NCBI GenBank assembly: GCA_028242535.1 | Contig: JAOJYB010000008.1 | Span: 1-44,328, forward strand | Reading direction: 5' to 3' | Origin: Candidatus Nitrosopelagicus sp. | Lineage (GTDB): Archaea; Thermoproteota; Nitrososphaeria; Nitrososphaerales; Nitrosopumilaceae | Length of the DNA stretch: 44,328 bases | Part shown: positions 1 through 44,328 of the stretch, in pieces | Layout of the letters: each line of letters starts with the position of its first letter | How positions within the stretch are numbered: the stretch's first letter is position 1 | The notes under the pieces: model-generated | Told to the model about the DNA's origin: nothing | Databases searched by the model: none | Seen by the model: only the letters and a program-made list of their open reading frames with translations | Made by a program: the position numbers and the translations under genes

Positions 1-209
1 TCATTATCAATTAACATTTGTTTTCTTTCTTCAAATTTAGCTTGTCTATGAAGCATTTTTGTGATATAACCAGCAATCTCATTTTTTAGACCTTTAGAAC
101 GAATAATTGAAATTTCATTGAGTGTTTGTTTATTGGTTGAAAAATCAGTTCCGAAACGTTCAGAATATTCATTCAGAACTTCATTTGAAAGTCGTTTTAT
201 TCTATCCAC
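1..209 (-). CDS. rps17e: 30S ribosomal protein S17e (partial, C-terminus beyond window)
   Basis: Partial gene running off the left edge; 69 codons are visible from a GTG start at 209. The translation begins VDRIKRLSNEVL and contains IIRSKGLKNEIAGYITKML. This matches the S17e core, where a stretch of the type IIPSKKLRNKIAGYVTHLM is conserved in eukaryotes and archaea. S17e is a small-subunit protein absent from bacteria. The gene follows tatD on the same strand with 37 bp between them. The frame is open to base 1 and I see no frameshift. The family match rests on this one motif block plus overall composition, and the exact start is inferred because no ATG lies in frame nearby. Confidence 0.8.
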   Translation of the reverse strand, partial: MDRIKRLSNEVLNEYSERFGTDFSTNKQTLNEISIIRSKGLKNEIAGYITKMLHRQAKFEERKQMLIDN

Positions 210-246
210 TAGCAGTTTGGTTTTTTGGTTTTTTATATATGTACCA

Positions 247-1002
247 TCATACTCCTAAGAATCTCTTCGAATTATCTTCAATTTGTGTAAGTAATTTTTC
301 ATATGATGTGTGAAGAATTTTTGAGGCACAAAAAATCACACTTGATACAAACATAATTTCAGTAGTTTTGTATTCAAAACAACGTGAAAATCTCACAGGG
401 CCATCAGTCTCAACTAAGAGTTGAGAAGGATCTGTTTTTGTGAGTAAGACCTGTTTATCATTTGCATATAACAATAGAGGACCATAAGATACAAAATATC
501 GATTATCCATAGCAGTTCTCAATTGAGCTTTGTTACCATCGAACCAGTGTAGTAAGATTCCAGGAATTTTATAAGATGGTAAAATTTCAAAGATATCAGA
601 TAGTGTCTTTCTTGAGTGAATTGAAATAGGTTTGTTGAATTTCTCTGCAAAAGATAGTTGTTTTGAGAAGACTTCTTTTTGTATATTCCATTCATCTTCA
701 GAATCAATGTAAGTTCTATCTAATCCAATTTCACCAATTCCAGTAATAATTTTATTATTTTTTTCAATCAAATCATAGACCGGTTCAGATTCCTTTTGAG
801 CCATCTCAGGATGAATTCCGATAAAAGGTAAAACATTTTTTGATTTTTGATGTAAATTCATAGTTTCGTTAGAAGTTTCAATATCTATTGAGACACAACA
901 TGCTTTGATTTTTAGCAAATCCATGTAATTTAGAATCATATCAATATCTGATTTGTATTCAGGATCTGAAAGATGAATGTGTGCATCATAGATCCAGCTC
1001 AT
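247..1002 (-). CDS. tatD: TatD-family metal-dependent hydrolase
   Basis: 251 residues, the usual TatD length. The N-terminal metal-binding motif DAHIHLSD is at residues 6-13. GIHPEMA, GEIGLDRTY, a central SIHSR and LLVETDGP follow in the order typical of the TatD/amidohydrolase superfamily. Family members are Mg2+-dependent 3'-5' nucleases or deoxyribonucleases. The usual first motif is DxHxH and is intact here. The ATG start at 1002 is 58 bp from the divergent histone start at 1061, and the AT-rich sequence between them probably holds both promoters. Downstream lies S17e on the same strand. The family is secure, the in vivo substrate is not. Confidence 0.85.
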   Translation of the reverse strand: MSWIYDAHIHLSDPEYKSDIDMILNYMDLLKIKACCVSIDIETSNETMNLHQKSKNVLPFIGIHPEMAQKESEPVYDLIEKNNKIITGIGEIGLDRTYIDSEDEWNIQKEVFSKQLSFAEKFNKPISIHSRKTLSDIFEILPSYKIPGILLHWFDGNKAQLRTAMDNRYFVSYGPLLLYANDKQVLLTKTDPSQLLVETDGPVRFSRCFEYKTTEIMFVSSVIFCASKILHTSYEKLLTQIEDNSKRFLGV

Positions 1003-1060
1003 GTCATGTGTTAGATTTTTTCACTAAAAGTATTTTATCGCCAATTTTACTCATAATAGT

Positions 1061-1282
1061 ATGAAAACATCAGATTTGGGAGTTTCAGCAATGTATAGAA
1101 TTTTGAAAAAAGCTGGTGCAGACAGAGTTAGTGATGAATCAGCTGATGAACTAAGAAGAGTGATAGAAGATATTGCAACAGATATTGCCAAAAATGCCGT
1201 AGACATGAGCAAGCATGCAGGGAGAAAGACGGTCAAAGCAGAAGATGTGAAACTTGCATCTAAAACATCAGGGAAAATTTAG
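1061..1282 (+). CDS. Archaeal histone (HMf-like, single histone fold)
   Basis: 73 residues, one histone fold with almost no tails. The visible pattern is helix 1 (VSAMYRILKKAGADRVS), long helix 2 (SADELRRVIEDIATDIAKNAVDMSKHAG), the loop RKTVKAEDV, then helix 3. This is the archaeal HMfA/HMfB arrangement, including the RKTV loop that contacts DNA and the start of helix 3. Such proteins dimerise and wrap DNA into hypernucleosome-like filaments. The ATG at 1061 is preceded by an AT-rich TATA-like stretch at about 1027-1036, roughly 29 bp upstream. The gene stands alone, divergent from tatD and followed by tRNA-Cys. Confidence 0.95.
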   Translation: MKTSDLGVSAMYRILKKAGADRVSDESADELRRVIEDIATDIAKNAVDMSKHAGRKTVKAEDVKLASKTSGKI

Positions 1283-1321
1283 GTAAAGAGTTTAATTGTA
1301 AACATTAGTTTTTTTTATTGC

Positions 1322-1393
1322 GGTGACGTGGCAGAGCGGTTATGCGTGAGCCTGCAAAGCTTATCTAAAGGGGTTCGACTCCCTTCGTCACCT
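1322..1393 (+). tRNA. tRNA-Cys (GCA)
   Basis: Cloverleaf read by hand. Acceptor GGTGACG pairs with CGTCACC. The D arm carries GCA/TGC, the anticodon stem TGAGC pairs with GCTTA around the loop CTGCAAA (anticodon GCA), and the T loop is TTCGACT. The discriminator is T(U)73, as expected for tRNA-Cys. CCA is not encoded. No intron. The last six bases overlap the 3' end of the convergent cupredoxin gene. Confidence 0.95.
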
Positions 1394-1807
1394 TTCTACT
1401 TTTATCTGTCCTGCCATCCAAGGATGTAAAGTACAGTAGTAAGGATACATTCCAGGCTCTTCAAATTTGTATGAAAATATTTCATAGGGATCCAAGTGTC
1501 CACTATCAAACAATTCGTTAGGGCTTTCATATTTACCGCTAGTTACACTGTGAAATGCAGAATCTTCATTTTTCCATGTTACAGGTTCATCAAGTTTTGT
1601 GATATAATATGATGGAATGTAACATTCAGGATGTGGTCCACATGCAGGTCTTGCGGCTTTTACAGGAATTGTAATTAAGGCTTCAGTTTTTTCAACGTTT
1701 TCAATTTCAACAGCTTCAGTTTGACTTTCTTCAATGTTCATCTGTGAAGCTGCACCAATTATGACAATAATTACTACAATAGGAATGATGGCTATTTTCT
1801 TATTCAC
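1388..1807 (-). CDS. Membrane-anchored cupredoxin (plastocyanin-like blue copper protein)
   Basis: 139 residues. An N-terminal hydrophobic segment (about residues 4-21, IAIIPIVVIIVIIGAA) serves as signal or anchor. A C-terminal cupredoxin domain carries the complete type 1 copper set: His86 in DSAFHSV, then Cys125, His128 and Met131 in YCTLHPWMAG. Cys56 and Cys62 could form a disulfide. Small blue copper proteins replace cytochromes c in ammonia-oxidising archaea, so a role as electron carrier on the outer face of the membrane is a fair inference. The start is GTG at 1807. The stop codon lies inside the acceptor stem of the convergent tRNA-Cys, a 6 bp antisense overlap. Confidence 0.88.
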   Translation of the reverse strand: MNKKIAIIPIVVIIVIIGAASQMNIEESQTEAVEIENVEKTEALITIPVKAARPACGPHPECYIPSYYITKLDEPVTWKNEDSAFHSVTSGKYESPNELFDSGHLDPYEIFSYKFEEPGMYPYYCTLHPWMAGQIKVER

Positions 1808-1901
1808 ATTTTGAATTGTTCGTATTTCTTTATGTTTCTTAGTAAGGTTATGTTGTAATTACCCTATTCTTCTTAAGGATAAGCAAAACAAAATAACAAA
1901 A

Positions 1902-3662
1902 ATGCCACCTAAAGGAACAAATCTCTTAGAATACAGTGAACAAGGACGTAATATTCTTTCAAAATTTTCTAGTGCACCATTAGAAGGATTTGCCACACAT
2001 TCAGTTGATGTAAGCATTAGCGAGTTCATGAAAGATTCCAACACCACAGTTGAGAAAGGTCGCGATTATCTATTATGGCATTTGATTAACGTTGAAGAGG
2101 TTTTACAAGACATTGCAGAAAATGCAATAATTGATGGAGGATATGACGAAGGCATAGATGCGTATCTAGTAGATTCTGATGAAAAGAGAATTAGATTATT
2201 TCAATCAAAATACAGCTCTGCTCACTCTACAGGAGCAATTGACCAATTTGTTCAAGATGTATTACGACTAAAAGAAAAAGAACAATCCAAACTAAAGCGA
2301 GATGAATTACAATATCTCTGGAAAATTCTTAATGATAAGAAAATGAAGATAGACTTAGTCTACATAACTGACCAGTATGTAGATGATTATCAAAATGACA
2401 AAGTCAGAGTCATGGGTAGGCAGCAAGTGTATCAGACACTATGGGAACGAATCAAGAAACCTGCTAAGGGTCAAAATGCAAGTTTAAGAATTCTCAAACA
2501 GCCACTTGAACATAAAAATTGTAAAGTTTGTGTAGTTTCTGCTTTTGATTTAGCAGAATTAGTAGAGAAGAATGAGCACTATATTTTTGAATCAAATATC
2601 AGAAAACATTTGGGTGGAAAAGGCTCTATAAATAAAAAAATATCGACGACGCTAGAAGATGATCCACATAATTTCTTTGAATGGAATAATGGAATTACTA
2701 TAACAGTAGATGATGTTTCAATTAAAAATAACGAACTATACCTAAAAGGTGCACAGATTGTTAACGGAGCACAAACATCAAAAAGTATTCTAGATAAGAA
2801 AAAAAAGGCAAATAATGTTGATGCTGAGGTACTGGTCACCGTAATTAAAACAAAAGATGAGGAACATCAGAGAAAAATTACAAAATATAGAAATTCACAG
2901 AATGCTGTTAAAGGTAAAGATTACGTATCTTTACAAGATTACTTTGTATCAATTCATCATATGTTAGCAACAAGACTCGATTATTGTTTTGAACATCAGC
3001 AAGGTTTGTGGCTTAATCTTTCTGTAGCTGAAAAGGCAAAGTTTCAAGGAAATGAGATGTATAACAAGTATTTGCCAGATACAAAGGATAGATGTAGAAT
3101 AAAGGATGATTCAGCTATTGCATCATTTGTATCATATTTTGTTCAAAAACCAAATGAAGTATACGGAGGAATTGCAAAGTATCTTCCAAACGGAGCAAAA
3201 TATGAGAATGTCTTTGATGATGAATTAGAATGCGATTATAGATATTTCCTATTCCCACATTTGATTAGAGAATTTGCTAAGAATCAATTAGGATATGACA
3301 GAAAAAATACTCAAAATAAAAACAAGAGATATGCTCAAAGTCTATTTGTTGCAGTTACAGCAAGAATCATTCATAAAAATATTCTAGTAAAACATGATGA
3401 TTTCAAAAGCGATATTACAGAATTGGAGAAGATAATGAAGAATTTTAGATTATGTGAAAATATTTTACATGTAGCTGATAAAGTAGTCACAAAGTTCCTT
3501 GAAGATTCAGCTGTTGAAACAAAGATTGAAGAATCAAATACTGCTCATAACTTCTTTTCAAATCAAGTGTATGGAAACGATATGCTCAAAATTATTGATA
3601 GGAAAATTGGTCAAGAAGCAGAAGATATTGGATTTATCAAGAAAACAATTTTTGGAATTTAG
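1902..3662 (+). CDS. AIPR-family protein (abortive phage infection type)
   Basis: 586 residues. The AIPR (abortive infection phage resistance, PF10592) signature is clear. FEWNNGITI falls at about residues 258-266 and AQIVNGAQTSKSI at about 284-296. The upstream part (IDGGYDEGIDAYLVDSDEKRIRLFQSKY, residues ~90-110) resembles the nuclease-like N-terminal region seen in many AIPR proteins, with acidic residues followed by a Q-S-K strand. The family occurs in restriction-modification and abortive-infection loci. Here it stands alone: no methylase, helicase or toxin partner is adjacent, and the nearest methylase is about 28 kb away. ATG start at 1902. Family call good, activity unknown. Confidence 0.8.
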   Translation: MPPKGTNLLEYSEQGRNILSKFSSAPLEGFATHSVDVSISEFMKDSNTTVEKGRDYLLWHLINVEEVLQDIAENAIIDGGYDEGIDAYLVDSDEKRIRLFQSKYSSAHSTGAIDQFVQDVLRLKEKEQSKLKRDELQYLWKILNDKKMKIDLVYITDQYVDDYQNDKVRVMGRQQVYQTLWERIKKPAKGQNASLRILKQPLEHKNCKVCVVSAFDLAELVEKNEHYIFESNIRKHLGGKGSINKKISTTLEDDPHNFFEWNNGITITVDDVSIKNNELYLKGAQIVNGAQTSKSILDKKKKANNVDAEVLVTVIKTKDEEHQRKITKYRNSQNAVKGKDYVSLQDYFVSIHHMLATRLDYCFEHQQGLWLNLSVAEKAKFQGNEMYNKYLPDTKDRCRIKDDSAIASFVSYFVQKPNEVYGGIAKYLPNGAKYENVFDDELECDYRYFLFPHLIREFAKNQLGYDRKNTQNKNKRYAQSLFVAVTARIIHKNILVKHDDFKSDITELEKIMKNFRLCENILHVADKVVTKFLEDSAVETKIEESNTAHNFFSNQVYGNDMLKIIDRKIGQEAEDIGFIKKTIFGI

Positions 3663-3813
3663 AATTAGTTTAGAGGTAACAATCCAGCCAGTGTAAAATC
3701 TTGCAGGAGGTTACATTGACCAGACTATTACCGATGATCGTATAAAATAGTAGTATTTAACGTCATTTTTTTCGGCAAATGATTTTATAGCCAAATTTTG
3801 TCCGTGAGATTGT

Positions 3814-3984
3814 ATGACCGGAAAATGTAAACAATGTTCCAATGATATTGGAGAATTACCTTACAATCCAATGCCAGAATGGAAAGTTGAAGGTCCATTA
3901 TGTGGTAAGTGTTATTCAAGTAAACTTGGAGAATTTTATCCAGGCAAACATATTAGAACTAATCGTCTAAACGAAGATGATTAA
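3814..3984 (+). CDS. Small zinc-ribbon-like protein (56 aa, two CxxC)
   Basis: ATG at 3814 opens a 56-codon frame. The protein begins MTGKCKQCSND and carries a second pair, CGKCYSSK, about 22 residues later. Four cysteines in two CxxC knuckles indicate a structural zinc site, as in small zinc ribbons. The C-terminus is basic then acidic (KHIRTNRLNEDD). The stop overlaps by 4 bp the 3' end of the convergent gene at 3981-4571. Coding is supported by the spacing of the paired cysteines, the clean start and the packing against the neighbour. I do not recognise a specific family and its partner is unknown. Confidence 0.65.
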   Translation: MTGKCKQCSNDIGELPYNPMPEWKVEGPLCGKCYSSKLGEFYPGKHIRTNRLNEDD

Positions 3985-4571
3985 TCAGTTTTAGAGTATT
4001 TGTGTCTGTTAAAACAATTCCACGCTAGTGCATCATCTTTGATATCATCTTCAGATAAGAATTTGATGTTTGTAACAACTTTTTTCTTTTTTAGTATGTT
4101 TAATTGGAAGGTATCAAAATTTGTGCACTCACAAACTTCGTAAAGACATGCATGTGAATCTTGATTATGATCGTCTTTTCGGTGTCCACAATCACATTTT
4201 GCATCATTTTTAACCTGATCTATTGTTTTTTTTGAATAAATTCCAAATCTCATAAATGCACTTCCTTGATGACCTTTTTTGAAACGCTCATAATTTTCAG
4301 ATTTTTCTAGTATTTTGTAAAAATATTTGTTAGTGTCTGGACGTCGAGAGTCAGCACCCATTACAAACCAATAATCATCGCCAGTTTCTACAAATCGAAT
4401 TTTAATTGTATGATCATTCCACCAATGCACAGTTTCATACCATAGATCTCGAGCTGGTTTAGTCTCATTAAACATTAAAACTATATTCATCCTAATGTCA
4501 AAATACCGATATGCGACTCCAAGAAAATCTTCATGCCAAGAGATCGATGGATTATCAGACACGTTTAACAA
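3981..4571 (-). CDS. Hypothetical protein with a C-terminal Cys/His cluster
   Basis: 196 residues, family not recognised. The first ~120 residues are rich in Trp, Tyr and Phe (WHEDF, WYETVHWWND, DDYWFVMGADSRR), suggesting a compact globular domain. Around residues 123-150 comes CDCGHRKDDHN ... CLYEVCECTNF, with five or six cysteines and two histidines, a probable metal-binding knuckle. The longest frame starts at TTG 4571; a GTG three codons later (4562) is an equally good start. It converges with the 56-residue zinc-ribbon gene with a 4 bp overlap. No enzymatic motif is visible, and function cannot be assigned. Confidence 0.6.
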   Translation of the reverse strand: MLNVSDNPSISWHEDFLGVAYRYFDIRMNIVLMFNETKPARDLWYETVHWWNDHTIKIRFVETGDDYWFVMGADSRRPDTNKYFYKILEKSENYERFKKGHQGSAFMRFGIYSKKTIDQVKNDAKCDCGHRKDDHNQDSHACLYEVCECTNFDTFQLNILKKKKVVTNIKFLSEDDIKDDALAWNCFNRHKYSKTD

Positions 4572-4643
4572 ACAAATTTTGCCTATTTATCTCATAATAG
4601 ATTGAGTAATACTCTTATATCTCATTAGAGAATTTGTTGTTAT

Positions 4644-4922
4644 ATGACCTATAGAACCAGTATGCAAATTGTAGCAGATGTACTAACAGTTACAGAACAA
4701 ACTGGTCAGGAAGGTATCAAAACTACATCACTCCTCACAAAGGCTAATCTTTCACATTCTAGATTAGAAAAATTTGTAAAGAATTTGACTGGTGCAGGGT
4801 TGATAAACAAGATCGAGTTTGATGGAAGACATACATTTGTTATTACTGAAAAAGGTATACAATACCTAGAGTCATATCAAAAGTTTTCAGATCTAGCAGG
4901 ATCATTTGGATTAGATTTATAA
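4644..4922 (+). CDS. Winged-helix transcriptional regulator (HTH_45-like)
   Basis: 92 residues made almost entirely of one winged-helix domain. Helices span TSMQIVADVLTVTEQ and KTTSLLTKANLSHSRLEKFVKNLTGAGLI, the wing is KIEFDGRHTFVITEKGIQYLESY, and a short C-terminal helix (FSDLAGSFGLDL) may dimerise. This is the arrangement of the small archaeal PF14947-type regulators, which are numerous in Thaumarchaeota. The ATG at 4644 sits about 28 bp after a TATA-like TTATAT at about 4614-4619, which would give a leaderless mRNA. The target is unknown. No ligand-binding domain is present. Confidence 0.75.
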   Translation: MTYRTSMQIVADVLTVTEQTGQEGIKTTSLLTKANLSHSRLEKFVKNLTGAGLINKIEFDGRHTFVITEKGIQYLESYQKFSDLAGSFGLDL

Positions 4923-4924
4923 AT

Positions 4925-5143
4925 TTATTTTCTAAATTTCTTTCTTCTTTCACGTCTAAGTTTTTGCTGTTCTTTACGAGTTTGCATCGAACTGTAAAGT
5001 ATTACAACAATAGCGCCGCCTATTGATACAAAGAATAAACCAGTGTATGGTTCCTCACGTAATCCACCCTCAGTTGGATCAACATATGCAATTGGAATTC
5101 CTATTAGCATACAACACATAATCACCATTAGGTATTTGTTCAT
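4925..5143 (-). CDS. Small two-helix membrane protein with basic tail
   Basis: 72 residues. Two hydrophobic stretches are visible: residues ~4-20 (YLMVIMCCMLIGIPIAY) and ~36-52 (FFVSIGGAIVVILYSSM). A strongly basic tail (KEQQKLRRERRKKFRK) follows and would sit in the cytoplasm. The loop between helices contains EGGLREEPYTG. Start ATG at 5143, only 42 bp from the divergent 61-residue membrane gene. No family recognised. It may be a lineage-specific membrane protein. Its stop is 2 bp from the end of the winged-helix gene. Confidence 0.6.
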   Translation of the reverse strand: MNKYLMVIMCCMLIGIPIAYVDPTEGGLREEPYTGLFFVSIGGAIVVILYSSMQTRKEQQKLRRERRKKFRK

Positions 5144-5185
5144 GATAATACCAAATGATTAAATCATTTATCTGTTTTATTATTA

Positions 5186-5371
5186 ATGATGTCTAAATCA
5201 TTAGAGTTAGTGGGGTTTGCATTGATTGGAGGAACAATCATTTCATTTATTGGAATGGGAGATTCAGAATTACGTTGGCCAGTTTTTTGGGGATGTGCAG
5301 CAGGAGCACTAGCAATTATATTTTATAGAAAGCGTCAGAGAAAAAAACAAGATCAAAATTTATCGAAATAG
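5186..5371 (+). CDS. Small two-helix membrane protein with basic tail
   Basis: 61 residues (or 60 from the second of two adjacent ATGs, 5186 and 5189). Two hydrophobic segments, LVGFALIGGTIISFIGM and WPVFWGCAAGALAIIFY, flank a short polar loop. The tail RKRQRKKQDQNLSK is basic. The plan mirrors that of the divergent gene at 4925-5143: two helices, a short outside loop and a basic cytoplasmic tail. The two may be a functional pair or old duplicates, but the sequences are not obviously alike. No family recognised. Confidence 0.55.
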   Translation: MMSKSLELVGFALIGGTIISFIGMGDSELRWPVFWGCAAGALAIIFYRKRQRKKQDQNLSK

Positions 5372-5439
5372 ATCAATAACTCAACCAAAACTATACCGGC
5401 AGATCTATAAAGGACAAGAGAGACAATTTTTTGGGAAAC

Positions 5440-5514
5440 ATGGTAGATAAGATCGAATGGTGGAAAGGACTTGGAGAAGAACTCCAAAAAGATATTGAGA
5501 TTACGTTAGAATAA
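5440..5514 (+). CDS. Possible 24-residue micro-ORF
   Basis: ATG at 5440 gives a 24-residue frame beginning MVDKIEWWKGLGEEL and ending just before tRNA-Thr. An upstream purine-rich AGGACAAGAGAGA could serve as a ribosome site. The amphipathic, Trp-rich composition is protein-like, but the frame is too short to judge by itself. The gap from 5372 to 5537 otherwise holds nothing I can name. Low confidence. Confidence 0.25.
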   Translation: MVDKIEWWKGLGEELQKDIEITLE

Positions 5515-5537
5515 TTATTTTTATTAAAAAATTTACA

Positions 5538-5611
5538 AGCCTCGAATGGGATCCGAACCCATGACCTTTTCATTACGAGTGAAATGCTCTACCAGGCTGA
5601 GCTATCGAGGC
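5538..5611 (-). tRNA. tRNA-Thr (CGT)
   Basis: Read on the minus strand. Acceptor GCCTCGA pairs with TCGAGGC, D arm GCTC/GAGC, anticodon stem TTTCA/TGAAA with loop CTCGTAA (anticodon CGT), T loop TTCGGAT flanked by ATGGG/CCCAT. Discriminator U73, no encoded CCA, no intron. A second threonine tRNA (GGT) lies at 31111-31184. Confidence 0.95.
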
Positions 5612-5660
5612 ATGAACAATACCTTCTTAGAGTTTATAAAAAGCGTTTCTGGTTTAAAGT

Positions 5661-6950
5661 ATGAAAATTTCAATATCGGGAATCAGAGGAATTTATGGAG
5701 TTGATTTTTTTCCAAAAGATGTTTTAAAATTTTGTGATGGGTTTTCTAAATTGATTAAAAATGGAAAATGTGTCATAGGAAGGGATACTAGAAAAACAGG
5801 CGAGATGATTGAGAAATTGGTTTCGGCCACAATGTTAGAAAGAGGAATCGATGTTCAGATTTTAGGGATTGCACCAACGCCAGTGGTATTTAGAAAAGCA
5901 AAAGAGGTAGGTGCGGGAATAATCATAACATCATCACACAACCCGCTAGAATGGAATGGATTAAAATTCATTCTTGAAGGAAAAGGTATCACTGAAGAAG
6001 AATTGGATATTGTTCGGAATGAAAGTAATTCAAATAGGCCAAAAATAGGAAAGGAAAGTATAGTAAAATCAAATTATATTTCTGATGCTGTAGAAGTTAT
6101 TGGAAAACTTGAACAAGAAAAACATGTAACTGTTGATGTAGGTGGAGGAGCTGCTAAAGATGTTGCACCACAATTATTGAAAGAGATTGGATGCCAAGTT
6201 ACAACAATAAATGATGAATTAGATAAATGCTCAAGAGGTCCAGACCCAACTTCAGATGAATTAACAGAACTAATTAGCAAGACAAAAGATGTAGGTTTTG
6301 CATTTGATTTAGATTCAGATAGAGTTATTTTAGTAATTAATGGTGAAAAAAAATCTTCAGATATTACATTGGGTTTAGGAGTTGTAAAAGCAATCAGATT
6401 AGGAATTAAAAAATTTGTTTTAAGTTTGGATAGTAGTTTAGCAATTGAAAAATTCATCATTAAACACGGTGGAAAAGTTTGGAGATCTAAAATTGGAGAA
6501 GCAAATGTAATTCAAATGATGATTAAAAATGACGCCGAAGCTGGTGGAGAAGGCAGCAGCGGAGGATTTATTCTTAAAAAATTCAATATGTGTAGAGATG
6601 GATTATTGACTAGTGGATTAATAGCATCTATAATTGATGAGGAATCCATTAAAAAAGATGTAGAGTTTTTTGAAAGTTTTTCACAAATTAGAGACAAGGT
6701 ATCTGTAGAATCCACATTACATGAAAAAGTAATTGCAGGATTAGCAAAAAAATTAAAAGAAAAATATGAAATTAATCAATTAGATGGTATCAAAATAAGT
6801 ATAAATGAAAATACATGGTCATTGATCAGGAAATCAAATACGGAGGACGTCATCAGAATTTCAACTGAATCAAATGAAAAAAAATTGTTAGAAAAGATAC
6901 AAAAAGAGATGATAGCTAATGTAAAGAATTGTTATGAAGAGATTAAGTGA
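5661..6950 (+). CDS. Phosphohexomutase (phosphoglucosamine/phosphomannomutase family)
   Basis: 429 residues, near the 440-460 usual for the alpha-D-phosphohexomutase family. The active-site phosphoserine loop is ITSSHNPLEWNGLKF at about residues 93-107. The Mg2+ motif is DLDSDR at about 217-222, and the sugar-binding loop is GGEGSSGG at about 294-301. The C-terminal domain with NTWSLIRKSNTEDVIRIS contributes phosphate binding. These enzymes interconvert hexose 1- and 6-phosphates; in archaea they supply UDP-GlcNAc or GDP-mannose for glycosylation. GlmM versus ManB specificity cannot be read from the sequence. ThiL overlaps its end by 17 bp, so the two are probably co-transcribed. Confidence 0.88.
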   Translation: MKISISGIRGIYGVDFFPKDVLKFCDGFSKLIKNGKCVIGRDTRKTGEMIEKLVSATMLERGIDVQILGIAPTPVVFRKAKEVGAGIIITSSHNPLEWNGLKFILEGKGITEEELDIVRNESNSNRPKIGKESIVKSNYISDAVEVIGKLEQEKHVTVDVGGGAAKDVAPQLLKEIGCQVTTINDELDKCSRGPDPTSDELTELISKTKDVGFAFDLDSDRVILVINGEKKSSDITLGLGVVKAIRLGIKKFVLSLDSSLAIEKFIIKHGGKVWRSKIGEANVIQMMIKNDAEAGGEGSSGGFILKKFNMCRDGLLTSGLIASIIDEESIKKDVEFFESFSQIRDKVSVESTLHEKVIAGLAKKLKEKYEINQLDGIKISINENTWSLIRKSNTEDVIRISTESNEKKLLEKIQKEMIANVKNCYEEIK

Positions 6951-7878
6951 AAGAGAAATTATTGAAATAATGAATAAGAAAAAGAAACATTTTCTATCTG
7001 AAGATGTTGAGATTTTCAGATTAGGAAATCAACAATGTGCAGTATGTGTTGATACATTAGTGGAAAGTACAGATATTCCAAAAGGTTCAAAATTAGAAGA
7101 TGTTTCAAGAAAAAGTATTATTTCCAGTTTGAGTGATTTTGCTGCAAAAGGAATTATCCCAAAATTTTGTATCGCTTCATTAACATTGCCATCATCAACC
7201 TCAAAAAAACAACTACAAGAATTATCCAAAGGATTTACAAGCGCTTGTAGAGAATTTAAAATTGAATTACTAGGAGGGGATACAAATCAAGGTACTGAAA
7301 TTTCAATACATGTAGTATTATTTGGAAGTGCAAAAAATTACATGAAAAGAAAAGGTGCAAGAATAGGAGATATCATATGTACTACAGGACCATTTGGATA
7401 CACGGCAGCCGCATTAGAAATAATATTAAAAAAGAAAAAAACGACTAAATCTTTTTCAACAAAATCAAAAAATCTTTTTTTTAAACCTAAACCACGACTA
7501 GAATTTGGTCACAAATCAATCAACCATATCACATCTTCTATGGACTCAAGTGATGGATTATCATCATGTTTGAATGAAATGTCTCAACAAAGTAAGAAAA
7601 AATTTCTGATTACAAAAATCCCAACAAATAAAGATGTAATAGAATTTTCAAGAAAAAATAAGACTAATTTAAAAAAATTGGTCTTCGATGGAGGTGAAGA
7701 ATTTGAATTAGTTTTTACCGTGAGACCTAAAAATTTAAGGAGTATTCATACACTTGCAAAAAAATTCAAGATTAGTATTTTTGAGATTGGACATGTATCA
7801 AAAGGGAATGGCGTATTTTTTGATGATGGTAACGAGTCATTTAAGATCAAAGATAATGGTTGGCAACATTTTAGATAA
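6934..7878 (+). CDS. thiL: Thiamine-monophosphate kinase
   Basis: 314 residues. ThiL/PurM-like ATP-grasp-type fold: [13 protein letters not shown] near residues 37-49, a Mg-ATP region [11 protein letters not shown], then LLGGDTNQG at about 109-117, and [15 protein letters not shown] at about 200-214. [12 protein letters not shown] at about 251-262 completes the family pattern. It phosphorylates thiamine monophosphate to the pyrophosphate cofactor. The ATG at 6934 lies within the last 17 bp of the phosphohexomutase gene, indicating an operon. The rps11 start follows 44 bp after the stop. The protein is unusually Lys-rich in the middle ([15 protein letters not shown]), which may be an extended loop. 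Confidence 0.88.
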
Positions 7879-7922
7879 TTTCAGGGCATTCTTTTATAAA
7901 GCCAAAAAAATCTGCAAAATCT

Positions 7923-8444
7923 ATGTCAGAAGCTGTTGAAGAAACACCAAAAGTAGTTGTAAAAGCAACTGAAGAGGTTGTAGAAGCAACTGAAGAGGTT
8001 GTAGAAGCAACTGAAGAGGTTGTAGAAGCAAAGCCACAAGAACCTACAAAAACAAAAATTGCAGATAAATGGGGAATTGCACATATCTTTAGCAGTTATA
8101 ACAACACTATCATCCACATTACTGATTTGACCGGTGCAGAAACAGTTTCAATTAGTTCTGGAGGTCATCATGTTAATGCAGATAGATACGAATCATCACC
8201 TTTTGCAGCAATGAAAGCAGCAAACGTAGTATCAGAATCTGCAAGAACAAAAGGATTCACAGGATTACACATTAGAGTTCGTGCTGTAGGTGGAGTTGGT
8301 TCTAGAGTTCCAGGACCAGGAGCACAAGCAGCAATTCGTGCACTTGCAAGAGGAGGATTCAGAATTGGTAAGATTGATGATGTGACACCCATTCCACATG
8401 ATACAACAAGGAAAAAAGGTGGAAAACGAGGAAGAAGAGTTTAG
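7923..8444 (+). CDS. rps11: 30S ribosomal protein S11 with repetitive acidic N-terminal tail
   Basis: 173 residues; the S11 core is about 130, so there is a ~40-residue extension. The core is unmistakable: [67 protein letters not shown] and the basic end [11 protein letters not shown]. The N-terminal tail is Ala/Glu/Val/Thr-rich and contains three perfect copies of a seven-residue unit (ATEEVVE). The cause is a 21 bp tandem DNA repeat at 7965-8027. S11 binds the 16S rRNA platform near the mRNA exit. The ATG at 7923 is the natural start and keeps the tail, as no later start precedes the core. Confidence 0.97.
7965..8027 (+). repeat. 3 x 21 bp perfect tandem repeat inside rps11
   Basis: Three identical copies of a 21 bp unit at 7965-7985, 7986-8006 and 8007-8027. 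The unit is a whole number of codons, so changes in copy number stay in frame. It encodes A-T-E-E-V-V-E. A diverged partial copy precedes it (VVVK). Such repeats change length by polymerase slippage. Confidence 0.95.
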
Positions 8445-8758
8445 TTAACCTGTAGTAATTTTAATTTTATTTTACAACTATTGTTTTCTAAATATTTTAC
8501 AAGAAAATTAACAAACTTTTCTTCAGGTTTTGAACCTTTAGATTTGTTAACTTGTTCAGTAAATTCTTGTTCCATAGACATATGGAGATCTCCTTTCAAT
8601 ATCATATCAATAAATGTCCAACCAAATTTAGATACAGGTTCATTTAGAATATACCCATTTTGAACATCACATAATTTTTCTAATGTATTCATTATATCCT
8701 CAAAAAGAAGTCTATCTTTAGGCCAATTAGTTGTACTAATTTGAATATAATATGTCAT
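8441..8758 (-). CDS. Hypothetical protein, last gene of the rtcB operon
   Basis: 105 residues, not recognised. It begins [16 protein letters not shown] and is mostly mixed alpha/beta, with a Lys-rich middle ([15 protein letters not shown]) and a hydrophobic C-terminal strand ([10 protein letters not shown]). The start overlaps the stop of the PDCD5-like gene by 4 bp, and that gene overlaps rtcB in the same way. All three are therefore likely one transcript and translationally coupled. Its stop overlaps the convergent rps11 end by 4 bp. Context suggests a link to RNA or translation, but that is inference only. Confidence 0.6.
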
Positions 8759-9168
8759 AATTCATCATCATTATTTGTTTTTTTAAATTTATCTGCAATT
8801 GAAATAAATTTTCCATCCTTTTCAACATTAATTTTATTTTCCATTCTAATAGAAAGTCCTACAGATCTAAATAAAACTAGTAATTTTCCACCATCCAATG
8901 TTTCATTAATATCACCTGATGAGATCAATTCACCTAATTTTTCAATAATGATTTTGGATTCATTTGGAAATTGATACTCTGCATTTTGTAATACTTCCAT
9001 ACCACGATAACCTAAACTATTCACTACATAATCACGTAACGAAAGTTTTGGTTTTTCATTTTCTTCACTTTTATTTTCATCTAATTTATCTTGCATGGAA
9101 AGGTTTTTTTGCATTTCAGCTAATCGTTTAGCCTTAAGAATATCTAATTCTTTATCTTCATCACTCAT
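8755..9168 (-). CDS. PDCD5/TFAR19-related DNA-binding protein
   Basis: 137 residues. The N-terminus has the family hallmark, a charged helix of type LDILKAKRLAEMQKNL (residues 8-23). A linker follows, then a helical core (VLQNAEYQFPNESKIIIEKLGELISSG) corresponding to the LxxVKPExAxxVExxLIQLA region of archaeal PDCD5 homologues. The C-terminal tail is lysine-rich and acidic. Archaeal members bind DNA non-specifically or associate with translation. The protein is somewhat longer than the usual 110-125 residues because of its linker. It overlaps rtcB by 4 bp at its start and the 105-residue gene by 4 bp at its end. Confidence 0.7.
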   Translation of the reverse strand: MSDEDKELDILKAKRLAEMQKNLSMQDKLDENKSEENEKPKLSLRDYVVNSLGYRGMEVLQNAEYQFPNESKIIIEKLGELISSGDINETLDGGKLLVLFRSVGLSIRMENKINVEKDGKFISIADKFKKTNNDDEL

Positions 9169-10613
9169 CCTTTGATCACCCCAATTGGAACTAATTTAGC
9201 AACTTTAGTCGCGATTCCAAGATTATGAGATACATTAACAACAGCATCAACATCCTTGTATGCTTGAGGTGTCTCTTCAACCACACCATCTCTTGTTAAA
9301 GATTTTATAAAAATGCCTTTATCATTAAGGGATTTTTTGACTTCAGATTCTGTAAAGTCACGTCTTGCTTTTGACCTAGACATCATTCTACCAGCACCAT
9401 GAGCTGTTGAACCAAAACTTGCAGACATTGAATTCTCACTACCTAAAAGAATCCAACTTCCAGTCCCCATAGAACCTGGAACCAAGACAGGTTGACCAAG
9501 ATCCCTATATTTTGAAGGGACCTCATCCATATTTGCTGGAAAAGCACGTGTTGCACCCTTTCTATGTACTACAAGATTTTTTTGTTCTCCATTAATTTTG
9601 TGTTTTTCAACTTTAGCAATGTTATGTGCTACATCGTAGACTAATTTCATATCTAAATCAGATTCAGATTGTGAAAAAACTCTTTCAAAAGATTTTCTTG
9701 TCCAGTGAGTTATCATTTGTCTATTACTCCATGCAAAATTTAATGCTGCAAACATTGCTTTTCTATAAGATTCACCTTCCTCAGAGGCATTTGGAACACA
9801 CGCAAGTTCTCTATCTGCTAAATTAATGCCATATTTTTCTTGTACCTGTTCAGAAATTCTAAGATAATCACTACAAACTTGATGACCAAATCCTCTAGAG
9901 CCACAATGAATCAATACAGTAATAGTACCTTCTTGTATTCCCATTCTTTTTGCAGCTTCTTCGTCATGAATTTCTTTTACACGTTGAACTTCAAGGAAAT
10001 GATTTCCAGATCCTAAACTTCCTAGTTGTGGAAGCCCACGTTTTCTTGCTTTGTCAGATACTTTATTTGGATCAGCGTTCGCTATTTGTCCATTTTCTTC
10101 ACAAACATTTGCATCATCATTTGTTCCATATCCATTATCAATCGCCCATGAAACACCTTTGACTAAAACTTCATCTAATTCAGACTGAGTTAACCTTACA
10201 GCGCCCTTTGAACCTACACCAGATGGAATAGATTTGAAAAGATCATTAACAAGTTCACCTAGTTTTGGTCTTACTTGTTCTTCAGTAAGATTTGTTCGTA
10301 ATAATCTAACACCACAATTAATATCATAACCAACTCCACCAGGACTAATCATTCCTTCTTCAGCATCCATAGCAGCTACTCCACCAACAGGGAAACCGTA
10401 TCCTTCATGACCATCAGGTAAAACTATTGCATGTTCTTGGATTCCAGGTAAAGTCGATACATTGATAGCTTGTTTTAATGTTCTATCAGTCATCATTTTT
10501 TGCAGCAATGTTTCATCAGCATAGATTGTGACGGGTACTTTCATTCCCAAAGAAGAATCAGCATCAATTTGATATTCATTTTCACCAATTTTTTTTGGTT
10601 TTAAATCAGTCAT
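9165..10613 (-). CDS. rtcB: RNA-splicing ligase RtcB
   Basis: 482 residues, standard archaeal length and without an intein. The metal-binding region includes PDGHEGYGFPVGGVAAMD (from residue 66) and GGVGYDINCGVR, giving Asp97 and the metal-bridging Cys100. Later come IHCGSRGFGHQ and STAHGAGRMMSRSKAR, which contains the histidine guanylylated during catalysis. RtcB joins 2',3'-cyclic phosphate and 5'-OH ends, closing tRNA exons after intron removal. That is directly relevant here, because tRNA-Leu in this window appears to hold two introns. First gene of a three-gene, 4 bp-overlapping operon. The start at 10613 faces the divergent SDR gene 58 bp away. Confidence 0.97.
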   Translation of the reverse strand: MTDLKPKKIGENEYQIDADSSLGMKVPVTIYADETLLQKMMTDRTLKQAINVSTLPGIQEHAIVLPDGHEGYGFPVGGVAAMDAEEGMISPGGVGYDINCGVRLLRTNLTEEQVRPKLGELVNDLFKSIPSGVGSKGAVRLTQSELDEVLVKGVSWAIDNGYGTNDDANVCEENGQIANADPNKVSDKARKRGLPQLGSLGSGNHFLEVQRVKEIHDEEAAKRMGIQEGTITVLIHCGSRGFGHQVCSDYLRISEQVQEKYGINLADRELACVPNASEEGESYRKAMFAALNFAWSNRQMITHWTRKSFERVFSQSESDLDMKLVYDVAHNIAKVEKHKINGEQKNLVVHRKGATRAFPANMDEVPSKYRDLGQPVLVPGSMGTGSWILLGSENSMSASFGSTAHGAGRMMSRSKARRDFTESEVKKSLNDKGIFIKSLTRDGVVEETPQAYKDVDAVVNVSHNLGIATKVAKLVPIGVIKG

Positions 10614-10671
10614 ATCCTATGATAAAAATTCCTTCAGGCAATTTAAATTAAATAACAATTTCTACTAGATA

Positions 10672-11319
10672 ATGAAAAAAGCTATCGTTCTAGGTGGTAG
10701 TAGAGGAATTGGAAAAGCTATTTCAAATTCTTTAAAAAAACTTGATTTGGAAGTTCTTTCAGCATCAAGTAAGGATATCGATACTTCAAATTTAGAGAGT
10801 GTCAATGAATTTGCAGAAAAAAATAGTACAACAGATGTCTTAGTGCTAAACACAGGAGGTCCACCAATAATTGAATTTGAAAAAATTACTAATGAAGATT
10901 GGAATAAATATCATAATCAATTGTTTGTTGGTTTTTGTACGTTATTACAAAAAATTAAGGTTAACGATGGAGGATATATTTTTGCAATAACATCAAATGT
11001 GATAAAAGAACCAAATACAAAATTAATCATATCAAGTGCGTACAGAGCAGCTTTTTCTAGTGTGTTTAAAATTTTGAGTAAAGAATTTGCGTCTAGAGAA
11101 ATCACTATGATCAATATAGCTCCAGGCCCAATCAATACAGATAGAACAAAAGAATTGGTAAGTGATGTAGGAGAATATGCAGATAGTTTGCCAATGAAAA
11201 GATTAGGAGAACCCAAAGAGATTGGTAATTTTGTTGGATCTATAATAGAAAAAGAGATAAAATATCTCTCAGGAGTAGTAATCAACTTTGATGGTTCAAA
11301 TTCTAATTTTATATTCTGA
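10672..11319 (+). CDS. SDR-family protein with substituted catalytic residues
   Basis: 215 residues. Rossmann fold with NAD(P) motif GGSRGIGKA at residues 8-16, LVLNTGGPP replacing the usual NNAG, and NIAPGPINTDR, which matches the post-active-site strand of classical SDRs. The catalytic YxxxK does not appear. In the aligned region the sequence is ISSAYRAAF, so Ile and Tyr occupy the Tyr and Lys places. This resembles the divergent FabG-like subgroup that has NTGGPPPGPF and also lacks the tetrad. Oxidoreductase activity is therefore uncertain. The ATG is 27 bp after a TATA-like ATTTAAATTAAAT (10643-10655). PurB follows 41 bp downstream. Confidence 0.78.
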   Translation: MKKAIVLGGSRGIGKAISNSLKKLDLEVLSASSKDIDTSNLESVNEFAEKNSTTDVLVLNTGGPPIIEFEKITNEDWNKYHNQLFVGFCTLLQKIKVNDGGYIFAITSNVIKEPNTKLIISSAYRAAFSSVFKILSKEFASREITMINIAPGPINTDRTKELVSDVGEYADSLPMKRLGEPKEIGNFVGSIIEKEIKYLSGVVINFDGSNSNFIF

Positions 11320-11360
11320 TCAGACATAAGTTTATTTTTGTAAAAAATCCATACCAAATA

Positions 11361-12728
11361 GTGGCAATTTTACCTATAGACAGTGGAAGATACGGTACAA
11401 AAGAGATGCTTGAAGTTTTTGGAGAGCAGAAAAAAATTGATTACCAATTACAGATAGAAGCCGCTGCTGCACTATCTCAAAGTGAAATAAATCTAATTCC
11501 AAAGTCAATTGCAAAAGATATTGCAATGGTAGCACGTTCAGGAAAGATTACTGTCAAACGTATTAAACAATTAGAGGCAAAAAGTGATCACGATACCGCA
11601 GCATTAGTAGAATCATTAGCAGAGAAATGTAAAAAAGAATCAAGACCATGGATACATTACGGATTAACAAGTAATGATCTTGTAGACACCAGCAATTCTA
11701 TGCAAATGAGAGATGCAATTAGAATAATTCAACCAAAAGTTGGAAAACTTGCATTGTTATTATCAAAAAATGCTGTCAAGTATAAACTACTTCCAGCAGT
11801 AGGTAGAACCCACGGTCAACATGCAAGTATAATTTCATTTGGCTTAAAATTTGCTAATTGGGCATCTGAAATGGCAACACATCTAGAACGGTTAGATGAG
11901 ATAAAAAAACGAATTCTTATTTGTAAAACACTGGGGGTTGTAGGAACTGGTTCTTTGATGGGCAAAGATGCATTAAGAGTTCAAGAACGTGTAGCAAAAA
12001 AATTATCACTATTTCCTGCTAAAGTTACTACACAAATTATTCCACGTGAAAGATATGCAGAATATATTTTTCAACTATCGCTTTTAGGAGCAACATTAGA
12101 AAAAATTGCAATTGAGATTAGAAATCTACAAAGAACTGAAATTGGAGAGGTATCAGAACATTTCAAGAAAGGTCAAATGGGGAGTAGTGCAGTTCCTGTC
12201 AAGAGAAATCCAATAAAAAGTGAAAGAATTTCTTCATTATCAAAACTTTTGCGTAGTCAAATTAGCACATCATTTGAAAATATTCCATTGTGGCATGAAA
12301 GAGATTTATCAAATTCCGCTAATGAAAGATTTACTTTACCAATGGCATCTATACTACTTGATGAAATGATTGAAACAATGATTAGAATAATTAGTAATCT
12401 AAAAATTAATGATAAACGAGTTCAAGAAAATTTGTATATTACAAAAGGTCAAATTTTTGCAGAATTTGTTCTAGAAGCATTAATCAAAAAAGGTATTCCT
12501 AGATTTACAGCATATAGAGATGTACAAAGAGTTGCATTTGGAGCTCATGAGAAAAAAATGAATTATATGGACGCATTGATTAATGATAAAGCTATTTCAA
12601 AATCACTTACAGAAAAAGAAATTAGAGGTATTTTTATTCCTGAAAAACATCTTGGTGCATCACAAATCATCATAAACAATGTAGATAAACACGTAAAATC
12701 GGATGTAAAAATATTATCTAAATTTTAA
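11361..12728 (+). CDS. purB: Adenylosuccinate lyase
   Basis: 455 residues. Fumarase/aspartase superfamily pattern: HYGLTSNDLVDTS (residues ~93-105), GRTHGQHASIISFG (~150-163) with the catalytic His, and the signature loop GQMGSSAVPVKRNPIKSE (~272-289). The signature has Ala-Val in place of the more usual Thr/Ala-Met before PxKRNP. The enzyme cleaves adenylosuccinate to AMP and SAICAR to AICAR in purine synthesis. The start is GTG at 11361 (GTGGCAATT...). Its last 15 bp overlap the convergent asparagine-synthase-like gene. High confidence. Confidence 0.95.
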   Translation: MAILPIDSGRYGTKEMLEVFGEQKKIDYQLQIEAAAALSQSEINLIPKSIAKDIAMVARSGKITVKRIKQLEAKSDHDTAALVESLAEKCKKESRPWIHYGLTSNDLVDTSNSMQMRDAIRIIQPKVGKLALLLSKNAVKYKLLPAVGRTHGQHASIISFGLKFANWASEMATHLERLDEIKKRILICKTLGVVGTGSLMGKDALRVQERVAKKLSLFPAKVTTQIIPRERYAEYIFQLSLLGATLEKIAIEIRNLQRTEIGEVSEHFKKGQMGSSAVPVKRNPIKSERISSLSKLLRSQISTSFENIPLWHERDLSNSANERFTLPMASILLDEMIETMIRIISNLKINDKRVQENLYITKGQIFAEFVLEALIKKGIPRFTAYRDVQRVAFGAHEKKMNYMDALINDKAISKSLTEKEIRGIFIPEKHLGASQIIINNVDKHVKSDVKILSKF

Positions 12729-13508
12729 AAGTTGTTTATGGATTTTAGAACCATACTGTAATGCCTTTTTTTGTTTATGGGCAGATATTTCAGGTACACC
12801 ACAGGATATGGCAAGTTTACGTATAGCATGTTTCCTTTGTAAATCATCAGGATCAGTTATTTTTTCAGATATAGGAATAGATTTTGCAAAGGAAATAAAT
12901 TCTTCATTCAATAACGGTTGCAATATTTTTATATTAAAATTAGAAGTAACATTGTTTACTGCAATCATCATTTTCTTCTCATTTTCTAATTTCTTATTCA
13001 TGACATTCATTACTTCATCAACTCCGATACCTATTGCTTCACGATATGCATTGTAACCGCAAAATAATTCATCAATTCCATTTGCAGTTACAACTGTGGA
13101 AATTCCTAGATCCTTAGCCAATTTTGAAACATAGTAAAATGCAATTGAATTTTCATTCCAAGAAAGATTATCTGTTTTGATTATTTCATTAATTTTTTCA
13201 CTAATTTCTTGAAAAGATTCTGGTTCTATTTCTAAAATATCATGTTTATATTTTAGAATTTCATTTACTTCTTTTGCAAAATTAATGTCATGTGAATCAT
13301 GAAAACCAATAGTCAGAAGATGTATGTTATATCCACCATCATGTAATAATTTTGCAATTAGAGTACTATCAACACCACCTGAAAATGCAACCCCAACAGA
13401 ATTATCTAAAACAGTGTTTTTGATGGCACGTTGGATCTCATCTAGTAGTTGATTCACAATTTTGTCAATTGGATTGTATAATTTATTATTGTTCATGTGT
13501 TCCATCAT
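12714..13508 (-). CDS. Stand-alone asparagine-synthase-like ATP-pyrophosphatase domain
   Basis: 264 residues corresponding only to the C-terminal synthetase domain of AsnB-type enzymes. The PP-loop VAFSGGVDSTLIAKLL is at about residues 39-54, and NGIDELFCGYNAYREA at about 142-157 matches the AsnB ATP/aspartate region (DELFGGY type). The N-terminal Ntn glutaminase domain with Cys2 is absent, so it cannot itself take nitrogen from glutamine. It may use free ammonia, plausible in an ammonia oxidiser, or act on another substrate. Start candidates are ATG 13508, 13505 and 13496. The first leaves only 3 bp to the divergent PCD gene. It converges with purB with a 15 bp overlap. Confidence 0.75.
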   Translation of the reverse strand: MMEHMNNNKLYNPIDKIVNQLLDEIQRAIKNTVLDNSVGVAFSGGVDSTLIAKLLHDGGYNIHLLTIGFHDSHDINFAKEVNEILKYKHDILEIEPESFQEISEKINEIIKTDNLSWNENSIAFYYVSKLAKDLGISTVVTANGIDELFCGYNAYREAIGIGVDEVMNVMNKKLENEKKMMIAVNNVTSNFNIKILQPLLNEEFISFAKSIPISEKITDPDDLQRKHAIRKLAISCGVPEISAHKQKKALQYGSKIHKQLLKFR

Positions 13509-13511
13509 AAT

Positions 13512-13811
13512 ATGGAATTGGTAAAACTTTCAGATAATAAGATTCAAGAGAGTCTTAAAGAGTTGAATGGATGGATTATTCTAGATGGAAAATTACACAA
13601 AGAAATAGAATTTGTTGGTTTTGACGAGGCATGGCAATTCATGACAATAGCAGTTACGGAGATTCAAAAGATGAATCATCATCCAGAATGGTTTAACGTC
13701 TACAATAAACTTGTAATTGATCTTATGACACATGATGTAGGAGGAATATCTGAAAACGACATTAATCTTGCAAAATTTCTAGACAAAATACCGATTATTC
13801 CAGCACTTTAG
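13512..13811 (+). CDS. Pterin-4-alpha-carbinolamine dehydratase family protein
   Basis: 99 residues. MNHHPEWFNVYNKLVIDLMTHD is the PCD/DCoH active-site strand, with the paired His and Pro-Glu-Trp. GGISENDINLAKFLD follows as the usual C-terminal helix. The family dehydrates 4a-hydroxytetrahydrobiopterin or acts in pterin/moco-related metabolism. Thaumarchaeal roles are not settled, and no aromatic amino acid hydroxylase is nearby. I choose ATG 13512 (MELVKLSDNK) over an upstream GTG at 13497 that would overlap the divergent gene. ValS begins 30 bp downstream on the same strand. Confidence 0.85.
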   Translation: MELVKLSDNKIQESLKELNGWIILDGKLHKEIEFVGFDEAWQFMTIAVTEIQKMNHHPEWFNVYNKLVIDLMTHDVGGISENDINLAKFLDKIPIIPAL

Positions 13812-13841
13812 AGATTTATAGACAATAATGAGGTTTTAGAT

Positions 13842-16163
13842 ATGGAACCAAAAATTTCGGAAAAAGCATGGGACCCAAAACTTGAAAATGCAATTTTAAA
13901 AAAATGGGAAGAAGAAAAACTTTATGACTTTGAATTACTCGATAACAACTATACAATAGATACACCACCACCATATCCATCAGGAAGACCATGGCACATA
14001 GGAGCAGCATCACATTATGCACAAATAGATATGATTGCAAGAACCGCAAGAATGTCCGGAAAGAATGTGTACTTTCCAATTGGTATAGATAGAAATGGCT
14101 TACCGGTTGAGTTGTACACAGAAAAAAAACATGGCATACGAATGAGAGAAACAGAAAGAGGTGAATTTTTAGATTTATGTAAAAGTGCATTAGATGATTT
14201 AGAGGCTGAGATGATTCAGATAATGAAAAGTCTTGGATTAAGTGGAGATTTTAAAAATTATTACCGAACTGATTCAGAGGACTACAGGAAATTTACACAA
14301 GAGACGTTCATTGATCTTTGGAAGAAAGGAGTAATCTATCTTGCAACAAGACCGAATAATTATGATTGGGTTTCAGGTACAACAATTGCAGATGCTGAAA
14401 TTGTTTATGAGGAAATTCCAACAAAACTTGTATACATGAAATTTATTACTAAAGAAACTAAGAAGGAAATAATTATAGCTAGTACAAGACCAGAATTATT
14501 ATGTGCATGTAAAACAGTCATAGTTAATCCAAATGATGAAAGATATTCAGATTTGATTGGAAAAGAGTTGATTGTCCCACTTACTAATAACGAAGTAAAA
14601 ATTATACCACATCATTCTGCAAAAATTGAATTTGGTTCAGGTGCCGTAATGGTTTGTAGTTATGGTGATCAAAATGATGTGGCATTATTTAGAGAATTAC
14701 AATTAGACGAAGTTATTGCAATTGGACTTGATGGTAGGATGACAGAAGTAGCCGGAGAATATCAAGGATTGAAACCAAAACAAGCCAGGACCAAAATTAT
14801 CGAAGACTTGGAAAATGCAAATCTTGTAGAAAAAATTGAAGATATATCTCATAGAACTCCATTATCAGAGAGGAGTAGGATCCCAATCGAAATTGTACCT
14901 ATGGAAGAATATTATCTAAAACAGAAAGATTCACTCGAGAAAATGAAGAAATTAGGAGAAGAAATCGACTTCTACCCAAATATGCACAAACAAATTTTGA
15001 TGAATTGGCTAGATTCTATTTCTATTGACTGGCCAATTTCTAGAAGAAGATTCTACGGTACTGAAATACCAATATGGTATTGTAACAAATGTTCAGAACC
15101 ATTTGTTCCAGAACCTGGTAAATATTATCGTCCATGGAAAGATAAATGTCCGGTAGAGAAATGTCAGAAATGTGGAAATACAGAATTCACTGGGGAAGAA
15201 AGAACATTTGATACATGGATGGATTCTAGTGTATCTCCATTATTTGTTACAAAATTTAACAGAGACGAAGAATTTTTTAAGAAAACATATCCTACTGCAA
15301 TTAGACCGCAAGCAAAAGATATTGTCAGAACATGGTTGTACTATACATTATTACGATGTGAAAAATTAACTGGAAAAAAACCTTGGTCTGAAGCATGGAT
15401 AATGGGTTACGGATTAGATGAAAAGGGTATGAAAATGAGTAAGAGTAAAGGTAATGCAATTGATCCATTACCAGTAATTGAAAAATCAGGTGCAGATACT
15501 TTTAGATTTTGGAGTGCAAGTGAAATAAATCAAGGTTATGACTTTAGATGCTCAGAACAAAAAATTGAATCCACTAGAAAATTTTTAAGCAAATTATGGA
15601 ATGTTTCAAGATTTCTATCTAGCTTTCCAGTGATTAAATCAGGTAAATTATCTGAATCAGATAAATGGATATTATCTGAACTTGATAAATTAATTTCAGT
15701 TTGTAAAGAAGGATACTCAAAATATAATTTCTTCATTCCTTCTACAGCAATTAGAGAATTTACATGGAATATTTTTGCTGCACAATACATAGAGATAGCA
15801 AAAGCAAGAGCATATGGAATTGGTTTTACAGATGAAGAAAGAGATGGTGCAATTTTTACATTACACAAAGTCTTATCTACAATATTGAAACTTTTAGCAC
15901 CCATTACACCGTTCATTACAGAACATCTTTGGCAAACATTATACTCCCAAGATAGCATACATAAAGAAAATTTACCAGATATCGAAAATGTAACTGATAT
16001 GTCAAAAATGACACAATTACTTGCAGAATTTAATTCAAAAGTATGGAATGAGAAGAAACAAAAGGAACTTTCTTTAAAAGATTCAATAAAAATGGATGTT
16101 CCAGAAATATTAAGTCAGTTTAAAAAAGATTTAATCGCGATGCACAATTTAGAATCTAATTAA
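13842..16163 (+). CDS. valS: Valyl-tRNA synthetase
   Basis: 773 residues, class I synthetase. The HIGH-type motif is PWHIGAASHY at about residues 49-58 after PPPYPSGR. An editing (CP1) domain follows with STRPELL and GSGAVMVCSYGDQNDV. A zinc knuckle region has CNKCSEPF ... CPVEKCQKCGN (~410-445), and KMSKSKGNAIDP lies at about 531-542. The anticodon-binding helices end with LLAPITPFITEHLW, typical of ValRS. Length and the short C-terminus favour Val over Ile (about 1050 residues in archaea). The last 8 bp overlap the convergent pdxT. Assignment to valine is by overall pattern. Confidence 0.9.
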   Translation: MEPKISEKAWDPKLENAILKKWEEEKLYDFELLDNNYTIDTPPPYPSGRPWHIGAASHYAQIDMIARTARMSGKNVYFPIGIDRNGLPVELYTEKKHGIRMRETERGEFLDLCKSALDDLEAEMIQIMKSLGLSGDFKNYYRTDSEDYRKFTQETFIDLWKKGVIYLATRPNNYDWVSGTTIADAEIVYEEIPTKLVYMKFITKETKKEIIIASTRPELLCACKTVIVNPNDERYSDLIGKELIVPLTNNEVKIIPHHSAKIEFGSGAVMVCSYGDQNDVALFRELQLDEVIAIGLDGRMTEVAGEYQGLKPKQARTKIIEDLENANLVEKIEDISHRTPLSERSRIPIEIVPMEEYYLKQKDSLEKMKKLGEEIDFYPNMHKQILMNWLDSISIDWPISRRRFYGTEIPIWYCNKCSEPFVPEPGKYYRPWKDKCPVEKCQKCGNTEFTGEERTFDTWMDSSVSPLFVTKFNRDEEFFKKTYPTAIRPQAKDIVRTWLYYTLLRCEKLTGKKPWSEAWIMGYGLDEKGMKMSKSKGNAIDPLPVIEKSGADTFRFWSASEINQGYDFRCSEQKIESTRKFLSKLWNVSRFLSSFPVIKSGKLSESDKWILSELDKLISVCKEGYSKYNFFIPSTAIREFTWNIFAAQYIEIAKARAYGIGFTDEERDGAIFTLHKVLSTILKLLAPITPFITEHLWQTLYSQDSIHKENLPDIENVTDMSKMTQLLAEFNSKVWNEKKQKELSLKDSIKMDVPEILSQFKKDLIAMHNLESN

Positions 16164-16773
16164 GATTATCAACTAATTTTACAAATGATTTGTGTAATGA
16201 AATATTCCTTGTAAGTTCAGGGTGAAATGCAGTTGCAATGATATTTCCTTGCTTTACTGCAACAATTTTTTCATTGAATTTTGCTAGTATTTCAACATCA
16301 GAACCAGTTTCAGATACAGATGGTGCACGAATAAACACACCGTTAAAAGAAGAAATCCCAACAGGTTCCATCGAAATATTTGCTTCAAAGGAATCTTTTT
16401 GGCGTCCAAAAGAATTTCTTTCAATTTTTACGTCTAGAACATCTAATAGAGGCTGTTCAACGTTACCTACAACTTTATCTTTAGAATTTTTTGATAGAAA
16501 TATCATTCCAGCACATATACCAAATACTGGCATTCCAGATTCAATTTTTTCTTTAATTTTTTTTAATCCACCGTTTACAAGAGACATTTGACCAATTACA
16601 GTACTTTCGCCTCCGGGAATTATCAGACCATCAAGTTCAGATATTTGTTCTATTGTTTTAACTTGGATTACAGTTCCATCAATACCTAATTCACTCATAG
16701 AAGCCATAGTAGCTAAAAAATTTTCAGTCACATCTCCTTGTACTGCAAGTATACCAATCTGAATTTTACTCAT
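16156..16773 (-). CDS. pdxT: Pyridoxal 5'-phosphate synthase glutaminase subunit PdxT
   Basis: 205 residues, class I glutamine amidotransferase. GVLAVQGD-type start ([10 protein letters not shown]), [10 protein letters not shown] at about residues 49-58, nucleophile Cys87 in FGICAGMIF, and the catalytic His-x-Glu in AFHPELT near residue 187. It releases ammonia from glutamine and channels it to PdxS for PLP synthesis by the ribose-5-phosphate route. The start overlaps the pdxS stop by 4 bp (ATGA type), showing translational coupling. Its 3' end overlaps valS by 8 bp, convergently. Confidence 0.95.
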
Positions 16774-17738
16774 ACAGTACTACCTCTTTCTTGCATTTTC
16801 AAATCTAAGTTTTTTATATCCAAACCAAGTAGTGATTGTCTTTCATCAATCATTTTTTGTGCTTCTTTGACTTTATCTGATTCTTCCCAGAATGTAGTTG
16901 CAAGAACAACAGCACGAGCACGTTCTTGAGCATCTTCAGCTTTGAATATTCCTGAACCTACAAAGATTCCATCACAACCTAATGACATAAGATAAGCAGC
17001 GTCAGCAGGGGTTGCAATTCCTCCAGCGGCAAAATTTACAACAGGTAATCTTCCAATTTTTGCTGTCTCTTCAACTAAATCATAAGATACTTTGAATTCT
17101 CTAGCCATCTTAACAAGTTCTTGCTTGTCATCAGAATCATACATACTTTTGATAGTACGAAGTTCTTCATTGACTTTTTTAATATGATAAATTGCTTCTG
17201 CAACATTTCCAGTTCCTGGCTCACCCTTAGTTCTAATCATTGCCGCACCTTCTTCAACTCTTCTTAATGCTTCACCTAAAGAACGCGCACCATTTACAAA
17301 TGGAGTAGTATAATCCCATTTCCAAATGTGATGATATTCATCAGCAGGGGTTAAAACTTCAGATTCATCTATCATGTCAACATTAGTTTCGTCTAGAACA
17401 CTTGCTTCATACACATGACCAATTCTACATTTTGCCATAACAGGTATTGTTACATGATCCATAATCTCTTCTATAATTCTAATACTTGCAGTTCGTGCTA
17501 CGCCACCTGCTTTTCTTACATCAGAAGGTAATTTGTCTAGCACCATTACAGATACTGCACCGGCTTCTTCAGCTATTTGGGCTTGTTCAACATTTGTCAC
17601 ATCCATAACAACTCCATTTTTTAGCATATGTGCAAAACCACGTTTTAGTGTGGAAGTACCACGTACAATTGAATTAGAATTAATTTTTCCACATACTACA
17701 CCCTTGGAATCAGGAATATCTCCAGAAAGCGGAATCAT
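16770..17738 (-). CDS. pdxS: Pyridoxal 5'-phosphate synthase subunit PdxS
   Basis: 322 residues, the long archaeal form of the (beta/alpha)8 PdxS. Visible family blocks: [30 protein letters not shown] (with the lysine that binds the intermediate), [47 protein letters not shown], and [26 protein letters not shown]. It condenses ribose 5-phosphate, glyceraldehyde 3-phosphate and ammonia into PLP. ATG at 17738; a TATA-like GGAATAAATATC (minus strand, about 17758-17769) lies 26 bp upstream, so the mRNA is probably leaderless. Operon with pdxT. Confidence 0.97.
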
Positions 17739-17762
17739 AGACTATCTGAGCCTCATCGATAT

Positions 17763-18296
17763 TTATTCCCTTATGATCTCCATTATTAGTTCCAGTTCTT
17801 CTTGAACCATTGTGATGATTGGTGGAATCATTCGTTCGGTTGCATTCTGTTCAGGCCAGTATAATTGATTAGTATTTTCATTTAATGTAATCTTAAGACC
17901 AAATTTTTGATATGTTTCAACTCCTTCTTTTATGGAAAATGATTCAAATGGTAATGATAAAAAACCAGTTTCTTTAATCATTGCAACAAGTTTGATTCTT
18001 TGTGAGTTATCAATTTTAATGGTTTTTGGCATACTAACTTTTCCATCTTTAGTAATAGAGTAAGTTACTGTGCCATCATTTTTTATTACAATAATTTCTG
18101 TTTGATCTGCAGTAATTCTATCGGTTATACCTGGTGAAACATTTCTAAGATGATGTGTAGTGAATTCTATTTCTGATTTATCAGAAGGATCTATTGCAGT
18201 ATTTGATATTTCTGGTGCAGTAACTAATGGAATGACAATCATTATTGCAAGAATTATTGGAATTGCGCCGCCAACAAGAACAATTGGTTTAACCAT
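17763..18296 (-). CDS. Membrane-anchored extracytoplasmic protein, function unknown
   Basis: 177 residues from ATG 18296. A single N-terminal hydrophobic helix (IVLVGGAIPIILAIMIVIPLV, residues ~4-24) anchors an outside domain. That domain contains EFTTHHLRNVSPGITDRI, a strand-rich centre (VTYSITKDGKVSMPKTIKI) and YWPEQNATERMIPPIITMVQEELELIMEII at the end. No cysteines or catalytic motif stand out. A longer reading from 18365 exists but would begin 8 bp from tRNA-Trp and add a second hydrophobic stretch; the shorter start places the helix right after MVKP and is preferred. Not recognised. Confidence 0.6.
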   Translation of the reverse strand: MVKPIVLVGGAIPIILAIMIVIPLVTAPEISNTAIDPSDKSEIEFTTHHLRNVSPGITDRITADQTEIIVIKNDGTVTYSITKDGKVSMPKTIKIDNSQRIKLVAMIKETGFLSLPFESFSIKEGVETYQKFGLKITLNENTNQLYWPEQNATERMIPPIITMVQEELELIMEIIRE

Positions 18297-18372
18297 TTTA
18301 CTGCAAATATTGCTAATTTGCAAATAAACCTTAGTAATAGTTAAAATTCCTGCATAATATTTCAATTCTTGT

Positions 18373-18446
18373 GGGTTCGTAGCCTAGCCTGGTAGGGCGA
18401 CGGTCTCCAAAACCGTCGATCGTCGGTTCAAATCCGATCGGGCCCA
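18373..18446 (+). tRNA. tRNA-Trp (CCA)
   Basis: Acceptor GGGTTCG pairs with CGGGCCC (two G-U pairs). D arm GCC...GGC, anticodon stem ACGGT/ACCGT with loop CTCCAAA (anticodon CCA), T arm GTCGG/CCGAT. Discriminator A73. No encoded CCA end and no intron, although archaeal tRNA-Trp often has one. It ends 1 bp before the aconitase stop codon. Confidence 0.95.
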
Positions 18447-18447
18447 C

Positions 18448-20730
18448 TTACGATATTTTATTTTTTAAAACATTAAGAGCAGAACCTGCTTTGAACCACT
18501 CAATTTGAGATGAATTGTAAGAATGTATCAAAGTGATTTTTTCAGAATTTCCATCAGAGTGTTGTAGTTTACATTCAAATGATTTGTTAGGTGCAAAATT
18601 AGTTAAACCAGAGATACTAATTTTATCATCTTCTTTAATTTTTTCATAATCATTAGAATCGTTAAATGTTAATGCAAGAATACCTTGTTTTTTAAGATTT
18701 GTTTCATGTATTCTTGCAAAAGATTTTGCAATGACAGCTGCACATCCTAAGAATCTTGGAGTCATCGCTGCATGTTCACGACTACTTCCCTCACCATAAT
18801 TATTATCACCTACTATGACCCAACGCATGTTTTTTTCTTTGTAACTTCTTGCAATTTGTGCACAGTTTTCAATATTATTTGAAAGAATATTCTTTGCTTT
18901 GCCAATTTCATCATTGAATGCATTTACAGCACCTAAAAGTAAATTATCACTCAAGTTATCAAGATGACCACGGAGACGAAGCCAAGGACCTGCAGGTGAG
19001 ATATGATCAGTGGTGCATTTTCCTTTGGCTTTTAATATCAAATTTAATTCAGTGAAATCATTTCCGTCCCAAGAAGAAAATGGTTCAAGTTTTTGTAATC
19101 TGTCACTGTTAGGATCTATCAAAACATTAACATTTTCAGAGTTTTCTGATGGAGAAACATAAACTCCTTCAGTGATCACAAACCCATTAGCAGGTACTTC
19201 AGGAGCAATTCCAGGAGGAGAAAGTTTAATTTTTTGACCATCTTTTCCCTCAAGTGAATCCTCTAATGGGTTAAATGATAAACTACCTCCAAGTGCAAGT
19301 GCGGTTATAATTTCTGGACTTGCTATGAAATTCATTGTATTACGTTTTCCATCATTACGTCCAGGGAAATTTCGATTAAATGATGTAACAATTGAATTTT
19401 TTTCTCCCTCTTTTAATTCAGGTCTTTGCCATTGACCAATACATGGGCCACATGCATTAGCAAGAACTGTTGCACCAATTGATTTTAGGGTATCAATTTG
19501 CCCATCTCTCTCTATAGTAGAACGAATTTGTTCAGAACCAGGAGTTACTAATAATGGGATTTTTGCCTTGATTCCATGTTTTTCAGCTTGTTTAGCAACG
19601 CTTGATGATCTAGACATATCTTCATAAGATGAATTTGTGCAACTTCCAATTAGAGCAACAGAAATTTTATCAATATACTCTTTTGAGTCTACTTCATCAG
19701 ATAATTTTGAAATCGGTCTTGCAAGATCAGGCGTATGAGGTCCAACCACATGTGGTTCAAGAATTGAAAGATCAATTTCAATTACCTTGTCAAAAAATTG
19801 TTCAGGGTTTTCTTCTACTTCAGGATCTGCTTGAAGTAAAGCAATGTGATCATTAGCAAGAGATGCAATCTCTTTTCTATTTGTCGAATTCAGATAAGTT
19901 TCCATTCTTTTATCATAAGGAAAAATGGAACATGTTGCACCAATTTCAGCTCCCATATTGGTAATTGTTGCTTTACCAGTACAGCTAATTGATTCTACAC
20001 CAGGACCAAAATATTCAATAATAGAATTTGTACCTCCAGATACTGAAAGTTTTCCTGCAACGTATAGTATAACATCTTTAGGTGCAGTCCATCCACTCAG
20101 TTCACCTTTAAGATGAATACCAATTCGTTTTGGATAAAGTAATTCCCATGGCAAGCCAGCCATAGTTTCTGCTGCATCAAGACCACCAACGCCAACAGCT
20201 ATCATTCCTAATCCACCAGCATTTGGAGTATGAGAATCAGTTCCAATCATTAGACCTCCAGGAAATGCATAGTTTTCTAAAACCACTTGGTGGATAATTC
20301 CAGAACCTGGATTCCAAAATCCAGCGCCATATTTACTAGATGCTGTTTCAAGAAATTTGTATACTTCGTTATTTTCATACATCGCTAATTTTGTATCAGA
20401 TTTTCCTTCAGTTCTTGCTTGGATTAAATGATCACAGTGAACAGTGGTTGGCAATGTAACTGATTTCAAACCAGCTTGCATAAACTGTAACATAACCATT
20501 TGACCAGTAACATCTTGTAATGCTACACGATCAGGTCGAAGAAATACATAATTTTTTTTTTCATCTAAGAGTTTATCTAAAAATTCATCTTCAAGATGTC
20601 CAGCAAGAATTTTTTCAGTAAGAGTTAGAGGTCTTTTTAATGTAGTTCTGAATTTTGGGATGTTTTTTTCTAATTTATGATATACTTCTTTGACCATTTC
20701 AGGTGTGGTTTCTATTACAATTTTAGACAA
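18448..20730 (-). CDS. acn: Aconitate hydratase
   Basis: 760 residues, close to the mitochondrial-type aconitases (about 750-780) and shorter than bacterial AcnA. Iron-sulfur ligands are in GSCTNSSYEDM (about residue 365) and NACGPCIGQW (about 423 and 426). Substrate and domain motifs DSHTPNAGGLGMIAVGVGG, FNRNFPGRNDGKRNTMNF and the C-terminal swivelling domain GDNNYGEGSSREHAAMTPRFLGC are present. It converts citrate and isocitrate in the (partly biosynthetic) TCA cycle. The gene is monocistronic by context: tRNA-Trp lies after it and a divergent gene 143 bp before it. Confidence 0.95.
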   Translation of the reverse strand: MSKIVIETTPEMVKEVYHKLEKNIPKFRTTLKRPLTLTEKILAGHLEDEFLDKLLDEKKNYVFLRPDRVALQDVTGQMVMLQFMQAGLKSVTLPTTVHCDHLIQARTEGKSDTKLAMYENNEVYKFLETASSKYGAGFWNPGSGIIHQVVLENYAFPGGLMIGTDSHTPNAGGLGMIAVGVGGLDAAETMAGLPWELLYPKRIGIHLKGELSGWTAPKDVILYVAGKLSVSGGTNSIIEYFGPGVESISCTGKATITNMGAEIGATCSIFPYDKRMETYLNSTNRKEIASLANDHIALLQADPEVEENPEQFFDKVIEIDLSILEPHVVGPHTPDLARPISKLSDEVDSKEYIDKISVALIGSCTNSSYEDMSRSSSVAKQAEKHGIKAKIPLLVTPGSEQIRSTIERDGQIDTLKSIGATVLANACGPCIGQWQRPELKEGEKNSIVTSFNRNFPGRNDGKRNTMNFIASPEIITALALGGSLSFNPLEDSLEGKDGQKIKLSPPGIAPEVPANGFVITEGVYVSPSENSENVNVLIDPNSDRLQKLEPFSSWDGNDFTELNLILKAKGKCTTDHISPAGPWLRLRGHLDNLSDNLLLGAVNAFNDEIGKAKNILSNNIENCAQIARSYKEKNMRWVIVGDNNYGEGSSREHAAMTPRFLGCAAVIAKSFARIHETNLKKQGILALTFNDSNDYEKIKEDDKISISGLTNFAPNKSFECKLQHSDGNSEKITLIHSYNSSQIEWFKAGSALNVLKNKIS

Positions 20731-20873
20731 TATTTCATAATGTAATTTTCAGTTTATAAACGGTCAGTGATTAAGATTTCAAAATTTTAACATACAGTTA
20801 TAAGAGAAAATACACTATCTGCTTTTGTTGTTTTTATTATTAAAAAACCAATTAACACGGAGAATTGACATAC

Positions 20874-21506
20874 ATGGTTAACAAAGGTTTCCCAAAATTT
20901 GGAATGTCACAAGCAGGAGCATATGTTACAGCATTAAAAAATTATAATTTACCAGATTTCATTCTAAAATTAGTTGCAAAAGACACAAACTCTGAACTTT
21001 TAGAGAGAGGAAGAATTGATGATAGATTACAGAGTATGAATGATCATGCATTAGAGTTACTAAATAAAATTTTTGTCGATTGTCAAGAAGATAAAAAAGG
21101 AAAATATGCACAGTATAGATTTTTTGCATATGTTTCAAGCATGTATCATAAATGTGAGGTTTTGATTAATGAAAGTATTCCAGGTAAAACTGGTAAAGAG
21201 CACAAGGTTCCAATTGCGATAAAAAGTAATGGAATGTACATAGCAATTGCGTTTAACAAAGCAATAGGAAATTCTATTAACAAAAAAGATGTTGAAAAAT
21301 TTTATGATGTTGCAGATGATGTAAAAAGTGGAGAGCATGGAACACAACTCATTGACGCAATTTATGGATCATCTGTTGGTTTCAAAGGAGATGCACTAGT
21401 GGAGTTAGAAAATCTTAGTAAATCAAGGAAAGATGATGCTGAAAGTAAATTAGAATTCAAAACTGCAAATTTTGAAAATAGAATTTATTCAGTTGTAAAA
21501 TGCTAG
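20874..21506 (+). CDS. Hypothetical soluble protein, lineage-specific
   Basis: 210 residues from ATG 20874 (MVNKGFPKFGMSQAGAY), preceded by a GGAG ribosome site at about 20858-20861. A TTG at 20865 would add three residues. No membrane segment or signal. The middle part (KVPIAIKSNGMYIAIAFNKAIGN, then KKDVEKFYDVADDVKSG) has the strand-strand-helix look of a degenerate restriction-endonuclease-like fold. The expected Asp/ExK residues are not there, so I do not assign it. Its stop overlaps by 4 bp the convergent HExxH gene. Confidence 0.55.
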   Translation: MVNKGFPKFGMSQAGAYVTALKNYNLPDFILKLVAKDTNSELLERGRIDDRLQSMNDHALELLNKIFVDCQEDKKGKYAQYRFFAYVSSMYHKCEVLINESIPGKTGKEHKVPIAIKSNGMYIAIAFNKAIGNSINKKDVEKFYDVADDVKSGEHGTQLIDAIYGSSVGFKGDALVELENLSKSRKDDAESKLEFKTANFENRIYSVVKC

Positions 21507-22069
21507 TATTTTATTGTCGAAATATCCATTGAAAGAAATTTCGGTTTATCATTAGTAATTTTATAATTTTCATCATATTGAATAAAAGGTAAATTATTGA
21601 AAAGATGTTCAGTTTGTAAATCATGAACATCTTCAATGTAACGTTTATGTTTTTTTTGTCTTAGCATTTCATGCAAAATTTCATGGCACACAGTAGTACA
21701 ATTTTTTTCTGCAAGAAATAATTCATCATGACCATTTTTTGGTTTTTGCCAAAGTGCCATTCCAAAATTTTCAGAATGAAATCCTTCACATGTGCAATCA
21801 GTCCAAAACGGTCTAAAATGTGTCAAGTAAAAGTGATAAGTTTCTTTTCCACGTTGACGATGATCATCTAATAGATTATGCGAATCAAGTTTTTGAAGTA
21901 TGCTTCTAGGCTTTGTAATCATTTCATCACATTGAATTTCATATGATTTTGAGAAATTTTCTTGGATCCATTTTTGAAAAAATTTAGCCATATCTTTTAC
22001 ATATTCAAATTCATCTTTACGGTATTCAAGATCTTCTTCTTTAACTACAAAAATAAAGTGTAAGAGCAT
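21503..22069 (-). CDS. Putative zinc metallopeptidase-like protein (HExxH)
   Basis: 188 residues, family not recognised. The one clear motif is CHEILHEMLRQ at residues 128-138, an HExxH zinc-binding motif (His129, Glu130, His133). His149 in EDVHD or His155 in TEHLF could be the third ligand. DCTCEGFHSE (91-100) adds two cysteines and a histidine. The protein appears cytoplasmic; a hydrophobic start (MLLHFIFVV) is more likely a beta strand than a signal. No peptidase family matches by eye, so activity is a prediction from the motif. It overlaps the 210-residue gene convergently by 4 bp. Confidence 0.55.
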   Translation of the reverse strand: MLLHFIFVVKEEDLEYRKDEFEYVKDMAKFFQKWIQENFSKSYEIQCDEMITKPRSILQKLDSHNLLDDHRQRGKETYHFYLTHFRPFWTDCTCEGFHSENFGMALWQKPKNGHDELFLAEKNCTTVCHEILHEMLRQKKHKRYIEDVHDLQTEHLFNNLPFIQYDENYKITNDKPKFLSMDISTIKY

Positions 22070-22091
22070 TTTAACAAAAAGGATGTAATGA

Positions 22092-22331
22092 TTAGGTTTG
22101 ACCTTCTATGCCCATAAGGGTTAAGGTAGATCTAATCTTTTCTATTTTTCTTATCTTCCAAGTAATTGTTTCGCGTAATGCTTCAACTGTTGACGATTCA
22201 ATTTTTGCCAAAATGTCGTAAGCACCAAAGGTACCGTGAACCTCTATTACTCCTTCAAGATTTTTCAACTGAGCGATAATAGCTTCCTCAGAACCAAGCT
22301 CACAGTTAATGAGTACATATGCTGTTGCCAT
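22092..22331 (-). CDS. Stand-alone Lrp/AsnC ligand-binding (RAM) domain protein
   Basis: 79 residues forming one ACT-like RAM domain: AYVLINCELGSEEAIIAQLKNLEGVIEVHGTFG, then AYDILAKIESSTVEALRETI and a final TLTLMGIEG strand. These match the beta-alpha-beta-beta-alpha-beta plan and the GxYDxxxK motif of Lrp effector domains. There is no DNA-binding HTH. Such single-domain proteins are common in Thaumarchaeota and may modify full-length Lrp regulators by mixed oligomers or sense amino acids. It lies between the HExxH and EVE genes on the same strand. Confidence 0.85.
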   Translation of the reverse strand: MATAYVLINCELGSEEAIIAQLKNLEGVIEVHGTFGAYDILAKIESSTVEALRETITWKIRKIEKIRSTLTLMGIEGQT

Positions 22332-22377
22332 GGCAAATCTACAACGTTCATGTATATCAATTATCCTATTGGAAAAA

Positions 22378-22797
22378 TTATTTATCAGATAATTTTAAAA
22401 TGATTTTCCAAATATTTTCGGGTACAGGCATAAAAGATAATCTCATTATTCGCAGTAGTTCCCAATTTTTGAAACTTTTTTGAAGTTTCATTTCATCAAG
22501 AGTAACAGGATTTTTAAATAATTTTTTAAATTTTACATCTACAACAATGAATCTTTTATTATTTTCTTTTAGATTTGGATATGGATCAGAAGTAATAGTC
22601 ATTAATCCAACTACTTGTTTTTCAACACCCGTATGATAATACATAATTTGATCACCTTTTTTTGCTCCTCGCATATGCTTTAATGCCAAATTATTATGAA
22701 TACCATCCCAAACAGTTGTTTTATCTTTTTTTAGATCAAGAATGTGATAACCTCTTGGCCCACTTGGTTCCTGTTTTGCAAGCCAATAGTTTACCAT
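22378..22797 (-). CDS. EVE (PUA-like) domain protein
   Basis: 139 residues, one EVE domain. NYWLAKQEP at residues 3-11, TVWDGIHNNLALKHMRGAKKGDQIMYYHTG and VVGLMTITSDPYPN match the thymocyte nuclear protein 1-type fold (W-D-G-V-R-N-xx-A, FYHS). EVE domains are PUA relatives that bind modified bases in DNA or RNA. ATG at 22797. Upstream is the GC-rich structured-RNA candidate at 22845-23011, not a protein gene. No modification-dependent endonuclease domain is attached. Confidence 0.88.
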   Translation of the reverse strand: MVNYWLAKQEPSGPRGYHILDLKKDKTTVWDGIHNNLALKHMRGAKKGDQIMYYHTGVEKQVVGLMTITSDPYPNLKENNKRFIVVDVKFKKLFKNPVTLDEMKLQKSFKNWELLRIMRLSFMPVPENIWKIILKLSDK

Positions 22798-22844
22798 TTA
22801 AATCAAAATTAATTTTATAGATGCACATTTATAATTTTAAAAAA

Positions 22845-23011
22845 TGTTCCCCGGTCCTGACTCGCAAAAAATCATTGGTTTTAGCCAAATCCTCATTTCA
22901 GATCTGAAACCGGGGTTGCCCTACATTGTCGCAAACCTGGGTGAATTAGAAATCATTGTAATCCGTACGATCTCATCATCCTAATCCGTCTGAATGCGTG
23001 CTCTTTGGGCA
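22845..23011. ncRNA. Candidate structured non-coding RNA (two closed domains)
   Basis: The 228 bp gap before pheT holds a markedly GC-richer block. CCCCGGT (22849-22855) pairs with ACCGGGG (22909-22915), enclosing 53 nt that contain a TTGG/CCAA hairpin and a 14 bp palindrome at 22896-22909. Directly after it, TGCCC (22917-22921) pairs with GGGCA (23007-23011), closing an 85 nt domain. No protein frame fits. A TATA-like TTTTATA at 22813-22819 would place a plus-strand start near 22842-22846. A T-run just past the block on the minus strand would suit a minus-strand RNA, so the strand is open. It does not match RNase P, 5S or SRP RNA by motif. Confidence 0.4.
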
Positions 23012-23025
23012 TTACCTAATTAAAA

Positions 23026-24669
23026 CTAGTCAAATATTAATCCAGATAATTTTATTTCAAAACCCGCTACAGAAGTTCTAATTCTAAAAGTTTCCAGGAT
23101 TTCAGTATTTATTTCTCCAATCTCACCAATTTTTTTCTCATTAACAAAAATATCAGCATGCCTTCCTTCAACAAATAATTCTTGGTTTTTAGAAGTTTTT
23201 GTTTTTGAATTAATTTTGAAATTAGTTCTAAGGAGAGATTGCATTATTGCTTTAAGTTCAGAATAATTTGTGTCCTTGTATGCAATAATTACCGCCAAGT
23301 TAATAGATTCATGAATAGGCTCACCTTTTGAGAAAACCACGCCAGATTCAAATAATTTTTGTGGATATGATTCATGAATATTTTTTGAGAGATTTTCCAA
23401 TAAACCAGGTAACAAAGAATCACGAAGAATTGTATGTTCTTGACTTTTTGAATCCAAGACTGAGATGATTTGAGATGAATTCCTTTTTGTCATATTGTAT
23501 AGAATTTTTTTGCTTGTGAGACTTGCATTTAATGCTTCAAGAAATCCAAGACCAACTGCAGTTTTTCTAATTAGTTCTGTTTTAATCGTTATATCATTTT
23601 TTTGACCGATAGTTGTTGAGGGAGATAATTTTGGTTCAATGTTTGCAATTCCATACCCGAGAGCAATTTCTTCTACTAAATCCATTTGACCAAATATATC
23701 AAATCTATATGGTGGAATAATACATGCTATTTTTTTACCTTTGACTGATGCATCTAGTCTACACTTTTTCATACATGCCACCATATTTGATAAACTCATG
23801 TCTATTCCAAGTATTTCTGAAGTGAATTTTGGATCATAGATGATAGTTCTGTCTTTTAACTGAGGAGTGGAATTTTTATTTCCTGAAATCTTCAATTCTT
23901 CAAATTCAAATCCAGCCATCTTCAATGTAGACATGACAATAGAAAGTGCATCTTCAACAGAGTCTTTGTTAATACCAGTAACTTCAATTAAGATATTTTT
24001 TGTATTTGACGTAACAGTTGTTAATGCAGAATTAATTATTGGAGGAAAAGAGATCGTATTTTGTTCCGAATCTAAGATTATCGGTATATTTTTAGCATTT
24101 TCTATTACCCATCCATAGTTTTGACCTTGTTCAGTATTGTTTAAAATTTCATCAATTGTTTGTTCCGTATTACTGTTTAATGGAACAAATTTGTGTTCTC
24201 TTGAAGTTGTTGTGTATGTTAAAGGAAAAGAGATTTTATCAGCATCGTGTAATCCAATAGAGGATTTCTTTCGTTTTCTTCCAATTCCATTATGTAGATC
24301 TTCCTGCATCCACATCAACTGTTGAATATCATCACTATCTAGAGTGCCATTCTTGGCAATTATACCAGTTACATAAGGTCGAATTTTTGTCAGAGACGAA
24401 TCTACTTTAATTGCAAATTTTCCTTTTTTCTTAATACTAGTTTTTTGTATTCCTTTTTTTATTCCTAATAATCCTTGTAAGCCAAGTGCCACACCAAATT
24501 CAGTAGAATAATCAGGTCTGTTTGGACTATATTCAATTCTAATTTTATCTCCATCTTCAGATTCTATATCTAAACCAAGAAAGGGTAAAACATCAAGTAT
24601 TTGTTTTTTAGATACATTTCCAGAAACTAATTTTTGGATTCTACTTATGTTTAGTTCGATTACAGGCAA
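23026..24669 (-). CDS. pheT: Phenylalanyl-tRNA synthetase, beta subunit
   Basis: 547 residues, the archaeal/eukaryotic length. It begins MPVIELNISRIQKLVSG, typical of archaeal PheT, followed by the B1 domain, the B3/B4 editing region (FPPIINSALTTV), and B5 with PYRFDIFGQMDLVEEIALGYG. The C-terminal class-II-like core includes VLDSKSQEHTILRDSLLPGLLENL. PheS and PheT form the alpha2-beta2 enzyme that charges tRNA-Phe. The start is TTG at 24669, immediately after the pheS stop, so the two are translated as an operon. Confidence 0.95.
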   Translation of the reverse strand: MPVIELNISRIQKLVSGNVSKKQILDVLPFLGLDIESEDGDKIRIEYSPNRPDYSTEFGVALGLQGLLGIKKGIQKTSIKKKGKFAIKVDSSLTKIRPYVTGIIAKNGTLDSDDIQQLMWMQEDLHNGIGRKRKKSSIGLHDADKISFPLTYTTTSREHKFVPLNSNTEQTIDEILNNTEQGQNYGWVIENAKNIPIILDSEQNTISFPPIINSALTTVTSNTKNILIEVTGINKDSVEDALSIVMSTLKMAGFEFEELKISGNKNSTPQLKDRTIIYDPKFTSEILGIDMSLSNMVACMKKCRLDASVKGKKIACIIPPYRFDIFGQMDLVEEIALGYGIANIEPKLSPSTTIGQKNDITIKTELIRKTAVGLGFLEALNASLTSKKILYNMTKRNSSQIISVLDSKSQEHTILRDSLLPGLLENLSKNIHESYPQKLFESGVVFSKGEPIHESINLAVIIAYKDTNYSELKAIMQSLLRTNFKINSKTKTSKNQELFVEGRHADIFVNEKKIGEIGEINTEILETFRIRTSVAGFEIKLSGLIFD

Positions 24670-26067
24670 TTATACACTCCTCAACCAACTTAAATTGTTG
24701 TTATAAAATTCTCTGACATCATCAAGTTCATACTTCAACATTGCAATTCTTTCAATCCCACCACCCCAAGCTAAAACAGGTTTGTCTATACCAAGAGGTT
24801 TTGTTACTTCAGGTCTAAAAATTCCCATACCAAATAGCTCAATCCATTTTCCTAATTTTTCATTATACACCATTGTTTGTAGAGATGGTTCAGTGTATGG
24901 AAAAAATGTTGGCCAAAATTTAATTTTTGTTAAACCCAACTTTTTGTAAAATTCTTTTTGAATTCCCATCAAGTCACGCAGAGTTGTATTATTTCCAATT
25001 ACAATTCCTTCAATTTGATTGAATTCAACTAGATGCTTGTAACTAACTTTTTCATTTCGAAATACCCTACCTAATGAAAAAATTCGTGCATTTTCAGGTT
25101 TTTGTTCTGCAAGATGCTTTATTGTAACACATGTAGTATGTGTTCGTAAAACCATTTTTTGTGATTCAGATAATTTCCAATCATATTTCCAGTTTTTACT
25201 ATGAGATGATGATATATTTTTAATTTGTGAAGAGGTTGCGGGATTTTTTAATTCCATATCTTCGAGATAAAATGTATCTTGAAGTTCTCTGGCAGGATGA
25301 TCTTGAGGAGTAAATAAAGCATCAAAATTCCAGAAGCTGGACTGTGTCATACTTCCAAAAATTTCAGAAAAACCAAGATTGACAAAAATTTCACGTATTT
25401 CGTCAATAGTATCCTGTAGTGGATGTGTTCTAGCTGCAAAGATAGAAGATACGTCAGCCTCGACATCAATTGCACCACTAGAGGATATACTAGTATCAAG
25501 AGAAAGTGCTGCATCAGTTAAAGAAATAGTTTTTAATTTCTCAGATGTTTGTATAATGTAATTTGGACGAGAAAGTAAAATTTTCATAGCTAAAGAATTA
25601 GTAATTTCTTCTTGCGATACAGTTTTTTCACCTATAAATGAAAGAAGTTTTTCTTCAGGAGTCTCTATTGGTTTTTCTTTGATTGATACTAAAGAATCAG
25701 AGTTATCTTTTTCAATTTTTATCCAACCATTTTTTTTAGCATTTGCAATAGCTACATTAAATCCAGCGCCAGATAATGCAGAACGAATTTGTTCAAAGGT
25801 TTTAGGTTCGTCTTTAAGCATGTTGATGAGTTTTCGTTCAGGTAATCCATTTTTTAGAGAATCAAGACCGTTAGGACCTAAAGAGAAAGTTATCTTTTCA
25901 GATTCATTTACTATTGCAAATCCTTTTAGACGTAACCATTCAATTCCTCTACGAATTTGATCAATTGAAAGTTCAGTATTTTTAGATAATTGCTCAGGAT
26001 TTTGATTTGGAACTTTTTGCAGTGTTTCTAAAATTTTTTTTTCTATATCATGAAAAACTTGTGACAC
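24670..26067 (-). CDS. pheS: Phenylalanyl-tRNA synthetase, alpha subunit
   Basis: 465 residues from GTG 26067 (VSQVFHDIEKKIL). A TTG five codons upstream (26082) is the alternative. The N-terminal part holds winged-helix modules (IEKKILETLQKVPNQNPEQLSKNTELS) used for tRNA binding in archaeal PheS. The C-terminal class II catalytic core shows HPARELQDTFYL, VLRTHTTCVT (motif 2 region), RIFSLGRVFRNE, FNQIEGIVIG, and motif 3 VLAWGGGIERIAMLKY. Divergent trpS begins 51 bp away. Operon with pheT. Confidence 0.95.
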   Translation of the reverse strand: MSQVFHDIEKKILETLQKVPNQNPEQLSKNTELSIDQIRRGIEWLRLKGFAIVNESEKITFSLGPNGLDSLKNGLPERKLINMLKDEPKTFEQIRSALSGAGFNVAIANAKKNGWIKIEKDNSDSLVSIKEKPIETPEEKLLSFIGEKTVSQEEITNSLAMKILLSRPNYIIQTSEKLKTISLTDAALSLDTSISSSGAIDVEADVSSIFAARTHPLQDTIDEIREIFVNLGFSEIFGSMTQSSFWNFDALFTPQDHPARELQDTFYLEDMELKNPATSSQIKNISSSHSKNWKYDWKLSESQKMVLRTHTTCVTIKHLAEQKPENARIFSLGRVFRNEKVSYKHLVEFNQIEGIVIGNNTTLRDLMGIQKEFYKKLGLTKIKFWPTFFPYTEPSLQTMVYNEKLGKWIELFGMGIFRPEVTKPLGIDKPVLAWGGGIERIAMLKYELDDVREFYNNNLSWLRSV

Positions 26068-26118
26068 AGTACAACGTCCCAAAAAGACTTTTTAAAGCTT
26101 AACCTAAGTCAAACTTGA

Positions 26119-27231
26119 ATGTCATCAGATGAATTTGTCGTAACTCCGTGGAATGTGGAAGGAGACATAGATTATGAGAAATTAACTAAACGATTTGGAA
26201 CTCAAAAAATTTCATCTGAAATTTTATCAAAAATGAAGCAAATTACTGGAGAAGAACATTTCATGTTAAGACGAGGTATTTTCTTTTCCCACAGAGATCT
26301 AAATGTTATTTTGGAAAATTTTGAAAAAGGAAAAAAATTCTTCTTGTATACTGGTCGAGGTCCATCAGGTAATACACACATAGGTCATTTGGTACCATGG
26401 GTTTTTGCAAAATGGTTACAAGATAAATTTGATGTGAATATCTATTTTCAATTAACTGATGATGAAAAATTTTATACGAAATCTGACTTAACCTTAGAAG
26501 ATACAGGTAAATTTGCATTAGAAAATGCGCTTGATTTTATTGCACTTGGATTTAAGCCAAAAAAAACAAAAATCATAATTAATACTCGTGATATCAAAAA
26601 ATTATATCCTATTGCAGTTCAAGTTGCAAAAAAAATTAATTTTTCAAATACAAAAGCTGTGTTTGGATTTACAAACGATACCAATATTGGAATGATTTTC
26701 TATACAGCATTACAATCAGCGCCGTGTTTTATTGAAGATTTACCAGTGCTAATTCCACTGGGGGTAGATCAAGATCCGCATTTCAGAATTACCAGAGATG
26801 TAGCACCAAAAATAAACAAACCAAAACCAGCTCTTATACATAACATTATGATTCCATCACTAACAGGACCTGGAGGGAAGATGTCTGCATCAGATGAAAA
26901 AAGTACTATCTATACAACAGATTCTGCAGAAGAGGTAAAGAAGAAGATTAACAAATATGGATTTTCTGGGGGACAAGTAGATATTGAAAAACATAGAGAA
27001 CTTGGTGGAAATCCAGACATTGATGTTTCTTTCCAATATCTAAGAATATTCTTTGAACCTGATGATGAAAAATTAAAGAAAATATATGAAGATTATAAGT
27101 CAGGCAAGATGTTAACTGGAGAACTAAAAGCAATTTTGATTGAAAAGATTAATTCGTTTTTAAAAATACATCAACAAAAAAGAGAAGAGGCAAAAAAGAA
27201 TTTATCAAAATTCTTACTAACAGATGAATAA
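26119..27231 (+). CDS. trpS: Tryptophanyl-tRNA synthetase
   Basis: 370 residues, archaeal/eukaryotic-type TrpRS. YTGRGPSGNTHIGHLVPW (about residues 74-91) carries the class I HIGH-type motif. The KMSKS equivalent is GGKMSASDEKSTIY at about 251-264. DQDPHFRITRDVAPKI is the TrpRS-specific binding region. ATG at 26119. The cognate tRNA-Trp(CCA) is also in this window at 18373. The end overlaps the following 97-residue gene by 8 bp, so they are co-transcribed. Confidence 0.95.
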   Translation: MSSDEFVVTPWNVEGDIDYEKLTKRFGTQKISSEILSKMKQITGEEHFMLRRGIFFSHRDLNVILENFEKGKKFFLYTGRGPSGNTHIGHLVPWVFAKWLQDKFDVNIYFQLTDDEKFYTKSDLTLEDTGKFALENALDFIALGFKPKKTKIIINTRDIKKLYPIAVQVAKKINFSNTKAVFGFTNDTNIGMIFYTALQSAPCFIEDLPVLIPLGVDQDPHFRITRDVAPKINKPKPALIHNIMIPSLTGPGGKMSASDEKSTIYTTDSAEEVKKKINKYGFSGGQVDIEKHRELGGNPDIDVSFQYLRIFFEPDDEKLKKIYEDYKSGKMLTGELKAILIEKINSFLKIHQQKREEAKKNLSKFLLTDE

Positions 27232-27517
27232 AGTTGAGATTGTCACACAAGACAAATATGAAGCACTGAAATTAGCAAGTTTGATTTTTGTTAAAGAAGG
27301 GAATGAAACCTTCATCACGGGTATAATTGATGTTTTTGAAACTGAAATTGTAATTTCTATAAAAGATAAATCGGTACACAGTATTGTGTTAAAAGATAAA
27401 GATCAAGTTATCAAATTTACGGATTTTATGCAATCAATTATTGAGAAAAAGGAAAAAATTGTAGATACGTTAACGAATGAAGATCTTGTGGAAATTACTA
27501 AAGAGAATCTAAACTAG
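27224..27517 (+). CDS. Hypothetical protein co-transcribed with trpS
   Basis: 97 residues, not recognised. Predominantly beta in the first two thirds (KVEIVTQDKYEALKLASLIFV, ETFITGIIDVFETEIVISIKDKSVHSIVL), then a charged helix (FTDFMQSIIEKKEKIVDTLTNEDLVEITKE). It is acidic and soluble with no cysteines. The start overlaps trpS by 8 bp, which supports real coding and translational coupling. Its 3' end overlaps the convergent 109-residue gene by 9 bp. Function unknown. Confidence 0.6.
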   Translation: MNKVEIVTQDKYEALKLASLIFVKEGNETFITGIIDVFETEIVISIKDKSVHSIVLKDKDQVIKFTDFMQSIIEKKEKIVDTLTNEDLVEITKENLN

Positions 27518-27838
27518 TGATTTATCCATTTCAAGACTTAGAATTTCTTGAACCTTCAAGAAATAAAGCTGGGTAGAATATGGCATTTGTTGCAGATTAT
27601 TTTCAACTGCAATCATAAAGTATCTTACAGCTCGTTTTGAGATATCAAGATTAAATTTCATTGGCAAAATTGGATCCTGTTTTACGTTGATTTTATCTTG
27701 CAACCATGGAGGAGCCATTTCTTTTGAATCTGCAATAATTTTTTGATACCAGAAAGAGAGATGGTTAGGTTGTAATCCTTTTTGTAGTTGTTGAACATCA
27801 TTTTGTAATTTTTTTAATAATGGATGAATTATTGACAT
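27509..27838 (-). CDS. Hypothetical conserved-type protein
   Basis: 109 residues, all-alpha by composition. It starts MSIIHPLLKKLQNDVQQLQKG and contains HLSFWYQKIIADSKEMAPPWLQDKI, DISKRAVRYFMIAVENNLQQMPYSTQLYFLKVQEIL. The paired aromatic and Pro-Pro-Trp residues suggest a defined fold. No cysteine, no membrane segment. It shares its strand with the PPAT gene, which lies 55 bp upstream, and may be in one transcript with it. It converges with the trpS operon with a 9 bp overlap. Not recognised. Confidence 0.6.
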   Translation of the reverse strand: MSIIHPLLKKLQNDVQQLQKGLQPNHLSFWYQKIIADSKEMAPPWLQDKINVKQDPILPMKFNLDISKRAVRYFMIAVENNLQQMPYSTQLYFLKVQEILSLEMDKSLV

Positions 27839-27893
27839 AGCCAGATATTGGAAATTTTTGTTTTATCAGGATTACTCAATTTATGAACAGTGA

Positions 27894-28361
27894 TTAGTCA
27901 ACTAAGACATTTCCAGAACTATCAATTTCTGAGTTTCGTATGCGTGAAGATGATATTCTATCTCCATCAGAGGCTAGTTTCATAGGAACAATAATTATTT
28001 CAACAGGAACAAGATTTCGTTTTTTACGTAAAGCATTCAAGATAGCACCTTTTTGACTGGTCTCATCACTAACTACTAAAGCATCAACTTCACCTTCAAT
28101 CACAGCAGGTCCAAATTCATCATCTAATTTTGCAATTTCAAATGAACAGTCAGGGAATTTTTCATGGATTATTTTATCTAAGTTTTGAAGTCTTTGTTGG
28201 AAATTGTTTGTGATGGTTTTGCCATTTTTTGCAGCAAATGAATCAGATGACAAACCAATTATGATTTTCTCAGAGATTGAAGTTGCTTTTTTTATTAGAC
28301 TGAGATGCCCTACATGGATGATATCAAACGTGCCACCTAATGCAGTCAAATTAAACTTCAC
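27894..28361 (-). CDS. Archaeal phosphopantetheine adenylyltransferase
   Basis: 155 residues, nucleotidyltransferase of the COG1019 (archaeal/eukaryotic PPAT) type. The ATP motif is LGGTFDIIHVGHLSLI at residues 8-23 (HxGH), followed by IIIGLSSDSFAAKNGK and the C-terminal signature KLASDGDRISSSRIRN (ISSTRI-like). It makes dephospho-CoA from phosphopantetheine and ATP. The start is GTG at 28361; no ATG precedes the motif. High confidence in family; the archaeal enzyme is commonly named CoaD although it is not orthologous to bacterial CoaD. Confidence 0.9.
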   Translation of the reverse strand: MKFNLTALGGTFDIIHVGHLSLIKKATSISEKIIIGLSSDSFAAKNGKTITNNFQQRLQNLDKIIHEKFPDCSFEIAKLDDEFGPAVIEGEVDALVVSDETSQKGAILNALRKKRNLVPVEIIIVPMKLASDGDRISSSRIRNSEIDSSGNVLVD

Positions 28362-28471
28362 GCATAGATATGATTTTATTTAAACATAAACTCTCGGATT
28401 GAATCGTGAAGAGAATTTTACAACATATTGAATTAGAGAAATAAAATAATTAAAAAGAGTTTGATAGAAGA

Positions 28472-28579
28472 TTATCTTCTTTTTCGCATTCCAGTTATTG
28501 CGAACCAGTAAACTAGTCCCGGTGCTAGACCAACAATTAGTGGAATCCAAACTGCTATTGAGGCTTCATAACCTGCCAT
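28472..28579 (-). CDS. 35-residue single-helix membrane protein
   Basis: ATG at 28579, stop at 28472, 35 codons. The protein begins MAGYEASIAVW. One hydrophobic helix follows (about residues 7-29, including IPLIVGLAPGLVYWFAI), and the protein ends in a basic GMRKRR. This is a textbook one-helix membrane protein with a positive-inside tail. The gene is flanked by AT-rich DNA on both sides and stands alone. Small subunits of this type occur in respiratory complexes, but nothing nearby tells which. Supported by composition and isolation rather than homology. Confidence 0.6.
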   Translation of the reverse strand: MAGYEASIAVWIPLIVGLAPGLVYWFAITGMRKRR

Positions 28580-28655
28580 AGTAATTTTCCCATATTAATG
28601 ATATTTAAATCCACCTTCAAATTCGATGTTTGGAAATGATCGATTAATAAAAAAA

Positions 28656-28732
28656 TGGTGGACTCGAGGGGATTTGAACCCCTGACCCCTCGCGTGCAAG
28701 GCGAGTATTCTACCAGTCTAAACTACAAGCCC
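28656..28732 (-). tRNA. tRNA-Ala (TGC)
   Basis: Acceptor GGGCTTG/CGAGTCC with a G-U pair at 3:70, the alanine identity element. Anticodon stem CTCGC/GCGAG with loop CTTGCAC (anticodon TGC). T arm AGGGG/CCCCT. Discriminator A73, and the 3' CCA is encoded (28656-28658), unlike the other tRNAs in the window. No intron. Confidence 0.95.
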
Positions 28733-28820
28733 AATGATTGCTTGGATAATTATGAGAGTTTAATTGTTGTCTTTTGGAATGTTTGTAATACTTTTATTTG
28801 TTGTAAAAATTGATTTTTTT

Positions 28821-29378
28821 ATGGTATTAACAGAATCAACAATTTCATTAAAAACTGGAGACAGTGCACCAGAATTCAATCTAAAAGGTATTGATGACAA
28901 TATGCATTCACTCAATGATTATTCAAAAAATGGATTATTGGTTATTTTCATGTGCAATCATTGTCCATATGTGAAAGCAAAGATTGACGCAATTAATGAA
29001 TTACATGATAAATTCAAGGATCATATTTCAATTGTCGGAATTAACAGTAATGACTCTATAAAATATCCAGATGACAATTTTGATAGTATGAAAGTAGTCG
29101 TTAAAGAAAAAGGCTTAAAAATTGATTATTTGGTTGATGAAACTCAAGAAATTGCAAAGAAATACGGAGCTGTTTGTACTCCAGATCCATTCTTATTTGA
29201 TTCTGAAAAAAAATTAGTGTTTCATGGACGAATTGATGATGCCATGAATCCAGATGCAGAAGTAACAGAAAAAGTGATGGTAAACAATATTGAAAAATTC
29301 CTAGATGGTCAAAAAATTGAGAAAGAGTTTGATCCTTCCATTGGATGTTCAATCAAGTGGAAAGAACAGCAAACTTAA
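28821..29378 (+). CDS. Thioredoxin-like / AhpC-TSA-type redox protein
   Basis: 185 residues from ATG 28821 (MVLTESTISLKTGDSAPEFNL), a start typical of this family. The redox motif is FMCNHCPYVKAKI (about residues 44-56, CxxC). PDNFDSMKVVVKEKG and YLVDETQEIAKKYGAVCTPDPFLFD follow, with the cis-Pro (TPDP) near the active site. This is the soluble thioredoxin-fold group with CNHCPYV, distinct from TlpA. A longer reading from TTG 28764 would add a hydrophobic leader; I cannot exclude secretion but prefer the shorter start. tRNA-Ile follows 26 bp after the stop. Confidence 0.85.
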   Translation: MVLTESTISLKTGDSAPEFNLKGIDDNMHSLNDYSKNGLLVIFMCNHCPYVKAKIDAINELHDKFKDHISIVGINSNDSIKYPDDNFDSMKVVVKEKGLKIDYLVDETQEIAKKYGAVCTPDPFLFDSEKKLVFHGRIDDAMNPDAEVTEKVMVNNIEKFLDGQKIEKEFDPSIGCSIKWKEQQT

Positions 29379-29404
29379 ATGACCAAATCCTCGAAAATTT
29401 GCGA

Positions 29405-29479
29405 GGGCTCGTAGCTCAGCTTGGCTAGAGCGTTCGACTGATAATCGAAAGGCCATGAGTTCGAATCTCATCGGGCCCA
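29405..29479 (+). tRNA. tRNA-Ile (GAT)
   Basis: Acceptor GGGCTCG/CGGGCCC, D arm GCTC/GAGC, anticodon stem TTCGA/TCGAA with loop CTGATAA (anticodon GAT), T arm ATGAG/CTCAT. Discriminator A73. No encoded CCA, no intron. Confidence 0.95.
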
Positions 29480-29487
29480 TTAATTTA

Positions 29488-30378
29488 CTAAATATTTTCG
29501 TGTTTGGTATTTGACCATTGAAGAATATCCTCAAGTTTAGAGGCGAATAAATCTGCTTTTATTTTCACTTTTTTTCCAGTTTTTCCAGATAAGATGATAA
29601 ACAAATTATTTTCAGATTTTTCCTTAACTGAATAAAATGAATCAGAAATGAATTTCAAACCTTCTTCTGTTTGGGAGAATACTAGAATCATCATTAGACC
29701 TTCTTTTAGTTTCCAAGTCTTTGAGAGTAACTTTCTGAGTTCAAGATCAAATAGTACATCAATTGACGAGGACATATCCCCAACCGAGAATACATTCCAT
29801 TTTTGAGAACGAAATGCTGCTCCAGCTGCCTCAGAAAATAATAAAGATTCAGAATCAGCTGACAAGATGATTATATTTTTTCCAGATTCAGAGTGAGCTG
29901 AATGGTGAGTAATCATTTGGATTGAATTCAAGATTATTCCAGTCATCAATTGTTGTTCAGATTTTCCAATTTTGCCATCATTAAATAATTTCTGAATTTG
30001 AGGAATTGTTGGTAAAATAACCTCAGTGATTATTTTGTCAAGTTTTGCATTAGAATTAATACAGTTTTTTATCAGATTGTATACAGGTTTTTCCATACAA
30101 TCAATGATATGTGAGGTGAATTTTTCTTGAACAAGAAAATAATCATCTGGAAAATTTAGCTGTTCTATATCCTCATCAACAAACCATAAATTCAGATTTC
30201 CAATATTTTCTTGTGTTATTGTTCCTTCAGCTGCAAATTTATTCAGATATTTGGACATCGTAACACGGTTAATTCCAAGTTTTTCAGAAACTTGAACTCC
30301 AGAGATTCCAGACTTTGAAGAATGAAGTAATTTAATTAAACGGAATTTTACATCATTTTCATCATAACCACGAGCCAT
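29488..30378 (-). CDS. HTH regulator with cobalamin-binding-like C-terminal region
   Basis: 296 residues from ATG 30378 (MARGYDENDVKF). Residues ~8-66 form a winged helix (SGISGVQVSEKLGINRVTMSKYLNKFAAEGTI). Residues ~110-157 resemble the four-helix B12-binding_2 module (EVILPTIPQIQKLFNDGKIGKSEQQLM). Residues ~168-290 look like a Rossmann-type B12-binding domain (IIILSADSESLLFSEAAGAAFRSQKWNVFSVG). The DxHxxG cobalamin ligand motif is absent, so the domain may bind another ligand or none. The plan is that of CarH/LitR-type regulators. A TATA-like GTATAAAG (30401-30408) is 27 bp upstream, giving a leaderless mRNA. It diverges from the RHH-like gene at 30507. Confidence 0.5.
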   Translation of the reverse strand: MARGYDENDVKFRLIKLLHSSKSGISGVQVSEKLGINRVTMSKYLNKFAAEGTITQENIGNLNLWFVDEDIEQLNFPDDYFLVQEKFTSHIIDCMEKPVYNLIKNCINSNAKLDKIITEVILPTIPQIQKLFNDGKIGKSEQQLMTGIILNSIQMITHHSAHSESGKNIIILSADSESLLFSEAAGAAFRSQKWNVFSVGDMSSSIDVLFDLELRKLLSKTWKLKEGLMMILVFSQTEEGLKFISDSFYSVKEKSENNLFIILSGKTGKKVKIKADLFASKLEDILQWSNTKHENI

Positions 30379-30465
30379 ATGAAAATACGAGATATCTATC
30401 GTATAAAGTCTAATTATGATAAAAAATGATTTACGCACAAGGTGACAAATTTTACTGAAAAAACA

Positions 30466-30472
30466 TTATATA
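30466..30472 (+). promoter_or_regulatory. TATA-like box of the RHH-like gene
   Basis: TTATATA preceded by an A-run. It lies about 38 bp before the ATG at 30507, so transcription should start near 30493-30496 with a short leader. Confidence 0.5.
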
Positions 30473-30476
30473 CTTG

Positions 30477-30490
30477 GTACTTCAAAGTAC
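30477..30490. promoter_or_regulatory. Palindromic operator candidate
   Basis: Perfect inverted repeat GTACTT-CA-AAGTAC between the TATA-like box and the expected transcription start. A protein bound here would block initiation. The gene product (ribbon-helix-helix-like) or the divergent regulator are natural candidates. Confidence 0.5.
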
Positions 30491-30506
30491 GGTAAGAGAA
30501 AGTAAA

Positions 30507-30893
30507 ATGCCAAAACCAGGATTCAAATCAATTACAATTTCAGAAACAGTTTATGAAAAGTTCTTCGAGGTTTATGAAAAGAATAAAGATAAACTGACAA
30601 TGAAAGGCGTCAATAGTTTCGCCGGTTATATCACATACATGTTAGAAGATTCAATGTTAAAAGACAAGACATTTGCGAAATATGCTCCAAAATTAGAATT
30701 AATCTCAATTGAAGATGATATGGTGATCGTGAAAAATAATATCCAGAACAGGATTGCAGAGATTGTTTTGCAAAGAGGCGAATTATATTGTCAATTGTGT
30801 GAAGTAAAAGACTGTCACTGTATTGGTTATGTTTGGTCAATACCAGAAATTTATGAAAAACTAAATTCCAAAGGTCTCAGAAATCATAGATAA
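30507..30893 (+). CDS. Ribbon-helix-helix-like protein with Cys-rich C-terminus
   Basis: 128 residues from ATG 30507 (MPKPGFKSITISETVYEKF). The beginning looks like a ribbon-helix-helix DNA-binding unit: a strand KSITISE followed by two helices (TVYEKFFEVYEKNKDKL and NSFAGYITYMLEDSM). The C-terminal part has CQLCEVKDCHC (Cys95, 98, 103, 105), a likely zinc or iron-sulfur site. Combined, this suggests a redox- or metal-responsive regulator, an inference. A palindrome sits in its promoter, consistent with autoregulation. An upstream TTG (30474) lies inside the palindrome region and is rejected as start. Confidence 0.6.
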   Translation: MPKPGFKSITISETVYEKFFEVYEKNKDKLTMKGVNSFAGYITYMLEDSMLKDKTFAKYAPKLELISIEDDMVIVKNNIQNRIAEIVLQRGELYCQLCEVKDCHCIGYVWSIPEIYEKLNSKGLRNHR

Positions 30894-30895
30894 AG

Positions 30896-31016
30896 TGGAG
30901 GAGGAGGGATTCGAACCCTCGAACTCCTGAGAGACGGGATCACCCATTATTATGATCTTAAGTCCCGCGTGTCCAAAAGCATAATGCTTTCTTTGGCCAG
31001 GCTTGACTACCCCTCC
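30896..31016 (-). tRNA. tRNA-Leu (TAA) with two probable introns
   Basis: Minus strand, 121 nt. Acceptor GGAGGGG/CTCCTCC, T arm GAGGG/CCCTC, long variable arm (CTC-TCAG-GAG) as in class II leucine tRNAs, discriminator A. Anticodon stem CGGGA/TCCCG encloses CTTAAG + A (anticodon TAA), interrupted by 16 nt at position 37/38 (30941-30956). A second insert of 20 nt at 30971-30990 splits the 3' strand of the D stem (GTC pairs with G|AC). Removing both leaves 85 nt, exactly the expected mature length. Both inserts can form hairpins compatible with bulge-helix-bulge splicing. Confidence 0.85.
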
Positions 31017-31110
31017 ACTAGAAAATCAACAATTTGCGAGAAATTTAACAGTTGATGTTAAAACAAGAGCAATCAAGAATTATAAGTATTCCAGATATTG
31101 AAAAATTTAT

Positions 31111-31184
31111 GCTTCGATAGCTCAGTCTGGTAGAGCGTTACATTGGTAATGTAAAGGTCGTGGGTTCAGATCCCACTCGAAGCT
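31111..31184 (+). tRNA. tRNA-Thr (GGT)
   Basis: Acceptor GCTTCGA/TCGAAGC, D arm GCTC/GAGC, anticodon stem TTACA/TGTAA with loop TTGGTAA (anticodon GGT), T arm GTGGG/CCCAC. Discriminator U73. No encoded CCA, no intron. Its 3' end directly abuts the DNA methylase gene. Confidence 0.95.
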
Positions 31185-32048
31185 TTAGTAATTTTTGATG
31201 ATGATTTCTTTATGCCCTGTTCGTTTTGCCGGATTAGAGTTTATTGCTCTATTTGCATTGATTTTAGAGATTGACCAACGTTTTCCTGAAAAGTGATTTT
31301 TGACAGTTTTTGAGTTTGAGTTTGAGAGTAAAACATGACAGCCTTTAGAGCTAAGCTGATTTGCTAAATCAGCTAATCTCCGAAGGTCATCTTCTGTGAA
31401 ATCTCGATGAGTGTAACTTGTGAAATTGGCAGTACTGCTAATTGGCTGATATGGAGGATCAAGATACACCAGATCGCCTTTTTTTGCATCATCTAAAACT
31501 GCTTCAAAGTCCCTACAGGAAATTTTGATTTTTTCAGTTTGAAGAGTTTTACTAACTGCAGTTAAATTTTCTTTATTGACAATATTGGGATTTGTATATC
31601 TTCCAAGTGGTACATTGAACTGACCTTTTTTGTTTACACGATATAATCCATTAAAGCATGTTTTGTTAAGAAATATCAGTCTAGATACTTTTTCAATTTG
31701 CTGTTTTGGTTCTTGCTTTCTTACTTCATAATAATATTCAACAGAATCTTTATGATAGTTTTTTGAGTGGTTTTCTAAGGATTCTATGAGTTTCCCAAGT
31801 TTATCACGAATTGTTACATATGCCAAGATTAAGTCAGAGTTGAAATCAGAAACATTACATGATAATCGTGGCTCGTTTGCAAGTAGATTAAACATAACAG
31901 CACCACCACCCAAGAATGGTTCATGATAAGTACCAAATTGTTTAGGAAGATTATTTTCTAATTCTCGCATAAGTTGTCTTTTCCCCCCAACCCACTTTAC
32001 AAATGGTTTTGATTCAGTTACAACAAGCTGATGGTATTCTTGAGTCAA
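31185..32048 (-). CDS. DNA adenine methylase (D12 class, Dam-like)
   Basis: 287 residues. The AdoMet-binding motif is PFVKWVGGKRQLM (about residues 16-28) with HEPFLGGGAVMFNL (about 42-55), and the catalytic DPPY is LVYLDPPYQPIS at about 196-207. This order (motif X, I, IV) defines the D12/Dam N6-adenine methyltransferases. Length suits Dam or DpnM. The start appears to be TTG at 32048. No restriction endonuclease is adjacent, so it is an orphan methylase. Its stop begins 1 bp after tRNA-Thr, the site type favoured by integrating elements, which hints at acquisition. The target (GATC or other) is not determinable from sequence. Confidence 0.88.
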   Translation of the reverse strand: MTQEYHQLVVTESKPFVKWVGGKRQLMRELENNLPKQFGTYHEPFLGGGAVMFNLLANEPRLSCNVSDFNSDLILAYVTIRDKLGKLIESLENHSKNYHKDSVEYYYEVRKQEPKQQIEKVSRLIFLNKTCFNGLYRVNKKGQFNVPLGRYTNPNIVNKENLTAVSKTLQTEKIKISCRDFEAVLDDAKKGDLVYLDPPYQPISSTANFTSYTHRDFTEDDLRRLADLANQLSSKGCHVLLSNSNSKTVKNHFSGKRWSISKINANRAINSNPAKRTGHKEIIIKNY

Positions 32049-32226
32049 GACTAATTGCTTTCAGAATTAGGTTTTCTCTAGGCTAGTGAATCTAAGATCA
32101 CTAAATGTGAAGAATTAGTTGATTTATGAGCAATATGTTAAATACAAATTTCGTTTTTCAAAATTCCATCCAATAAGGCACAGCCTAACTACTAACAAAT
32201 AAAATGAAAAGAGGAAATGGGTTTTT

Positions 32227-32877
32227 CTAATCCCACTTTGACCAAGCGGCCATCCATCTGTATGTCCAGGTTGTAAGTTTACAACCTAAAGCCGCAAATG
32301 TACAAGCTAGTACTGCTCCAGCACCTGCACCAAGTGCAACTGGGCTATTGTAGAACTTTCCTACCTGCGGTTCTATCGGGGTCATATATGGTGGTAACGT
32401 CGGTCTTGGATACTTGAATGCAGTCTCTAGTGGATCAGCCACTGTGATCAAATTGACCATGTTGAATAGTGGTAATGACATTCCAACTAAGACTCCGCCG
32501 AACAGTATCAGAGAGTGCTTATTCTTCTTTGTTGCCCAGTACGCCAAATCCAACAGCATTGCTGATGGTAGCCAAACTGGTGTAACGATGAAGTCATATG
32601 GGTAACCTAATGCGAACCATGCACCTTTTGCAATCCAAGTGTAGACTGTCATGATAAGTGCATAATACGTTGCGGTTCCTGGAACTCCAGTGAAGGTGAG
32701 ATAGTAACACGCACCTACAGTGAGCATAAGTGTTTGAGATATTGAGAATACTACAAACGATGTCCAGGCCCAATCAGTATAGAAGATGTAGTCTCCTGCG
32801 TTAATTGTTAGCAGAGTTGAATTGACTGCGACTACTACTATGAATAAATAGTGAGTACATCGTCTAAGCCAGACCAT
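32227..32877 (-). CDS. amoA: Ammonia monooxygenase subunit A
   Basis: 216 residues from ATG 32877 (MVWLRRCTHYLFIVVVAV), identical in length to thaumarchaeal AmoA. Five or six membrane helices and the marker stretches YTDWAWTSFVVFSISQTLML, GVPGTATYYALIMTVYTW, GYPYDFIVTPVW and TYRWMAAWSKWD identify the archaeal CuMMO A subunit with confidence. AMO oxidises ammonia to hydroxylamine in the membrane. A longer frame from 32934 exists but would include the TATA-like box at 32899-32908. That box is 27 bp before 32877, so the shorter start with a leaderless mRNA is chosen. Downstream (32049-32226) are pyrimidine-rich runs that may end transcription. Confidence 0.99.
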   Translation of the reverse strand: MVWLRRCTHYLFIVVVAVNSTLLTINAGDYIFYTDWAWTSFVVFSISQTLMLTVGACYYLTFTGVPGTATYYALIMTVYTWIAKGAWFALGYPYDFIVTPVWLPSAMLLDLAYWATKKNKHSLILFGGVLVGMSLPLFNMVNLITVADPLETAFKYPRPTLPPYMTPIEPQVGKFYNSPVALGAGAGAVLACTFAALGCKLTTWTYRWMAAWSKWD

Positions 32878-32898
32878 GAAAATATTCCTGTCAGTTAG

Positions 32899-32908
32899 TA
32901 TATAAAAA
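32899..32908 (-). promoter_or_regulatory. TATA-like box of amoA
   Basis: Minus-strand TTTTTATATA, centred about 27 bp before the amoA ATG. It predicts a transcription start at or next to the A of the start codon. Confidence 0.6.
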
Positions 32909-32963
32909 TTTGGGAAATTTACGAGATCGTGCATACGAAATCGTGACTAGATTGGATAAAAGG

Positions 32964-32982
32964 GAAAAAGTCCTAGAGGACT
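32964..32982 (-). terminator. Hairpin plus T-run after amoX
   Basis: Read on the minus strand, AGTCC-TCTA-GGACT forms a short hairpin followed by TTTTT, 7 bp after the amoX stop. It separates amoX from the amoA promoter. T-rich termination is the archaeal norm; the hairpin is an addition. Confidence 0.5.
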
Positions 32983-32988
32983 ATTTGA

Positions 32989-33351
32989 TTATTTACCTAC
33001 GAACATTACGATTGCAATAGTACCAACAGTTACAGCTCCTAATACGCCGCCTACAATACCATTACTGTTCTTAGTTGTTCCTTCTTCCATAACTTTAACA
33101 CAGAAGAGGTAACCAATTGCTTCTACAAGGGTCAGGACGATAAATGCATAATGTCCGCTTGGTGTTGGATATGCCCATGGATAAACGAAATATCCTGCTG
33201 CAGTACCACCAAATGTTGCTAGCCATGCTGCAATAAATGATGCAGTGATCATTCCAGTCATGTTTTCAACACGACGGCCAATCATTTTTTCAACGTCAGC
33301 AGAACTTGCTCCGCCACCGCCACCTGAACCAAATCCTTTTGGAAGTGTCAT
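32989..33351 (-). CDS. amoX: AmoX, small archaeal AMO-associated membrane protein
   Basis: 120 residues between amoA and amoC, the position of amoX in Group I.1a Thaumarchaeota. Glycine-rich soluble N-terminus (FGSGGGGGASSADVEKMIG), then three hydrophobic segments: about residues 34-57 (MITASFIAAWLATFGGTAAGYFV), 66-88 (HYAFIVLTLVEAIGYLFCVKV) and 98-118 (IVGGVLGAVTVGTIAIVMFV). AmoX is unique to archaeal AMO and has been proposed as a structural subunit. It has its own TATA-like TTTTTAAAT at 33376-33384, about 29 bp upstream of the ATG, and 111 bp gaps on both sides, so it is not simply read through from amoC. Confidence 0.93.
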   Translation of the reverse strand: MTLPKGFGSGGGGGASSADVEKMIGRRVENMTGMITASFIAAWLATFGGTAAGYFVYPWAYPTPSGHYAFIVLTLVEAIGYLFCVKVMEEGTTKNSNGIVGGVLGAVTVGTIAIVMFVGK

Positions 33352-33375
33352 ATGGAATAATCAACTGGCAGAATC

Positions 33376-33384
33376 TTTTTAAAT
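33376..33384 (-). promoter_or_regulatory. TATA-like box of amoX
   Basis: Minus-strand ATTTAAAAA centred about 29 bp before the amoX ATG at 33351. Confidence 0.5.
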
Positions 33385-33431
33385 CTTTCTTCATTTCCGA
33401 GCCTAGACCGATCTACCGCTAGGCATAAAAT

Positions 33432-33458
33432 TAAAAAAACAAAGTACGGAATTCGTAC
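33432..33458 (-). terminator. Hairpin plus T-run after amoC
   Basis: Minus strand: GTACG-AATTC-CGTAC hairpin (33444-33458) then TTTGTTTTTTT, starting 4 bp after the amoC stop. It has the form of an intrinsic terminator and would end the amoC transcript before amoX. Confidence 0.6.
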
Positions 33459-33462
33459 CTGA

Positions 33463-34026
33463 TTATGGTATGGATCTGCTGTACAATTTACCCTCAAGGG
33501 CCATTTTGTACATTTCAGCAACATATGGGTTTTCACCAGGTGTTTCTGCACCTAATTCGACGAGTCTTGCATAGACCCTAACTACGTAAGCTAGAGCGCC
33601 CATGAAGGCTACGACTACACCCATGTTAAACATCCAGTGGTTTGGAACTGCGAAAATTTCTTCGACGAACCAAAAGTGCCACATCTCGTTAACACCAATA
33701 GTAAACATGGTTGCAAGATAACCTAAGATTGTCATCTTTAGACCTGTGTTCATAGAGTTGTTTGGTCCTCTCAATACTGGGACTTTTCTATCATAGATAG
33801 CTGCAAATCCCCAACCTAGTGGTAGTGCTACAAAGTGAGAGTATAACCACCAATGTGCTGGAGTGAATGCTGAATCTCTAATAGAAGTCTGATGAAGTGA
33901 ACCATCGACAAAGTTGTCGACTTCTACGGATGCGGCTGTTGATCCCATAGCGATGACGATTAACCAGATTTTCTTTAATCTCTGGATTTCGACTTCTTTT
34001 GGGAGTAATGCCGGCATTTGTGCCAT
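33463..34026 (-). CDS. amoC: Ammonia monooxygenase subunit C
   Basis: 187 residues, the archaeal AmoC length. It starts MAQMPALLPKEVEIQRLKKIWLIVIAMG and has several membrane helices. Characteristic stretches are SAFTPAHWWLYSHFVALPLGWGFAAIYD (with the conserved metal-region His residues), GVNEMWHFWFVEEIFAVPNHWMFNMG and a tail GENPYVAEMYKMALEGKLYSR. AmoC carries candidate copper ligands (Asp/His/His) in the membrane. ATG at 34026 with CTTATAT (34050-34056 on the minus strand) about 27 bp upstream, again leaderless. It diverges from amoB across a 268 bp gap. Confidence 0.98.
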   Translation of the reverse strand: MAQMPALLPKEVEIQRLKKIWLIVIAMGSTAASVEVDNFVDGSLHQTSIRDSAFTPAHWWLYSHFVALPLGWGFAAIYDRKVPVLRGPNNSMNTGLKMTILGYLATMFTIGVNEMWHFWFVEEIFAVPNHWMFNMGVVVAFMGALAYVVRVYARLVELGAETPGENPYVAEMYKMALEGKLYSRSIP

Positions 34027-34049
34027 AGTAACTATAGGTGCTTTTTGGA

Positions 34050-34056
34050 ATATAAG
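34050..34056 (-). promoter_or_regulatory. TATA-like box of amoC
   Basis: Minus-strand CTTATAT centred about 27 bp before the amoC ATG at 34026. A second AT-rich candidate (TTTAATATAAAA) lies farther upstream near 34120-34135. Confidence 0.5.
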
Positions 34057-34180
34057 CTACGAGGTTCATGATCTATCTATTTTTAGCAAAAAAATGATTT
34101 TTTTTCATTCAAAATTTATGTTTTTTATATTAAATACTTTAAAAAATGTAATTTTTTTATTGTTTTTTTACTTGGATTCA

Positions 34181-34205
34181 ATGATTAACATTAATGATTA
34201 ACATT
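34181..34205. repeat. 13 bp-period direct repeat in the amoC-amoB promoter region
   Basis: ATGATTAACATT occurs at 34181-34192 and again at 34194-34205, i.e. about one and a quarter helical turns apart. It lies about 90-115 bp before amoB. Two tandem half-sites on roughly one face are typical of a regulator-binding site. Confidence 0.45.
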
Positions 34206-34233
34206 GAGATTATTCATGAGGGAAATGCCGTGG

Positions 34234-34276
34234 ATCGACAATATAGTTAAAACTTAAATTCCTCATTTCTGTCGAT
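34234..34276. promoter_or_regulatory. Inverted repeat flanking the amoB promoter
   Basis: ATCGACA (34234-34240) and TGTCGAT (34270-34276) are perfect 7 bp inverted copies 29 bp apart. The TATA-like TTAAAACTTAAAT (34247-34259) sits between them. They could be operator halves around the promoter, or a hairpin if transcription begins upstream. Confidence 0.5.
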
Positions 34277-34294
34277 TACTATTAAGGGATAAAC

Positions 34295-34861
34295 ATGGTA
34301 GATAGAAAAGTTATGGCATTTGCACTTGCAGCCGTTATGGTAGTTGGAGTCATTGGACCTAATGTAGCAACAATGATTCAGACAGCTGAAGGACACGGTG
34401 TACAAGCACAATTGCAAAGTCGTTTCATTCGAATTGAGGATGAGACATTCAATAGACAATCCCTCCAAACCGGTGAAGTTTTGACTCTGGCAGGATCATT
34501 TGTAAGTTTGATTGATTCAGACATGCGTGCATGGTCATCAATATTTTCAGAGTCAACTAACGCAGGTAACAGATGGGAGATTCTAGCAAGAGACCCACCA
34601 GGTAATGTCTTTGACATTCCAGGTAACGATGTTGTAGATTATGAAATCTCAGCACGTGCTCTCGAACCAGGAGTTTACCACGTCCACACTCAATTAAACA
34701 TTGAACATGTAGGACCAGGACTTGGACCAGGACAAACAGTCGTTGTAGAAGGTGACCCAATTATGAAACCAATTCCATACACCAACATTGCATATCAATC
34801 AATCATCATTGCAGTTGGTTATGTAATCACATTTGCAACAAGACCTTGGCAAGTAATCTAA
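34295..34861 (+). CDS. amoB: Ammonia monooxygenase subunit B
   Basis: 188 residues, the short archaeal AmoB. It has an N-terminal signal helix (FALAAVMVVGVIGPNVATMI), then a soluble cupredoxin-like domain, then a C-terminal membrane helix (IAYQSIIIAVGYVITFA). Copper ligands equivalent to PmoB His33/His137/His139 are visible as His34 (EGHGVQAQ, just after the signal) and His129/His131 (GVYHVHTQLN). The second cupredoxin domain of bacterial AmoB is absent, as in all archaea. ATG at 34295 has AAGGGA about 9 bp upstream, so unlike its neighbours it may have a short leader with a ribosome site. It diverges from amoC. Confidence 0.98.
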   Translation: MVDRKVMAFALAAVMVVGVIGPNVATMIQTAEGHGVQAQLQSRFIRIEDETFNRQSLQTGEVLTLAGSFVSLIDSDMRAWSSIFSESTNAGNRWEILARDPPGNVFDIPGNDVVDYEISARALEPGVYHVHTQLNIEHVGPGLGPGQTVVVEGDPIMKPIPYTNIAYQSIIIAVGYVITFATRPWQVI

Positions 34862-35017
34862 ACTTCACTCTTTTTCCTTTTATTGAATTACAAATCTAAG
34901 TCCATACACAAAATTCAATACGCTTAATTTTCCGTATAAATAATTAAGTATAGATTAACATTTAGTCATGATTAAAAATTACAATTTACTTTTATCTTCG
35001 AAAAGGTTAAACCGATT

Positions 35018-35344
35018 ATGGTCCATGTGTTCAAAATTGATCATCTAAATATTCATGAAAGTTACTTCAAAGGTAAAGTCGAATTTCGTGGAGATGATTA
35101 TACAATTAACATACAAGATGAGAGAAGAGGTAAAGTTCTCAAACTTCCATTTCAATTAAAAAAGAAACAAAAAGTTCTGGTTAGATTTTCAGGTCCTAAT
35201 AATCTAGCAGTAGAAGATCTTCTACCATTTGAAGGAGAATCAGAATGGGTCGAAGTGGACTCTACACCAATTACATTTTTCATAGCAGACCATCAAGACC
35301 AATTTGATACATTAGAGATAATTGATAATTTAGCAGAGGCTTAG
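35018..35344 (+). CDS. Hypothetical soluble protein downstream of amoB
   Basis: 108 residues, not recognised. Beta-rich: VHVFKIDHLNIHESYFKGKVEFRGDDYTINI, KVLKLPFQLKKKQKVLVRFSGP, EWVEVDSTPITFFIADHQ. No signal, membrane segment or cysteine. The small beta-barrel look could fit nucleic-acid or ligand binding but nothing specific is visible. ATG at 35018, 156 bp after amoB; that gap has an AT-rich inverted repeat (CTTAATT/AATTAAG around 34923-34952) and a TATA-like GTATAAAT inside it. The next gene follows 34 bp later on the same strand. Confidence 0.6.
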   Translation: MVHVFKIDHLNIHESYFKGKVEFRGDDYTINIQDERRGKVLKLPFQLKKKQKVLVRFSGPNNLAVEDLLPFEGESEWVEVDSTPITFFIADHQDQFDTLEIIDNLAEA

Positions 35345-35378
35345 AAAAGACTTTATTCTAAACTAGTTCAGTTTTCCT

Positions 35379-35900
35379 ATGAATTGGCCAGGAATGGGAG
35401 ACCCAACAAAGCGAAAAAAGACATTAAAATTTTTAGGAATGACGGCAATAATTGCAATCTCAGTAGGAGTAGGAAGTAGTTTAATTCAAGGCCAAATGAA
35501 TCTGGATAATCCTCTCAAAGTTTGCATCAATGATAGAGATACTAAATATGAAATTTCAGTGAAAATGGAATTATACATCGATAAACAAAGAGCAGAGATT
35601 CCTGCAAACATTGGATTTGAAGATGGTTGTCAAAGATCACTATACACGCTTAATGATGATGGAATCATCTATGCAGAATGGACAGAAGAATATCCATTTG
35701 AGATCGGTCATTTCCTATGGTCATGGGAATTTCCAATGAGAGACATGGAGCAAAGTAAATCAAAAATTATAGTCAATGGTAAAGAATCACCTCATTTTAT
35801 CAACGAGTTACTAGTTGACGGATATACATACAGAGCTGAATTTACATCAAAAGATTATGATACCTCTAAAGATGCTGACTTCATGCCTCCAGAACTTTAG
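35379..35900 (+). CDS. Membrane-anchored extracytoplasmic protein near the amo locus
   Basis: 173 residues. A basic N-terminus (DPTKRKKTLKF) precedes one helix (about residues 18-37, FLGMTAIIAISVGVGSSLI). An outside domain of about 135 residues follows. Cys49 (KVCIND) and Cys84 (EDGCQRS) could form a disulfide, as expected outside the cell. Aromatic-rich centre (AEWTEEYPFEIGHFLWSWEFPM). Same strand as, and 34 bp after, the 108-residue gene. Position between amoB and the two candidate AMO subunits makes a role in AMO assembly or copper handling worth testing, but no metal-binding motif is obvious. Confidence 0.65.
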   Translation: MNWPGMGDPTKRKKTLKFLGMTAIIAISVGVGSSLIQGQMNLDNPLKVCINDRDTKYEISVKMELYIDKQRAEIPANIGFEDGCQRSLYTLNDDGIIYAEWTEEYPFEIGHFLWSWEFPMRDMEQSKSKIIVNGKESPHFINELLVDGYTYRAEFTSKDYDTSKDADFMPPEL

Positions 35901-35998
35901 AAAATTATTAAGTTCTTAGTTCAAGTATACGTACCATAATTCATGTATTAGATCATATGTACTAAAGAAGAATAAAATAGAAAAGAAAGAGATTGAAT

Positions 35999-36268
35999 TT
36001 ACCAGTATTTTCCATTATCTGGAATTAAACCGATGCCCTCATTCTCAAAGTGTTTGTCAAGTTCATCGACCCATCTTTCACGATTGTCTTTGTATCCCCA
36101 TCCATGAATACGTACCCAGTACGCAATCAGTGCGAGTAGGAATATTGTGAACATTATAGTTCCAAAGATGTATACCATAACATCGTAGAATAATGGATCA
36201 TAGTTTGGACCGAGTTGTCCGGTCAGACTAGACAATATACTCAAGATTGTTCCGAATACAGGAATCAT
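35999..36268 (-). CDS. Small membrane protein, candidate accessory AMO subunit
   Basis: 89 residues from ATG 36268 (MIPVFGTILSIL). One clear membrane helix (about residues 29-52, DVMVYIFGTIMFTIFLLALIAYW), then a charged, aromatic tail (HGWGYKDNRERWVDELDKHFENEGIG). A TATA-like TTTATATC (36291-36298) lies 28 bp upstream, the same geometry as amoA and amoC, which suggests strong independent expression. Work on archaeal AMO has proposed extra subunits named AmoY and AmoZ encoded near amo in Nitrosopumilales; by size, topology and location this is a candidate, but I cannot assign which from memory. Confidence 0.65.
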   Translation of the reverse strand: MIPVFGTILSILSSLTGQLGPNYDPLFYDVMVYIFGTIMFTIFLLALIAYWVRIHGWGYKDNRERWVDELDKHFENEGIGLIPDNGKYW

Positions 36269-36373
36269 CAATATTTTGAATTCAGAGGTCGATATAAAGA
36301 TTTTTTTTGATTCTCATAAACCGAGATCAGCCAAGGCTATGTTTAGGAATAAAATAAGAAGTAAGGAAGGAAA

Positions 36374-36712
36374 TTATCCTGTTCCTGGTTGGGCATATTT
36401 TCCGGATCTTCCTCTTATGAAGAAGGCACCAGCAATACCACCAAAGATTGCGGCTGCAATAGCAGATGCACCTAGTACACCACCAGCATCCATGTATGGA
36501 GTACCGGAACCTGCGCCTGGATTATCTGATGCATATTCAACTTTTCTCTTTGCGAGTTCTAAGGAGTCTTCTAAAGACATTGATGGATGTCCACCGTCTT
36601 GGCTGCCATCTCCGCCACTGCCCATGTATTGAGCAAATGCTGGACCAGCCAACATTAAGGGCATTGAGAAAACACCTGCTAGAAGTACGCCTAATACTAT
36701 TGATCTGTTCAT
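36374..36712 (-). CDS. Small secreted/membrane protein, candidate accessory AMO subunit
   Basis: 112 residues. Signal peptide (IVLGVLLAGVFSMPLMLAGPAFA, likely cut after residue 27), a Gly/Ser/Asp-rich outside segment (MGSGGDGSQDGGHPSMS), a helix SLEDSLELAKRKVEYASDN, and a C-terminal Ala/Gly-rich membrane helix (about residues 77-99, GGVLGASAIAAAIFGGIAGAFFI). Topology is one helix with the bulk outside. A TATA-like TTAAATAATA (36741-36750) lies about 33 bp upstream. With the preceding gene it forms the second candidate for the AmoY/AmoZ pair; 105 bp separate the two. An opposite-strand frame here is a shadow. Confidence 0.65.
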   Translation of the reverse strand: MNRSIVLGVLLAGVFSMPLMLAGPAFAQYMGSGGDGSQDGGHPSMSLEDSLELAKRKVEYASDNPGAGSGTPYMDAGGVLGASAIAAAIFGGIAGAFFIRGRSGKYAQPGTG

Positions 36713-36807
36713 TTGTATCTAATTTTGTTTGAACTATCGTTATTATTTAACTTTTTTCAATAATCTCGCTAGATACATTTAATTTCGTACGTAATTTAGC
36801 CAAAAAA

Positions 36808-37257
36808 ATGGGAAGACTCCACACACATAATCATGGAAAGTCACATTCAATCAGACCTATTGATCCAAAAAAACCAGATTGGGTTAAACAAACCAATGAG
36901 GAAATCGAGGGACTGATTATCAAATATGCAAAAGAAGGCATGACTACCAGTCAAATTGGAATAAAACTAAGAGACCAACATGCAATCCCTTTAGTAAAAC
37001 CAATCATTAACAAAGGAATTAAAGAAGTTCTAATAGAAAATAAATTAAATCCGGAAATTCCAGAAGATTTGAACAATATTGTGATGAAGGCAGTTAACCT
37101 CCAAAAACATCTTAAAGAAAATAGATCAGATAACAGAAATACAAGAGCCTTAGAATTAGTTGAAGCAAAAGTTCACAGACTATCTACCCACTACAAAAAG
37201 ACAGGCGAGATAGATCAAAAATGGAAATATAAGTCTGTAGTAGCCCAGCTAGAGTAA
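36808..37257 (+). CDS. rps15: 30S ribosomal protein S15 (S13e type)
   Basis: 149 residues, archaeal length. It begins MGRLHTHNHGKSHSIRP, the usual archaeal/eukaryotic N-terminus, then PDWVKQTNEEIEGLIIKYAKEGMTTSQIGIKLRDQ and ends with LELVEAKVHRLSTHYKKTGEID...WKY, the S15 RNA-binding helices. S15 is a primary binder of the 16S central domain. The ATG at 36808 follows AAAAAA and an AT-rich region. Its stop overlaps the next ATG by one base (TAATG), the first of several tight joins in a long operon running to about 41.25 kb. Confidence 0.97.
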   Translation: MGRLHTHNHGKSHSIRPIDPKKPDWVKQTNEEIEGLIIKYAKEGMTTSQIGIKLRDQHAIPLVKPIINKGIKEVLIENKLNPEIPEDLNNIVMKAVNLQKHLKENRSDNRNTRALELVEAKVHRLSTHYKKTGEIDQKWKYKSVVAQLE

Positions 37258-38678
37258 TGGGAAAAGTTTTAGAAGAATCATTATCTAATTTTTCAGATCG
37301 GATTTCGGATGCAGTAAAATCAAGAAAAAATATTCTAGTTACAACTCACATTGATTGTGATGGAATTACATCAGGCTCAATAATTTCAAAAGCGCTAATC
37401 AGACATGGGGCAAAATGTACAGTTAGAACAACTAATGAATTTAGTGAAAACCTAGTTGAGAGAATGCAGAAAGAGACAAGAGATTTGCATGTAATTACAG
37501 ATTTGGGAGGAGGTTTTGGAAGATTACTTGATGAAAAATTATCAGATAATTGGCTCATGTTAGATCATCATGAGATTTCAGAAGTTGAGAAAGATAACGA
37601 ACGTGTCATTAATGCATGGAAATTTGGAATGGATGGTGGAGTTGAAATTTGTGCTGGTGGAATGGCATATTTGGCTGCAAAGGCACTCAGCGACGAAAAT
37701 GAGGATCTATCAAGTGTTGCAGTAGTTTCAGCATTAGGAGATAGGCAAGATCAAGGTGAGAGAAGATCATTCACGGGGAAAAATGTAGAGATAGCAGAAA
37801 CTGCAAAAAAATTAGGGCTAGTAAATATCGATTTAGACTTACTACTAGTTGGAAGGGAAACAAGACCACTCCCAGACGCAATTGCATTTACATCTCAACC
37901 ATTTATCGAAGGTTTGACATGGAACAGAGATGCATGTCTTGCAATGTTAACTAACGCAAAAATTCAACTTAAAGATGGAGCAAGATGGAGAGTTCCAGCA
38001 GATTTGACACAAGATGAAAAACAGAGCATTATTGAATCAATTAGTAAATTTACCCAAGGAGAAAATGCAACTCAAATCATGGAGGAGTTGATTGGATATA
38101 CATACACATTCCCAAGAGAAGAAAAAAGGAGTTTTCTCAGAGATGGTAGAGAATTTTCAACTATGTTGAATTCTTGTGGACGAATTAACAAGTCAGGAGT
38201 TGGAATTTCAATTTGCATGGGAGATAGAAACACAATGCTAGAAGAGGGTAAGAAAATTTTATCAGAATATAGAGGCATGATTAGAGAATACATGAATGTA
38301 TTATCTAATGAGAGATGGAGAACAAATAATATGGAAAATTGTGTGATGGTAAATGCTCAAGGATTGGTTCCTGAGACTATGACTGGTACAATTTCATCAT
38401 TAATTGCAGGATCTCCAAAAAATTCAGGAAAAATAGTTATTTTGAGAACAGATGGATCAGAAGGTACAATCAAATTTTCATCACGTAAATCTGCAAGTTG
38501 TAAAAATTCTATAAATCTTAGTCAATTGATGAGAGGAGGTGCAGAACAATTTAATGGAATTGGTGGAGGTCACGAGGCAGCCGCAGGAGCTAAAATAACT
38601 AAAGACAAATTAGATGGGTTTTTAGATTATCTTGAAAGTAATGTTACCAAAATGCCAGATAGAGATAGTAATAAATAA
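37257..38678 (+). CDS. DHH-family phosphoesterase (RecJ-like)
   Basis: 473 residues. DHH domain motifs: TTHIDCDGITSG with His31, Asp33 and Asp35; VITDLGGG with Asp82; and LDHHE at about 102-106. The C-terminal DHHA1 domain ends with NGIGGGHEAAAGAKI. These are the metal-binding residues of RecJ-type exonucleases and related archaeal GAN/RecJ proteins that bind GINS. Activity could be on single-stranded DNA, RNA or nanoRNA; context with S15, Pcc1 and SerS would fit RNA as well as replication. Starts at ATG 37257 (TAATG overlap with rps15), and pcc1 begins inside its last 38 bp. Confidence 0.88.
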   Translation: MGKVLEESLSNFSDRISDAVKSRKNILVTTHIDCDGITSGSIISKALIRHGAKCTVRTTNEFSENLVERMQKETRDLHVITDLGGGFGRLLDEKLSDNWLMLDHHEISEVEKDNERVINAWKFGMDGGVEICAGGMAYLAAKALSDENEDLSSVAVVSALGDRQDQGERRSFTGKNVEIAETAKKLGLVNIDLDLLLVGRETRPLPDAIAFTSQPFIEGLTWNRDACLAMLTNAKIQLKDGARWRVPADLTQDEKQSIIESISKFTQGENATQIMEELIGYTYTFPREEKRSFLRDGREFSTMLNSCGRINKSGVGISICMGDRNTMLEEGKKILSEYRGMIREYMNVLSNERWRTNNMENCVMVNAQGLVPETMTGTISSLIAGSPKNSGKIVILRTDGSEGTIKFSSRKSASCKNSINLSQLMRGGAEQFNGIGGGHEAAAGAKITKDKLDGFLDYLESNVTKMPDRDSNK

Positions 38679-38883
38679 TATTTCTAAAGACAAAGCCAAA
38701 GTTATTGAAAAGGCACTAGAACCAGATAATGTTGATTTTCCACAAGGATTGAATTTAGAGATTAAAGAGAAAGAAAATCAACTTGCATTTTATTTTTCAA
38801 ATGAAGGTGATTTACGAAAGTTAATTTCTACCGTTGACGAGGTATTAGAACACGTAAATCTTTCTATGGAGGTAATAAAATAA
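38641..38883 (+). CDS. pcc1: KEOPS complex subunit Pcc1
   Basis: 80 residues from ATG 38641 (MLPKCQIEIVINNISKDK). Pcc1 fold: strand, helix with KAKVIEKALEPDNVDFPQGL, two strands (LNLEIKEKENQLAFYFS) and a final helix (GDLRKLISTVDEVLEHVNLSMEVI). The KALEPDN segment is the family hallmark. Pcc1 dimerises and links Kae1 modules in KEOPS, which makes t6A37 in tRNAs reading ANN codons. The first 38 bp lie inside the DHH gene. The stop overlaps the serS ATG by one base. Supported by small size, fold pattern and position next to a synthetase; moderate to good confidence. Confidence 0.75.
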   Translation: MLPKCQIEIVINNISKDKAKVIEKALEPDNVDFPQGLNLEIKEKENQLAFYFSNEGDLRKLISTVDEVLEHVNLSMEVIK

Positions 38884-40145
38884 TGCTAGACCCAAAAATC
38901 ATTAGAGATGAACCTGATCGAATTAAACAGATGCTAAAAGATAGAGCTGTAGAATTTGATTTTGAAAAAATGTTAGAGTTAGACAAAAAAAGAAGAGATG
39001 TTATGTTCCAAACTGATGAATTAAGACAAAAGCGTAATGAAATGTCTATTAAGATTGGTAGTGAAAAAAAGGCTGGAAACGACGCATCAGGATTATTACA
39101 AAAGATGGGCGAGATTTCAAAAAAACTCGACGATTTAGAAATTTTAAGAAAATCAGTTGAAGAAGATTTTCACAAATTATCTTTCTCAATACCTAACTTG
39201 ATACATGAATCAGTTCCAAAAGGATCTGATGAATCATTTAACAAACAAGTAAGAATATGGGGAGAAATTCCAAAATTTGATTTTGATATAAAAGGACATG
39301 AGGAAATAGCCGAAAGTTTAGGATTGCTAGATATCGAGCGAGCCTCTAAAATTGCAGGTTCAAGATTTTATTTTTTGAAAGGAGATTTGGTCAGATTAGC
39401 TCAAGCCGTTACATCATTTGCGATGGACTTACTAATTGAAAAAGAATATCAATTGATACAACCACCTTATATGATTAATAGAGAATCTATGGAAGGTGCA
39501 GTTATTGCAGAGGATTTTGAGGATGTTATTTACAAAGTAGATGCTGAAAATCTTTTTTTAATTGGAACTTCAGAACATGCAATTGCATCTATGTATACAG
39601 ATGAAGTTTTGGATGGAAAGACATTACCACAAAGATTTGGATCAATCAGTCCATGTTTCCGGAAGGAAGCTGGAGCACATGGAAAAGATCAGAAAGGGAT
39701 TTTCCGAGTACATCAATTTGAAAAACTTGAACAATTCGTTTTTGCAAAACCAGAAAATTCAGTTGAAGAACAAGAGAAAATGATCAGATATGCTGAAGAA
39801 TTTTTTCAGAGACTCAATATTCCACACAAAGTAGTATTACTTTCTAGTGGAGATATGGGAAAAGTTGCAGCAAAAACATATGATATAGAGGCATGGATGC
39901 CTAGTCAAAATGCATACAGAGAAGTTTGTTCAGTTTCAAACTGTATGGATTTTCAAGCTAGAAGGTTAAAGATTAGATTTCGAGATAAAACTAATGAAAA
40001 AACACAGTATGTTCATACATTGAATGGGACACTAGTAGCGATAGAAAGAACATTGGTTGCAATTTTAGAAAATAATCAAACAGAAGATGGACATGTAGAA
40101 GTTCCAAAAGTTTTACAGAAATACTTTGGAGATAATCTCATATAA
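38883..40145 (+). CDS. serS: Seryl-tRNA synthetase
   Basis: 420 residues, the common (non-methanogen) SerRS type. An N-terminal coiled coil (about residues 20-105, KKRRDVMFQTDELRQKRNEM ... KKLDDLEILRKSVEED) grips the long variable arm of tRNA-Ser. The class II core has IGTSEHAIASMYTDE, motif 2 SPCFRKEAGAHGKDQKGIFRVHQFEKLEQF, and motif 3 LNGTLVAIERTLVAILEN. It starts at ATG 38883 overlapping pcc1 (TAATG). High confidence. Confidence 0.97.
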   Translation: MLDPKIIRDEPDRIKQMLKDRAVEFDFEKMLELDKKRRDVMFQTDELRQKRNEMSIKIGSEKKAGNDASGLLQKMGEISKKLDDLEILRKSVEEDFHKLSFSIPNLIHESVPKGSDESFNKQVRIWGEIPKFDFDIKGHEEIAESLGLLDIERASKIAGSRFYFLKGDLVRLAQAVTSFAMDLLIEKEYQLIQPPYMINRESMEGAVIAEDFEDVIYKVDAENLFLIGTSEHAIASMYTDEVLDGKTLPQRFGSISPCFRKEAGAHGKDQKGIFRVHQFEKLEQFVFAKPENSVEEQEKMIRYAEEFFQRLNIPHKVVLLSSGDMGKVAAKTYDIEAWMPSQNAYREVCSVSNCMDFQARRLKIRFRDKTNEKTQYVHTLNGTLVAIERTLVAILENNQTEDGHVEVPKVLQKYFGDNLI

Positions 40146-40186
40146 TCTAGAACAGTTTATATTCAGAAAATAGTCGTCGAAGATAA

Positions 40187-40822
40187 TTGGCAAGAAAAGC
40201 TCGTAAGATCAAAGACAAATGGAAAGAAAAGAAATGGGTAAATGTTATCGCTCCAGATTCATTTAACAATGTCAATATTGGATACGTCCCAATTACTGAT
40301 GACGAGAATGCCAAAGGTAGAATTTTAGAAGTTACATTATGGGATATTCTCAAAGGTGATCCTTCACAACACCAATACAAGATAATTTTCCAAATAGATA
40401 ATGTCACAGATAACAAAGCCAAAACAATTTTTAAGAGATATGAATATTCTAAGGAATTTTTAAGAAGTTTGATTCGAAGAGGTTCGTCTAAAGTAAACTT
40501 CATCATAGATGCTGAAACAAAAGACAACTATGTATTTAGAATCAAAATGGTTGCTCTAACACACAGACAATTGAACACATCAAGACAACGTCAATTACGC
40601 CTAATCGCAAAAGATGTAATTGAAAAAACAGTTCCAACAATGGATATTGATGGATTCGTTCAGGCTACATGTTATGGAAAGATAAACTCAGATATTATGG
40701 CTGCTGCGAAGAAAGTTATAAAATTAAGACATGTTGGATTAGAAAAAGTAAAACTAATCAAAACAGCATCTGCACAGACAGTCTTGCTTGAAGTAAAAAG
40801 TAAAAAAACAAAATCAGACTAG
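40187..40822 (+). CDS. rps3ae: 30S ribosomal protein S3Ae (S1e)
   Basis: 211 residues. MARKARKIKDKWKEKKWVNVIAPDSFNNVNIGYVP is the standard S3ae start; GRILEVTLWDILKGD and FRIKMVALTHRQLNTSRQRQLRLIAKDVIEKT are conserved blocks. The tail is lysine-rich (VKSKKTKSD). Found in archaea and eukaryotes only. The start codon is TTG at 40187; no ATG precedes the conserved N-terminus. It lies 41 bp after serS and 15 bp before the exosome-type gene, so all are likely in one transcript. Confidence 0.95.
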   Translation: MARKARKIKDKWKEKKWVNVIAPDSFNNVNIGYVPITDDENAKGRILEVTLWDILKGDPSQHQYKIIFQIDNVTDNKAKTIFKRYEYSKEFLRSLIRRGSSKVNFIIDAETKDNYVFRIKMVALTHRQLNTSRQRQLRLIAKDVIEKTVPTMDIDGFVQATCYGKINSDIMAAAKKVIKLRHVGLEKVKLIKTASAQTVLLEVKSKKTKSD

Positions 40823-40837
40823 ACTGATGTTTTAGAA

Positions 40838-41254
40838 ATGCAATTAGAAATAAGAATTGATTTAATTCTTCATGCCACAGAGAACGAAAATAAGGTTCTA
40901 GAAGAATTAGAAAGTGTTTTCCACATAGAGCAAAAAAATTTTCAGATTGAACAAGTTCCAGGTCATTTTAACAATCCAATATTACTAATTTCATCTAAAT
41001 TGAAGAAAAAATCTGCCGTAGACTTTGTGAAGATATTCTTTTCAAAGATGAAAAAAGAAGACTTTCATGAAATTTTTGATAATGTTGACAAATATGTAAC
41101 ATCATCAGGTCTGAGTTTACGCATAAGTAAACAAAAGTTAGTCTCAAAAATTATAACAATATCAAAAGAAGATGCAATAAAGATTAGCATTAGTACACCA
41201 GTTTATGTTAAAACTGAAACAAAGAAAATTTATCAAGAATTAATGAAAATGTGA
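40838..41254 (+). CDS. Exosome-associated RNA-binding family protein (COG1325-like)
   Basis: 138 residues. The pattern EIRIDLILHATENENKVLEEL near the N-terminus, followed by a GHFNNPILLISSKLKKKSAVDFVKIFFSKM block, matches the archaeal DUF54/COG1325 proteins. These have been annotated as predicted exosome subunits or RNA-binding proteins. The end (EDAIKISISTPVYVKTETKKIYQELM) is a small alpha/beta unit. ATG at 40838, 15 bp after rps3ae. No catalytic motif. Family assignment moderate. Confidence 0.7.
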   Translation: MQLEIRIDLILHATENENKVLEELESVFHIEQKNFQIEQVPGHFNNPILLISSKLKKKSAVDFVKIFFSKMKKEDFHEIFDNVDKYVTSSGLSLRISKQKLVSKIITISKEDAIKISISTPVYVKTETKKIYQELMKM

Positions 41255-41295
41255 TTTTGATAGATCATTTAATAATATTTACTCGTAAATGAAAA

Positions 41296-41386
41296 AGGGA
41301 ATGAGGAAATAAAAGCCGCTCCAGTCTGAGTGCCAAACTCTGATGACGCCGCGACGAACCGACCCGATATTTAATTCGGATTGTTT
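41296..41386 (+). ncRNA. Candidate small RNA, possibly C/D-box guide
   Basis: A GC-rich island in the 158 bp gap before the reductase gene. Upstream, TTAATAATATTT (about 41268-41279) is TATA-like and predicts a start near 41298. Within it are ATGAGGA (41301-41307, imperfect box C), CTGA (41326-41329, box D'), TGATGA (41341-41346, perfect box C') and CCGA (41359-41362, degenerate box D), with 12 nt between C' and D, the archaeal guide length. It ends with a CCGA/TCGG hairpin (41364-41379) and TTGTTTT. The transcription-unit signals are clearer than the C/D assignment. Confidence 0.4.
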
Positions 41387-41412
41387 TAAATATTGATAGT
41401 AAAAACAATGAT

Positions 41413-42876
41413 TTGTTGAATACAGATTATGATGTTATTGTTGCAGGTGGAGGATTAACAGGAACTATTGCTGCACAAGCAATTTCTTATTATTCAAAAC
41501 AAAATTTGAAAATTCTTGTTGTAGATAGAAATCCAGAACATTTACCTGGAAGAAAATCAGCTCCTGGATGGACATGTGGAGATGCATGTTCAAAAGAAGC
41601 AGTTGATTATATGACTGAAAGAATTAAGGTGCCATGGACTAGACCAGAAATTGAACATGATGTAAAAGGAGTTATGGCATATTCCCCTGACTATGAAACT
41701 GCAATTCCATTTGATGGTGCAGGATACATGCTAAATAGACAAAAACTTCCAGAAATCCAAAATGCCAGAACAAAAAAGATGGGAGTTGATTTTGATTTTG
41801 AAATTAATCTTTCAGGATTGATTTATGATGGAACACAAGTTGTAGGAATACAAGGAGTGGATTATAAAACAAAACAACCATACAAGAAAACTGCCAAATT
41901 AGTAGTGGATGCAACAGGAATTACATCTATGTTAAGAAATCAATTAGAAAATTCTACAAAGGTAGAAAGAAAAATTGATAGAAGAGATGTAGAATCTACT
42001 GGAAGGCATATTATGTATTTTGAATCAGGTGAGAAGGATTTAGCACAATTTGATCCAGATTATTGTATAATCCATTTAGATCAAGATATTGCACCGGGAG
42101 GATATGGATGGGTATTTCCAAAAGGAGATAACAAAGTCAATATCGGATTAGGAGTTGAGAAATCTATTCTAGAACAACGAAATAAAAGATTAGGAAAATC
42201 AGATAATGTTGCATCATTGATGAAAGAATATCTTGAACGAAACAAGTCAATTAAAAATCCAAAATTATCTGAAGATGCAGGAGACATACACAACAATACA
42301 GGAGTTTATCAAGTCTCAGTAAGAAGACAAAACGATTGTTTAGTTTCAGGAGGATATATGTTAGTTGGAGATTCAGCATGGATGCCAAAGCCTATAGATG
42401 CAGGCGGTATTGGACCAGCTCTTATTGCAGGAACAATTCTTGGAAATAATGTTACACAAGCAATTGAAGCAAATGATGTATCAGAAGCAAGTTTGTGGCA
42501 ATATAATATAGATTTCATTAAAGAGTATGGTTACAAAACAGCTGGTTTAGAATTATTTAGAAGATTAGTTCAAACAATGACAAACGAACAAATTAGTTAT
42601 GGAATGAAACACTTTTTGGGAAATCTTGATGTTGAGGCAATCAGTAAAGGAGAACACCCAGACTTTACAGGTCTTGGGAAAATTGGAATGATAATTAGAG
42701 GCGCAATGAACAAGACAGTTGCTAGTGGACTCAAATATACGTCAGGTCAAAATCAGTGGTTAGTTGAGCATTATTACAATTATCCAAAAGATCCATCTGG
42801 ATTTGATGAATGGAATAAAAATTTGCACAAGACATTAGATGAATCATATGTCAAGATAGCATCATACGCAGCATAG
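41413..42876 (+). CDS. Geranylgeranyl reductase-family flavoprotein
   Basis: 487 residues. FAD-binding Rossmann start DVIVAGGGLTGTIAAQAI (about residues 7-24), ILVVDRNPEHLPGRKSAPGWTCGDACS with the conserved C-G-D, then GGYGWVFPKGDNKVNIGLG and LVGDSAWMPKPIDAGGIGPALIAG, the second FAD motif. These define the GGR family that saturates isoprenoid chains of archaeal lipids (digeranylgeranylglycerophospholipid reductase). The cysteine in WTCGD matches the catalytic/disulfide region. The start is TTG (41413 or 41416); TTTTAAATA at 41384-41392 lies about 25 bp upstream. Family high, exact substrate inferred. Confidence 0.88.
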   Translation: MLNTDYDVIVAGGGLTGTIAAQAISYYSKQNLKILVVDRNPEHLPGRKSAPGWTCGDACSKEAVDYMTERIKVPWTRPEIEHDVKGVMAYSPDYETAIPFDGAGYMLNRQKLPEIQNARTKKMGVDFDFEINLSGLIYDGTQVVGIQGVDYKTKQPYKKTAKLVVDATGITSMLRNQLENSTKVERKIDRRDVESTGRHIMYFESGEKDLAQFDPDYCIIHLDQDIAPGGYGWVFPKGDNKVNIGLGVEKSILEQRNKRLGKSDNVASLMKEYLERNKSIKNPKLSEDAGDIHNNTGVYQVSVRRQNDCLVSGGYMLVGDSAWMPKPIDAGGIGPALIAGTILGNNVTQAIEANDVSEASLWQYNIDFIKEYGYKTAGLELFRRLVQTMTNEQISYGMKHFLGNLDVEAISKGEHPDFTGLGKIGMIIRGAMNKTVASGLKYTSGQNQWLVEHYYNYPKDPSGFDEWNKNLHKTLDESYVKIASYAA

Positions 42877-42919
42877 ATCTAGTCTTAAATAAAGTAGAAG
42901 ATCAAACAATGATACTTTG

Positions 42920-43744
42920 ATGAAAGAACAGGGAAATTCAGAATTAGAGGAAAATTTTCCAGAGTATTTGGATTGGAGTAATTCATTTGAAATTTTGGAA
43001 AAAGCTCATGAACAAGGAATTTTTGTTTTAGTCATAGGCCCTAAAGGGACTGGTAAAACAACACTGGTAAGAGAATTTGCAAAGAGGCAATCAATGAAAC
43101 TAGCATCAATTAATTTCAGTTTGAGAACTAGAGAAAGTCATCTTGTAGGTTCAAAGAGTCTTTCAGAAGGAAATATCCAATTTGATGAAGGAATTTTGAT
43201 TAAATCAATGAAAGAAGGTAATATGTTATATCTAGATGAGATAAATGCAGCAGAAGCCGATGTTTTGCTAAGATTAGATGAGGCATTAGATGATAGAAGA
43301 CAAGTGGTTCTAAAAGAATCTGGAGGAGAAGTAGTAACAGCTAACAAATCATGGTTTGTCATAGCGACAATTAATCCATTAAATCATGTTGGAACAAAGG
43401 AATTACCACCACAACTATTGAGTAGATTTCCTATCAGATTAAGAATGGATTATCCACCTGAAGAAAAAGAACTTGAGATTGTGAAGAATCATGTTCCACA
43501 AGCAGATGAGAAATCATTAGAAAAGGGAATTAAACTTGCCAACACACTAAGACAAGCAGCATCAGTTGAAGAATTATACTATTCACCTTCACTAAGAGAA
43601 ACTATAGCATATGCAAAATTAATTGATGGGGAGATGTCTCCAAAGAAAGCAGCAGAACTAGTTTTTGGAAATGTTTATGCACAATGGGGAAATATTGAAT
43701 TACAAAAAGTTAATGATATTATTACATCCATGTATGAGAGCTAA
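42920..43744 (+). CDS. MoxR-type AAA+ ATPase
   Basis: 274 residues from ATG 42920. Walker A is GPKGTGKTT (about residues 40-48), Walker B is MLYLDEINAAEADVL (about 102-116), with sensor 1 VIATINP and arginine finger region PPQLLSRFPIRLRM. The C-terminal helical lid has SPSLRETIAYAKLIDGEMSPKKAA. This is the NorQ/CbbQ/MoxR class, which works with a VWA-domain partner to activate or insert metals into enzymes. The partner candidate overlaps its stop (TAATG at 43742-43746). Target enzyme not identifiable; AMO is a speculative possibility, 8 kb away. Confidence 0.9.
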   Translation: MKEQGNSELEENFPEYLDWSNSFEILEKAHEQGIFVLVIGPKGTGKTTLVREFAKRQSMKLASINFSLRTRESHLVGSKSLSEGNIQFDEGILIKSMKEGNMLYLDEINAAEADVLLRLDEALDDRRQVVLKESGGEVVTANKSWFVIATINPLNHVGTKELPPQLLSRFPIRLRMDYPPEEKELEIVKNHVPQADEKSLEKGIKLANTLRQAASVEELYYSPSLRETIAYAKLIDGEMSPKKAAELVFGNVYAQWGNIELQKVNDIITSMYES

Positions 43745-44328
43745 TGTCATCAATTGCTCTAAGAAATGATACATTAATTGAAATTTCTACATTTTTAATC
43801 AGACGATGGTCTGAAAATGATAAAATTATTGTTACGATGTCTTCAAATAAAGTCAACGAAACTAGAATCAAAGAAAATAAAGTGATTCTAACTCCAGTAT
43901 TAGATTACAATGGAGATGAGTTTGCGAGATATAGACAATTTAGAACTGCAGCATGGTATGAAAGTATGAAAATAAAAAATTGCGAAAAAATTTTATCTAA
44001 TGATCATGCATTTGGATTTTTATTAAATTCAATTGAAAGACGTAGAATTGAGATGGTTGGACGAAAAATTTGGCAAGGAATGGATGAAGAATTGATTTTC
44101 AATTATTCATGGCAATGGATTTACAGACCACTTTTAAGTAATCTTTTAGGAAAATCAAAAATTATCGAGGGGTTTTACCAATTTTTCTTGTTTGGAGATA
44201 TAAAAGGAGAGATGCAACCAAGTCATTTTGAACGTGTTGTAAAAGCATCAGATTTTGCAAAGGAAGTTTTAGATGAAGCATTAAAAAATAATTACAATAC
44301 AGAGTGGGTAGAGAAACATATTCCAAAG
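43744..44328 (+). CDS. VWA-partner-type protein of MoxR (partial, N-terminal part)
   Basis: Open from ATG 43744 to the window edge, 195 codons. The start overlaps the MoxR stop by one base, so the two are co-translated. The visible part is a helical, charged N-terminal region: NDTLIEISTFLIRRW, then NKVILTPVLDYNGDEFARYRQFRTAAWYESM, an RRRIEM segment and HFERVVKASDFAKEVLDEAL. NorD/CobT/CoxE partners of MoxR ATPases have such a helical N-terminus before a C-terminal VWA domain with a MIDAS motif. The VWA part would lie beyond the window, so the assignment rests on gene order. Confidence 0.6.
   Translation, partial: MSSIALRNDTLIEISTFLIRRWSENDKIIVTMSSNKVNETRIKENKVILTPVLDYNGDEFARYRQFRTAAWYESMKIKNCEKILSNDHAFGFLLNSIERRRIEMVGRKIWQGMDEELIFNYSWQWIYRPLLSNLLGKSKIIEGFYQFFLFGDIKGEMQPSHFERVVKASDFAKEVLDEALKNNYNTEWVEKHIPK

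Follow-up and report, generated by a model that had tools for sequence, protein, structure and literature searches.

Introduction

Thaumarchaeal tRNAs with noncanonical introns, or with several introns, have already been published, and the tRNA-Leu(UAA) described here adds a case to a known type. The tRNAscan-SE 2.0 paper reports 107 noncanonical introns in Thaumarchaeota, together with genes that carry two or three introns, and tRNA-Leu(UAA) is not singled out in its main text (PMC8450103). A multi-intron tRNA-Leu(UAA) has also been described in Caldiarchaeum subterraneum, along with a tRNA-Thr(GGU) whose introns are situated at 24/25 and 45/46 (PMC3293823).

The locus considered here lies on a contig of Candidatus Nitrosopelagicus sp. 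(JAOJYB010000008.1), of which the whole stretch analysed, 44,328 nt in length, is referred to as the window. Positions 30896-31016 of the window are interpreted as a tRNA-Leu(UAA) gene with two archaeal protein-spliced introns, a reading to which we assign a probability of about 0.97.

Results

The pre-tRNA gene occupies 121 nt on the minus strand (30896..31016), as defined by its coordinates and homologues, and its reverse complement reads, in the order exon^intron^exon^intron^exon, GGAGGGGTAGTCAAGCCTGGCCAAAG^AAAGCATTATGCTTTTGGAC^ACGCGGGACTTAAG^ATCATAATAATGGGTG^ATCCCGTCTCTCAGGAGTTCGAGGGTTCGAATCCCTCCTCCTCCA. Exon 1 (30991..31016, minus strand; 26 nt) covers tRNA positions 1-23 and comprises the 5' strand of the acceptor, the 5' strand of the D stem, the D loop and G23. 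It is followed by intron 1 (30971..30990, minus strand; 20 nt), which falls between positions 23 and 24 within the 3' D-stem strand. Exon 2 (30957..30970, minus strand; 14 nt) spans positions 24-37, with the end of the D stem, the 5' anticodon stem, the anticodon TAA and G37, and is separated by intron 2 (30941..30956, minus strand; 16 nt), at the canonical position 37/38, from exon 3 (30896..30940, minus strand; 45 nt), which contains positions 38-73: the 3' anticodon stem, the long variable arm, the T arm, the 3' acceptor strand and A73. CCA is not encoded at the 3' end. The 85-nt spliced form folds as a class II tRNA-Leu in the ARAGORN cloverleaf, with the anticodon UAA, a long variable arm, a 3-bp D stem and A73. 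The same product would result if the D-arm cut were moved by 1 nt or the 37/38 cut by up to 3 nt; the junctions were set at 23/24 and 37/38 because the homologues and the splice motif fix them there.

The first-pass annotation had placed a 121-nt gene at exactly these coordinates, leaving the strand unstated, with one intron in the 3' D-stem strand and another at 37/38, and had stated that the removal of 16 and 20 nt leaves exactly 85 nt; the exon and intron lengths, the homologues and the motif all agree with this. Its further claim, that the leucine features emerge only when both inserts are taken out, is borne out by ARAGORN, which calls a tRNA-Leu(taa) once both introns are removed and makes no call in default mode if either is kept. 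The unspliced gene was missed by default searches of the window with both ARAGORN and the Rfam tRNA model, which found six other tRNAs; with the Rfam model the T arm of the raw gene alone scores, at 14.2 bits. No Rfam intron family was found at the locus, the inserts being 20 and 16 nt long. In intron mode ARAGORN proposed a tRNA-Met with one intron for the unspliced gene, which was rejected as an artefact.

This failure of standard gene finders is what would be expected of a degenerate pseudogene or a tRNA fragment broken by insertions. Such an origin is nevertheless extremely improbable, as the gene aligns at 82-100% identity through the family, with compensatory changes, and no second tRNA with a UAA anticodon was found in the complete same-genus genome G026, where the other leucine tRNAs carry UAG, GAG, CAG and CAA. 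UUA accounts for 43% of the leucine codons in the long ORFs of the window. Since the only UUA-decoding tRNA found in G026 is of this type and the codon is so frequent, the interrupted gene would have to yield a working tRNA, its processing being deduced from this need. The gene is very probably already annotated in tRNA databases.

Several other tRNA genes were noted in the course of the searches. The same genome carries tRNA-Ser(GGA), tRNA-Leu(CAA) and tRNA-Ser(CGA) on contigs C4, C2 and C12 (L078, L079 and L080), each with an intron of approximately 15 nt at or near 37/38, and without intron mode ARAGORN miscalled the tRNA-Ser(GGA) as tRNA-Pyl. In G026, introns of approximately 41 and 46 nt were predicted by ARAGORN in a tRNA-Met-like (CAU) gene and a tRNA-Tyr gene, respectively (L319 and L321). 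Within the window, an ORF for a D12-class adenine DNA methyltransferase (PF02086; 31185-32048) adjoins the 3' end of tRNA-Thr(GGT), beside amoA (32227-32934), whose presence agrees with the Nitrosopelagicus assignment.

At the exon-intron junctions, a bulge-helix-bulge motif has a 4-bp helix between two 3-nt bulges, and a relaxed version forms without one of the flanking helices. At the D-arm intron, the 4-bp central helix arises from the pairing of CCAA in the exon with TTGG in the intron, with the bulges AG^A and AC^A, and the inner stem AAGCA/TGCTT provides 5 bp closed by a 3-nt loop. Only one pair remains of the outer helix, giving the relaxed HBh' form; the relaxed motif proposed in the first-pass annotation is thus recovered. 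Of 200,000 shuffled versions of the 20-nt insert, 6 equalled this motif, and a perfect 4-bp central helix is present in 58 of the 72 homologues as against 0.55% of shuffled introns. For the 37/38 intron, the anticodon stem serves as the outer helix, the core is CTTA/TGGG (including two G-U pairs) and the bulges are AG^A and TG^A; this motif is retained, with changes in length, in most of the order.

The placement of the D-arm junction was examined using 72 distinct insert-bearing homologous sequences, each contributing three D-stem pairs (216 cells). With the cut after position 23, 215 of the 216 cells are paired and 71 sequences have all three pairs, whereas a cut shifted elsewhere gives at most 178 paired cells and at most 35 sequences with a full D stem. 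The pairs co-vary across the insert, as GTC/G^AC, GCC/G^GC, ATC/G^AT, GTA/T^AC, GCA/T^GC and GCT/A^GC. A chance origin is excluded by the rarity of the motif among shuffled sequences and by the covariation of D-stem bases on either side of the insert.

The same alignment bears on whether the 20 nt might instead be retained, forming a larger D loop that closes by pairing of GTC (10-12) with the GAC at the 3' end of the insert. In the genome studied here these bases are indeed able to pair. However, the pairing fits only 16 of the 72 distinct homologues, compared with 71 for the spliced D stem, the fold leaves a 3-nt gap between the D and anticodon stems, and there are sister genomes without the insert; retention is therefore very unlikely. 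A fold of this kind, with the 20 nt as a normal D loop, had been named at the outset as one of the observations that would overturn the intron, and it is refuted by the comparative evidence.

A 131-bp query matched 54 of 61 sampled relatives, and matches close to full length were present in all sampled genera of the family as well as in several further families of the order. A pattern scan was also carried out over 300 genomes of the class plus 41 from the family to which G043 belongs; among the matches listed, and with D loops that depart from the pattern left uncounted, an interrupted D arm is the usual state in the order. Most of the sampled relatives within the order have a D-arm intron at this site, and the insert is mostly missing in the other classes of the phylum and in many of the Euryarchaeota examined. 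The first-pass annotation had considered two introns in one tRNA, one of them disrupting the D arm, to be uncommon; that view does not hold here, as the arrangement is normal throughout the order.

A different D-arm intron of tRNA-Leu(UAA) was seen in the families f13, f18, f19 and f23 (L085, L088, L091, L095, L109, L110, L123 and L124). These introns fit the 21/22 register, two bases from 23/24: all eight of the sequences tested form a 4-bp core at 21/22, in which exon GGCC or GGTC pairs with intron GGCT, GGTC, GATC or GACC, as against 0-2 pairs at 23/24. The insert of a further tRNA-Leu(UAA)-like sequence, L052 in G058, was rejected as a D-arm intron as it fits neither register; its best 4-bp cores lie further 3', pointing to an intron near the anticodon stem.

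Natural alleles without the introns were also found. Four genomes of a Nitrosopumilus-like genus (g31; L111-L114) and a named Nitrosopumilus record (L224) carry an 85-nt tRNA-Leu(UAA) with neither insert, and in L111-L114 the inserts are precisely absent. L111 and the intron-bearing L116 are taken to be the same locus, given 5 mismatches over the 85 exon positions and near-identity of the sequence on either side. In L045 and L047, the 37/38 intron is missing and the D-arm insert is present.

Relaxed specificity is a property of the heteromeric alpha2beta2 splicing endonuclease, and cleavage at the D-arm intron would need it because the outer helix is a single pair. A single catalytic (alpha) EndA subunit is encoded in the genome (G000), on contig C12; it carries PF01974 (E 4e-32) and the N-terminal domain, and its best matches are the Sulfolobus and Aeropyrum EndA proteins and, among solved structures, 2cv8 and the Aeropyrum-type heterotetramer 3p1z. 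Its Lys52 aligns with the Aeropyrum loop lysine (chain residue Lys44), and the loop bearing that lysine has been reported to confer cleavage of relaxed motifs (PMC6379350). Two PF01974 genes, one of them lower-scoring, were found in most of the 31 genomes searched; the second protein, present in most same-genus genomes, is divergent at the DHAPF motif of the alpha subunit, which holds the catalytic histidine, as expected of a putative structural beta subunit. Endonucleases of the alpha2beta2 type have been attributed to Thaumarchaeota (PMC4090602). Of the heteromeric enzyme raised in the first-pass annotation, the catalytic alpha subunit is in the genome and a second subunit in most same-genus genomes, but a beta subunit was not found in G000, plausibly owing to the incompleteness of that assembly (81% complete). 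The RtcB tRNA-splicing ligase (482 aa; PF01139, 594.6 bits, E 1.8e-178), which had also been placed at 9165-10613, is indeed encoded there (9165..10613) on the minus strand, and is the enzyme that would be expected to join the exons.

Discussion

From the anatomy, the motifs, the covariation, the natural intronless alleles and the presence of both EndA alpha and RtcB, we infer the following course of processing. In the transcript, the D-loop CCAA (20-21) would pair with TTGG near the 3' end of intron 1, leaving AG^A and AC^A as 3-nt bulges beside the 4-bp helix, topped by the 5-bp intron hairpin. Both bulges would be cleaved by the heteromeric splicing endonuclease, presumably with use of its beta subunit, and G23 would be ligated to A24 by RtcB. 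The D stem (10-12 with 23-25) would probably form only after G23 and A24 have been joined. Intron 2, beside the anticodon, would be excised likewise with the anticodon stem as the outer helix, to give an 85-nt product predicted to decode UUA.

The less expected aspects, as judged from the genomes compared, are that one noncanonical intron has been kept across the order and that the D-arm introns of deeper families fit another register, 21/22. A further such aspect is the joint absence of both introns in some Nitrosopumilus genomes, which could be explained if a spliced copy had taken the place of the gene. A broader scenario may be put forward tentatively, at somewhat below even odds, in which the D-arm intron is ancestral to the ammonia-oxidising archaeal order, the D arm is a hotspot with registers 21/22 and 23/24, and some Nitrosopumilus lost both introns in a single step by recombining with a spliced tRNA copy (RNA-templated loss). 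The order-wide homologues, together with the double-intronless alleles at the same locus, provide a clean set for studies of how tRNA introns are kept and lost. There is also a practical consequence: the genomes of an abundant marine group may seem to be without an essential tRNA since default searches miss the gene.

In comparison with known systems, the introns of this gene resemble the thaumarchaeal introns reported with tRNAscan-SE 2.0 in being short, in having bulge-helix-bulge motifs and in occupying sites outside 37/38 (PMC8450103). The likeness to Caldiarchaeum subterraneum is closer still in isoacceptor, as the same tRNA is multi-intronic there and the D arm is among the noncanonical sites of that genome (PMC3293823). 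In same-class families outside the order (f18, f19 and f23), among which Caldiarchaeum was not recognised, tRNA-Leu(UAA) instead has a D-arm intron that fits 21/22 and not 23/24. The Thermoproteales (Pyrobaculum and Thermofilum) also have tRNAs with two or three introns, the same splicing logic and the same type of enzyme (PMC3218864, PMC8450103). However, in the accounts given in those papers many tRNAs are affected and the introns increased rapidly inside one order, whereas here a single specific intron has been kept order-wide.
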